Source of the DNA: Verrucomicrobium sp. GAS474 | GTDB taxonomy: Bacteria; Verrucomicrobiota; Verrucomicrobiia; Methylacidiphilales; GAS474 | Length of the DNA stretch: 64,000 nucleotides | Assembly: GCF_900105685.1 (NCBI RefSeq) | Contig: NZ_LT629781.1 | Span: 186,001-250,000 of the forward strand | Direction: 5' to 3' | Shown here: one piece after another, positions 1 through 64,000 of the stretch | Layout: each line of letters starts with the position of its first letter | Numbering within the stretch: the stretch's first letter is position 1 | The notes under the pieces: generated by a model | What the model saw: only the letters and a program-made list of their open reading frames with translations | Databases searched by the model: none | Told to the model about the DNA's origin: nothing | Translations under genes and position numbers: made by a program

Positions 1-4169
<4,169 letters not shown>

Positions 4170-4232
4170 GTGTCTATATGTTGGTGCGGACGTTACGTGT
4201 CTGTGCGGTCAGTAAGCGTTGGCCTTCGTGCC

Positions 4233-8081
<3,849 letters not shown>

Positions 8082-8340
8082 ATGTGCCTTAGCCTTATTC
8101 TGAGATGCTTTTTAAGCCTTTTGCCTTTTGAGCCTTGTTCTCTTACTCCAACTGCTGCGAGGTCTGCTATACGCCACCCGATACCGAATCTCGCCCATTT
8201 CGGAACCGAACCGCGTCTCCCGGGAATCCCCTTCCCGCAAGCCCTTCTTAACTTATCAAAAATCGTCCGCCCGTGCGGCTATCCAACCCGAACCCCTTTT
8301 TCCAGGAAACCCCTTCCCTCGGGAAGGCGTACCCTTTACC

Positions 8341-8397
8341 GGAGAAAACCTCCGCCCCGGCATCCTCCCCTTTCGAGGGGGAACGCGGAGCGGAGGG
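8341..8397 (-). terminator. candidate attenuator between rplL and rpoB
   Basis: The 342 bp gap between rplL and rpoB holds no gene. On the minus strand, arms CCTCCGC (8396-8390) and GCGGAGG (8355-8349) enclose an inner CCCCTCGAAAGGGG hairpin and are followed by TTTTC. About 20 bp further on is a second hairpin (CCTTCCC/GGGAAGG around 8318-8334). An intrinsic-terminator shape at this place is what an rplL-rpoB attenuator would look like; E. coli is known to lower RNA polymerase synthesis relative to L7/L12 at the same gap. That it works so here is inference, as the U-run is short. Confidence 0.5.
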
Positions 8398-8423
8398 TTT
8401 CCGGAAACGAAGCAGTCCGAGGA

Positions 8424-8807
8424 CTACTTGACTTCGACCTTGGCGCCGGCGGCCTCGAGCTTCTTCTTGATCTCGGCGGCTTCTTCCTTGGTGACGCCTT
8501 CCTTGACGGTCTTCGGGGCGCTCTCGACGAGGGCCTTGGCTTCGGCGAGGCCGAGGCCGGCGGCAACCGCGCGGACTTCCTTGATGACGCCAATCTTGTT
8601 GGCGCCGGCGTCGACGAGGACGACGTCGAAGGCGGTCTGCGCTTCGGCGGCGGGGGCGGCGGCACCACCGGCGGCGGCGGGAGCGGCGGCGGCGACGGGG
8701 GCCGCGGCGCTGACGCCCCACTTGGTTTCGAGCTGCTTCACGAGGTCGGCGGCTTCAAGAACGGTGAGGCCACTGAGCTGTTCAACGATTGCGGAGAGAT
8801 CTGCCAT
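8424..8807 (-). CDS. rplL: 50S ribosomal protein L7/L12
   Basis: This 127 aa acidic stalk protein recruits translation factors to the ribosome. The N-terminal dimerisation helices ([20 protein letters not shown]) are followed by an Ala/Pro/Gly-rich hinge at about residues 34-54. The conserved C-terminal factor-binding domain contains [19 protein letters not shown] and ends [14 protein letters not shown]. It follows rplJ after 183 bp that contain two GC-rich hairpins but no gene. Length and architecture are standard. Confidence 0.98.
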
Positions 8808-8990
8808 AATATTCTACTTTCTTTTTTCTGCTTTTGCCCTGCCTAGCACCACGCACCCGCGTGACGATTAACTCCGAAGGGCTTCGGAGCTAGGAGCAGG
8901 ATCTTTTTATTGCCCTTATGGACGGACGGGGAAGGGCCGAAGCCCGTCCCGCGTCCCTCCAAAATCTTTTCTTTCCTGGTCCCCTGCGGA

Positions 8991-9506
8991 TTAGGCCGAG
9001 GCCTTTTCCGAGTTCGCCTTGATGACCTGAGCGATCTGGCCGGCGGGCGTGTTGAGGAGACGGACGAGCTGGGAGGCGGGAGCCTGCAGCACCCCGAGGA
9101 GCTTCGCGAGAAGCACTTCGCGGGAGGGCAGGTCGGCGACGGCCAGGACTTCCTTCTGGCTGAGGACGGCGTTGTCGAGGATGCCGATCTTGATGGTCGG
9201 CAGCTTGAACTCGGCGGTGAAGGTCTTCAGCAGCTTGGCGGCGGCGGCGACGTCCTTGTCCCCGAAGACGATCGCCGTCTGCCCCTTGAGGGCGGCGTCG
9301 ATCTCGGGAAGGCCGGCGTCCTTCAGCACGCGGGCCAGGAAGGTGTTCTTCACGACGCGGGTCTCGGACCCGCCGTCGCGGAGGCGCTTCCGCAGCTCGC
9401 TGAACTGGGCGACCTTCAGGCCGGTGTAGTCGATAACGATGAGGTAGGGGGCGCCTTCGACGCGGCCCTTGATCTCATCAACGATGAATTTTTTCTCGGC
9501 TCTCAT
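8991..9506 (-). CDS. rplJ: 50S ribosomal protein L10
   Basis: This 171 aa protein anchors L7/L12 dimers at the base of the ribosomal stalk. I chose the ATG at 9506 (MRAEKKFIVDEIKGRVEGA) because the longer reading frame runs back into rplA, while this start gives the normal L10 N-terminus and lies 17 bp after the rplA stop. The C-terminal helix that binds L7/L12 is present (GQIAQVIKANSEKASA). The 17 bp spacing leaves no room for the long L10 autoregulatory leader seen upstream of rplJ in many bacteria, so any autocontrol must act elsewhere. Confidence 0.97.
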   Translation of the reverse strand: MRAEKKFIVDEIKGRVEGAPYLIVIDYTGLKVAQFSELRKRLRDGGSETRVVKNTFLARVLKDAGLPEIDAALKGQTAIVFGDKDVAAAAKLLKTFTAEFKLPTIKIGILDNAVLSQKEVLAVADLPSREVLLAKLLGVLQAPASQLVRLLNTPAGQIAQVIKANSEKASA

Positions 9507-9523
9507 GGGATTATTTCCTTCGG

Positions 9524-10222
9524 TTATCGGTTGGCCGCGGACACATCGAGCTTGATCCCGGGGGAGTAGGTCGAGGAGAGGGTGGCGGACTGGACGAAGC
9601 GGCCCTTCGCGGTGGCGGGACGCGCCTTGACGATGGCGTCGATGACGGCCTTGGCGTTCGCCTCGAGGAACTCGGGGGAGAAGGAGGCCTTGCCGGCGAC
9701 GACGGCGATGTTGCCCGACTTGTCGAGCTTGAACTCGACGCGGCCGGCCTTGCACTCGCGGACGGCCTTGGCGGTGTCTTCGGTGACGGTTCCGGTGCGG
9801 GGGTTCGGCATGAGGCCACGGGGCCCGAGGACCTTGCCGAGCTTGCGGACTTCGGCCATGGCGTCGGGAGTGGCGACGGCGACGTCGAAGTCCTGGAAGC
9901 CTTCGGAGACCTTCTTCACGAGATCCTCATAGCCGACGATGTCGGCGCCGGCCGCGGTGGCGGCTTCGGCGGCGGCACCCTTGGCGAAGACGAGAACGCG
10001 GACGTTCTTGCCGGAGCCGTGGGGCAGGGCGACGGTGCCGCGCACCATCTGGTCGCTCTGCTTCGGGTCGACGCCGAGGCGGAAGGAGAGGTCGACCGTC
10101 TCGTCGCTCTTCCCCTTCGGGAGTTCCTTGAGGAGCTTCACCGCGTCGTTGAGCGGATAGAGCTTCACCGCATCGACCAATTTGGCCGCATTGCGATACC
10201 GTTTGCTGGGCTTACGCGCCAT
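9524..10222 (-). CDS. rplA: 50S ribosomal protein L1
   Basis: At 232 aa this is full length for L1, the protein of the mobile L1 stalk beside the E site. Visible hallmarks are the N-terminal SKRYRNAAKLVDAVKLYPL region, the GPRGLMPNPRTGTVT motif at about residues 127-141, and the closing strand SATLSSTYSPGIKLDVS. It follows rplK after 84 bp and precedes rplJ, the usual order. Confidence 0.98.
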   Translation of the reverse strand: MARKPSKRYRNAAKLVDAVKLYPLNDAVKLLKELPKGKSDETVDLSFRLGVDPKQSDQMVRGTVALPHGSGKNVRVLVFAKGAAAEAATAAGADIVGYEDLVKKVSEGFQDFDVAVATPDAMAEVRKLGKVLGPRGLMPNPRTGTVTEDTAKAVRECKAGRVEFKLDKSGNIAVVAGKASFSPEFLEANAKAVIDAIVKARPATAKGRFVQSATLSSTYSPGIKLDVSAANR

Positions 10223-10306
10223 ATGTTTTCTCCTGGTGGTGTTGGCGGACCCTGGCGTTTCCTTGGGAAACGGGCCCTCCCACGTGTTGTTTTGCTAAAA
10301 TTGGGA

Positions 10307-10732
10307 CTAGTCGACGATTTCGATGCCCATGTTGCGGGCCGTTCCCGCGATGAGGCGGAAGGCGGCTTCGTCGCTGCCGGCATTGAGATCCTTGCGCTTG
10401 ATCTTGATGATCTCCTCGACCTGCTTCTTGGTGACCTTGCCGACCTTGATGCGGTTCGGTTCCTTGGAGCCCGAGGCGATGCCGGCAAACTTCTTCAGGA
10501 GGATCGCGGCGGGCGGCGACTTCGTGATGAAGGTGAAGGACTTGTCCTTGTAGATCGAGATGACGACGGGAAGGATGTTGCCGGCTTCCTTCTGGGTCGC
10601 GGCGTTGAACTCCTTGCAGAAGCCCATGATGTTGACGCCGTGCTGACCGAGGGCGGGACCGACGGGGGGCGCGGGATTCGCCTGACCGGCGGGGATTTGG
10701 AGACGGACGATTGCCTGAACTTCTTTAGCCAT
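10307..10732 (-). CDS. rplK: 50S ribosomal protein L11
   Basis: This 141 aa protein binds the GTPase-associated centre of 23S rRNA. The proline-rich N-terminal domain ([20 protein letters not shown]) and the C-terminal RNA-binding domain, ending [16 protein letters not shown], are both complete. It lies between nusG (48 bp upstream) and rplA, as in most bacteria. Confidence 0.98.
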
Positions 10733-10780
10733 AAACTTGCTGTATTTCTTTGCTTTCTTAAAAAACGATAAGCTCTCGGA

Positions 10781-11389
10781 TTAGACCGACTTCTCCACCT
10801 GCCAGTACTCGAGCTCGACGGGGGTCGAGCGGCCGAACATGCTGACGGAAACGCGGAGCTTGCCGCGCTCGGGATCGATTTCTTCGATGACGCCTTCCGA
10901 ATTGAGGAAGGGGCCGTCTCCGACCTTGACCTTGTCTCCCACGGCGAAGGCGACCTTGGGGGAAACCTTCTCCTCGCGCTCGCGCATCTGGCGGAGCATG
11001 GCCTCGATCTGTTCGCCGGGCATGGGAAGGGGGTTGTCACCGTCGGCAAAGCCGATGATGCCGGGGGTCTCCCGGACGAAGTACCAGGAGCGGTCGATCA
11101 GCTTCCCGTCTTCGCCGCGGAGGAGCATGGCGAGGAAGACGTAACCGGGATAGAGCTTCCGCTCGGTCTCGACCTTCTTGCCGCGGCGCACTTCGGAGAC
11201 GCGCTCGATGGGGATGACGACCTCGAAGAGCAGATCGCCGATCTCCTCGGTCTTGATCCGCTGCTCGATGTTCTTCTTAACCTTGTTTTCCTGCCCCGAG
11301 AGGGTGTGCAGGGCGTACCACTGCACGTTCGGGTGGGCTGCCGAGGCAGAACCGACGGCTTCGGAATTCGGGGTCTCCGTATCGCTCAT
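10781..11389 (-). CDS. nusG: transcription termination/antitermination factor NusG
   Basis: This 202 aa protein has an NGN domain (WYALHTLSGQENKVKKNIEQR; YPGYVFLAM; WYFVRETPGIIGF) followed by a C-terminal KOW domain starting near residue 148 (FAVGDKVKVGDGPFLNSEG). It binds the RNA polymerase clamp and links it to Rho or the ribosome. A short N-terminal extension of about 20 Ser/Thr/Ala-rich residues precedes the NGN domain. It follows secE by 35 bp. Confidence 0.98.
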   Translation of the reverse strand: MSDTETPNSEAVGSASAAHPNVQWYALHTLSGQENKVKKNIEQRIKTEEIGDLLFEVVIPIERVSEVRRGKKVETERKLYPGYVFLAMLLRGEDGKLIDRSWYFVRETPGIIGFADGDNPLPMPGEQIEAMLRQMREREEKVSPKVAFAVGDKVKVGDGPFLNSEGVIEEIDPERGKLRVSVSMFGRSTPVELEYWQVEKSV

Positions 11390-11424
11390 GGAAAGGTTAA
11401 TTTAAAATTGGGAACCGCTGGGGG

Positions 11425-11733
11425 TTAGCGGGTGAAAAATCCGATGACCTGGACAAGCAGGAAGTCGGAGGAGGTGATGAAGGCAGCCAGAAGAATGGAA
11501 AAGACGGCGACGACGAGCGTCGAGTCGATGAGTTCCTTGTATTTCTTGCGGAAATCGGATTCCGCGGGATTCCAAGGCCACGTGCATTTCTTCAGTTCGG
11601 CGACCGTTTCCCCGAAGAATCCCGACACCTTCGCACCGTTGCGATAGAGGAGCCAGAGGACGAACGCCGCGAAGGCGATCCATCCGGCCCAATAAAGCGA
11701 CTGCTGAACGATGTGTGCGGTGGCGGGACTCAT
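11425..11733 (-). CDS. secE: preprotein translocase subunit SecE
   Basis: This 102 aa membrane protein is a SecYEG channel subunit. I chose the ATG at 11733 (MSPATAHIVQQ) because a longer reading frame would run into tRNA-Trp. It has an N-terminal membrane segment (WAGWIAFAAFVLWLLY), the conserved amphipathic stretch before the last helix (ELKKCTWPWNPAESDFRKKY, which is close to the usual VxWPxxxE pattern) and a C-terminal membrane helix. The extra N-terminal helix makes it longer than minimal SecE proteins of about 60 aa. The position before nusG is canonical. Confidence 0.95.
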   Translation of the reverse strand: MSPATAHIVQQSLYWAGWIAFAAFVLWLLYRNGAKVSGFFGETVAELKKCTWPWNPAESDFRKKYKELIDSTLVVAVFSILLAAFITSSDFLLVQVIGFFTR

Positions 11734-11773
11734 GGGAAAAAAAGAATGTGACTTAAGGAAGGAGAGCAAAGTA

Positions 11774-11846
11774 CAGGGCAAGAGGGACTCGAACCCACAA
11801 CCCTCGGTTTTGGAGACCGGTACTCTACCAATTGAGCTATTGCCCT
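11774..11846 (-). tRNA. tRNA-Trp (CCA anticodon)
   Basis: The minus strand folds into a full cloverleaf. The acceptor arms are AGGGCAA and TTGCCCT with discriminator G. The D arm is AGCTC..GAG(T), the anticodon loop CTCCAAA carries CCA, and the T arm is GTGGGTTCGAGTCCCTC. The 3' CCA is not encoded. It lies between tuf and secE, a position typical for tRNA-Trp, and is probably processed from the operon transcript. Confidence 0.97.
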
Positions 11847-11882
11847 AAACTTTGTTTCCTTCCTAAAAGTGACTTGAACGAA

Positions 11883-13067
<1,185 letters not shown>

Positions 13068-13220
13068 GATACTCCTCGTATGTGGTTGTTTCGCCTGTTG
13101 ACCAGGCACTACTCTTGTTTCTTCTTCTTTTTTTCCTCCCGCTACCGCGGGAAAAAGCATTCAACTAACTATCAAAATCGTTACTGACACTGCTGCGGAA
13201 CCCCTTCCACCTTGCGGTGG

Positions 13221-13293
<73 letters not shown>

Positions 13294-13487
13294 GTTTGTC
13301 ATTCCGCCCCGGATGGTCGTCCCTGGTTTCCCCGACCTTCCGCCACCCCTTTTCGAGGCATCGCCCTCTTTTCACCGTCCCGACCCCTAGATGAGGAAAA
13401 GACGTCAAAAGACGACGAGCCCGCCTCCATGATATCTCGGCCCCGTCTTTCGACGCTACCGCACTCATGGATTCAGGGGAGCTTAGG

Positions 13488-13515
13488 AGTTCAGCAAATT
13501 CAGCGGGGGAGTCAA
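13488..13515 (-). promoter_or_regulatory. candidate promoter of the tRNA-Thr/tuf operon
   Basis: On the minus strand TTGACT (13515-13510) is followed after 16 bp by TGAACT (13493-13488), in the AT-richer stretch upstream of tRNA-Thr. A second candidate further upstream is TTGCAT (13606-13601), 16 bp, TACACT (13584-13579). The latter has the better -10, but its product would start within the terminator-like hairpin just downstream. Neither is proven. Confidence 0.35.
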
Positions 13516-13544
13516 CCTGAATTTAGTGTTTTTCCGCAAAAAAG

Positions 13545-13581
13545 CCAAAATATGGCATGAAAAAACTCTCCAGCAGAGAGT
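13545..13581 (-). terminator. two small terminator-like hairpins
   Basis: On the minus strand ACTCTC/GAGAGT (13581-13565) with a 5-nt loop is followed by five Ts. It is followed by GCCA/TGGC (13557-13545) and six Ts. They would stop transcription arriving from the repeat pair and xseA before it reaches the tRNA-Thr/tuf promoter. The stems are short, so this is tentative. Confidence 0.4.
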
Positions 13582-13620
13582 GTACCAGTTTTAGGGGGGA
13601 ATGCAACGCGTCCGAGGGGC

Positions 13621-13878
13621 CTCCCCCGATAGGAGTCTGGGCGTATTGGAGGAGTCTGGGCGTATTGGCCCTGTCTCTCCCTATCGCCCGTACCCTCGGG
13701 CGTTCAGGGAAGCAGCGGATTTTAAAACAGTTAGGAGACGGGGCGCCGCCAAAGCGCGTCCGCCTAGTTCAGGCTCTCCGAAGGGGAGGTCACGGAGGGG
13801 CGAAGCCCCTCTGTGGCGTTAAAGCGGGTTACATCCAGCTGTACAGGGTTGACCGCGCAGGTCCCGAAGGGCTGCCCC
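13621..13878 (+). repeat. intergenic structured repeat, copy A
   Basis: This is one of nine full copies of a non-coding repeat of about 238 bp. Copy A is 258 bp because the 18 bp unit GGAGTCTGGGCGTATTGG is duplicated in tandem near its start. The central hairpin is CACG-GAGGGGC/GCCCCTC-TGTG with a GAA loop (13791-13815), followed by CTGTACAG and a CCC/GGG end hairpin. It faces copy B in opposite orientation across about 135 bp. It is not downstream of a plus-strand gene. Confidence 0.9.
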
Positions 13879-14014
13879 GCTTCGTGGCACTTCCCAGCGT
13901 GGGTCTCCCATACGCCTCATTTCCCATACGCCTCATTTCAAGCGCTCCGTCTCCCAAGCGCATGGGAGAGGAACGCTTGGGAGACAAGGCGCACGGGGAA
14001 AGGGATCGCGGAAC

Positions 14015-14253
14015 GGGGACCGCCCTTCGGGACTTGCGCGGTCAACCCTGTACAGCTGGAGGCGATCCGCTTTATAGCCCAAGAGGGGCTTCGCCCCTCC
14101 TCGAACCTCCCCCTCGGAGGGCCTGAACTAGGCGGACGCGCTTGGGCGGCGCCTCGTCTTCTCACTGGATTAAAATCGGCTGCTTCCTGGAGCGCCCGAG
14201 GGTACGAGCTATAAGGAGAGACGGGGCCAATACGCCCAAACTCCCATCGGGAG
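14015..14253 (-). repeat. intergenic structured repeat, copy B
   Basis: This is a full copy in minus orientation, 45 bp after the xseA stop in sense with xseA. Its central hairpin has loop GAA but outer pairs CGA/TGG, of which the middle pair is mismatched. CTGTACAG is intact. Between A and B lie a tandem duplication of TCCCATACGCCTCATTT (13907-13940) and a perfect palindrome with 12-bp arms, GTCTCCCAAGCG/CGCTTGGGAGAC (about 13951-13984). The 1004 bp between tRNA-Thr and xseA hold no credible gene. Confidence 0.9.
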
Positions 14254-14297
14254 AATCACGCGCCCTAGCGCGGGCAGAACCGAAGCGCCCTCTCTCC

Positions 14298-15641
14298 TCA
14301 AACCGCTTTCGCGCCGACGTCCCCGTCTCCGAATCGGATTTTCAGCCCTTGCCCGGGCTTCACTTCTCCGGCTTTCCGCACCAGCTTCCCCTCTCCGTCG
14401 AGCACCAGCGCGTACCCCCGCGCCAAGGTTCCCTCGGGGCCGAGGGTCCGCAGGCGGGCTTCCCAATGGCCGACGGCTTCGCGCAACCGGGCGATCCGGG
14501 TGCGGGGATCGGCGGAGGGGGCAGCCAGCCGCCCGCGCAATCCCTCCCACGTCCCGCGCCGGACGGCGACGGCGTGGCGGAGGCCCCGGCCGAGGCCGGA
14601 GGCGAGATCGTCGACGCGCTGGCTCATCCGTTCGACGTAGCGGCGGGGTTCGCGGAAGACGGGGCTGTTGCGCAACCGGGTGAGGCGCTCCCGTTCCCAC
14701 TCGACCTTCGCCCGCACTTCGCGGCGGAGGCGTTCCTTCAGGGCGGCGACTTCGCCGCGCCACTCTTCCCAGTCCCGGGAAATCAGCTCGGCGGCGGCGC
14801 TCGGCGTCGGGGCGCGGAGGTCGGCGACGAAGTCGGCGATGGTGAAATCGGTTTCGTGCCCGACGGCGGAAACGGTCGGAATGAGGGAGGCGGCCAAGGC
14901 CCGGGCGACGACTTCCTCGTTGAAGGCCCAGAGATCCTCGAGGCTTCCGCCGCCCCGCGCGACGACGATCAGATCGACCCCTCCCTCGCGGGAGAAGGCG
15001 GCGACGGCCTCGGCGATCTCTTCCGCCGCGCCGACGCCCTGGACGCGGACGCCCCGGACCTGGATCCCGATCCCGGGGGCGCGCCGCCCGAGGACGCGGC
15101 AGAAGTCCTGGATGACCGCGCCCTGGAGGGAGGTGACGATGCCGACGCGCTCGGGGAAGACGGGGAGGTCGCGCTTCCGCTCGATCTCGAAGAGGCCCTC
15201 GGCCATCAGCTTCCGCTTCAGCGCCTCGAACCGTTCCTGCAAGGTGCCGAGGCCTTCCGCACGGACTTCCTCGACGAGGATCTGGTATTGGCCCCGCGCC
15301 TCGTAGACGGTGATCCGGCCCCGGAGGAGGACGGCCTGACCGTCCCGCAGGGGGGCGGAGAGGCGCATCGCCGCGTTGCGAAACATGACGGCGTTGAGGA
15401 CGCCGTCGGCATCCTTCAGGGTGAAGTAGACGTGGCCCGAGGGGGGGAGCTTCAGGTTGGAGATTTCCCCCCGGACCCAGACTTCGCCGAGTTCCTGCTC
15501 GAGGAGGCTGCGGATGCGCTTCGTGATCTGGCCAACGGTGAGGGCGACGACGGGAGCCGCCTCGGGGCGGGCGGCAAGAGAGGATTCGGGCTCCTCCTCC
15601 CCTCCCCCGGTCCACAAGTCGAGGGTTCCGGATTTCGCCAT
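14298..15641 (-). CDS. xseA: exodeoxyribonuclease VII large subunit
   Basis: This 447 aa protein is the large subunit of the ssDNA-degrading nuclease ExoVII. The N-terminal OB-fold (VGQITKRIRSLLEQELGEVWVRGE and SGHVYFTLKD) spans roughly residues 33-130. The catalytic domain follows with the conserved GVVTS-like segment VGIVTSLQGAVIQDF, VARGGGSLEDLWAFNEE and SAVGHETDFTIADFVADLRA. I chose the ATG at 15641 (MAKSGTLDLWTGGG), 13 bp after purN; the longer frame lies within purN. No xseB partner is visible in the window. Confidence 0.96.
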   Translation of the reverse strand: MAKSGTLDLWTGGGEEEPESSLAARPEAAPVVALTVGQITKRIRSLLEQELGEVWVRGEISNLKLPPSGHVYFTLKDADGVLNAVMFRNAAMRLSAPLRDGQAVLLRGRITVYEARGQYQILVEEVRAEGLGTLQERFEALKRKLMAEGLFEIERKRDLPVFPERVGIVTSLQGAVIQDFCRVLGRRAPGIGIQVRGVRVQGVGAAEEIAEAVAAFSREGGVDLIVVARGGGSLEDLWAFNEEVVARALAASLIPTVSAVGHETDFTIADFVADLRAPTPSAAAELISRDWEEWRGEVAALKERLRREVRAKVEWERERLTRLRNSPVFREPRRYVERMSQRVDDLASGLGRGLRHAVAVRRGTWEGLRGRLAAPSADPRTRIARLREAVGHWEARLRTLGPEGTLARGYALVLDGEGKLVRKAGEVKPGQGLKIRFGDGDVGAKAV

Positions 15642-15654
15642 AACGAAAGGAACC

Positions 15655-16251
15655 CTAAGCCTTTCCGAGCTCGACGGCCAGCCGCGCGATGACGGCAGGG
15701 TAGAGGCGGTGTTCGGCCTCGTGGATGCGGGCGTGGAGGGTCTCGGCGGTGTCGCCGGGAAGGATGGGGACCCGTTCCTGACCGAGGACGTCGCCACCGT
15801 CGATCTCGGCGTTGACCCAGTGGACAGTGCAGCCGGTCTCGGCGACGCCGGCGGCGAGGGCCTGCTTCCAGGCTTCGAGGCCCTTGAAGGCGGGGAGGAT
15901 CGAGGGATGGATGTTGATGATCCGCTCGGGGAAGGCGTCGAGCAGGGGGGCCTTCACGACCCGCATGTATCCGGCGAGGACGACGAGGTCGGCCCCGGAG
16001 CGGCGGATGAGGGAGGCGAGGGTCTGCTCGATCTCGGGCTCGAGCTTCGTCTTGAAGGCCCCCTTCGGCAGGGCCTCGGCGGGGAGGCCGAAGGCGCGGG
16101 CGTGGTCGAGGATCCCCGCCCCGGCGTTGTCCGAGGCGACGAGGACGACGCGGGCCTTGTCGGCGAGGATGCCGCCGGACGAGACGATCGCGTTCTGGAT
16201 GGCGACGAAGTTGCTCCCCTTACCGGAGCCGAGGACGGCGAGTTTCAGCAT
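15655..16251 (-). CDS. purN: phosphoribosylglycinamide formyltransferase
   Basis: This 198 aa GAR transformylase transfers a formyl group from 10-formyl-tetrahydrofolate in purine synthesis. The N-terminal nucleotide loop LGSGKGSNF, the catalytic NIHPSILPAFKG (Asn and His of the active site) and the downstream DGGDVLGQ with the catalytic Asp are all visible. It forms a likely operon with rfaE2 upstream (25 bp) and xseA downstream (13 bp). Confidence 0.97.
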   Translation of the reverse strand: MLKLAVLGSGKGSNFVAIQNAIVSSGGILADKARVVLVASDNAGAGILDHARAFGLPAEALPKGAFKTKLEPEIEQTLASLIRRSGADLVVLAGYMRVVKAPLLDAFPERIINIHPSILPAFKGLEAWKQALAAGVAETGCTVHWVNAEIDGGDVLGQERVPILPGDTAETLHARIHEAEHRLYPAVIARLAVELGKA

Positions 16252-16276
16252 GGAAAATGGAAGAAAGGAGGGAGGA

Positions 16277-16768
16277 CTAGCTCTGGATCCGCTTCAGCGT
16301 CGCCGTGGTCGACTTGCCCGGGACGAGGGGGAGGATCTCGATGGTCCCGCCCCCGGCGGCGACGGCGGCCCGCTCGTCGGCGTCGAGGGTCTCCGGCTTG
16401 TAATCGCCGCCCTTCACGTAGAGGTCGGGGGCGACGGCCCGGAGGAAGCGGGTCGCCCGCATTTCGGGGAAGATGGTGACGGCGTCGACGACGCGGAGGG
16501 CGGCGAGGATCTCGGCCCGGTCGGCCTCGTTGTTCACGGGGCGGGTCGGCCCCTTCAATTCGCGGACCGAGGCGTCGGCATTGAGGCCGAGCCAGAGGAA
16601 ATCGCCCCGCTCGCGGGCCTGGGTCAGGTAACGGAGGTGGCCGACGTGGAGGAGGTCGAAGCAGCCGTTGGTCGCCACGACGCGGCGGCCCTCCTTTTTC
16701 AGGGCGGCCCGGAACGCCGCCGCTTCATCCAGGGGGACGATTTTTCCCGATTCGAGGCTCTCAGGCAT
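16277..16768 (-). CDS. rfaE2: D-glycero-beta-D-manno-heptose 1-phosphate adenylyltransferase
   Basis: This 163 aa stand-alone nucleotidyltransferase corresponds to the C-terminal half of HldE and makes ADP-heptose for LPS inner core. The signature TNGCFDLLHVGHLRYL contains the catalytic HxGH, and VKGGDYKPETL is the family's second motif. The kinase half (HldE1/RfaE1) is not fused and not in the window. The presence of heptose synthesis agrees with a Gram-negative envelope. Confidence 0.93.
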   Translation of the reverse strand: MPESLESGKIVPLDEAAAFRAALKKEGRRVVATNGCFDLLHVGHLRYLTQARERGDFLWLGLNADASVRELKGPTRPVNNEADRAEILAALRVVDAVTIFPEMRATRFLRAVAPDLYVKGGDYKPETLDADERAAVAAGGGTIEILPLVPGKSTTATLKRIQS

Positions 16769-16864
16769 GTTCCCAGGATTAACAGCCGCGCCCTCCCCGG
16801 TACAACCTATTTTACTACCTATTTTTTACTCGCCACACCCTCCTACTCGTTTAGCTTATTAAGA

Positions 16865-17587
16865 ATGCAATTGCGCTCTTTCGCACGCGGCCGGCGGGGG
16901 TTCACCCTGGTCGAACTCCTTTTCGTCATCACCATCATCGGCATCCTGGCCGGGATCGCCTTCCCCGCCTTCAATCAGGCGATGACGGCGGCGAAGAAAG
17001 CCCAGGCCTCCTCGATGGCCAACCAGTTGAAGACCTCGGTCTACAACTTCTACACCGATTACGGTTATTACCCGACCCAGCCCCAGCAGCAGGAGATCGA
17101 CAACCGGACGCTCTACAAAATCCTCATCGGCAAGGATAACGAGAACAACCCCCGGGGGATCGCCTACATGGAATTCAAGGCGAACGACCTCGACATCCCC
17201 GACAGCCCCTCGATGTACGTCGATCCGTGGTATCGCGGCGTGAAGAGCTCCGCCCAGAACTACCACGTCCTCGTCGACTTCAATTACGACAACGAGATCG
17301 ACCTCGCGGGCGCCACCCCGGGCCAGATCACCGCGAGCGTCGCCGTCTGGGATCCGGGTCCGCCGAAGCGGACGAAGCTGGCCGACAACGTCCGCATGGA
17401 CGCCCCCCCGTCGCCCTCCGCCGCCTCGGGCTCCGATGCCGCCGCCGACCCCGCCGCCAGCAGCGCGGAGAGCTCCGCCTCGGGCTCCGATGCCGCCGAC
17501 GCCCCCGCGCCGACCGAGCCCGTCCGCCAGGGCGGCTGGTCGATCAACCCGATCTCCGATTCCAAGAATATCATCCGGACATGGTAA
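16865..17587 (+). CDS. type II secretion GspG-like pseudopilin with disordered tail
   Basis: This 240 aa protein begins MQLRSFARGRRG followed by FTLVELLFVITIIGIL, the prepilin-peptidase cleavage site (after Gly12) and the hydrophobic N-terminal helix with Glu5. The body resembles GspG-type pseudopilins (NQLKTSVYNFYTDYGYYPT). Residues from about 178 to 222 form a low-complexity Pro/Ser/Ala/Asp segment in which SGSDAA recurs, which is unusual for GspG. The gene overlaps the next pseudopilin by 7 bp (ATGGTAA). No secretion ATPase or platform gene is nearby, so these act with components encoded elsewhere. Confidence 0.85.
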   Translation: MQLRSFARGRRGFTLVELLFVITIIGILAGIAFPAFNQAMTAAKKAQASSMANQLKTSVYNFYTDYGYYPTQPQQQEIDNRTLYKILIGKDNENNPRGIAYMEFKANDLDIPDSPSMYVDPWYRGVKSSAQNYHVLVDFNYDNEIDLAGATPGQITASVAVWDPGPPKRTKLADNVRMDAPPSPSAASGSDAAADPAASSAESSASGSDAADAPAPTEPVRQGGWSINPISDSKNIIRTW

Positions 17588-18159
17588 CCCCGCGCTTCCT
17601 CCGTGCTCTCCGCCTTCGTCGGCAGAGCTTTACCCTCGTCGAGCTTCTGATCGTGATGACGATCATCGGGATCCTGGCCGCCCTCACCCTCGGCGGGGCG
17701 ACCTACGCCCAGAAAAAGGCGAAGATCTCCCGCGCCCAGGGGGAAATCCAGGCCCTCGCCACCGCGCTGGAGCGGTACAAGATCGACAACGGCATCTATC
17801 CCGAGACCGAGCTGATCAACACCGGCGGCGACGGCTACACCGGCACCGCCGATCCCGACACCGTCTACAAGGACAACGCCGAGGTCCTCTTCAGCTCCCT
17901 CTCCGGCGGGAAGGAGAACTTCAACGACGTCGGCGTCCCGACGAGCCCCGTCTACTTCGAGTTCCGGGCGAACATGGTCTCCAAGAACACGAGCGGGAAG
18001 AGCTTCGTCGCCGATCCCTTCGGCCATCCCTACGGCTTCACGACCGACTCCAACGCCTTCTTCAACACCGGCTTCGTCGACCTCTGGAGCACCTCCGGCC
18101 AGGACGGCCAGGGCTCGAAGACGAATGTGTTGCAGTGGGCGACGAATTGGAAGCAGTAG
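17581..18159 (+). CDS. second pseudopilin (GspG/GspH-like)
   Basis: This 192 aa protein starts with the ATG overlapping the previous stop. It reads MVTPRFLRALRLRRQS then FTLVELLIVMTIIGIL, a class III signal with a 16-residue leader. The residue before the cleavage point is Ser instead of the near-universal Gly. The following region (EIQALATALERYKIDNGIYP and DPFGHPYGF) is GspG-like, including the DPWG-type motif. The pair is probably translationally coupled. Repeat copy C follows 51 bp after the stop in the same orientation. Confidence 0.85.
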   Translation: MVTPRFLRALRLRRQSFTLVELLIVMTIIGILAALTLGGATYAQKKAKISRAQGEIQALATALERYKIDNGIYPETELINTGGDGYTGTADPDTVYKDNAEVLFSSLSGGKENFNDVGVPTSPVYFEFRANMVSKNTSGKSFVADPFGHPYGFTTDSNAFFNTGFVDLWSTSGQDGQGSKTNVLQWATNWKQ

Positions 18160-18210
18160 GGGGGGGGCGGGGCGGCTATTTTTCCAAGCGCTCCTCTCCC
18201 ATAGAGCCGT

Positions 18211-18447
18211 CTCCCAATAGGAGTCTGGGCGTATGGGTACCATCTACCCCTGCGGTACGTACCCTCGGGCGCTCCAGGAAGCAGCCGATTTTAATCCAGT
18301 TCGGAGACAAGGCGCCGCCCAAGCGCGTCCGCCTAGTTCAGGCCCTCAGAAGGGGAGGTCACGGAGGGGCAAAGCCCCTCTGTGGCTATAAAGCGGATCG
18401 CCTCCAGCTCTACAGGGTTGACCGCGCCAGCCCCGAAGGGCCGCCCC
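18211..18447 (+). repeat. intergenic structured repeat, copy C
   Basis: This 237 bp copy lies 51 bp after the pseudopilin stop, in sense with it. The central hairpin (18360-18384) has outer pairs CAC/GTG and an AAA loop. The CTGTACAG palindrome is altered to CTCTACAG. The end hairpin GCCC-CGAA-GGGC is intact. The remaining 75 bp before amt have no recognisable promoter. Confidence 0.9.
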
Positions 18448-18521
18448 TCCTCCGAAATCCCTTCCCCTCTGCGTCTCTCTCCCCCATGGACGAGCGCCCT
18501 ACTCTAGAGTAAATTACCCCT

Positions 18522-20261
18522 ATGGTCCCCCCGCGCTTCATTTTTCCCCTCCTCTTTCTCGCGACCACGGTCGTCCTTCCTCTCCGTGCAGAAAGCCCCA
18601 GTTCCACCGAGGCGGCGGCCTCGACCGAAGGGATGGGAGCCACTTCGCCCCTGGTCTCCGATCCCACGGGGACGGGGGCCAATCAAGGCTCTTCGGCCGA
18701 TCTCCGCTGGCCGGTCCCGGTCGATTCTCCCGGGGTCAATGACGAGGGCAAGGGCGTCGTCACCCATGACGAAGGGGTCGCGAATCTGGCCCATGCCCAG
18801 GTCTCCCTCAACGCGGTCTGGACGATCCTCTGCGGCCTTCTCGCGCTCCTCGCCCCGATCGGGCTGGTCGCCTTCCAGATCGGCCTCGCGGGCGGCGAGC
18901 GGGGGACCGAAAAGGCCCTCCTCGGCTTCCTCGGGCCGCTGTGGGCGGTCCTCGCCTTCTGGGCGTTCGGCTTCGCGCTCCTCTTCGGCGGCTACGGGGC
19001 GCTTCCCGCGGCGATCGGCTGGCAGCCCGCCGTCGGGCAGGGCGTCGATCTCCTGAACCGGGAGTTCACCCCCCGGACCTTGGCGACGTGGATCGGCCAT
19101 CCCTTCGGGCTCTGGGGCTATCGCGGCTTCGGCCTTGCGGCGACCTACGACACGGCGGTCTTCACCCTCTTCTTCTTCCAGGCGGCGGCGCTCGCCCTCG
19201 CGGCGGCGATCCCCGTCGGGACGCTGACGGCGACGGGCCGCTGGGGCCTCCGGCGGGGCGTCGTCTTCGCCTTCGGCTTCGTCCTGCCCTACGCCCTCTT
19301 CGGGAACTGGGTCTGGGGCGGCGGCTGGCTGGCCCAGCTCGGCGTCAATTACGGCGTCGGCCACGGCTTCGTCGACTTCGGCGGCGGGGCGGTGATCCAT
19401 CTCCTGGGCGGCATCGTCGCGGGGGTCGGCGCGCTCGTCCTCGGCACGCGGGGGAAGGAGGGAGAGGGGATTTCCTCCTATTCGATCTATTCCTCGATGC
19501 CGCTGATCCTCGGCGGGGCGGCGGTGACCGTCGTCGGCTGGATCGCCCTCACGGCGGGGGCGACGTTCTCCGGGAACGACCTCCGCCTCTCGGTCGTCGC
19601 CGTGAACACCCTCCTGAGCGGCGCCGCGGGCGCGGCCGGGGCGGCGCTCTATTTCATCAGCCTCCACAAGGGGGAACCCTCGCCCGTGCGGATTGCCTCG
19701 GGGGTCCTCGCCGGTTTCGCGGCGGCGGCAGCCTCGGCGGCCTTCGTCAATGCGCCCGGCGCGGTCCTGATCGGCCTCGTCTCGGGGTTCCTCGCCTCGG
19801 CGGCGTGGAAGAAGCTCCGGCAGGTCCTCGGCGGCGACGTCGCCGCGGGAACGGTCGCCGTCCACGGCCTCGGCGGCGCGTGGGGCGTGCTGGCGGTCGG
19901 CCTCTTCGCCGACGGCAGCTACGGCCAGGGCTGGGGCGGCCTCCATTCGCTGGTGAAGGACGGCGCCCTGCGGAACCTCGTCAACGACGGCGCCGAGGGG
20001 ACTCTCAACCAGTATGCGACCCTCGTCAGCCCGACGGCGGAAGAAGGCGGCTGGAGCGACCAGGGCGTGACCGGGGTCCTCGGCCCGCTCTTCGGCGGCA
20101 ACCAATGGGACGGCGGCCAGCTCATCGCCCAGCTCATCGGCCTCCTGGCGGCGGGGGTCCTGATCGGCGGCCTCGTCTGGAGCCTGTTCCGTCTGTTCCG
20201 CCGCTATTGCCCCAACAAATCGATTGGGGATTTTGCTGGCGAAATCGAGGGGACCAAGTAG
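18522..20261 (+). CDS. amt: ammonium transporter, Amt family
   Basis: This 579 aa polytopic inner-membrane protein conducts ammonium/ammonia. An N-terminal signal peptide (LLFLATTVVLPLRA) and a Ser/Thr-rich linker precede about 11 membrane helices. The pore twin histidines are visible in DFGGGAVIHLLGG and in VAVHGLGGAWG, and the substrate-site Asp of DFGGG is kept. The usual first-helix motif PGLALFYGG is diverged to APIGLVAFQIGLAGG. No glnB/glnK PII gene is adjacent, unlike many amt loci. A gap of 10 bp separates it from the cyclophilin gene. Confidence 0.93.
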   Translation: MVPPRFIFPLLFLATTVVLPLRAESPSSTEAAASTEGMGATSPLVSDPTGTGANQGSSADLRWPVPVDSPGVNDEGKGVVTHDEGVANLAHAQVSLNAVWTILCGLLALLAPIGLVAFQIGLAGGERGTEKALLGFLGPLWAVLAFWAFGFALLFGGYGALPAAIGWQPAVGQGVDLLNREFTPRTLATWIGHPFGLWGYRGFGLAATYDTAVFTLFFFQAAALALAAAIPVGTLTATGRWGLRRGVVFAFGFVLPYALFGNWVWGGGWLAQLGVNYGVGHGFVDFGGGAVIHLLGGIVAGVGALVLGTRGKEGEGISSYSIYSSMPLILGGAAVTVVGWIALTAGATFSGNDLRLSVVAVNTLLSGAAGAAGAALYFISLHKGEPSPVRIASGVLAGFAAAAASAAFVNAPGAVLIGLVSGFLASAAWKKLRQVLGGDVAAGTVAVHGLGGAWGVLAVGLFADGSYGQGWGGLHSLVKDGALRNLVNDGAEGTLNQYATLVSPTAEEGGWSDQGVTGVLGPLFGGNQWDGGQLIAQLIGLLAAGVLIGGLVWSLFRLFRRYCPNKSIGDFAGEIEGTK

Positions 20262-20271
20262 AACTACTTAT

Positions 20272-20934
20272 ATGATGCGTTTCCTTTCGGAGCGGGTGAA
20301 GTCGGCGATTTTCGCCGCGGGTCTCGGTTGCTGTTTCATCTTCACCGGCATCGGGGCGGCCCTCGTCTCCTCGGCCCACGCCGAGACGAAGCCCCTCGAT
20401 CTGGAGAACACCCTTTACCTCGACCTGAAGGACGGACGGGTCGTCATCGCGATGTATCCCGACCTCGCCCCGAAGCACGTCGCCCGGATCAAGGAACTGG
20501 TGCGGAAAGGCTTCTACGACGGCATCGTCTTCCACCGCGTGATCGAGAGCTTCATGGCCCAGACCGGCGACCCGACCGGCACCGGCAGCGGCGGGAGCGG
20601 CACCCGGATCCCGGCCGAGTTCTCCAGCAAGCCCTTCATTCGCGGCGCCGTCGGCATGGCCCGCTCGGCGAGCCCCGACAGCGCCGACAGCCAGTGGTTC
20701 ATCTGCTTCAAGCCCTCCTTCTTCCTCGACAGCCAGTACACCCTCTGGGGCCAGGTCGTCCAGGGGATGGAATTCGTCGACAACATCACCCGTGGCGAGC
20801 CCCCTGCCAACCCGGACAAGATCGTCCGCCTCCGCGTCGCCGCCGACGTGAAGAACGAGACGGCTCCGGTGAGCGCCGCCCCCGCTCCGACGATGGCCCC
20901 GGTGCCCGCGCCCGCGCCGTCGCCGATTAAATAA
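20272..20934 (+). CDS. secreted cyclophilin-type peptidyl-prolyl isomerase
   Basis: This 220 aa protein has a signal peptide ending SSAHA before residue 38, then a cyclophilin domain. Family motifs are visible: FYDGIVFHRVIESFMAQTGD (the FHR catalytic Arg), GTGSGGSGTRIPAEF, GAVGMARS and DSQWFICF. The C-terminus is a Pro/Ala tail. It should act as a periplasmic prolyl isomerase. The ATG at 20272 is chosen because it directly precedes the signal peptide; the upstream ATG lies inside amt. Confidence 0.93.
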   Translation: MMRFLSERVKSAIFAAGLGCCFIFTGIGAALVSSAHAETKPLDLENTLYLDLKDGRVVIAMYPDLAPKHVARIKELVRKGFYDGIVFHRVIESFMAQTGDPTGTGSGGSGTRIPAEFSSKPFIRGAVGMARSASPDSADSQWFICFKPSFFLDSQYTLWGQVVQGMEFVDNITRGEPPANPDKIVRLRVAADVKNETAPVSAAPAPTMAPVPAPAPSPIK

Positions 20935-20951
20935 GGGGGGATCGCAGGAGT

Positions 20952-21141
20952 GGGGCGGCCCTTCGGGACGGGGTACATCTCCCTGTACAGCTGGATGCCG
21001 GACGCGCGTTTAGAGATGCAAGAGGGGGCTGCGCCCCTCCTGCACCTCCCCCTCTGATAGGCCGTGGTGTAGATAAAGCGCGACCCAAGAGGCCTATCTT
21101 CCATAAGCCCGCTCTACTCCGCTGGATCTAACCTCCTTGAG
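20952..21141 (-). repeat. related repeat, copy D (second subfamily)
   Basis: In minus orientation this copy shares the 3' half of the main repeat: central hairpin, CTGTACAG and CCC/GGG end. Its 5' half is different and matches the fragment at 37946-38031. The central stem is TGCAG-GAGGGGC/GCCCCCTC-TTGCA with a GCA loop, so the outer pairs have changed on both sides. It lies 18 bp after the cyclophilin stop, antisense to it. Confidence 0.8.
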
Positions 21142-21211
21142 AGCCGAGCCATGGGAAGGAGCATCCAAGGAGCAGCCCTATCTCCTCGGTGCTGAACCCC
21201 TGAAGATATCT

Positions 21212-21452
21212 CTCCCATACGATAGGAGTCAGGGCGTATGGGTACCGCTCCCCCTTCAGTACGTATCCTCGGGCGTACTGGAACCATCCGATTTTAATCC
21301 AGTGAGAAGACGAGGCGCAGGGGGAAACGCGTCCGCCTAGGTAAGGCCCTCAGAACAGGAGGTCACGGAGGGGCAAAGCCCCTCTGTGGCGTTAAAGCGG
21401 GTCGCCTCCAGCTGTACAGGGTTGACCCCGCAAGCCCCGGAGGGCGCCCCCC
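21212..21452 (+). repeat. intergenic structured repeat, copy E
   Basis: This 241 bp copy is in plus orientation, divergent from copy D and upstream of frr. The terminal hairpin here has 8-bp arms CCCATACG/CGTATGGG, differing on both sides from the CCAATA/TATTGG of other copies. The central stem is CAC/GTG with an AAA loop. Its end continues into a tail (CCGTTCCGCGACCCC, then TTTCCCCGTGCGC) that copies B and F also have. Together D and E fill the 627 bp between the cyclophilin gene and frr. Confidence 0.9.
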
Positions 21453-21561
21453 GTTCCGCGACCCCTTTCCCCGTGCGCTTTCCGCCGCCCGAAGCCGCGA
21501 AACCGAAGCCTCTTTTCTAGAAGGTTGTCACCACCCCAAAACCCCATTAGAGTAACCCCCT

Positions 21562-22122
21562 ATGGCTCTCGATGACGTGCTTTTGGAAGGTGAAGAGAAG
21601 ATGATCAAGGCGCTCGAATTCCTGAAGACGGAATTCGGCGGCGTCCGCACCGGCAAGGCTTCGCCCGACCTGGTGAACAACCTCACCGTCGTCGCCTACG
21701 ATTCCCACATGAAGCTGAAGGAAGTCGCCGCCGTGACGACCCCCGATCCCCGCATGGTCATGATCCAGCCGTGGGACGCCGGGACCGTCGACGCCATCCG
21801 CAAGGCGATCGAGGAATCGAAGCTCGGCATCTCCCCCATCATCGACGGCAAGATCATCCGCCTCCCGATCCCCGCCCTCTCCGAGGAGCGCCGCAACGAC
21901 CTCGTGAAGACCATCCGCAAGATGGCCGAGGAAGGCCGCGTCGCCCTCCGCGCCGTCCGCCGCATCGCCATCGACGAGGCGAAGAAGCTTCAGAAAGACG
22001 GCGACATCACCGAGGACGACCTGAAGGACGCCGAAAAGGAAGTCCAGAAGCTGACCGACCAGTATAACGGCGAAATCGACAAGGCTCTTGAAAGCAAGGA
22101 AGCCGAGTTGATGAAGGTGTAG
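21562..22122 (+). CDS. frr: ribosome recycling factor
   Basis: This 186 aa protein splits post-termination ribosomes together with EF-G. It shows the family pattern: N-terminal helix KMIKALEFLKTEFGGVRTGKA, the middle IQPWDAGTVDAIRKAI, and IPALSEERRNDLVKTIRKMAEEG. The usual pyrH/tsf neighbours are absent. It is flanked by repeat E upstream (plus) and repeat F downstream (minus), so it sits inside an inverted pair. Confidence 0.97.
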   Translation: MALDDVLLEGEEKMIKALEFLKTEFGGVRTGKASPDLVNNLTVVAYDSHMKLKEVAAVTTPDPRMVMIQPWDAGTVDAIRKAIEESKLGISPIIDGKIIRLPIPALSEERRNDLVKTIRKMAEEGRVALRAVRRIAIDEAKKLQKDGDITEDDLKDAEKEVQKLTDQYNGEIDKALESKEAELMKV

Positions 22123-22181
22123 GGTGGGGGGAGGCCTGTGCGCTTGGGAGAGGGAGCGCTTGGGGAAAGGGGTCGCGGAAT

Positions 22182-22420
22182 GGGGAGCGCCCTTCGGGGC
22201 TTGCGCGGTCAACCCTGTACAGCTGGAGGCGATCCGCTTTATAGCCCAAGAGGGGCTTCGCCCCTCCTGGAACCTCCCCTTCGGAAGGCCTGAACTAGGC
22301 GGACGCGCTTGGGCGGCGCCTCGTCTCCGAACTAGATTAAAATCTGCTGCTTCCCGGAGCGTCCGAGGGTACGAACTATAGGGAGAGACGGGGCCAATAC
22401 GCCCTGACTCCTATTGGGAG
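22182..22420 (-). repeat. intergenic structured repeat, copy F
   Basis: This 239 bp copy is in minus orientation between frr and carB, and is the only full copy apart from A that is not sense-downstream of a gene. The central stem is CCAG-GAGGGGC/GCCCCTC-TTGG with a GAA loop. It continues on the right into GGGAGGAATCACGCGTCC, a module also found near copy B and at 35797. The rest of the gap to carB (22421-22627) has a small hairpin GAAGCG/CGCTTC (about 22460-22482) and no gene. Confidence 0.9.
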
Positions 22421-22627
22421 AGAAACGCTTGGGAGGAATCACGCGTCCTAGGGCTTGTGGAAGCGAAGAGGAGACGCTTCTTAAAGCACCTCTTTGTATC
22501 TATCCATCAACACCTTACATCGCACCCAGAACGTCACAGATTCAGCCTTGCAGGCCCGGAATGCGGCCCCTAGTACCATAGGACTCGCGATTTTTTCAGA
22601 ATACCACCACTTTCAGCTGTTTTTCCC

Positions 22628-25861
<3,234 letters not shown>

Positions 25862-25902
25862 TCCGATAAACAAGCGAGCTTGAGATAGCGCCGTCTTTCA
25901 AA

Positions 25903-26134
25903 GCGCCCTTTGGGGCGGGCGGGGTCGACCCTGTACAGGTGGATGTAACCCGCTTTATAGCCCAAGAGGGGCTTCGCCCCTCCTCGAACCTCCCCCTCGA
26001 AGGGCCTGAACTAGGCGGACGCGCTTTGGCGGCGCCTTGTCTCTTAACTGGATTAAAATCCGCTGCTTCCCGAGCGTCCGAGGGTACGTACTGAAGGGGT
26101 AGCGGTACCAATACGCCTAGACTCCTATTGGGAG
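25903..26134 (-). repeat. intergenic structured repeat, copy G
   Basis: This 232 bp copy in minus orientation lies between the convergent carB and methyltransferase genes, 50 bp after the latter's stop and in sense with it. The central stem has outer bases CGA/TGG and a GAA loop. The palindrome is extended to CCTGTACAGG, and the end hairpin is GCCC-CAAA-GGGC. It fills most of the 322 bp gap. Confidence 0.9.
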
Positions 26135-26183
26135 AGAGAGCACGGGGAGAAGAACCAAAGAAATAGGTCTCTCCATTATCGCC

Positions 26184-27179
26184 TTAGCCCTCCGCCCGAG
26201 TCGTCAGGATCTTATACGCCCCGCCCAGTTTCACGAGGGTCAGGCCCGGGACCACTTTCTCGTAGGCCAGATGTTGATTGGCGACCAGGAAGAGGCGGCC
26301 GCGCGGGCGCAGGCTTTCCCAGGCTTTCTGGATGAAGAGTTGGCCGAGGCCGAGGTCGGTTCCCTTCCCGGAATGGAATGGCGGGTTCATCACGACCGTA
26401 TTATAGATCGCCTCCACCTTCCGGCTCCGCAGGTCGTCCCACACGGCGTTGACCTTCTCCCCGTTGTTTCGGGCGCAGCAGGTGACGGCGCGCTGATCGA
26501 TGTCAAAGGCGTCGATCTGGCGGATTCCCTGATGATCCCGCGCCAGCCGCGCCGAAAGGTAACCGAAGCCGCAACCGAAGTCGGCGACTCGCCCCGAGAT
26601 GTCGTCGGGAAGATGATCCATCAACAAGCGGCTTCCGGGATCGAGCTGGTCCCAGCCGAAAATCCCCGGCACGGTCCACCATTCCCGCCCGCCGAGAACG
26701 AGGGGGCGCAACGCGAGATGGAGCTGCGCGGCCTCCACCTTCTGCCGGTCGGCCTCGGGCGCGGCGCCGGTCCAGGCGACCCGGCAATGGCTCTTGCCGA
26801 CGCTCTCCACCGGGACGCCGAACGCCTCCAGCATGCCGCGCAGCCGGGTGCCGCCCGCATCGTTCGGGGCGACCGCCATGACGAAGCCCCGGGACCGGTC
26901 GAGCGCCAGGGCCAGCAGTCCCTCGACCTCCTCGTGCTGCTGGGGGCAGGTGACGAAGACCGCGTCGTAATCGCGCCCGATCTCGGCGACGTCGGAAACG
27001 ACGCGATGGCCCTTCTTCTGCAGGGCCTCGGCGAAGTTCTTCCGGGGATGGTAGACATCGGCGGGGGCGTAGTCGGGCAGAGGCTCGCCGTAGAGCCACA
27101 GCGTCCGTCCGCGGGGGGCGGCGGTTTGCTCCAGGGCGTAGGCGAGGGCGATGGCGATCATCCGCCGATTGAAGACCAC
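26184..27179 (-). CDS. class I SAM methyltransferase, RsmC/RlmG-like
   Basis: This 331 aa protein has two methyltransferase-like halves, as in RsmC/RlmG, which methylate guanine N2 in rRNA. The N-terminal half is degenerate. The C-terminal half has the SAM-binding loop ISGRVADFGCGFGYLSARLA near residue 190, and the catalytic NPPF in VMNPPFHSGKG. This is followed by LFIQKAWESLRPRGRLFLVANQHLAYE, a typical family stretch. The exact target (16S or 23S) cannot be read from sequence. The next gene upstream lies 47 bp away on the same strand. Confidence 0.85.
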   Translation of the reverse strand: MVFNRRMIAIALAYALEQTAAPRGRTLWLYGEPLPDYAPADVYHPRKNFAEALQKKGHRVVSDVAEIGRDYDAVFVTCPQQHEEVEGLLALALDRSRGFVMAVAPNDAGGTRLRGMLEAFGVPVESVGKSHCRVAWTGAAPEADRQKVEAAQLHLALRPLVLGGREWWTVPGIFGWDQLDPGSRLLMDHLPDDISGRVADFGCGFGYLSARLARDHQGIRQIDAFDIDQRAVTCCARNNGEKVNAVWDDLRSRKVEAIYNTVVMNPPFHSGKGTDLGLGQLFIQKAWESLRPRGRLFLVANQHLAYEKVVPGLTLVKLGGAYKILTTRAEG

Positions 27180-27226
27180 CCGCCCCGGACGAAAAGCTTA
27201 AAAGTCGGGAGCGAGGCCCGCGCCTC

Positions 27227-27829
27227 TCATTGCCGCTCGAGAATCCGGACCCGTTCCCGGCCCTCGCGCCCCGGGAAGGCCGTCGTCGGCACCCATTCCT
27301 CAAGCAGGCGGAAAACGGGTGAGAAGAGCCCGTCGAGTTCCTCCGGGGCGCTTCCGAAGGGCGGCCCGTCGTCGTGGCCGGGGGTCATGTAGAAAATCGC
27401 GAACAGCTTGCCGCCCGGCCTCAGCAGCGCCGCCGTCGCCCGCGCATACGCGGGGCGCTCCGAGGGAAGGATGGCGCAAAAGCACGTATGCTCGACGATC
27501 CAATCGAACGGCCCGCCCCATTCTGCCGGCATCGGATGAAGGAAATCGCCCTCCAGGAAACAGGGGCGCTCCGTCATTCCCGCTGAGGCCCCCCGCGCCT
27601 GCTCGACCGCCGTCGGCGCGAGGTCGAGCCCGGTGACCCGGGCCCCGGGCGCGGCGGCCAAGGCGCGGACCTCGTGCCCCCGCCCGCAGCCGGGCACCAG
27701 GATCGAGCCCGACATCGGATGCCGCGCCAGATAATCGACGAGCGGGGGCGCGGCGACGCCCTTGTCCCACGGCGTGTCGGCGGCCTCGTAGCGCGCCTGC
27801 CAGTCGGTCGGACTCGGGCTTGAACTCAT
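27227..27829 (-). CDS. thiopurine-methyltransferase-like SAM methyltransferase
   Basis: This 200 aa protein has the TPMT-family start WQARYEAADTPWDKGVAAPPL, then the SAM-binding VPGCGRGHEVRALA and later GGKLFAIFYMTP. Members methylate small thiol or selenium compounds or other small nucleophiles; the substrate here is unknown. The ATG at 27829 overlaps the upstream phosphopantetheinyl transferase stop by 4 bp (ATGA), so the two are translationally coupled. Confidence 0.85.
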   Translation of the reverse strand: MSSSPSPTDWQARYEAADTPWDKGVAAPPLVDYLARHPMSGSILVPGCGRGHEVRALAAAPGARVTGLDLAPTAVEQARGASAGMTERPCFLEGDFLHPMPAEWGGPFDWIVEHTCFCAILPSERPAYARATAALLRPGGKLFAIFYMTPGHDDGPPFGSAPEELDGLFSPVFRLLEEWVPTTAFPGREGRERVRILERQ

Positions 27830-28545
27830 CGCCTCCGTTCCGTGCGGCTCGCCAGCGCCGCCTCGTAACCGTCGGGCGCGGCGAGGGCCCGCATCCGGTA
27901 GAAGTTCCCGCCGCATTCGACCTCGTCGAGCCACCGCCCCTCGCCGACGACGGAGAAGGTGTCGAGCCCCCCGGCCAGGCCGGTGCCGAGTGCCTTCAGC
28001 ACCGCCTCCTTCCGGGTCCAGAGGGAGAGGAAGGTCGCCTCGTCGGGGAGCTGCTCGAAGAACCGGCGTTCCTCGTTGGAAAAAAACCGGGTGGCGATCG
28101 CCTTGCAATCGCCCCGCCGCCGTCCGGCGCGCTCCACGTCGATGCCGATGGGGAGCCCCTCGGCGACGGCGATGAGGGCGAGGCCGTCGGTGTGGCCGTA
28201 GTTGAATTCGATGCGGCGTTCGGTCTCGGAGAGGAGGATCGGCTTGCCGCCGGGGGCCGTCCCGAGGGCGATCCGGGCGGGGCCGATGGCGAGGAGGCCG
28301 CCGAGGAGGCGGCGGAGGGCGAGGCGGGTGACGACGTAGCGGGCGCGCCCCGCCGGATCGGCGAAGGCGGACGCCCGCTCCCGCTCGGCGCCGGAAAGGG
28401 TCCCCTCCTCCACCTCGACGCTCTCGACGTCGGCCGTCGGCAGCGGAACGGCCCAGACGAGGGGCTCCCCGTTGGCGATCGTCAGGAGGTCAGGACGAGG
28501 GGCGGGATCTCGGTCGGAAAATTGTCTTGGAAGGAGAGAACCCAC
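27826..28545 (-). CDS. 4'-phosphopantetheinyl transferase, Sfp type
   Basis: This 239 aa enzyme attaches 4'-phosphopantetheine to carrier proteins. The Mg-binding GIDVE motif (IGIDVERAGRR), the acidic FFSNEERRFFEQL segment and the WTRKEAVLKALGTGL signature are complete. The ATG at 28545 overlaps the 3' end of the upstream gene by 64 bp. No better start exists before the first conserved stretch, but the true start is uncertain. No polyketide or peptide synthetase is in the window. Confidence 0.9.
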   Translation of the reverse strand: MGSLLPRQFSDRDPAPRPDLLTIANGEPLVWAVPLPTADVESVEVEEGTLSGAERERASAFADPAGRARYVVTRLALRRLLGGLLAIGPARIALGTAPGGKPILLSETERRIEFNYGHTDGLALIAVAEGLPIGIDVERAGRRRGDCKAIATRFFSNEERRFFEQLPDEATFLSLWTRKEAVLKALGTGLAGGLDTFSVVGEGRWLDEVECGGNFYRMRALAAPDGYEAALASRTERRR

Positions 28546-28994
28546 TCGTTCAGGTTGACCTTTTGGTTCCGCAAGGCGAGGAGAAAGGTCATCGGATAGA
28601 GGATATCGCCGGTCCGGGCATTGATCTGGAATTTATGGGGCAGGATCATGCCCGGCTTCCAGAACGATTCCGTGGTGTCGGCCATCGCCCCGCCCCGGGT
28701 GACGCGGCGGTAGGTGAGGTCGGCCCGCTGGCAGAAGCGTTCCAGCGTCGCGAGGTCGCCGCCGCCGGTCACCTTGCGGCTGTGGAGGACGAGGCTCGCC
28801 TTTTTTTTCTGGCTGAGGAGCTCGATGATGTCGATCTCGTCGGGGATGGCGCCGTCGGGGAGGAGGGAGGCCGCGGCCCGGTCGCAGGCCCGCAGCAGGG
28901 CGGCGAGGGCCTCGGGATCGAGGGTGCCGCCGATGGCGATGGAGGCCAGCGGGCGTTCGTCGGGAATCGGGTCGGAACGGCGGGAGGCGGTCAT
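28482..28994 (-). CDS. conserved-looking protein of unknown function
   Basis: I do not recognise this 170 aa protein. It has no signal peptide or membrane segment and looks like a cytoplasmic mixed alpha/beta protein: an Ala-rich helix (LDPEALAALLRACDRAAASL), then IDIIELLSQKKKASLVLHSR, and a C-terminal region with FWKPGMILPHKFQINARTGD. The ATG at 28994 (MTASRRSD) is chosen because the longer frame runs into low-quality sequence. The gene overlaps the phosphopantetheinyl transferase by 64 bp, which implies coupled translation. Confidence 0.7.
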   Translation of the reverse strand: MTASRRSDPIPDERPLASIAIGGTLDPEALAALLRACDRAAASLLPDGAIPDEIDIIELLSQKKKASLVLHSRKVTGGGDLATLERFCQRADLTYRRVTRGGAMADTTESFWKPGMILPHKFQINARTGDILYPMTFLLALRNQKVNLNEWVLSFQDNFPTEIPPLVLTS

Positions 28995-29112
28995 GGGGGA
29001 GGGCCATCCTACGATTGCCGGGCCGATCCGGCAAGCGGTTGCGGGTGACATTTTAGCTCCAAAAAGAATCAAAAAAGAATCGCCTTCCCCCATGGCCGAT
29101 GAGGTACGCTGA

Positions 29113-30114
29113 ATGCCGATGCCCGCCGAGGACCCCACCCAGACGCCGCCCGCGCCTTCGCTCCCATCCGAGGCCGCGTCGGTCACCGTCGCCTACCAGC
29201 TTCCCGGCCGGGCCGCCTCGCCCCAGCAGCAGCTCTTCCGCGACTGCTTCCTCGACCTCATGGAGAGCGAGGAGGCGATCCTCCCCTCGGCGGCGAGCCC
29301 CCTCGGGCGCCTCTGGCAGCTGATCCGTTCCCCCGACAGCACCCTCGACGAATGCGCCGAGGTGATCGCCCTCGATCCCGCGCTGACGGCCCGCGTCTTC
29401 CGCATCGCGAATTCCCCCCTGTACGGCGGCACCTCCTCGACGACGAAGGAGGCCGTCCTCCAGTTCGGCTATGCGCGGCTCCGCCAGTTCGTCTTCAGCG
29501 CCCAGATCATCGAACGCTTTTCCAAGATGGAGATGCCGCCCGGTTGGGAACATTTCTGGATCCGCAACGTCTTCTCCGCCCAGTTCGTCGAGCGGATCGC
29601 CGGGAAGTATTTCAAGACGACGGGATCGGAATACCTCGCCGGGATGCTCCACGACACGGGCTGGCTGATGCTCGCCTCGTTCTTCCCCGACGAGTTCCGC
29701 GCCGTGCTGGAAAGCCCGAACGAGGTGCCGCTGGAGCAGGCGGAGAAGGAGGTCTTCTCCTTCAGCCACGCCGACGCCTCCTCGCTGATCTGCGCGAAGT
29801 CCCACCTCCCCGCGCGGGTCGTCAACGCCGTCGCCGCCCACCACCATCCCCTTTCCCTTCCCGACGCCGCCACGCTGAAGAAGCCCGAGGAAAGCGAGAC
29901 CCTGCTCGCCGTCCTCCTTTTCCTCTGCGACCGCCTGGCCGACGACATCTCCCTCCCCATCGGCGGCCGCAGCACCGGCCTCGCCCCGGAAGAAGTCCTG
30001 AGCGGCCCCGAATGGGACTGGCTCGACCGCTACGGAAAGAAGCCCGAGTTCCGCGCCATCGCCGAGGAAGAGTTGGATCGGGCGTATCAGGTCGGCGCGG
30101 TGTTCCTGGCGTAA
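29113..30114 (+). CDS. HDOD domain protein
   Basis: This 333 aa protein carries an HDOD domain from about residue 58 to 265 (PLGRLWQLIRSPDSTLDECAE; LDPALTARVFRIANSPLYGG; GMLHDTGWLML; AHHHPLSL). HDOD proteins are non-catalytic HD relatives used in signalling and often linked to two-component or c-di-GMP networks. A Pro-rich N-terminal tail of about 30 residues is probably flexible. Its stop lies 55 bp from the convergent phoR gene. Its role is inferred only from the family. Confidence 0.88.
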   Translation: MPMPAEDPTQTPPAPSLPSEAASVTVAYQLPGRAASPQQQLFRDCFLDLMESEEAILPSAASPLGRLWQLIRSPDSTLDECAEVIALDPALTARVFRIANSPLYGGTSSTTKEAVLQFGYARLRQFVFSAQIIERFSKMEMPPGWEHFWIRNVFSAQFVERIAGKYFKTTGSEYLAGMLHDTGWLMLASFFPDEFRAVLESPNEVPLEQAEKEVFSFSHADASSLICAKSHLPARVVNAVAAHHHPLSLPDAATLKKPEESETLLAVLLFLCDRLADDISLPIGGRSTGLAPEEVLSGPEWDWLDRYGKKPEFRAIAEEELDRAYQVGAVFLA

Positions 30115-30169
30115 GCCGCTTCGGCTTCGCCCGCGATGGGACGCGTGCGCTTGGCCGAACCGCACTCCC

Positions 30170-31495
30170 CTACCCCTCCTCCCCCCTCGACAACGGCAGC
30201 CGCAGCACGATCGTCGTCCCCTCCCCATACTTGCTCTCCGCCCAGACCTCTCCCGCGTGCATCTGCACGATATGCTTCACGATGGAAAGACCCAACCCCG
30301 TCCCGCCCATGTCGCGGCTGCGGGCCTTGTCGACGCGGTAGAAACGCTCGAAGATGTGGGGCAGGTCGGCGGGCGGGATGCCCGGCCCCCGGTCGGCGAC
30401 CTCGATGCGGAGGCATTCCCGCTCCGGCTCGACGACGACGCGGAGGGTGATGGCGCTCCCCTCGCCCGAATACTTGATCGCATTGTCGAGGAGGTTGAAG
30501 AAGACCTGCTCCAGCCGGGAGGGATCGAACTCGATGGCGGGCACCTCGCCGGGACCGGCGTTCGCCGGGAGGACGATCGCGGCGGTCATCTTCTTGTCGG
30601 CGAGTTTCTCCTGGAAGTCGTCGACGACGTTCTGGAGGAACGGCCCGATGCGGAGGGAGACGGGATCGAGGGCGAGGCGGCGCGACTCGAGCCGGGCGAG
30701 GGTCAGGAGGTCGTCGACGAGGGCGTTGAGCCGCGTCGAGTGGCGCATCAGCGTGGCGAGGACCCGGTCGACCTCGCTGCGCGGGAGGTCGGGATGATCC
30801 ATCAGGGTCTCCAGGTACCCGCGGAAGATCGAGAGCGGGGTGCGGAGCTCATGGGAGACGTTCGCTACGAATTCCCGGCGGACCTCCTCCAGCTGCTTCA
30901 GCCGGGAGATGTCGTGGAAGATGGCGACGACCTCGCGCCCCTCGCCCCGGTCGACGGGGACGGCGCTGATGTCGAAGAACCGGGGCGGCTCCTCCGGCCC
31001 GGCGGAGTGGAAGACGATTTCCCGTTCCCGGGGCTCGCCGGTCTGGAGGGTCTCCCCGACCAGCGTGTGGACCTCGGCGACGCGGATCACCTCGAGGACG
31101 CTCCGCCCGGCGGGATTCCCCCGGACGCCGAACTGGCGGCAGAAGGCGGCGTTCGCCTCGCGGATCCGGTGGTGGGCGTCGATGACAAGGACCCCCTCGA
31201 CCATGCCGAGGAGGATCGCCCGGAGGTTCTTCTCCTCCTGCGCCCCCTGCTCCGCGATGTGGCGGTAGCGGTCGGTCAGCTGCTCCAGCGCGTTGGCGAT
31301 CCGGAGGAACGACTGGGGCACCGAAGACGAATGGCCGTGGCGGAGCGACCCCGGCTTCCGCCCCTCGGCGAGGGCGACGAGGGTCGCCTCCAGGCGGCGG
31401 GCCGGGACGATCCAGCGCCGGTGGACGCCGAACCAGACGACCCCGCCGACGCAGAGGGTGAAAAGGAGATAACCGAGGAAGGAGGCGGCGTCCAT
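30170..31495 (-). CDS. phoR: sensor histidine kinase, PhoR-like
   Basis: This 441 aa protein has one N-terminal membrane helix (residues 4-24) and a PAS domain at about 90-200. The H-box SHELRTPLS carries His215. The ATPase boxes are N (NLLDNAIKYSGEG), G1 (DRGPGIPP), F (ERFYR) and G2 (GGTGLGLSIVKHI). It lacks a periplasmic sensor domain, as typical for PhoR. It pairs with the response regulator 55 bp upstream. PhoR is the best guess from the single helix-PAS-kinase layout; no pst or pho genes are in the window to support it. Confidence 0.85.
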   Translation of the reverse strand: MDAASFLGYLLFTLCVGGVVWFGVHRRWIVPARRLEATLVALAEGRKPGSLRHGHSSSVPQSFLRIANALEQLTDRYRHIAEQGAQEEKNLRAILLGMVEGVLVIDAHHRIREANAAFCRQFGVRGNPAGRSVLEVIRVAEVHTLVGETLQTGEPREREIVFHSAGPEEPPRFFDISAVPVDRGEGREVVAIFHDISRLKQLEEVRREFVANVSHELRTPLSIFRGYLETLMDHPDLPRSEVDRVLATLMRHSTRLNALVDDLLTLARLESRRLALDPVSLRIGPFLQNVVDDFQEKLADKKMTAAIVLPANAGPGEVPAIEFDPSRLEQVFFNLLDNAIKYSGEGSAITLRVVVEPERECLRIEVADRGPGIPPADLPHIFERFYRVDKARSRDMGGTGLGLSIVKHIVQMHAGEVWAESKYGEGTTIVLRLPLSRGEEG

Positions 31496-31550
31496 GGGGG
31501 GATCCCTTGCTGCGGCCTTGGCCTTGGAATGGACCGGCGGTCAGCCAGCC

Positions 31551-35278
<3,728 letters not shown>

Positions 35279-35298
35279 CCGCTCAACCATCCAGGGCA

Positions 35299-35628
35299 AT
35301 GCCTGACGGAGGGAACCAGGTCCTTTATATGGTCAGCGATGCGGGTCGCCGCATCACCATCAAGACCATTCCCATCCTCCATCAGACGGAGAAGATCGTC
35401 CACATGGCCGAGGGGGTCTTCCTCCCCGGCAACCTCGTGGCCAAGAAGATCCTCGTGAAGGGGATCGACCCGATCCCCCGCTCCGAAGAGGAAGCCGTCC
35501 GGGTCTACATCGCCGCGATGAAGCGGGTCCATGCCGACCTGGAGCGGGAACAGGAGAACATCCTGGAACAGATCGCGCAGGCGGAAGAGATCCTGAAGGG
35601 GATTCCGCCGGCGGCCGAGGGGGCGTAG
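35299..35628 (+). CDS. small protein of unknown function downstream of gyrB
   Basis: This 109 aa protein is not recognised. It begins 20 bp after the gyrB stop, so it is probably co-transcribed. The first half is mixed strand (QVLYMVSDAGRRITIKTIP). The C-terminal third is a charged amphipathic helix that could form a coiled coil (KRVHADLEREQENILEQIAQ). It has no signal peptide or membrane helix. Codon use matches the neighbours, which supports a real gene. Confidence 0.7.
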   Translation: MPDGGNQVLYMVSDAGRRITIKTIPILHQTEKIVHMAEGVFLPGNLVAKKILVKGIDPIPRSEEEAVRVYIAAMKRVHADLEREQENILEQIAQAEEILKGIPPAAEGA

Positions 35629-36387
35629 AAGCCTTACGCTGCTTGAGAGCCCGATCTTCCTTATAGGGTCCGGTCCCGGAGGGATCGCAGCCGGTAGCCG
35701 GTGGTACCACCGGAAGGAAGCCGTTATTTCATTGCGCCCCGGAGCGGAGATCGCTTCCCGTTGGATATCGTCCGCTAGATCCCTTGTCCGCTTGGGAGGA
35801 ACAATGCGTCCGAGTGCGGACGAAGCCGGAGCGCCTTTTAGAGCGGCAAGGACGAGCTCGACCGCTCCCCTCGACGCACTGGGTGCGGAGAGGCGCGGGA
35901 GGAGTGTTCCCGGCCCCCTCAAGGAGAGGCGGCTGGGAGGAAAATGAGAGCTTCTTCTTCCCCTCGAAAATCGAGGAAAAGAAGAAAGCTGAAGACGCCG
36001 TTCAACTCAATGAGCGGAAGCCGGGAAACCCGGAGAGTCAAAAAAGGGAATTTGAAGCGAGCGACACTCGTTTAAGTCCATTTTCGCGTTTCAGGAGAAA
36101 CCCGAAAACGAACCGTAGCGTCACCCGAACGCCCATCGATCAAAAATCGATGAGCCGCCGACACCCGAAAGGAACCCGAATGGGATTCAAAAGAATCCCG
36201 GACAAACTCTTTTCGAGACACCAATCATATCCGACCGGTAGAACCAGCGGACACCCACCCTACCCCAAATGAGGTAATTTGGTTTGATTGGACAAGAACA
36301 GCAATCGGCGTTTTGCAACGCTGACCGCTTCCCCGGCAATCCCAGAATTTATTAAAAAGAAACGAATCTTATTCCACCCACTTTTCA
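35629..36387. other. long gene-free region rich in small hairpins
   Basis: About 760 bp contain no convincing gene, and the right part is clearly less GC-rich than the surroundings. I see the 16 bp palindrome CCGGTGGTACCACCGG (35698-35713) and the module GGGAGGAACAATGCGTCC (35797 on) that also flanks repeat copies B and F. There are hairpins CCGGG/CCCGG (about 36022), CATCGAT/ATCGATG (about 36134-36152) and GGGATTC/GAATCCC (about 36182-36199). ACCCGAA occurs four times (36100, 36123, 36163, 36174). No DnaA boxes were seen, so an origin is not supported. Confidence 0.5.
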
Positions 36388-36416
36388 GACTCGCCCCGGC
36401 AAGCCGGGGACGAGTC
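36388..36416 (-). terminator. hairpin terminator of the histone-like gene
   Basis: On the minus strand, just after the histone-like gene, GACTCG and CCCCGGC pair with GCCGGGG and CGAGTC around a TT loop, with one bulged T. The stem is 13 bp, but the sequence beyond it is TGAAAAG rather than a T-run. It may be an RNA-stabilising 3' end rather than a classical terminator. Confidence 0.55.
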
Positions 36417-36438
36417 CTGAAGTGAAGAGAAAGAAGAT

Positions 36439-36594
36439 TTACTTCTTCTTAACAACCTTCTTCGCGGGGGCCTTCTTCGCAGGGGCCTTCTTCGCGGGGG
36501 CGACTTTCTTGACGACCTTCTTGACGGCCTTAACGACCTTCTTGACGGCGGGTTTCTTAGCAACGGTCTTCTTCACAGCAGGTTTGGTAGCCAT
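36439..36594 (-). CDS. histone H1-like lysine-rich DNA-binding protein
   Basis: This 51 aa protein is made almost only of Lys, Ala, Val and Pro. It starts MATKPAVKKTVAKKPAVKK and contains three tandem PAKKA-type repeats before the C-terminal KKVVKKK. About 22 of 51 residues are Lys. This resembles the C-terminal tails of eukaryotic H1 and chlamydial Hc1/Hc2, which condense DNA. It has its own AT-rich upstream region, ending in a hairpin-prone GAATT/AATTC segment (about 36631-36650), and its own hairpin downstream. Its small size and low complexity make it easy to miss, but start, stop and composition are clear. Confidence 0.85.
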   Translation of the reverse strand: MATKPAVKKTVAKKPAVKKVVKAVKKVVKKVAPAKKAPAKKAPAKKVVKKK

Positions 36595-36734
36595 GGGCAG
36601 GTATATAAGAAAAAGAGAATAAAATAGGCAAGAATTATTTTATTAAATTCACTTCTTCGGTCGGCGATTAATCGCAGCGGATGAGAAATTACGGTCCGCC
36701 GCCTGTTCGTCCGCGGCACTACTTGTTCACAATC

Positions 36735-37856
36735 CTACTGAACCGGTACGCCAAAGGCAATATGCCGCGCACCCGCGGATTCACAGGCTTGGAGGACATC
36801 GATGACACGATTTTGCTTGGCTTTTGCGTTCGGGATCAGGACGACCGGCGCGTCCGAATTCTTGCCGAAAATTTCGCCCAATCTTTTTCTCAACGCGGGG
36901 AGCGCGGGATCGGTCGCCGCGTCGATCGGCATGCGGTTGAGGAAGACCTGTCCCGTCGCGTCGATCTCGATGCGGACCGCCGCGGCGTTCTCGGCGAGCT
37001 TCGCCTTCGCGCTCGCGGAGGCCGGCCCGGCGAGGCGGAGGGAGAGCTCCGATTCGGCGCCGCGGCCCGCCGCGATCACCATGAAGAAGAGGAGGAGAAC
37101 AAAGAGGAGGTCGATGAGGGGGGCGATCTGCAGGCCGAACTCGCGGTCCTCGTCGTAGCGGCGGCGCAGCGATTGGGCGCGGTAGGTGCGGGGGAGCGCG
37201 GGGAAGAGGTCGAAGGCGGCGCCCTCCGCCGTCATCAGCACCCGGTCGGCCCGCGCGCGGAAGACGTAGTAGGCGACGAAGGCGGGAATCGCGGCGAGGA
37301 GGCCGCAGGCCGTCGAGGTGAGGACGGGGCCGATCGATCCGGCGAGCGGGACGAGGGACGATTCCTCGCCCGCCCCGGCGAAGCCCGCGAAGGCGCGCAT
37401 GATCCCGACGACGGAGCCGGTGAGGCCGATGAGGGGGGCGAGGACGCCGATGAGGGAGAAGAGGAGGAGGGGGCGGCAGGCCAGGGACGACTGGCGGCGG
37501 CACGCCTCCTCGAGCCGCTCCGCCTTCGCGGCGGGATCGGAGGGACGGGGGGAGACCTCCATCTCGATCACCGTCTCGGCGACGGCGCAGAGGAAGGAGC
37601 TGCGGGGGCGGCAATAGGCGAGGGCCTCCTCGTGGCAGCCGGCCGCCAGGAGGGCGCGCAGATGGTTCCATTCCTCCTCCGGGACGATGCTGCGGGAACG
37701 GAAGCGGAGGAGGCACTCGACGGCCAGCGCCGTCGTCCCGGCGAGGAGGAGAAGGGAGATCCACGCCGTCGGCCCCGCGTGAAGCCAGAGGTCCCCGAAG
37801 GTTTCCCGCGCGGGGAGGAGGGCGCTGAGAGTCGGGGTGTCGGCAGGATCGCTCAC
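36735..37856 (-). CDS. fused ExbB/TolQ - ExbD/TolR proton-channel protein
   Basis: This 373 aa protein joins two normally separate subunits. Residues 28-50 form the first TM helix, and residues 130-198 the ExbB/TolQ core (LIGLTGSVVGIMRAF and GPVLTSTACGLLAAIPAFVAYY). Residues 240-262 are the ExbD TM helix, PLIDLLFVLLLFFM, with the proton-carrying Asp249. The rest is a periplasmic ExbD-like domain (VRIEIDATGQVFLN; VVLIPNAKAKQNRVIDVLQ). The frame is uninterrupted across the junction. No tonB, tolA or receptor gene is near. It should energise an outer-membrane or envelope process; the partner is unknown. Confidence 0.85.
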   Translation of the reverse strand: MSDPADTPTLSALLPARETFGDLWLHAGPTAWISLLLLAGTTALAVECLLRFRSRSIVPEEEWNHLRALLAAGCHEEALAYCRPRSSFLCAVAETVIEMEVSPRPSDPAAKAERLEEACRRQSSLACRPLLLFSLIGVLAPLIGLTGSVVGIMRAFAGFAGAGEESSLVPLAGSIGPVLTSTACGLLAAIPAFVAYYVFRARADRVLMTAEGAAFDLFPALPRTYRAQSLRRRYDEDREFGLQIAPLIDLLFVLLLFFMVIAAGRGAESELSLRLAGPASASAKAKLAENAAAVRIEIDATGQVFLNRMPIDAATDPALPALRKRLGEIFGKNSDAPVVLIPNAKAKQNRVIDVLQACESAGARHIAFGVPVQ

Positions 37857-37945
37857 GGGTAGTTTTGTTTAGGTCGAATCCGTATTCAGGACAAGAGTTG
37901 AAACCGCTTCGATGCGCCAGCACGAGGACGGATAGTTCCCCTCCG

Positions 37946-38031
37946 GTCTGATAGGCCTTGGTGCATGTAAGGCGCAACCCAAAAGGCCTGTCTCCCATAA
38001 GCCCGCTCTACTCCGCTGAATCTAACCTCGA
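37946..38031 (-). repeat. fragment of the second repeat subfamily (copy K)
   Basis: These 86 bp match the 5' half of copy D (21050-21141) closely, including CATAAGCCCGCTCTACTCCG and the preceding CCAAAAGGCCT region. The hairpin half is missing. It lies between the divergently arranged exbBD fusion and HD nucleotidase genes. The rest of the 260 bp gap shows nothing else. Confidence 0.75.
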
Positions 38032-38116
38032 TGGGATGCCATGGCCTGGGGAGAGATGAGGGAACCGAAGTGGCCCTCTTCTTTTCAAAAGTTCCTCTTC
38101 ACCCTACCGTCCCCGC

Positions 38117-38731
38117 ATGCCCTCACCCGTTTTCTCCTCCCCCCGCCTCGTCCGCCAGATCGCCTTCCTCGCCGAGATCGACAAGCTGAAGGAGATCCTC
38201 CGGCAGAGCGTCGTCACGACGCGGGACGGCACGATCGGGCGGCGGGAGAACTCGGCCGAGCACTCGTGGCATCTCGCGATGCTCGCCGTGGTGCTGGCGG
38301 AGCATTCCCCCGTCCCGCTCGATCTCGGGAAGATCGTCAAAATGGTCCTCGTCCACGACATCATCGAGATCGACGCCGGGGACACCTTCATCTACGACAC
38401 GGCGGGGAACGCCTCGAAGGCCGAGCGGGAACTCGCCGCCGCCGCCCGCCTCTTCCCCCTCCTCCCCGCCGACCAGGCCGCCGAGCTGCGGGCGTGGTGG
38501 GACGAGTTCGAGGCCGGAGAGAGCGCCGAGTCGAAAGCCGCCCAGGCCCTCGACCGGATGGCGGCCCTCCTCCAGAACCTCCACACCGAGGGAATCACCT
38601 GGCGGGAGCACGGCGTGACGAAGGCGCAGGTGCTGGAACGCAACGCCAAGATCGGCAAGGCATTCCCGGGGCTGTGGGAGGAAATCGTGCGCCAGATCGA
38701 TTGGGCGGAGGCGCAGGGATGGCTGGCGTGA
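38117..38731 (+). CDS. HD-domain nucleotidase, YfbR/HDDC2-like
   Basis: This 204 aa metal-dependent phosphohydrolase has the family pattern RRENSAEHSWHLAMLAV (first His), LVHDIIEIDAGDTFIYD (HD and downstream Asp/Glu), and ESKAAQALDRMAALLQN (final Asp). YfbR/HDDC2 members are 5'-deoxynucleotidases that dephosphorylate dNMPs; that activity is inferred. The stop lies 6 bp from the convergent mnmE stop. Confidence 0.88.
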   Translation: MPSPVFSSPRLVRQIAFLAEIDKLKEILRQSVVTTRDGTIGRRENSAEHSWHLAMLAVVLAEHSPVPLDLGKIVKMVLVHDIIEIDAGDTFIYDTAGNASKAERELAAAARLFPLLPADQAAELRAWWDEFEAGESAESKAAQALDRMAALLQNLHTEGITWREHGVTKAQVLERNAKIGKAFPGLWEEIVRQIDWAEAQGWLA

Positions 38732-38737
38732 CGGCCC

Positions 38738-40090
38738 CTACTTCCCGATACAAAACTTCAAGAACAACGCGTCGAGCACATCCTCGTTCGTCGTCTCCCC
38801 GACGACGGCGGCCAAGGCCGCTGCCGCTTCGCGCAGGGCGAGGCTGGTGAGCTCGGGCGGGTGCGAGGCCCCGAGCCCCTCCAAAGCCTTCCCAAAGGCC
38901 GCCTGGGCCGCGCGCAGGGCACCCTCCTGGCGCGTGTTGACGGTGAGCGGGTCGTCGTTCTCCGAAAGATTCGCGCCGAGGAGGAGGACTTCGATCCGTC
39001 GGGCGAGCTGGTCGAGGCCCGCGCCGGTGACGACGGAGACGGCGAGGTAGTCCTCGTTCTCCGGCGCGATGCCGAGGTCGGCCTTCGTGGCGACGGGGAG
39101 GATGACCTGCCCGGGATGAAGGCCCTCGGCGGGCATCGGGAAGTCGCGGGCCTCGCGCGGCACCGAGGCCTCGAAGAGGTGGAGGATGAGGTCGGCCCCC
39201 TCGGCGGCGCGGTGGGCGCGGCGGACGCCCTCGGCCTCGACGGCGTCGCCGGTCTCCCGGTGGCCCGCCGTGTCGAGGAGGCGGAGGCGGAGGGAGCCGA
39301 CGCGGGCCTCGGTCTCGATCACGTCGCGCGTCGTCCCCGGGATGGGGGAGACGATGGCGCGGTCCTCGCGGAGGAGGGCGTTGAAGAGGCTCGATTTCCC
39401 CGCGTTCGGCGCGCCGACGAGGGCGGTGGGGATGCCCTGCCGCAGGATGCGGCCCAGCGGGGCGGTGGCGATCAGGCGGGCGACCTCGGCCTCGGCCTCC
39501 CGGACGCGGGCGGCGAAGGCGGCCCCGGTCTCGGGGGAGATATCCTCGTCGGGGAAATCGATCCAGGCCTCGAGGTTCGCGAGGAGGTCGATGATCCGTT
39601 CCCGGACGCCGCCGATCCGCTCCCCGAGGCGGCCCGCCCGCATTGCCTGGGCCCCGGCGATCTCACGGTCGGTCCCGGCGGCGAGGAGGTCGCCGATCGC
39701 CTCGGCCTGGGTGAGGTCGATCTTCCCGTTGAGGAAGGCGCGGCGGGCGAATTCCCCGGCGCGGGCGGAACGGACCTCCGGCCCGAAGGCGAGGCAGGCC
39801 GCGAGGAGGCGCGAGACGAGGAGGGGATTGCCGTGGCACGAGACCTCGACGAGGTCTTCCCCCGTGAACGAATGGGGGGCCTGCCAGAACGTCAGGACGA
39901 CTTCGTCGAGGAGGCTGCCGTCGGCGGGAGAGAAGAGCTCCCGGTAATAAACCCGCTGGGGCTGCCACGGCACCGGCTTCCGCAGCAGCGTCCCGACGAC
40001 GGCGCGGGCCTCCGGCCCCGAGACGCGGATCAGGGCGAGGGCCGAGGTGCCGGGCGGCGTGGCGGGGGCGATGATCGTGTCGGGGGACAT
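38738..40090 (-). CDS. mnmE: tRNA modification GTPase MnmE
   Basis: This 450 aa protein, together with MnmG, makes the cmnm5U modification of wobble uridine. The N-terminal folate-binding domain starts MSPDTIIAPATPPGTSAL. A G domain is inserted near residue 222 (G1 GAPNAGKSS at 226-234, G3 DTAGHRETGD, G4 in VATKAD). The C-terminal CIGK with the catalytic Cys closes the chain. mnmG is not in the window. Confidence 0.98.
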   Translation of the reverse strand: MSPDTIIAPATPPGTSALALIRVSGPEARAVVGTLLRKPVPWQPQRVYYRELFSPADGSLLDEVVLTFWQAPHSFTGEDLVEVSCHGNPLLVSRLLAACLAFGPEVRSARAGEFARRAFLNGKIDLTQAEAIGDLLAAGTDREIAGAQAMRAGRLGERIGGVRERIIDLLANLEAWIDFPDEDISPETGAAFAARVREAEAEVARLIATAPLGRILRQGIPTALVGAPNAGKSSLFNALLREDRAIVSPIPGTTRDVIETEARVGSLRLRLLDTAGHRETGDAVEAEGVRRAHRAAEGADLILHLFEASVPREARDFPMPAEGLHPGQVILPVATKADLGIAPENEDYLAVSVVTGAGLDQLARRIEVLLLGANLSENDDPLTVNTRQEGALRAAQAAFGKALEGLGASHPPELTSLALREAAAALAAVVGETTNEDVLDALFLKFCIGK

Positions 40091-40137
40091 TCCCTCCCAG
40101 TCTCCTCCGGTTTCCCGACGGCTTCAAACCGGAAACG

Positions 40138-40170
40138 AAAAAACCGCGCCCCTTGCGGGACGCGGTTTTT
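40138..40170 (-). terminator. strong intrinsic terminator after the RRM gene
   Basis: The arms AAAAACCGCG and CGCGGTTTTTT surround a small inner CCCGCAAGGGG hairpin. It reads well in both directions, but by position it ends the RRM protein transcript, 29 bp after its stop, and insulates mnmE. Confidence 0.85.
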
Positions 40171-40198
40171 GGAATTCAGCGTGGAGACGCCGAAAGGC

Positions 40199-40954
40199 TT
40201 ACTCGATCGGGGGGAGCTCCTGGGTGACAGGGGCGGCCTCGATGCGGCGCTCGGACTTGGCACCGCTGACGATGAGCTGGCGGCCCATGAAGTCGGAACG
40301 GTGGAGGGTAACGACGGCCTTCTTGGCGACCTCGAGGTCGGCCATCTCGACGAAGCCGAAGCCCTTCGAGCGGTTCGAGCGGCGGTCCATGACGAGCTCG
40401 ACGTTGCGGACGCTGCCGACCTTGGAGAAGAGGTCGAAGATGTCGCTCTCGGCGGTCTCGTAGGCCAGGTTGCCGATGTAGAGGCGGGGAATCGTCACCG
40501 CATCGGGGTTGGCTTCTTCCAGCTCGGTCTTCTGCGGCTCGGCGTTGCGGGGGGCGCGGGGCTCACGCGGCTCGCGCTCTTCGCGCGGCTGGCGGGGGGC
40601 ACGCTCCTCGCGGGGCTGGCGGGGGCCGCGTTCGGAACGTTCGCCACGCTCACCGCGGGGCTCGCGCTGCTTCTGCTCTTCGGCGCGGCGGAGGGTGGGA
40701 TGCTCGGAACGGGGAGCGCGGGGCTCGCTGGAACGGGCGTCCTTCTTCTTGCCAAGGCCGAAGAGGCTCTTGATCTTGCACCAGAGGCCGCCGCCGGTCT
40801 TGGCACCGTCGCGCTTGCCGCCTTCGCGGGGGGCGCTGTCCTTGTTGAAGCTGTGGGAACGGCCGCCGCCCTGGGCGCCCTGACCGGCCTGATTGCCGCG
40901 ACCGCCGCGACGACGCCGGCGACCACCGGAACGGGGGGAATAATCGGAACTCAT
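40199..40954 (-). CDS. RRM RNA-binding protein with arginine-rich disordered N-terminus
   Basis: This 251 aa protein has a C-terminal RNA recognition motif at about residues 156-232, with RNP2 LYIGNL and RNP1 KGFGFVEM. About 150 residues before it are disordered: a Gly/Arg start (GGRRRRRGGRGNQ), a central KIKSLFGLGKKK patch and imperfect repeats of the type REERAPRQPREEREPREPR. Short bacterial RRM proteins, as in cyanobacteria, are often cold-induced; a 198 bp upstream gap with no gene could hold a leader. The tail resembles RNA-chaperone or condensate-forming proteins, but this is inference. Confidence 0.88.
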   Translation of the reverse strand: MSSDYSPRSGGRRRRRGGRGNQAGQGAQGGGRSHSFNKDSAPREGGKRDGAKTGGGLWCKIKSLFGLGKKKDARSSEPRAPRSEHPTLRRAEEQKQREPRGERGERSERGPRQPREERAPRQPREEREPREPRAPRNAEPQKTELEEANPDAVTIPRLYIGNLAYETAESDIFDLFSKVGSVRNVELVMDRRSNRSKGFGFVEMADLEVAKKAVVTLHRSDFMGRQLIVSGAKSERRIEAAPVTQELPPIE

Positions 40955-41152
40955 TGTCTTATGTTTTCTTGTGTTGGATGAAGGCCTTTTTCAAAGCCCT
41001 CTCTCAAGCCGCAGGTCAGGATGGGGAGGAGGGGAACGGGAAACCGAGGCGGGAAGGGCCGTCCGCCCGGAAGGGGCGACGGCACGGGAGGAATCCCCGC
41101 GCTCTCTCTCGCGTCGTCGGTAGTCGCGACGCGTCGTTTCGTTCTCGTTCGT

Positions 41153-41830
41153 TTAGCTGCTCCGTCTCGTGTCCTCCGGCTGAATCAGGTAGCGTCCGTA
41201 GAGATAACCTCCCGCAGCGCCTCCAGCCAGTGGTCCGAGCCAATAAACGAAGTGTTCGACGATCGCCGCCCAGGAGCGCAGGGAACCCGACGCGATGGCC
41301 GGACCGAAGACGCGCGCGGGGTTCATCGCCGCGCCCGTCAGGGGGAAGGCGGCAAGAACGCCGAGCGTCACGGTCAGGCCGATCGCCAAGCCACCCAGAC
41401 GGGGGGCGCGGGAATCGACTGCGGTACCGAAGACGACGAAGACCAGGAAAAACGTCGTTATGGCTTCCAGGAAAAAACCCTGGAACCACGTGACCTGAAG
41501 CGTGGGGGTGCCCTTCAATACCGCGACGTCGCCAAAAAGATATTTGGCGGCGAAGCCGGCAAGGACGGCTCCCGTAAGCTGGGCAATCCAGTATCGGAGC
41601 GCTTCGGGGCCGCGGATCTTACCCGCAAGCCAGACGCCCAATGTGATGGCTGGATTCAGTTGCCCGCCTGAGATGGCTGCTGTCGCGGAGACAAATACGG
41701 CGACCGTCAGCCCGTATGCGAGGGAGACCAATAGCAGGTCGCCCCCAAACGGCTGATTGGATATCGCCCCGATGCTGACGAATGTCAGAGCAAAGGTGCC
41801 AATCGCTTCAGCAATGTAAGCCTTCATCAA
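41153..41830 (-). CDS. aquaporin/MIP family channel
   Basis: This 225 aa protein has six membrane helices and both NPA boxes, GGQLNPAITLG near residues 55-65 and GAAMNPARVFGPA near 168-180. The Arg after the second NPA (selectivity filter) is kept. The small size and the filter context suggest a water channel rather than a glycerol facilitator, but this cannot be settled from sequence. It is the only gene between the RRM and apaG genes. Confidence 0.9.
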   Translation of the reverse strand: MMKAYIAEAIGTFALTFVSIGAISNQPFGGDLLLVSLAYGLTVAVFVSATAAISGGQLNPAITLGVWLAGKIRGPEALRYWIAQLTGAVLAGFAAKYLFGDVAVLKGTPTLQVTWFQGFFLEAITTFFLVFVVFGTAVDSRAPRLGGLAIGLTVTLGVLAAFPLTGAAMNPARVFGPAIASGSLRSWAAIVEHFVYWLGPLAGGAAGGYLYGRYLIQPEDTRRSS

Positions 41831-41955
41831 GTTTAGGAACCTTAAGTTTTAGGGAGAATCCCAGGGTGTGGCAATGACCATTTTCCCTCATTCCCCAGGG
41901 GAAAGGGCGGGCGGCGGAGGGGAAAACGGCCCGCAGGGAGGCCGGAAGGGGGCGC

Positions 41956-42399
41956 CTAGGCGCGGACCTGGACGGCACCGGGGACTTCCATCATGAACCG
42001 GGGAATCCGGATAAGGAAGCCCTCGCCCCGCTCGCCGGAGGCGAGGTAGGCGCCCTCGGCGCTGCTGCTGCCGGAGACGAGGTGGTAGCTGCTGTAGTGG
42101 AAGCTCTCTCCGGGGGCGAGGCGGGGGAATTCCCCGGCGACGCCGTCGCCTTCGTGGATGGAGACCTCGTCGCGCGTGTCGCGGACGACCCACTTCCGGC
42201 CCTTCAATGTCACAATTTCTTCCGATTCGTTGTGAATCGTAATATGGTAGATGAAGGCGTAGGGACGTTCCGGGGTCCCGTCGAATACGGTGCTGAGTTC
42301 AAGGCGGTCGAGGGCGACGCGCACTTCGGGGAGTTCTCGGAGGGCAACCGGCACGTCGGATTTTAAAACGGGATTTTCGTAAAAGGCAAAACAAACCAT
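41956..42399 (-). CDS. apaG: ApaG-domain protein
   Basis: This 147 aa protein has the ApaG beta-sandwich pattern: FIYHITIHNESEEIVTLKGRKW, GDGVAGEFPRLAPGESFHYSSY, and GFLIRIPRFMMEVP. ApaG has no firmly known activity. The ATG used here (42399) shares bases with the thiD ATG on the other strand; the domain starts about 25 residues later, so the true start may be internal. Confidence 0.9.
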   Translation of the reverse strand: MVCFAFYENPVLKSDVPVALRELPEVRVALDRLELSTVFDGTPERPYAFIYHITIHNESEEIVTLKGRKWVVRDTRDEVSIHEGDGVAGEFPRLAPGESFHYSSYHLVSGSSSAEGAYLASGERGEGFLIRIPRFMMEVPGAVQVRA

Positions 42400-43285
42400 G
42401 TCCGCATCAATGCAGATTTCAGCAAAGCATATTTACCTACAGACAGCGCTGGAAGATCGTCCCGCCTTGCCCGCCCCCGTCGCCCTCACCATCGCCGGAT
42501 CGGACAACAGCGGAGGCGCGGGCCTCCAGGCCGATCTCAAGACGTTCGCCGCCTTCGGCCTCTTCGGGACGACGGCGGTGACCTGCGTCGTCGCCGAGCA
42601 TCCGGGCCGCGTCTCGCGGATCGACGCGCTGCCGCCCGCCTCGGTCGCGGAGCAGATCGCGCTGACGGCAGAGGCCTATCCCGTCGCGGCGGTGAAGACG
42701 GGGATGCTCTACTCGACGGAGATCATCGAGACGGTCGCCGCGACGCTCGCCGCCAAGCTCGCCCGCGTCCCCCTCGTGATCGATCCGGTGATGGTCGCCA
42801 GCAGCGGGGCCGTGCTGCTGAAGCCCGAGGCGATCAAGACCTTGAGGACGCGCCTCCTCCCCCACGCCGCGCTGGTGACGCCGAACCGGGACGAGGCGGA
42901 ACTCCTCCTCGGAGGGGGAAAAAAGATCACCGATCCCGAATCGCTTCGCGAAGCGGCGCGGGAACTGGCGCTCCGCTTCGGCGTCCCCTTCCTCGTGAAG
43001 GGGGGTCACCTGCGCGGCGAGGAGGCGATCGATATCCTCCATGACGGCACGGAGGAACGCCATTATCTCGCGCCGATGCTTGCGGGGGTGAACCCGCACG
43101 GCACCGGCTGCACGTTCTCCGCCGCCGTGGCCGCAGGACTGGCGCGGGGCGTCGCGCTACCGGAGGCGGTGGCGGCGGGGAAACGCTTTATTTCCCGGGC
43201 GATCGGGGGGCGGTTTTTGTACGGGCAGGACGGGGCGGGGAAGCCTTATCAGCTTTTGAACCACTTCGTTTCTTCGGCGGAGTAG
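42398..43285 (+). CDS. thiD: hydroxymethylpyrimidine kinase / HMP-phosphate kinase
   Basis: This protein of up to 295 aa phosphorylates HMP and HMP-P in thiamine synthesis. Motifs include [45 protein letters not shown] and [13 protein letters not shown] with the catalytic Asp/GTGC loop. The 28 residues before the conserved core are atypical, so the ATG at 42410 or a later start is possible. The last 98 bp overlap the toxin gene on the other strand. No other thiamine genes are nearby. Confidence 0.93.
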
Positions 43286-43667
43286 CTTCCTTCGGGGCAC
43301 GCGGAATCCGATAGGGCTTTCCCTTCGCTGGAGCGGCCTTGTCGACGACCTCGGGCTCGCCCATTCGCTTCTCGCGGAGGCGGTCGGAGACCATGTCGAT
43401 GAAGAGGTCGTAGATCGTGGAACGGCGTTCGGCGAAAACGCAGCCGATGATGCGGCGTCCGTTTTCCACCTCGTATTGATAGATGACCCTGTAGCTCCCG
43501 ACACGGAGGCGATGGTAGCCTTCGAGTTCGCCTTGCAGGGCCTTGGTCTCACCCTTCTCCTCCCTCAGGTTGCGAATCGCCTCGCGCATCCGGTGACGCG
43601 GATCGGGCGGGAGCCGCCGGAGGAAGTCGACGACCTGTTCCCGCAGCCTGACTTCAATCGAGCTCAT
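43188..43667 (-). CDS. RelE/ParE-family toxin with basic C-terminal tail
   Basis: This 159 aa protein has a RelE-like core of about 100 residues (FLRRLPPDPRHRMREAIRNL; GYHRLRVGSYRVIYQYEVEN; IIGCVFAERRSTIYD). A tail of about 59 residues rich in Lys, Arg, Pro and Ser follows. Normal toxins of this family end after about 90-100 aa. The last 98 bp, coding about 32 tail residues, run antisense through the 3' end of thiD. The start ATG (43667) overlaps the antitoxin stop by 14 bp, the usual coupling. Confidence 0.85.
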   Translation of the reverse strand: MSSIEVRLREQVVDFLRRLPPDPRHRMREAIRNLREEKGETKALQGELEGYHRLRVGSYRVIYQYEVENGRRIIGCVFAERRSTIYDLFIDMVSDRLREKRMGEPEVVDKAAPAKGKPYRIPRAPKEATPPKKRSGSKADKASPPRPARTKTAPRSPGK

Positions 43668-43902
43668 CGAGGACCGAGAGGGGATACCACTTGCCCTTGC
43701 CCGCCTCATGATCCCGGATCGCCTTCATCGCGGCGGGATTGCCGAGGATCTCGATGGTCTCGTAGAGCGCCTCGAGCTGGTCCTTGGAGACAAGATAGGC
43801 CACGGCGCGATCATGCCGGGTGAGGGCGACGGGGGCGTCGTGCGCGGCGAGGTCGCGGAGAAGCTGCGGGAGCTTCGCCTGGGCCTCGGTGACGGAATAC
43901 AT
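43654..43902 (-). CDS. Phd/YefM-type antitoxin
   Basis: This 82 aa protein starts MYSVTEAQAKLPQLLRDLAA, the DNA-binding N-terminal domain of the Phd/YefM fold, followed by PVALTRHDRAVAYLVSKDQL. The C-terminal region (EAGKGKWYPLSVLDELD) should neutralise the toxin. An alternative ATG three codons upstream (43911) adds METs to give 85 aa. Its promoter and a perfect palindrome overlap the start region (see the regulatory entry), so autorepression is likely. Confidence 0.88.
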   Translation of the reverse strand: MYSVTEAQAKLPQLLRDLAAHDAPVALTRHDRAVAYLVSKDQLEALYETIEILGNPAAMKAIRDHEAGKGKWYPLSVLDELD

Positions 43903-43946
43903 AGTTTCCATGATGAAACTATGTAGAATTCTATTTCTGCTGTCAA
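43898..43946 (-). promoter_or_regulatory. toxin-antitoxin promoter with overlapping operator palindrome
   Basis: On the minus strand TTGACA (43946-43941), 17 bp, CATAGT (43923-43918) forms a good sigma-70-type promoter. A perfect palindrome with 11-bp arms TACATAGTTTC/GAAACTATGTA and a 6 bp spacer covers 43898-43925. It contains the -10 box, the predicted start point near 43911 and both possible ATGs (43911, 43902). This suggests autorepression by the antitoxin and a leaderless or 9-nt-leader mRNA. Confidence 0.75.
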
Positions 43947-44000
43947 GACGCTCTGTGGTGGGAGGTGTGGCTTTTTTTGAGGAAAAGGGGGCGCGGGATG

Positions 44001-44238
44001 GGGGATGCCCTTCGGGACTTGCGCGGTCAACCCTGTACAGCTGGAGGCGATCCGCTTTATAGCCCAAGAGGGGCTTCGCCCCTCCTGGAACCTCCTGTTC
44101 TGAGGGCCTTAGCTAGGCGGACGCGCGTTGGCGGCGCCTCGTCTCGGAACTGGATTAAAATCGAATGGTTCCTGGAGCGCCCGAGGGTACGAGCAATAGG
44201 GATAGATGGGGCCAATACACCCAGACTCCTATTGGGAG
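44001..44238 (-). repeat. intergenic structured repeat, copy H
   Basis: This 238 bp copy in minus orientation begins only 7 bp after the mqnC stop, in sense with mqnC. The central stem is CCA/TGG around GAGGGGC with a GAA loop, CTGTACAG is intact, and the start has CTCCCAATAGGAG. Its far end lies about 55 bp upstream of the toxin-antitoxin promoter. Confidence 0.9.
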
Positions 44239-44244
44239 AGAACG

Positions 44245-45336
44245 CTAGTTCAGCAGCCGATACCAATTATCTCGCTGCCGGGCTTCATACCCGGCCTCGC
44301 GGATGAGGCGGGTCATCTCGGCGACGGTGAGGCGGAAGCTGGTGCCAGCGGAGGAGACGACGTTCTCCTCCATCATGATGCTGCCGAAGTCGTTCGCGCC
44401 GAACTGGAGGGCGACCTGGCCGATCTGCGGTCCCTGCGTCACCCAGCTCGACTGGATGTTGGGGATGTTGTCGAGGAAGATGCGGGAGAGGGCCTGCATG
44501 CGGAGGTACTCGTGGCTGCCGACGGGCTCGGCCTTCAACACGGTGTTGTCGGGCTGGAAGGTCCAGCAGATGAAGGCGGTGAACCCGCCGGTCTCGTCCT
44601 GCTGGTCGCGGAGGAGGCGGAGGTGCTCGATCCGGTCGTCGACCGACTCGACGTGTCCGAACATCATCGTGGCGCTCGAATTGAGACCGTGGCGGTGGGC
44701 GATCCGCATGACGTCGAGCCACTGGGAGCCGGTGCACTTCCGGGGGGAGATGCGGTTGCGGATCGCGTCGACGAGGATCTCGCCGCCGCCGCCGGGGATC
44801 GAGCCGAGGCCCGCCTCCTTGAAGCGGACGATGACCTCCTCAAGCGGCATGTTGAAGACCGAGGCGAAGTGATTGAACTCGGGCGGCGAGAAGCCGTGGA
44901 TGTTGATCGTCGGATGGTTCGTCCGGATGTGGTTGAGGAGCTCGAGGTAGTAATCGATCTTCAACCCCGGATGGTGGCCGCCCTGCATCAGGATCTGGGT
45001 GCCGCCGATCGCCTCCAGCTCGCGGATCTTCTGGGAGATCACCTCGGGCGGGAGGACGTAGTGGTCGGCATCCTTCTCGGTCCGGTAGAAGGCGCAGAAC
45101 TTGCAGTAGACGTCGCAGACGTTCGTGTAATTGATGTTCCGGTCGACGATGTAGGTGACGATCTCGTTGCCCCGGCCGTCGTAGGCGGGCTGCTGGATCT
45201 GGCGGCGTCGGGCGTCGGCCAGGAGGGCCAGCTCGGCCAGGGGGGCGTGGTAGAGCTCGCGCGCCTCGGCGGGGCTGATCCGCTCGCCGTTGAGCACTTT
45301 TTCTTTCGCTTCGGAATCGATGAGGGATTGAATCAT
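44245..45336 (-). CDS. mqnC: cyclic dehypoxanthinyl futalosine synthase
   Basis: This 363 aa radical SAM enzyme acts in the futalosine route to menaquinone. The cluster-binding CDVYCKFCAFYR has Cys74, Cys78 and Cys81. Other family segments are TQILMQGGHHPGLKIDYY, GLGSIPGGGGEILVD and SATMMFGHVE. The ATG at 45336 overlaps the mqnA stop by 4 bp (ATGA), so the two are translationally coupled. mqnB, mqnD and mqnE are not in the window. Confidence 0.95.
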   Translation of the reverse strand: MIQSLIDSEAKEKVLNGERISPAEARELYHAPLAELALLADARRRQIQQPAYDGRGNEIVTYIVDRNINYTNVCDVYCKFCAFYRTEKDADHYVLPPEVISQKIRELEAIGGTQILMQGGHHPGLKIDYYLELLNHIRTNHPTINIHGFSPPEFNHFASVFNMPLEEVIVRFKEAGLGSIPGGGGEILVDAIRNRISPRKCTGSQWLDVMRIAHRHGLNSSATMMFGHVESVDDRIEHLRLLRDQQDETGGFTAFICWTFQPDNTVLKAEPVGSHEYLRMQALSRIFLDNIPNIQSSWVTQGPQIGQVALQFGANDFGSIMMEENVVSSAGTSFRLTVAEMTRLIREAGYEARQRDNWYRLLN

Positions 45337-46115
45337 ATCCAGACCGGTGTGGGTTCTTCCGCCGGGAGGGGCGTTCCCGGCAGACTTCGAGCATAGCGGG
45401 CGAAGAGCAAAAGACCCGCTTTTTCCTCGTCGCCCAAATGGGGGTGAATATTTTCGGTGAGGTAACGAAGCTCGGCCTCGTCGCGGGCGATCCGGGGCAG
45501 TGCGGCGAGGCCCCGCTCCTTCACGCCGCGGAGGAACGGCCCCAATTCGGGCTGCCGTTCGGCGACCTCCCGCCGCACGACCCAAGCGGCGTAGACGAAG
45601 GGGAGGCCGGTCCACCGTTTCCAGAGGAGGCCGAGGTCGATCACGGCCCGGTCGGGATTCTCCTGGCGGAAACGGATCGCCGGATCGCCGATCAAGAGGC
45701 GGGCGTCGGCATCCTCATAGGGGCCGACGTACTTCGGACGGGTGCCGCATCCGATCTCGGCCAACACCCGCGTGAGGAGGACCGAGGTGCGGGAGTCGGG
45801 ATCGAGGGAGATCGTCCACAGGGGGCGGAGGACTTCGAGCCCGTTCCCCTCCCCCTCGTTCTGCGGCGGCCAATCGGGGATCAGGATGACGCTGTAGACC
45901 TCCCCGCGCGAGGCGACGGCGACGTCGTCGACCAGGGCATAGGCCGCCGGATCGCGGAGGTATTCGGCAATGGGGACCAGGGCGGCGTCGAGGCGGCCCG
46001 CGGCGAGCTCCTCGGCGAGGCGGGCCGGGACCAACGTCGTCGGCGCGGGATCGAGCCCCTCAATCAACGCCGCAACGTTGCGGTAAGGGACGGAGCCGAG
46101 GCGGGGAGCGGCCAT
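45333..46115 (-). CDS. mqnA: chorismate dehydratase
   Basis: This 260 aa enzyme performs the first step of futalosine-dependent menaquinone synthesis, turning chorismate into 3-enolpyruvylbenzoate. It starts MAAPRLGSVPYRNVAALIEGL, with later LVPIAEYLRDPAAYALV, a substrate-binding-protein-like fold with DARLLIGDPAIRF, and FVYAAWVVRRE. The start lies 4 bp after recJ, making a recJ-mqnA-mqnC operon. Confidence 0.9.
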   Translation of the reverse strand: MAAPRLGSVPYRNVAALIEGLDPAPTTLVPARLAEELAAGRLDAALVPIAEYLRDPAAYALVDDVAVASRGEVYSVILIPDWPPQNEGEGNGLEVLRPLWTISLDPDSRTSVLLTRVLAEIGCGTRPKYVGPYEDADARLLIGDPAIRFRQENPDRAVIDLGLLWKRWTGLPFVYAAWVVRREVAERQPELGPFLRGVKERGLAALPRIARDEAELRYLTENIHPHLGDEEKAGLLLFARYARSLPGTPLPAEEPTPVWI

Positions 46116-46119
46116 CACG

Positions 46120-47889
46120 TCACCCCTCCCCGCGCCAATCGACGACGCGGATCTGCACCCGGCCCTTGTAATCGTCCCACTCGAGCGATCCGGCGAGGGA
46201 GAGCGGCGCGGCGGGCATCGTCCGCGTGCCGAAGCCGAAGGCGATGGCGTCGAGCGCCTCCCCTCCCCGGCTGCCGTTGGAGGCCAGGAAGAGCTTGAGG
46301 TGCTTTTCCTTGATCCGCTGCGGCGGGCGGCTCTGGAGGACGCGGCGGAAGGCGAAGAGCGGCTGGACATTGCCCCGGCCGAAGGGGGCGAGGCGGCCGA
46401 TTTCGCGAAAGAGCGATTCGCCGACGCTGGAGACGGGCAGCTCCCCGTCGAGGCGGAGGCGGGGACGGAGCGCCTCGGGGGAGACAGCGGCGCGCATCCA
46501 CTCGTTGAAGGCGGTGCGGAAGGCTTCGAGGCGCTCGACGCGGAGGGAGAGCCCCGCCGCCATCTCGTGCCCGCCGTAACGGTCGAGGAGGCCTCCAGGC
46601 AGGCTTTCATGGGCGCCGCGCAGCCCCTCGACAAGGGAGCAGCCCTCGACGCTCCGTCCGCTCCCCTTCCCGTCCCCGGCCTCGTCGAAGCCGATGACGA
46701 TCGCAGGGCGGCCCGTCATTTTCTGGATGCGGGAGGCGACGATCCCGATCACGCCGGGATGCCAGCCCCGCTTGCCGAGGATCACGCCGGGCTCCCCGCC
46801 GAGGCCCTCGGCGAGCATGGCGGTCGCCTCGTCGAGGGTCTTCTGCTCGAGGTCCTGCCGTTCCCGGTTCATCCCGTCGAGGGAGCGGGCGATCCGTTCG
46901 GCCTCGGAGGGATCGTCGGTCAGGAGGAGGCGGAGCGATTCCGAGGCGTCGTCGATCCGGCCGCTCGCGTTGATGCGGGGCCCGAGGCGGAAGCCGATGT
47001 CCTCCGCCGTGACACCCGCGCCGGTGCGGATCCCGGAGACCTTCACCAGGGCGCGGATCCCCTCGAAGTTCCCCTCGTCGATCTTCTCCAGCCGGAGGAG
47101 GCCGTGCCGGACGAAGACCCGGTTCTCCTCCTGCAGCGGGGCGAGGTCGGAGACGGTGCCCATCGCCACGAAGGGGAGGAACGCCTTGAGATCGACCCGC
47201 TCCCGCCAGCGCGGCTCGAGCTTCAGGAGGGCATGGGCCAACTTGAAGGCGAGGCCGACGCTGGCGAGGTATTCGGAGTGGCCGTCCCGGTGGGGATTCA
47301 CCAGGGCCTCGCATCGGGGGAGGCGGGAGGGCAGCTCGTGATGGTCGAGGATGACCGTCTCGACGCCCTGCTCCCGCAGCCACGCGACCTCGTCGGGCGA
47401 CGAGGTGCCGCAATCGACGGCGATGAGGAGCCGCGGCGAGGCCTCGGCGAGGCACCGTTCGGCGGCCTGCCGCGTCAGGCCGTACCCTTCGGAAAGGCGG
47501 CGGGGAAGGAAGGCGGCCACCTTGCCGCCGACGGAGCCGAGGAAGCGCGTGAGGAGGGCCGTCGAGGTGATGCCGTCGACGTCGTAATCGCCGAAGACGG
47601 CGATCTTCTCCCCCTGCGCCACGGCGCGGACGACCCGCTCGGCGGCGGCGCGGAGGTCGGTGAGGCGGAAGGGATCGGAGAGCGACTGGAGCCGGGGATC
47701 GAGGAACCGCTCCCCCTCCTCCGCCGTCCGCACCCCGCGCCCGGCCAGGAGCCCGGCGAGGAGGGGGGAGAGGGCGAGATCCCGGGCGAGGGCCTCCGCC
47801 CCCGCCCGTTCCTCGGGCGAGGGGGCGGCGTCGATCCATCGCTTCTCCTGCGCCGACGGGGCCGGTTGGGAGGGCGCGGCCTTGGCCAT
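46120..47889 (-). CDS. recJ: single-stranded-DNA-specific exonuclease RecJ
   Basis: This 589 aa 5'-3' exonuclease belongs to the DHH phosphoesterases. Motif I is VFGDYDVDGITS near residue 100, motif III is VILDHHELPS, and the DHHA1 domain contains the glycine-rich DRYGGHEMAAGLSL. A C-terminal OB-fold completes it (LKLFLASNGSRGGEALDAIAFG). Length is normal. It follows secDF by 12 bp on the same strand. Confidence 0.97.
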   Translation of the reverse strand: MAKAAPSQPAPSAQEKRWIDAAPSPEERAGAEALARDLALSPLLAGLLAGRGVRTAEEGERFLDPRLQSLSDPFRLTDLRAAAERVVRAVAQGEKIAVFGDYDVDGITSTALLTRFLGSVGGKVAAFLPRRLSEGYGLTRQAAERCLAEASPRLLIAVDCGTSSPDEVAWLREQGVETVILDHHELPSRLPRCEALVNPHRDGHSEYLASVGLAFKLAHALLKLEPRWRERVDLKAFLPFVAMGTVSDLAPLQEENRVFVRHGLLRLEKIDEGNFEGIRALVKVSGIRTGAGVTAEDIGFRLGPRINASGRIDDASESLRLLLTDDPSEAERIARSLDGMNRERQDLEQKTLDEATAMLAEGLGGEPGVILGKRGWHPGVIGIVASRIQKMTGRPAIVIGFDEAGDGKGSGRSVEGCSLVEGLRGAHESLPGGLLDRYGGHEMAAGLSLRVERLEAFRTAFNEWMRAAVSPEALRPRLRLDGELPVSSVGESLFREIGRLAPFGRGNVQPLFAFRRVLQSRPPQRIKEKHLKLFLASNGSRGGEALDAIAFGFGTRTMPAAPLSLAGSLEWDDYKGRVQIRVVDWRGEG

Positions 47890-47901
47890 AGCGGGAGGCG
47901 C

Positions 47902-50223
47902 TTAGTTGCGGATCTGGATCGCGGCGGCGGCGGCGGCCAGCTTCGCGGCCTCGGCGCGGCGCTGCTTCTCGGCGACGCCTTGGAAGCGGACGAGGAGCCA
48001 CGGCGTGAGGAAGTGGGAGGAGAAGACGCCCGCGAGGATGCCCGCGAGCATCGCCAGCGCGAAGTCGCCGATCACCCGCCCGCCGAAAACGAGGAGGGCG
48101 AGGACGGCGAGGATCACCGTGCCGCCCGTCATCAGGGTGCGGGCGAGGGTAAGGTTGAGGCCGCGGTTGACGACGTCGTAGAAGCTCTTCGCCTCGCCGC
48201 CGCGCCAGCCCTCGCGGATACGGTCGGAGATGACGATCTTGTCGTTGATCGAGTAGCCGAGGATCGTGAGGAAGGCGCCGATCAGCGTCATGTTGAACTC
48301 GCGCCCGAGGAGCGCCATGACGGCGACGGCGACGAGGACGTCGTGGATCTGCCCGATCGTCGCCGCGAGGGAGAACGACCACTCGTAGCGGAAGGCGACG
48401 TAGAGCATGATGCCGAGGAGGCCGGCCGCCAGCGTCCAGAGGGCGCGGGTCGCCAGCTCGCCGCCGACGACGGGGCCGACGCTGTCGAGGCCCGAGGCGG
48501 CGAACCCGGCGTCGGGGAACGCCTGGACGAGGGAGGCGACGGCCTTCTCGCCCTCGCCGAAGCGGGTCTGGAGGAGGAGCTTCCCCTCGGAGGTCGTCTG
48601 GATCGAGCCGACGTGGACGCCCGCCTTCTCGACGACGCCGCGCACTTCCTCGACGGAGACCTTCTGCTTGTAGGTGATCGTCGCGAGGTCGCCCCCGGCG
48701 AAGTCGACGCCGAGGAGGTTCTCCCGGTGGGTGGCGAAGTGGAGGAGGCCGACGACGAGGACGATGACCGTGACCCACGAGAGGGTCCGGGCCGCCTTGA
48801 TGAAGTCGATCTTCGGGTTCTTCAGGAAGTGGAACATCGAGAGGCGGTCGAACTTGTCGAAGGCGGTGAGCCACTCGAAGGAGTTCTTCGTCACGACGAG
48901 GGCGGCGAAGAGATTCGCCACGATGCCGAGGATCAGGGTGATCGCGAAGCCCTGAAGCGGGCCGCTGCCGAGGACGACGAGGATGACCGCCGGGACGAGG
49001 TTCGTGACGTGGGCGTCGAAGATCGCGCTGAAGGCGCGGGCGAAACCGGCCTCGGCGGCAACGCGGAGGGGCTTCCCGAGATTCTGCTCGTCGCGGATGC
49101 GCTCGTAGATCAGGACGTTGGCGTCGACCGCCATGCCGATGGTGAGGACGATGCCCGCGATGCCGGGTAGGGTGAGGGTGAAGTGGAACTGCGCCAGCAT
49201 GCCGAAGAGCATGAGGAGGTTCAGCACCAGCCCGACGGTGGCGATGACCCCGGCGAAGTGGTAGTAGGCGATCATGAAGAGCGCGACCGCCGCGATGGCG
49301 ACCTCGACGGCCTTCTGACCGGAGACGATCGAGTCGCGCCCGAGGGAGGCGTCGACGCCGCGCTCCTCGAGGAGCTTCACGGGCGTCTCGAGCGGGTTCT
49401 CGAGAACGCTGGCCAGCTCCTCGGCCTCCTGCTTCTTCATCCCGCCGCCGTCGTTGGAGATGACGCAGGTGTCGTAGATCGCGCTGTTGATGTTCGGCGC
49501 GGTCTGGACCTCGTTGTCGAGGACGATGGCGAGGCGCTTGCCGATGTTGGCCTCGGTGAGGGGGCCGAAGATCTCCTTGCCCGGATCGGTGAAGTGGATG
49601 ATGACGGTGGGGCGGCCGACCTCGTCGATGCTGGCGAAGGCGCGGGCGACGTACTTGCCCGACATCTCGGCGCGGCGCTTCACGACGATCTCGGTGTGGA
49701 CCTTCTCGCCCTTGATGTCGTAGGAGACGGAGGGCAGGACCTCGTATTCGAGCGGGATCGTCCCGGTCCCGGCGCGGCGGGCGGCGAGGAGGGCCTCGTT
49801 GTCGGGATGGACGAGGCGGAATTCGAGCTTCGCGACCTTGGAGAGCTGGGCGCGGGCCTCGCCCTTGTGCTCGTCGGTGAGGCCGGGGATCTGGACGCTG
49901 ATCCGGTTCTCGCCGACGGGCTGGATGAGGGGCTCGGCCATGCCGTACTTGTCGACGCGCTTGCGGATGACCTCGATCGCCTTGTCGCGGGCGCCCGCCG
50001 AGGGGGTCCCGTCGAGCTGGATGAGGAAGGCGGTGCCGCCCTTGAGGTCGAGGCCGAGCTTGACCGTTTCCTGGATCGGGTAGAGGGAGAAGAGGCTCGA
50101 CGCGACGACCGCGAGGATCGAGGCGAGGCCGACGCGGCGCCGGACGGCGGCATCGTCGGTCATGATGTACCAGATAAGGAAGACAAAGAAGGCCAGCGAC
50201 GTGGCGAAGATCGTGTAGATCAT
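47902..50223 (-). CDS. secDF: protein translocase subunit SecDF (fused)
   Basis: This 773 aa protein joins SecD and SecF in one chain with about 12 membrane helices. The SecD part has the KLGLDLKGGTAFLIQ motif near residue 56, a periplasmic P1 domain and the GMAVDANVLIYERIR motif in TM4. The SecF part starts near residue 460 and has GVDFAGGDLATITY and LGYSINDKIVISDRIRE. It uses proton flow to pull proteins through SecYEG. The fused form occurs in several phyla. It lies downstream of yajC and tgt as usual. Confidence 0.97.
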   Translation of the reverse strand: MIYTIFATSLAFFVFLIWYIMTDDAAVRRRVGLASILAVVASSLFSLYPIQETVKLGLDLKGGTAFLIQLDGTPSAGARDKAIEVIRKRVDKYGMAEPLIQPVGENRISVQIPGLTDEHKGEARAQLSKVAKLEFRLVHPDNEALLAARRAGTGTIPLEYEVLPSVSYDIKGEKVHTEIVVKRRAEMSGKYVARAFASIDEVGRPTVIIHFTDPGKEIFGPLTEANIGKRLAIVLDNEVQTAPNINSAIYDTCVISNDGGGMKKQEAEELASVLENPLETPVKLLEERGVDASLGRDSIVSGQKAVEVAIAAVALFMIAYYHFAGVIATVGLVLNLLMLFGMLAQFHFTLTLPGIAGIVLTIGMAVDANVLIYERIRDEQNLGKPLRVAAEAGFARAFSAIFDAHVTNLVPAVILVVLGSGPLQGFAITLILGIVANLFAALVVTKNSFEWLTAFDKFDRLSMFHFLKNPKIDFIKAARTLSWVTVIVLVVGLLHFATHRENLLGVDFAGGDLATITYKQKVSVEEVRGVVEKAGVHVGSIQTTSEGKLLLQTRFGEGEKAVASLVQAFPDAGFAASGLDSVGPVVGGELATRALWTLAAGLLGIMLYVAFRYEWSFSLAATIGQIHDVLVAVAVMALLGREFNMTLIGAFLTILGYSINDKIVISDRIREGWRGGEAKSFYDVVNRGLNLTLARTLMTGGTVILAVLALLVFGGRVIGDFALAMLAGILAGVFSSHFLTPWLLVRFQGVAEKQRRAEAAKLAAAAAAIQIRN

Positions 50224-50260
50224 CGGATAACTCTCGGGAGGGGGGTGGGGGAGGATACGG

Positions 50261-50290
50261 AAAAGGGCGGGGAGATTTTCCCCGCCCTTT
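50261..50290 (-). terminator. hairpin between yajC and secDF
   Basis: On the minus strand AAAGGGCGGGGA pairs with TCCCCGCCCTTT around a short loop, followed by a short T-run (TTTT). It is a 12-bp perfect stem only 38 bp before the secDF start. It could end the tgt-yajC transcript partly and so reduce secDF expression. The alternative is an mRNA stabiliser. Confidence 0.65.
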
Positions 50291-50299
50291 CCCGTCGGC

Positions 50300-50644
50300 T
50301 TAGATCGTCTTGGGGCCGGCCTGGCCGACCGTCGCGATGGCGGCCTTGAGGACTTCGAGCTTCACGCCTTCGTCGACGCGGACGACGACAGTCGTCTCCT
50401 TGACGTTGGTCACCGTGCCGAGGATGCCGCTGGTCAGCGTCACCTCGTCGCCGTTCTTGATGTTGTCGATCAGCTTCTGCTGTTCCTTGCGGGCCTTCTG
50501 CTGGGGCCGGATCAGGAGGAAGTAGAAGAGGACGATGATGAGGAGGGGGAACATCATCCCGACCCAGGCGGGCTGGGAGGGGGCGCCGGTGGCGGGGTCG
50601 ACGGCGGCAGGGGCCATGGCCAGGATCGAAGCGTAGGTCGTCAT
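50300..50644 (-). CDS. yajC: preprotein translocase subunit YajC
   Basis: This 114 aa protein has one membrane helix (GMMFPLLIIVLFYFLLIRPQ) followed by the family stretch QKARKEQQKLIDNIKNGDEV and LTSGILGTVTNVKE. It associates with SecDF. It lies between tgt (11 bp) and secDF, the standard order. Confidence 0.96.
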   Translation of the reverse strand: MTTYASILAMAPAAVDPATGAPSQPAWVGMMFPLLIIVLFYFLLIRPQQKARKEQQKLIDNIKNGDEVTLTSGILGTVTNVKETTVVVRVDEGVKLEVLKAAIATVGQAGPKTI

Positions 50645-50655
50645 ATTCAGTCTCT

Positions 50656-53359
<2,704 letters not shown>

Positions 53360-53433
53360 GGTGTGTCGTTCGGCGATTCGGTACTTGGCTCTTCTCTGAA
53401 GAGTGGGGTAGAAAGCTAGCCATCAGGACCCCC

Positions 53434-54165
53434 ATGAAACAAGCCAAATACCCCCTCTCCCTCCTCGCCGCGTTCCTGATCCCCCTCCTTCCCGCGCTCC
53501 ACGCCGATCCCGACACCTCCCGCCCGACCCCCCCCGTGAACCTCATCCAGGCCCGGGTCTTCCGGAACCTGAACCTCCAGGACTTCAAGCTCAACGGCGT
53601 CCTCCACACGAAGAAGAACATCTATCCGATGGTCATGAAGACCCGGCTCCGCGAGATGGTCTATGCCTTCACCGAGCAGCCCCTCCAGATCCGCGTCGTC
53701 CTCGATCCCGACCACGCCACCATCGAGCGGCGGAAGAAGGAATCGGACGCCTGGCAGACCGTCTCCGGCAAGGCCCTCGGCGAGACGATCCTCGACACCG
53801 ACATCACCTACGAGGACCTCGGCCTCGGCTTCATCTTCTGGGACAAGGTGACCGGCATCGGCTGCGACTCGATCAAGACCCTCCCCGCCTGGTGCCTGGA
53901 AGCGACCCCGCCCGAGGGCGTCAGCAGCTCCTACTCGAAGGTCCGCTACTGGATCAGCTCCCAATATTGCGCCTTCCTCCGCGTCGACGGCTACAACACG
54001 AAGGGCGAAGTCATCAAGCGGGTCGAGGTCAACGGCGTCATGCAGATCGGCGACGCCTACGTGATCCGCGAGATGGCCGTCTCGACAATGCTCCCCGGTC
54101 GGGAAATCTCGGCCTCGCGGACCTTCATCGAGATCCGGAACGGAGCCCCGGGGTCCGGGCTGTAG
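53434..54165 (+). CDS. LolA-like outer-membrane lipoprotein-sorting protein
   Basis: This 243 aa protein has a signal peptide (LSLLAAFLIPLLPALHA). The mature part shows the pattern of LolA-like lipoprotein-sorting proteins: LIQARVFRNLNLQDFKLNGVL, DTDITYEDLGLGFIFW, and KVRYWISSQYCAFLRVDGY followed by a GEVIKRVEVNG strand. Two Cys residues flank IKTLPAW. It is divergent from the glycosyltransferase gene (74 bp apart). The family assignment rests on pattern, so the role in lipoprotein or lipid transport is inferred. Confidence 0.7.
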   Translation: MKQAKYPLSLLAAFLIPLLPALHADPDTSRPTPPVNLIQARVFRNLNLQDFKLNGVLHTKKNIYPMVMKTRLREMVYAFTEQPLQIRVVLDPDHATIERRKKESDAWQTVSGKALGETILDTDITYEDLGLGFIFWDKVTGIGCDSIKTLPAWCLEATPPEGVSSSYSKVRYWISSQYCAFLRVDGYNTKGEVIKRVEVNGVMQIGDAYVIREMAVSTMLPGREISASRTFIEIRNGAPGSGL

Positions 54166-54198
54166 AGCGCCGGATTCCAATGCGGAGGACGCCCCCCT

Positions 54199-54434
54199 CT
54201 CCCAATAGGAGTCAGGGCGTATTGGCCCCGTCTCCCCCCGCAATCCGTACCCTCGGGCGTACCGGAACCATCCGATTTTAATTCAGTTCGGAGACGAGGC
54301 GCCGCCAAAGCGCGTCCGCCAAGTTCAGGCCCTCAGAACAGGAGGTCACGGAGGGGCGGAGCCCCTCTGTGGCTATAAAGCGGATCGCCTCCAGCTGTAC
54401 AGGGTCGACCCCGCCCGCCCCAACGGGCCGCCCC
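54199..54434 (+). repeat. intergenic structured repeat, copy I
   Basis: This 236 bp copy is in plus orientation, 33 bp after the LolA-like gene and in sense with it. The start hairpin has CTCC-CAATA-GGAG and CCAATA/TATTGG, the central stem has CAC/GTG outer pairs and a GGA loop, and the end hairpin is GCCC-CAAC-GGGC. It fills most of the 325 bp gap to the ABC exporter. Confidence 0.9.
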
Positions 54435-54490
54435 ACAACTTCGCGCCCCCCCATCCTTGCCTCCCCCCCAATTCCGCCTAACATCCACCG

Positions 54491-56266
54491 ATGGGCTCCG
54501 TCCTCCGCGTCTTCATCTACCTCCGCCGCTATCCCGGCCTCGCCGCCGCCACCCTCGGGTGCGCGCTCCTCACCACCCTCGCCGGGTTCGTCTTCCCGAA
54601 GGTCACCGGCTACATCATCGACAACGTGATCGTCGCAAAGCGGGGGGACCTCCTCCTGCCGTGCGCCCTCCTCATGGCCGGGGCCTTCTTCGCCCGCGAT
54701 CTCTTCAATTGCCTCCGCATCCGGTTCAACAACCAATTTGAAGGAAACGTCATCCGCGACCTCCGCAACGACCTCTACGACCACCTCCAGCGCCTCCCCC
54801 TCGGCTGGTTCGAGAAACGGGCGACGGGCGACCTCATGACCCGCGTCAGCGAGGACGTCACGAACGTCGAGCGGGTCCTCATCGACGGCGTCGAGCAGGG
54901 CATCGTCGCCCTCCTCCAGATCGTCGGCGTCGGCATCCTCCTCTTCCAGAAGAACGCCGTCCTCGCCGCCTGGATGCTCCTCCCCCTGCCGCTCCTCTTC
55001 GGCGGGGCGCTCTGGTACACCCTCACCGCCGGGGGCCGCTACCGGGAGCAGCGCCGCGCCGCCTCGGCCCTGAACTCGATCCTCCTCGACAACCTCGGCG
55101 GCATCCGCCAGATCAAGTCGTTCGCCCGCGAGGGCGAGGAATCGACCCGCTTCGGCGGCGTCTCGGAACGGGCGCGGCAGGCCCAGATCCTCGTCTCCCA
55201 CACCTGGGCCCTCTATTCCCCGGCGATGAACTTCATCGGCGCCCTCGGCACCGTCATCGTCCTCTTCGTCGGCGGACGGGACGTCCTCGCCGACCGCTTC
55301 ACCTACGGGGAACTCGTCGAGTTCCTCCTCTTCGTCGGCATGTTCTACGAGCCGGTCGGGAAGCTCCACCAGCTCAACCAGCTCTGGCAATCGGCCCGCG
55401 CCGCCGCCGACCGCGTCTTCAAGATCATCGACACGCCGACCGAACGCTACGAGCCGCCCGCCTCCTCCCCCTTCCGTCCCGGCGGGGCCTGCGCCCTGCC
55501 GCGCCTCGACGGCGCCGTCTCCCTCCGCCACGTCGGCTTCTCCTACCGGGACGAGCCGCCCCTCCCCGTCCTCCACGACATCAACATCGAGGTGAAGCCG
55601 GGCCAGACCGTCGCCCTCGTCGGCCCAACCGGCGCGGGGAAATCGACCCTGGCGGGCCTCCTCCTCCGCTTCCACGAGGCGACCGAAGGGGCCGTCCTCC
55701 TCGACGGCCATGACGTCCGCCACTATCCCCTCGCCGTCCTCCGCAGCCAGATCGGCCTCGTCTCCCAGGAGAACTTCCTCTTCAACACCACCATCCGGGA
55801 GAACCTCCTCTTCGGCCGCCCCGGCGCGAGCGAGGCCGACGTGACCGCCGCCGCCGTCGCCGCCCACGCCGACGAATTCATCCGCGCCCTCCCGCAGGGC
55901 TACGATACCGAGATCGGCGAGCGGGGCGTGAAGCTGAGCGGCGGCGAGAAACAGCGCCTCGCCATCGCCCGCGCCCTGCTCAAAGACCCGCCGATCCTCG
56001 TCCTCGACGAGGCGACCGCGAGCGTCGACACATTGACCGAAAAGCTGATCGCCGAGGCCTTGGAAAAGCTCCTGAAGAACCGGACCTCCTTCCTCGTCGC
56101 CCACCGCCTCTCCACCGTCCGCCGCGCCGACCTCATCCTCGTAATGAAAGGGGGACGGATCATCGAGCGAGGATCGCATGCCGAACTCCTGGTCCAAGGC
56201 GGCCTCTACGCCAAGCTGGCGACAGCGCAACGCAGCGACCTACTCGAAGACGAAGCCTTCGTCTAA
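54491..56266 (+). CDS. ABC exporter, MsbA-like half transporter
   Basis: This 591 aa protein has six N-terminal membrane helices (about residues 15-310) and a C-terminal ATPase with Walker A GPTGAGKST near 379, Q-loop SQENFLFN, signature LSGGEKQR near 483, Walker B ILVLDEATAS near 500 and the H-loop in LVAHRLSTVRRAD. It probably acts as a homodimer exporting lipid or a hydrophobic compound. Closeness to a LolA-like gene makes an envelope-lipid role plausible, but the substrate cannot be read from sequence. Confidence 0.9.
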   Translation: MGSVLRVFIYLRRYPGLAAATLGCALLTTLAGFVFPKVTGYIIDNVIVAKRGDLLLPCALLMAGAFFARDLFNCLRIRFNNQFEGNVIRDLRNDLYDHLQRLPLGWFEKRATGDLMTRVSEDVTNVERVLIDGVEQGIVALLQIVGVGILLFQKNAVLAAWMLLPLPLLFGGALWYTLTAGGRYREQRRAASALNSILLDNLGGIRQIKSFAREGEESTRFGGVSERARQAQILVSHTWALYSPAMNFIGALGTVIVLFVGGRDVLADRFTYGELVEFLLFVGMFYEPVGKLHQLNQLWQSARAAADRVFKIIDTPTERYEPPASSPFRPGGACALPRLDGAVSLRHVGFSYRDEPPLPVLHDINIEVKPGQTVALVGPTGAGKSTLAGLLLRFHEATEGAVLLDGHDVRHYPLAVLRSQIGLVSQENFLFNTTIRENLLFGRPGASEADVTAAAVAAHADEFIRALPQGYDTEIGERGVKLSGGEKQRLAIARALLKDPPILVLDEATASVDTLTEKLIAEALEKLLKNRTSFLVAHRLSTVRRADLILVMKGGRIIERGSHAELLVQGGLYAKLATAQRSDLLEDEAFV

Positions 56267-56279
56267 CCGAGCGGATCAT

Positions 56280-56516
56280 CTCCCAATAGGGGTCTAGGCG
56301 TATTGGCCCCGTCTCTCCCTATCGTTCGCACCCTCGGGCGCTCCGGGAAGCAGCGGATTTTAATCCAGTGAGAAGACGAGGCGCCGCCAAAGCGCGTTCG
56401 CCTAGTTAAGGCCCTCAGAACAGGAGGTCACGGAGGGGCGAAGCCCCTCTGTGGCGTTAAAGCGGATCGCCTCCAGCTGTACAGGGTCGACCCCGCAAGC
56501 CCCGAAGGGCCGCCCC
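56280..56516 (+). repeat. intergenic structured repeat, copy J
   Basis: This 237 bp copy in plus orientation starts only 13 bp after the ABC exporter stop, in sense with it. The central stem is CAC/GTG with a GAA loop. CTGTACAG and the GCCC-CGAA-GGGC end are intact, and the GGATT-TT-AATCC mini-hairpin is perfect. It fills most of the 312 bp gap before the SDR gene. Confidence 0.9.
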
Positions 56517-56578
56517 GCTCCCACAACACCCAAGGAAGCCCCCATTTGCCCCTTCCCCCCACCCTGCTATCTTCCTCC

Positions 56579-57421
56579 ATGCCCCCCTTCCCCGACGTCC
56601 ACCCGCCCGTCTGCCCTCCCCTCCCCCTGTTGACCGGCCAGAAGGCCCTGGTCACCGGAGCCAGTTCCGGCATCGGCAAAGCCGTCGCCCTCGAACTCGG
56701 CCGGGCCGGAGCCGATGTCTGCGTCAATTACTCCTCAAAGGAAGAACCCGCCCTCGAGGTCGTCCGGGAACTCGAAGCAATGGGCCGCACGGCCTTCGCC
56801 TTCAAGGCCGACGTGGCGCAGGAGAGCGAAGTCCTCGCGATGTTCGCCGCGGTCCGCGACCGCTTCGGCGACCTCGACATCCTCGTGAACAACGCGGGCC
56901 TCCAACAGGACGCCCCGCTCGACGAGATGACCACGGCGCAATGGCAAAAGGTGATCGACGTGAACCTGACAGGGCAGTTCCTCTGCGCCCGCGAAGCGGT
57001 GAAGGAATTCAAGCGCCACGGTGTCCGTCCGAAACTCTCCTGCGCCGCCGGGAAAATCATCTGCATGAGTTCGGTCCACGAAGTGATCCCGTGGGCGGGC
57101 CATGTGAATTATGCGGCGTCAAAAGGGGGCGTCATGCTCCTCATGAAAAGCATCGCGCAGGAAGTCGCCCCCCACCGCATCCGCGTGAACAGCATCGCCC
57201 CCGGCGCGATCCAGACGCCGATCAACAAGGCGGCGTGGGACACGCCCGAGCATTACAACGCGCTGCTGAAGCTCATTCCCTACAAGCGGATCGGAGAGCC
57301 CGAAGAGGTCGGGCGTTTGGCCGCGTTCCTCGCCTCGGACTACGCCGATTACGTCCACGGGACGACGGTCTTCATCGACGGGGGGATGACGCTCTATCCC
57401 GGCTTCGAGACCGGGGGCTGA
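56579..57421 (+). CDS. short-chain dehydrogenase/reductase, glucose-1-dehydrogenase-like
   Basis: This 280 aa NAD(P)-dependent oxidoreductase has the cofactor motif TGASSGIGK at residues 26-34, NNAG, the catalytic Ser in CMSSVHE and YAASK (Tyr and Lys). The C-terminal FIDGGMTLYPGF is typical of glucose 1-dehydrogenase-type SDRs. An insert RHGVRPKLSCAAGK precedes the catalytic Ser. The ATG at 56579 is chosen; an upstream in-frame ATG extends into repeat J's flank. The substrate is unproven. Confidence 0.88.
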   Translation: MPPFPDVHPPVCPPLPLLTGQKALVTGASSGIGKAVALELGRAGADVCVNYSSKEEPALEVVRELEAMGRTAFAFKADVAQESEVLAMFAAVRDRFGDLDILVNNAGLQQDAPLDEMTTAQWQKVIDVNLTGQFLCAREAVKEFKRHGVRPKLSCAAGKIICMSSVHEVIPWAGHVNYAASKGGVMLLMKSIAQEVAPHRIRVNSIAPGAIQTPINKAAWDTPEHYNALLKLIPYKRIGEPEEVGRLAAFLASDYADYVHGTTVFIDGGMTLYPGFETGG

Positions 57422-57450
57422 GGAAGGGGAAACCGAAAGGCGACGACGGG

Positions 57451-57855
57451 CTACTGCCCTTCGGGCGTCTCGCCCTCGTCCTTCTTGCCGCCGACCTGCT
57501 GCTCGGCGGTCTGCCACGCGTCGCGGAGGTTCTCGATCATCGGGAGGATGTTCGTGATGATCTCGGGCTGGTGCTGGTGCATCGCGCGGGAAAGCTCGAC
57601 GGTATAGAACTCGTACAGCTTGGAAAGGCGGTCGCAGAATTCGGGAGCGACCTCGAAGCGGAGGCAGACGTTGAGCTCGGTCAGGATGCGGATGCAGCGG
57701 TTGATCGAGTCGGCGGCCGGCTTCCCCTCGCGGAGGAGATCGCGGGAATCGGTGGCGAAGCGGATCAGCCCGTCGTAGAGCATGATGATCAGCTGCCCGG
57801 GGGTGGCCGAGCGGACGGCGTTCGTCACATAGGTGCGTCCGATATCCTGGCTCAT
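57451..57855 (-). CDS. fliS: flagellar secretion chaperone FliS
   Basis: This 134 aa protein matches the FliS pattern: YVTNAVRSATPGQLIIMLYDGLIRFA, followed by INRCIRILTELNVCLRFE and LYEFYTVELSRAM. FliS binds flagellin in the cytoplasm before export. The ATG at 57855 overlaps the upstream gene's stop by 4 bp (ATGA). The C-terminus is a charged, Gln-rich tail. Confidence 0.92.
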   Translation of the reverse strand: MSQDIGRTYVTNAVRSATPGQLIIMLYDGLIRFATDSRDLLREGKPAADSINRCIRILTELNVCLRFEVAPEFCDRLSKLYEFYTVELSRAMHQHQPEIITNILPMIENLRDAWQTAEQQVGGKKDEGETPEGQ

Positions 57856-58463
57856 GCGGTTTCCTCCCGGCCAAAGGCCTCGACGACGGTGAGTTGGGCC
57901 TGGAAGAATTCCCGCAGGCCGACGATCCAGGGAAGGAGCTTCATTTCGAGCGTGTCGGAGAAGCCGACGACGTCGCCCTTGGAAAGGAAGGCGGCGATCT
58001 CGCTCATCACCCCGTTGAGCTCGCTCAGGCGGCCCTCGACGAGGGAATCGACCTGGGCGTCGGTCAGGAGGACGCCGAGGCGGGGGATGAAGGTGAGGAT
58101 CGACTTGATCTCCTCGCACAGTTCCTGCCAGGAAACGGCGACCTGCTTCGGGTCGGCCAGGAGGCTGTCGGTGACGAGGGTCTCGCAGGACTCCTCGATG
58201 CGGCGCATCGTGTTGCACTGGAGGGCAATGTTCGCCTGGAGGGCGACGCGGATCGAGACGGAGGTGACGCTGATCTCGGTGGCGGCGGGGAAGAGGAGGG
58301 CGCCCGCCTCGATGGTGGCGACTTCCTGGCCGTTGATGGAGCAGACGCCGATGCAGCGATTCTTCTGAAGAAGATGGTCGGCGATCCGTTCGTAATACTC
58401 GGAGAACGCCTCGTCCGGCTTGGACGGGAGATCGACGGATTCGGAATCGATCGTCAGAGTCAT
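57852..58463 (-). CDS. unknown protein between fliD and fliS
   Basis: This 203 aa protein sits where fliT is found in many flagellar operons and overlaps fliS by 4 bp. I do not recognise a family. It is mostly helical with no signal or membrane segment. The middle part (RVALQANIALQCNTMRRIEE) and the C-terminal helices (WQELCEEIKSILTFIPRLG; LPWIVGLREFFQAQLTVVE) look like a four-helix export-chaperone fold. A role as FliD chaperone is inference from position. It is about twice the length of FliT. Confidence 0.75.
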   Translation of the reverse strand: MTLTIDSESVDLPSKPDEAFSEYYERIADHLLQKNRCIGVCSINGQEVATIEAGALLFPAATEISVTSVSIRVALQANIALQCNTMRRIEESCETLVTDSLLADPKQVAVSWQELCEEIKSILTFIPRLGVLLTDAQVDSLVEGRLSELNGVMSEIAAFLSKGDVVGFSDTLEMKLLPWIVGLREFFQAQLTVVEAFGREETA

Positions 58464-58600
58464 TGGAAACCTAGCTTGAAAGAAGAGAGTACCCCCCGTC
58501 AAGCGCGATGCGCGGGAGAATGAATATTTTCGCCATCTAAACCTAAAACCGAAAAAGCGCCCTAAAAGCGATTCTACGAGGCCTTCCCCGGCATCGCCGA

Positions 58601-60559
58601 CTAGCTCAGGATGCCGCCCGCCGAGGAACTCGACGAGCTGGAGCTCGAGCTGCTGCTGAAGTATTGGGTCATCGACGAGGCCTGCTGCTGCGCGGCGCTG
58701 TAGGCGGCGTAGGACGACTGGAGCTGGAGGAGCTGGACGTCGGCGTAGGAATTGATCTGGGAGATCTGGTTGTCGAGGTTCTTGATCGCCGTCTTGTTGC
58801 TGGCGAGCTTCCCCTCGATGACGCTCGTCGAGCCGAGGACGTAGCCGTTGATGAGGCTCGTCAGCTGGCTGCCGAGGCCCGAGGTCGAGCCGAGGAACAT
58901 CGCCTTGAGGTCGTCGAGGTTGTTCGTCAGCGCGTTGTCGAGGTTCGTCGCGTCGCTGATGGTCGCCGTGTTGTCGGTCGAGTTGCCGGTGATGCCGAGG
59001 TCGGCCAGCGTGCGGTAGGTGCCGCTCGAGTCGAGGACGCTGCCGAAGACGAGGCGGAGGCGGTTGCCGAGCTGGGTGAGGCTGCCGTCGTTGGCGAGGA
59101 CGCCGTTGTTGGCCGAGTTGCTCGTGTCGACCGTCGTGTAGTAGGTCGTCAAGGCCTGGACGTTGTTGTAGGAGTCGACGAAGGCGTCGAGCATCGTCTT
59201 GATGCTCGCCGAGTCGGCGCCGATGGTCACTGTCGTCTCCCCGGCCTTCTTCACCGTGAGGCTGAGGCCGGCGATGCCGAGGTCATCGCTGGAGAGGGTG
59301 TTGGTCGCCGCGACGCGCTGGCTGCCGCCGTTGACCGTGAAGATCGTCGACTTGCCCGTCTGCTGGGTGCCGTTGGCGAGGCCGAACTTCGAGAGGAAGC
59401 TCCCCGTGTCGCCGTTGACGATGACGGCGTTCGGGCCGGCGGTGTTCTCGGTGATGAGGATCCGGTCGTTGTAGCTGTCGTAGGTCGCGGTGACCCCGGC
59501 GGTGCTGGCGTTGATCGCGGAGAGGACCGCCGCGACGGTGTCGGTCGAGCTGTAGGAGATCGCGACGCCGTTGACGTTGAAGGAGCCGCTCGACCCCGCC
59601 GTCGTCGTCGTCGTGTCGACGGAGCCGATGGAGGTCGTCGAGGTCGACGACGTGGCCGAGCTGGTCGCCAGGCCCGCCTGGTTGAAGAAGCTGCCCGTCC
59701 CGTTGGCGATCGTGACCGGGGAAGTCGAGTTGACCGTCAGCCGCCCGTTGACGATCGAGGCGGTGACGCCGGGGACCTGGGCGTTGATCCGGTTGATGAC
59801 CGCGCCGACGGTGTCGGTCGAGTCGGCCTCGATCGAGACGCCGTTGACCTGGAACGTCCCGTTCACGAAGGAGGAGCCGTAGGCGGCGGAGAGGGTCTCG
59901 CCGCTCGTCAGCGTCGTGCCGGAGGCGGAGCGGGCGGAGTAGTTGTTGAAGAGGTGGGCGTTCTGGAGGAAGGAGCTGGTCCCGGCGCTGAGGACGAGGG
60001 AATCGCTCGCCGTCAGGGTGAAGGTCCCCGCCGTGGCGTCGTAGGAGGCGGAACCGCCGATGGCCGTCCCGATCTGGCTGGCGAGGCTGGCGAGGGTCGT
60101 CGTCGAGTCGATGGTCAGCGTCGTCGTCCCGCCCGTGGCGGTGCCGACGAGGATCGTCCCGAGGGCGTTCGAGCCGAAGACGCTCGAGACGGTGGCGCTC
60201 GCCGCGGGGATCGACGAGGCCTTCGCGCTGGTGAAGACCGTCGGCGTCGCCGACTGGAGGATATTGATGTCGTAGGAACCGTCCGAGGCGTCGGTCGAGG
60301 CGACCGTCGCCGTGGCGACGTTCGAGTCCCCGGTCGAGGCGACCTTGCTCTCCCAGAAGGAGACCTTCGTGATCGCGTTGAGGTTCGATTCGAGGCTGTT
60401 CAGCTGGGTTTCGAGCGTCGTCAGCGCCGTATTCTTCCCGGTGATGATCGTTTCCTGGCTCGACAGGGTGACGGCATGGGAACGGTTCGCGGCGTCCTGC
60501 GCCGAGATCAGGGAGGAGATCTGGACTCCGCCGAGTGTGCCTGTGATGGTTGTGCCCAT
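58601..60559 (-). CDS. fliD: flagellar hook-associated protein 2 (filament cap)
   Basis: This 652 aa protein caps the flagellar filament. The N-terminal helical part (VQISSLISAQDAANRSHAV, TALTTLETQLNSLESNLNAI) and the C-terminal coiled coil (GKLASNKTAIKNLDNQISQI) are conserved. Between them are three tandem modules of about 65 residues at about 138-205, 236-298 and 327-395, each ending in an SF(L/F) motif (SSFLQNAHL, GSFFNQAGL, GSFLSKFGL). The C-terminus ends in a run of 12 Ser before AGGILS. The ATG at 60559 has a Shine-Dalgarno-like AAGGAT; the frame continues upstream only as antisense. Confidence 0.92.
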   Translation of the reverse strand: MGTTITGTLGGVQISSLISAQDAANRSHAVTLSSQETIITGKNTALTTLETQLNSLESNLNAITKVSFWESKVASTGDSNVATATVASTDASDGSYDINILQSATPTVFTSAKASSIPAASATVSSVFGSNALGTILVGTATGGTTTLTIDSTTTLASLASQIGTAIGGSASYDATAGTFTLTASDSLVLSAGTSSFLQNAHLFNNYSARSASGTTLTSGETLSAAYGSSFVNGTFQVNGVSIEADSTDTVGAVINRINAQVPGVTASIVNGRLTVNSTSPVTIANGTGSFFNQAGLATSSATSSTSTTSIGSVDTTTTTAGSSGSFNVNGVAISYSSTDTVAAVLSAINASTAGVTATYDSYNDRILITENTAGPNAVIVNGDTGSFLSKFGLANGTQQTGKSTIFTVNGGSQRVAATNTLSSDDLGIAGLSLTVKKAGETTVTIGADSASIKTMLDAFVDSYNNVQALTTYYTTVDTSNSANNGVLANDGSLTQLGNRLRLVFGSVLDSSGTYRTLADLGITGNSTDNTATISDATNLDNALTNNLDDLKAMFLGSTSGLGSQLTSLINGYVLGSTSVIEGKLASNKTAIKNLDNQISQINSYADVQLLQLQSSYAAYSAAQQQASSMTQYFSSSSSSSSSSSSAGGILS

Positions 60560-60565
60560 ATGTCG

Positions 60566-60609
60566 ATCCTTCGATATGCTAGAATAGCTGCTAAGTTTCT
60601 CCCGCTCAA
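60566..60609 (-). promoter_or_regulatory. candidate promoter of fliD
   Basis: On the minus strand TTGAGC (60609-60604), 17 bp, TATTCT (60586-60581) is a good sigma-70-type promoter. The predicted start near 60574 lies just before AAGGAT (60571-60566), which serves as ribosome binding site for the ATG at 60559. No sigma-28 or sigma-54 pattern was seen, which is unusual for a late flagellar gene. Confidence 0.5.
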
Positions 60610-60808
60610 GGCTATCCTTCGTCTGGAGAGAAGAAAAACTGAAGCCTGGAGAGCCTTCTAATCTCCTCTTCGGCACAAGGAGGCCCGAACTTGAGGAAAA
60701 AGTACAGGCTCGGCCTTCTTTTTTTTCGTCCGCCCTCGCCTGCGGCAATTCTCCCCCCACCGGCCCCTTGACCCCCGCCGCCGCCGGTTCCATAGTACCT
60801 TCCTCCCC

Positions 60809-61195
60809 ATGGACACGGCCCCCCTTCCCTACAAAATCGGTAACGAGAACCTCTGCCGCGTCAGCGAGAACGCGGCCAGGCAGCTCGCCACGCTCCTCGC
60901 CCAAAGCGGGAAGACGGGCGGGGCGCTCCGCATCGCCGTCGTCGGCGGGGGCTGCTCCGGGCTCCAATACCAGATGGACCTCGTCGAGGCCCCCCGGGCG
61001 AAGGACATCCTCGTCGAGAGCATCGCGGGCGCGAACGGCGTCGGCACCGTGAAGGTCGTCATCGACCCGAAGAGCGCGCTCTACGTCAGCGGCTCGACCC
61101 TCGACTACAGCGACGACCTCCAGAGCACCGGCTTCGTCGTCACGAACCCGAACGCCGCCTCCCACTGTTCCTGCGGCAAGAGCTTCACCGTTTAA
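60809..61195 (+). CDS. A-type iron-sulfur carrier protein (IscA/ErpA/SufA family)
   Basis: This 128 aa protein carries the three family cysteines, one in [12 protein letters not shown] and two in [10 protein letters not shown]. It accepts and passes on Fe-S clusters. Members are about 105-120 aa, so this one has a short N-terminal extension. No isc or suf genes are adjacent. It is 10 bp upstream of the aldo/keto reductase, so they are probably co-transcribed. Confidence 0.92.
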
Positions 61196-61205
61196 TTCCC
61201 TCTCC

Positions 61206-62240
61206 ATGAAATACCGTCCCCTCCCCCGCACCGACCTGCAGCTCTCCGAAGTCGGCTTCGGCCTCTGGACCGTCTCCACCGGCTGGTGGGGCACCTTCAC
61301 CGAGGCGGAGGCCCTCCACCTCATGCGCCGCGCCCTCGACCTCGGCATCACCCTCTTCGACGCCGCCGACACCTACGGCAACGGCAAGAGCGAGGAACTC
61401 CTCGCCAAGGCCTTCCCCGGCGCGGACCGCGACAAGATCGTCGTCTCGACCAAGGTCGGCTACGACTTCTACCAGCACGGCGACGACCGGGGCCGCGGCC
61501 AGCGGGAGATCCCCCACAACTTCGGCCTCGCCTTCATCCGCGAGGCGGTGGAGAAGGCCCTCCAGCGCATCGGCACCGACCGGATCGACATCCTCCACCT
61601 CCACAACATCCGCATGGAGCAGGTCGACGACCAGCTCCTCTGGGACCTCATGGAGACCCTCCGCCAGGAAGGGAAGATCCGCGCCTGGGGCGCCGCCCTC
61701 GGGCCCGCCATCGGCTGGCTCTACGAGGGGGTCGACACGGTGAAGCGGCACCAGCCCCACGTCCTCCAGCACATCTACAACCTCCTGGAGCAGCACCCCG
61801 GCAAGGCGATCATGGACGAAGGGGCCAGCCCCGACACCCGCTACCTCGTCCGCGTCCCCCACTCCAGCGGCATGCTCGAGGGGAAGTACACCACCGAGAC
61901 CGTCTTCCCCCCGAACGACCACCGCGTCCACCGCCCCCGCAGCTGGCTGCTGAACGGCGTGCAGAAGGTGGAGACCCTCCGCTTCCTCGAAAACGCGAAC
62001 CGGACCCTCGGCCAGGCGACCCTCCAGTGGCTCCTCGCCGATCCCCGGATCGGGAGCACCCTCCCGAACATCTACAACGAGGAACAGCTCGTCGAATTCG
62101 CCACCGCCCCCGACACGGCCCGCCTCACCCCCGAGGAAATGGACCGGATCGCCGCCCTCCATGCCGACAACTTCGGCGTCCGCGACGAGGAACCCGGAAA
62201 GTACAAGGGAACGATGTCGCGCGAGACGGCGACCGCCTGA
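61206..62240 (+). CDS. aldo/keto reductase
   Basis: This 344 aa NADPH-dependent TIM-barrel reductase has the full catalytic set: Asp and Tyr in [14 protein letters not shown], Lys in VSTKVGYDF, His in ILHLHN. The C-terminal cofactor-binding part is altered relative to the family ([19 protein letters not shown]). The substrate is unknown. It follows the Fe-S carrier by 10 bp. Confidence 0.92.
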
Positions 62241-62259
62241 ACCGCCCCCCGTCGGCGGC

Positions 62260-62604
62260 CTAAGCGGTCCCGTACATCTCGCAGATCAGACGCCTGAGCT
62301 CGGTGGCGTCCCGCTGGGTGAGCTGCCCCAGCTTCCGCACCAACCGGTCCGCCCGGAGGCTCCGGATCTGGTCGACGGCGATGCCGCTCTCCTTTCCGGC
62401 ATGCCGGATCAGGATGCGGGAACGCCACGCGGGATGGTTGTTCGTCGAGAGCGGGCAGACGACGACGGTGTCGAGCGCCGCGTTCATCTCCTCCCGGCTG
62501 ACGAGGACGACGGGGAGGAGGCCCCGCAGGTCGCGTCCCGGGACGGCGCCGAGGTCGGCCAGGTAGAGGCCGTACGTTTCGATCTCAGAGGGTATCAAGG
62601 CCAT
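62260..62604 (-). CDS. mazF: MazF/PemK-family endoribonuclease toxin
   Basis: This 114 aa protein has the PemK-like barrel pattern: GLYLADLGAVPG, RGLLPVVLVSREEMN, TVVVCPLSTN, and GIAVDQIRSLRADRLVRKLGQ. Its family members cut mRNA or tRNA at short motifs. The start overlaps the antitoxin stop by 20 bp. It converges with the aldo/keto reductase (19 bp apart). Confidence 0.9.
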   Translation of the reverse strand: MALIPSEIETYGLYLADLGAVPGRDLRGLLPVVLVSREEMNAALDTVVVCPLSTNNHPAWRSRILIRHAGKESGIAVDQIRSLRADRLVRKLGQLTQRDATELRRLICEMYGTA

Positions 62605-62839
62605 CGCTCAGGGTGTTGTCCCAGCCGTTCCATTTCTCCCCCCGCTTCGCCATCGAGGCGGCGGTGCTCCGCCAGGAAAGTTTTCCCGCCCGGGTGGGGC
62701 GGAGGATCAAGCCGTCCGGGGCCAGCTCGACGGCGACGGAATCGACGATCCCGTACCGCCTCAAGAGCCTTTCGGGCAGGCGGATGCCCCGGGCCGGGGC
62801 TTCCCCCTCCCCCACCGGGACCAGCTTCAATTTCACCAT
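62585..62839 (-). CDS. mazE: MazE/AbrB-type antitoxin
   Basis: This 84 aa protein starts MVKLKLVPVGEGEAPARGIRL and has the swapped-hairpin AbrB pattern RLPERLLRRYGIVDSVAVEL followed by DGLILRPTR. The C-terminal part (KRGEKWNGWDNTL) should wrap the toxin. The ATG at 62839 is chosen; the longer frame reads through the divergent region before the iron permease. Confidence 0.88.
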   Translation of the reverse strand: MVKLKLVPVGEGEAPARGIRLPERLLRRYGIVDSVAVELAPDGLILRPTRAGKLSWRSTAASMAKRGEKWNGWDNTLSDGLDTL

Positions 62840-62997
62840 AGGCCCCTTACCGTACCGGGGGCCGTCCCGTTGTCGATCCTTGTCCGGCCCGATTGCGGCA
62901 ATCCGGCCGACAGCAATTCGGAGCATATCGACCGCAACCCCCCGTTGGCACCTCCCCGGGGAAGGAGGATAGTGGAAATCCTCCCCCTTTTACTCTT

Positions 62998-64000
62998 ATG
63001 AGCTCCACCGCCGACCTCTCCTCCCCCTCGATCGTCATCCCCGCCGACGCGCCCGCCCCGAAGCGGTGGACCCTCTCGGCCCTCCTCCTCACCCTCATCG
63101 GCGCGGCGGCCATCGTCTCGACCCTCGTCTGGATGTTCCGCACCTCGGGCGGGACCCCCGATCCGACCACCGAGGGGCTGACCCCCGGGGCCGCCCTCTT
63201 CAACATCGCCCTCCTCGTCTTCCGCGAGGGGATGGAGTGCGTCCTCGTCCTCTCGGCGATCATGGCGAGCATGGTCGGGAAGGACGCCGTCCACCGGCGT
63301 CCCGTCTGGCTCGGCGTCGTCGTCGGCATCGCGGCGACGGTCGCCACCTGGTTCATCGCCGTCGGCATCGTCAACGACCTCCTCGACAGCGTCCCCGCCC
63401 TCGACATGCAGGTCTGGACCGGCCTCGTCGCCATCGTCGTCCTCCTCGTCATCATGAACTGGTTCTTCCACAAGATCTACTGGGGCGGCTGGATCACGGC
63501 CCACAACCGGAAGAAGCGGGAACTCCTCGCGGCGAAGAAGGAGAACGGCGACGACGGGGCGATCCACAGGAAGCTCGTCCTCGGCCTCGGCATCCTCGGC
63601 TTCTCCTCCCTCTACCGCGAGGGCTTCGAGGTCGTCCTCTTCCTCCAGAGCTACCACCTGAAGATGGGCGCGGGCATCGTCTTCGGCGGCTGCCTCATCG
63701 GCCTCGTCCTCACCGGCATCCTGGCGGCCCTCACCTTCGTCGCCCACCGCCACCTCCCCTACCGCCAGATGCTGATCCTCACCGGCGTCCTGCTGGCGGG
63801 CGTCCTCATGATCATGGTCGGGGAGCAGGTCTTCGAGATGCAGCAGGCCCATTGGATCGCCACCTCGGAGATCCCCTTCCTGAAGGAGATCGTCCCCGAT
63901 TGGGCCGGCGTCTGGGTCTCCTTCTTCCCGAACTGGCAATCGTGCCTCTCGCAGCTCGCCGCGGCCGCGCTCGTCGGCGGCTCCTACATCGCCGCGCGCC
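62998..64000 (+). CDS. FTR1-family iron permease (3' end outside window)
   Basis: About 334 codons are visible. The protein has an N-terminal membrane segment (LSALLLTLIGAAAIVSTLVWMF), then at least six helices. It has the two iron-binding REGxE motifs, FREGMECVLVL near residue 75 and YREGFEVVLFLQS near 206. FTR1 proteins move Fe(III)/Fe(II) across the membrane, usually with a partner oxidase or periplasmic protein. The right window edge cuts it. The 158 bp before it are divergent with mazE and hold a hairpin GGAGGA/TCCTCC (about 62964-62984). Confidence 0.9.
   Translation, partial: MSSTADLSSPSIVIPADAPAPKRWTLSALLLTLIGAAAIVSTLVWMFRTSGGTPDPTTEGLTPGAALFNIALLVFREGMECVLVLSAIMASMVGKDAVHRRPVWLGVVVGIAATVATWFIAVGIVNDLLDSVPALDMQVWTGLVAIVVLLVIMNWFFHKIYWGGWITAHNRKKRELLAAKKENGDDGAIHRKLVLGLGILGFSSLYREGFEVVLFLQSYHLKMGAGIVFGGCLIGLVLTGILAALTFVAHRHLPYRQMLILTGVLLAGVLMIMVGEQVFEMQQAHWIATSEIPFLKEIVPDWAGVWVSFFPNWQSCLSQLAAAALVGGSYIAAR

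What the first reader, a model, noticed from the sequence alone, without database searches (positions are those of the whole stretch)
13791..13815. Central stem with compensatory changes, an invariant one-strand G.U pair and GNA loops
The core GAGGGGC-loop-GCCCCTC is constant, but the outer pairs differ in a matched way: CAC/GTG (A, C, E, I, J), CCA/TGG (F, H), TGCA/TGCA (D). Copies B and G (CGA/TGG) have one mismatch. Between core and outer pairs all ten copies keep G opposite T, read in the element's own orientation; on the other strand this is a C-A mismatch. That polarity argues that RNA or ssDNA of one particular strand is the functional form. Seven loops read GAA, GGA or GCA with C-G closing, close to the very stable GCGNAGC DNA mini-hairpins; six copies read exactly GCGAAGC.
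Basis: partly seen in the sequence, partly recalled or inferred. Interest (0 to 1): 0.75.

Follow-up and report, generated by a model that had tools for sequence, protein, structure and literature searches.

The report
Strand-specific hairpin in bacterial intergenic repeat
The hairpin is the best-folded part of a roughly 230-base repeat that one bacterium carries in over 100 intergenic copies, and its sequence changes keep it folding better on one strand than the other, which suggests that the repeat works as folded single-stranded RNA or DNA, most likely in its own spread.

Summary
The hairpin lies inside a ~230-nt repeat (type I) with 103 full-length copies in this 3.76-Mb genome, plus diverged relatives. 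The outer stem pairs vary in a matched way; the inner G·T is constant in all 103. Hairpin columns show the strongest linkage of any column pair 15-30 nt apart, although the rest of the element is a recombined mosaic. With RNA energies the named strand folds better in 134 of 134 hairpins; with DNA energies in 99. Some copies carry a ~62-nt module, always in the same orientation, plugged into this or the neighbouring hairpin; its stems covary and one ends in a GNRA tetraloop. Copies lie between genes, ignore gene direction, and two orthologous sites differ in presence between species. I read it as a non-autonomous, mosaic, mobile intergenic repeat whose own folded strand is its working form. RNA or ssDNA is undecided. 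No mobilising enzyme was found: Y1, reverse transcriptase and TnpB gave no hit in this genome. An exact-pattern scan of about 85,000 species genomes found it in one other genome. Outside the central hairpin the element shows no excess of local folding.

The parts
13650..13872 (+). type-I element, copy A (contains the finding)
   Evidence: R1 model match 199650-199872
13791..13815 (+). central hairpin of copy A: CACG-GAGGGGC-GAA-GCCCCTC-TGTG with G.T wobble 13794/13812
13632..13668 (+). local tandem duplication of the element's first ~19 nt (GGAGTCTGGGCGTATTGG twice)
   Evidence: sequence
14022..14253 (-). type-I element, copy B, inverted (tail-to-tail with copy A)
14076..14106 (-). central hairpin of copy B with flanks (CGA/TGG haplotype)
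18211..18441 (+). type-I element, copy C
21013..21046 (-). hairpin of diverged copy D (TGCA/TGCA, loop GCA; boundaries approximate)
21219..21445 (+). type-I element, copy E
22189..22420 (-). type-I element, copy F
25905..26134 (-). type-I element, copy G
44007..44238 (-). type-I element, copy H
54199..54428 (+). type-I element, copy I
56280..56510 (+). type-I element, copy J

Best explanation
The hairpin is the structural core of a genus-restricted, non-autonomous, mosaic mobile repeat of bacterial intergenic regions. Shown here: it has more than 100 copies, lies between genes, is present or absent at orthologous sites, is reshuffled by recombination, and keeps a ~13-14 bp hairpin that forms fully on one strand only. 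Inferred: the folded single strand (RNA somewhat more likely than ssDNA) is recognised by a trans-acting factor during the element's own propagation, so the selection acts on the element and not on the neighbouring genes.
For: 103 full copies plus diverged relatives. Only one copy overlaps a called gene, by 61 nt; 45 of 103 lie between convergent genes and 8 between divergent ones, against 31 and 46 of 219 gaps in evenly spaced stretches, mostly free of the element. Orientation ignores gene direction: in tandem contexts 24 copies are co-directional and 26 opposite, so host 3'-UTR function does not explain the strand polarity. Presence/absence at orthologous sites in both directions. Mosaicism: four-gamete test positive for about 94% of column pairs over 40 nt apart, while hairpin columns show G=127-138 against a maximum of 82.5 for other pairs 15-30 nt apart. 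Covariation beats 500/500 shuffles. RNA energies favour the sense strand in 134/134, mean -23.9 vs -16.6 kcal/mol. The ~62-nt module occurs in 15 + 8 elements, always in the sense orientation; its helices are 99.5% paired with 4 doubly changed pairs, one showing all four Watson-Crick types.
Against: No mobilising enzyme identified: no Y1, reverse transcriptase or TnpB hit; the Y2 search is uninformative because its controls did not ring. No target-site duplication or terminal inverted repeat was demonstrated. The presence/absence sites could be losses. Outside the central hairpin the element is not clearly more foldable than shuffles, and whole-element folding shows no strand preference. No promoter-like site at the window copies and no transcription data.
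Confidence: 0.5

Rival explanations
1. ssDNA-only, REP/BIME-like repeat spread by a Y1 (TnpA-REP/RAYT) transposase that reads the hairpin strand-specifically; stem irregularities and short loops set the polarity.
For: TnpA-REP binds only one strand of its palindrome and needs stem irregularities in E. coli (PMC8266576). GAA/GGA/GCA loops are common. Copies are intergenic and sometimes paired in opposite orientations.
Against: No Y1 gene hit in this genome. The two Y1 genes of the relative G002 are flanked by different palindromes and carry none of the element motifs searched. The element is ~230 nt rather than 20-40. With DNA energies the CGA haplotype (33 copies) has no strand advantage. The module's GNRA tetraloop is an RNA hallmark.
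Confidence: 0.2
2. A functional structured RNA (host non-coding RNA or 3'-UTR stability/attenuation element) dispersed through the genome and kept for host benefit.
For: Covariation, strand polarity and a conserved-orientation module; preference for positions just after stop codons.
Against: Orientation relative to neighbouring genes is random (24 vs 26; 3' neighbour 'stop' 71 vs 5' neighbour 'stop' 69). Presence/absence between close species. No promoter-like site or T-run terminator within the window copies. No match in one of three genomes of the genus.
Confidence: 0.2
3. Matched stem changes come from a mutational process: template switching during replication corrects quasi-palindromes, or whole hairpins are swapped by gene conversion, without selection for pairing.
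For: Only three outer-stem haplotypes in type I, and the copies recombine, so one ~25-nt tract could carry both arms.
Against: Palindrome correction would remove the G.T and the G-G mismatch, yet G.T is in 103/103 and G-G in 32/103. Each GAGGGGC haplotype adds G.U pairs of the same polarity. The module pairs change independently in another helix set.
Confidence: 0.1

Closest known systems
REP/BIME repeats with RAYT (TnpA-REP) transposases
   Same: Over 100 intergenic palindrome-bearing copies per genome, mosaic and paired arrangements, strand-polar irregular hairpin (PMC2817692, PMC3733652, PMC8266576).
   Different: Element ~230 nt instead of 20-40 nt; no Y1 hit in this genome; hairpin not preceded by GTAG or CGTC; swappable ~62-nt module.
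ERIC and other small mobile intergenic repeats of enterobacteria
   Same: ~100-250 nt, intergenic, thought to be non-autonomous mobile elements (PMC2229807, PMC2759123).
   Different: Not shown to be one imperfect palindrome with terminal repeats; covarying strand-polar hairpin; heavy block mosaicism. ERIC details beyond these abstracts are own knowledge.
BOX/RUP interspersed repeats of pneumococcus
   Same: Small interspersed repeats in many copies (PMC3049150); modularity of BOX is own knowledge.
   Different: Unrelated phylum; no sequence link was tested.
Structured RNAs carried by mobile elements (for example HEARO/IscB omegaRNA, group II introns)
   Same: Structured sense strand with exchangeable peripheral hairpins (own knowledge).
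   Different: No Rfam match, no reverse transcriptase or TnpB hit; IscB itself was not searched.

Membership tests
REP/BIME (RAYT-associated) | high-copy intergenic repeat with a palindrome | tested here: met
   103 full copies, almost all intergenic
REP/BIME (RAYT-associated) | associated Y1 transposase gene in the genome | tested here: not met
   PF01797: no hit in G000; Y1 loci of G002 carry other palindromes
REP/BIME (RAYT-associated) | 20-40 nt unit with unpaired GTAG or CGTC tag | tested here: not met
   unit is ~230 nt and its hairpin is preceded by GGTCACG, GTTCCAG or GTTCGAG
MITE (DNA-transposon derived) | terminal inverted repeats and target-site duplication | tested here: inconclusive
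   no terminal inverted repeat seen in the consensus; duplications not resolvable at the two variable sites
Known Rfam RNA family | match above gathering score | tested here: not met
Structured RNA | covarying base pairs with strand-polar wobble | tested here: met
   central hairpin and module
Structured RNA | transcription and folding in the cell | not testable with these tools
   no RNA-seq or probing data
Retroelement-mobilised RNA | reverse transcriptase in the genome | tested here: not met
   PF00078: no hit in three genomes of the genus

The most novel reading that the evidence does not exclude
A new class of bacterial selfish element that moves or persists through its own structured RNA: a modular RNA whose peripheral hairpins are exchanged between copies, with a related RNA module also appended to tRNA-Ala 3' ends in a distant member of the class, mobilised by an unidentified enzyme.
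Probability: 0.2. Interest if true: 0.8.

Novelty: new variant of a known kind. Interest (0 to 1): 0.5.

Why it matters
High-copy intergenic repeats are common in bacteria, but it is rarely possible to tell whether RNA or DNA is their working form. This family recombines so much that background linkage decays within ~30 nt, while paired columns stay linked; the genome itself acts as a covariation experiment. It gives a testable case of strand-specific selection on a dispersed repeat, in a genome with no recognisable Y1, reverse transcriptase or TnpB gene, so a mobiliser of another kind may exist.

Tried and rejected
Intrinsic terminator: no T-run after the hairpin; the scan found none in the element. 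Known RNA family: no Rfam match. Cis-acting riboswitch-like role: positions and orientation do not fit. RAYT, RT, TnpB helper: not found in this genome; Y2_Tnp uninformative. Globally folded RNA: sliding windows show clear excess folding only around the central hairpin, and the whole element has z about -1.3 (sense) and -1.0 (antisense). Replication-strand bias: only a rough look; 57 plus and 46 minus copies, GC skew too noisy to place origin and terminus. Viral spread: no match in viral contigs for two patterns. A first gene-calling run trained on antisense frames and was discarded.

Full report
What the finding is part of. The window is G000:C1:186001-250000 of a 3.76-Mb single-contig genome, GC 66% in the window, with rpoB, tuf and xseA reading frames nearby (gene names by own reading of the translations). 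Its order also holds complete 2.2-2.5-Mb genomes that I guess are Methylacidiphilum-like (inference). The phylum is taken as Verrucomicrobiota because the only named hits are from an 'uncultured Verrucomicrobium' MAG. The hairpin at 13791-13815 lies in a ~230-nt element (13650-13872). A second, inverted copy follows at 14022-14253, so the two form a large tail-to-tail imperfect palindrome. A sequence model built from 39 copies finds 103 full-length type-I copies, plus 47 further listed matches that are split, partial or diverged copies.

Distribution. Copies are dense at 0.1-2.4 Mb and almost absent at 2.4-3.4 Mb. Of 60 genomes searched only the window's own and one other, G002 of the same genus, have recognisable copies; the third genome of the genus, G001, has none. 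An exact 24-nt tail pattern over 84,980 species genomes hits 32 stretches, all in one MAG (uncultured Verrucomicrobium sp. I3b_bin-317, CAISZB; I take this to be G002). The tool may leave out the window's own genome, and an exact pattern misses diverged relatives, so restriction to this genus is an estimate.

Position. I called genes in the fetched stretches with a codon model trained on ribosomal and other known genes. Only one of 103 copies overlaps a called gene by more than 60 nt (61 nt). 45 lie between convergent genes, 8 between divergent genes, 24 run with and 26 against a tandem pair. In evenly spaced stretches 31 of 219 gaps are convergent and 46 divergent. Copies therefore sit where insertion does least harm, and they ignore transcription direction.

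Presence and absence. At G000 407876-408105 a copy lies between a stop codon and an intrinsic terminator; the orthologous G002 site (L158:3809-3924) has only the terminator. Conversely G002 L160:7475-7746 holds an element where G000 has ~20 nt. Other loci appear to carry elements in both species next to the same gene (L177, L183). This shows gain or loss since the two species split, not which of the two.

Mosaicism. Copies are 85% identical at the median. Four-gamete tests are positive for about 94% of column pairs over 40 nt apart, and linkage falls within 10-30 nt. Against this background the hairpin columns stand out: G=127-138, while the best other pair 15-30 nt apart has 82.5 and the best pair over 30 nt apart 55.8.

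The hairpin. Pair 155-175 is A-T in 63 and C-G in 40; pair 154-176 is A-T 40, C-G 31, G-G 32; the core stem and the G.T are invariant, apart from one copy with T for G at the 3' side of the loop-closing pair. On 39 copies the covariation score exceeds 500/500 shuffles and all slid registers. These are sequence counts, not independent events: type I has three outer-stem haplotypes. Diverged copies and G002 add GGTCCAG/TTGCGTC, GGTGCAG/TTGCATC and GTTCAAG/TTTGGCG, all keeping G.T. One element has A-T instead.

Strand. With RNA energies the sense hairpin is better in 134/134, mean -23.9 against -16.6 kcal/mol; shuffling the flanks leaves a difference of only -2.4 instead of -7.3. Each common haplotype extends the helix to about 13-14 pairs or more, with two to four G.U pairs; the CGA haplotype does so with a bulged G. 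With DNA energies 99/134 are better and the CGA haplotype is neutral. This leans towards RNA but is a model result. A rare G002 hairpin (CTGAGGGG-GCA-CCCCTCAG) has the opposite preference.

The module. In 15 G000 and 8 distinct G002 sequences a ~62-nt insert sits in the central hairpin or the hairpin before it, always in sense orientation; a nested mobile insert should occur both ways. On 18 distinct sequences its three helices are 99.5% paired, with four doubly changed pairs; the middle pair of the last helix is C-G, U-A, G-C or A-U, closed by GGGA, a GNRA tetraloop (GGGC in one). I consider this the strongest sign that the sense strand folds, and probably as RNA.

A distant echo. A covariance model of the module (R2) over 388 genomes of the phylum finds, besides G000, two weak hits in G218 and one in G177 (E 3-7e-4 per genome, rough). 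Both G218 hits directly follow tRNA-Ala genes (CGC, TGC) and repeat the last 16 nt of the tRNA. The shared motif GGAAACYRAY...GGGCGGGAGCCAA occurs in only G218 and G002 of 383 genomes, with none in the reversed control. Whether this is homology or convergence is open.

Literature. Strand-specific recognition of an irregular ssDNA hairpin is established for REP sequences and TnpA-REP (PMC8266576); GTAG- and CGTC-tagged REPs are known from Verrucomicrobia among others (PMC3733652). I found no description of this family in the papers searched.

Limits. Outside the central hairpin no clear local folding excess was found. Promoter, transcript and mobiliser are unknown. The gene calls are home-made. 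The RNA-versus-ssDNA question is not settled.

Noticed in passing
L209:1410-1554 and L212:1429-1573 (G218): Two tRNA-Ala genes are each followed by a short hairpin tail that repeats the tRNA's last 16 nt and contains the motif GGAAACC-GGGCGGGAGCCAA, also found in the repeat's module in G002.
   Followed up: partly
window 13632-13668: The first ~19 nt of element copy A are tandemly duplicated.
   Followed up: no
G000:C1:2400000-3400000: About one megabase almost free of the repeat (3 of 103 copies), reason unknown.
   Followed up: no
L154 and L155 (G002): Two Y1 (RAYT-like, 151 aa) genes flanked by their own palindromes (CCGGTGGTTGAGGGG...), a separate REP-like system.
   Followed up: partly
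flanks of type-I copies, for example window 13900-14000: Further modular repeats of TCTCCCAWRCGC type lie between and beside elements, in both orientations.
   Followed up: no
L210 (G177) around 1500: Weak hit of the module model beside a region rich in GGCAACCGGAGCG-type repeats.
   Followed up: no
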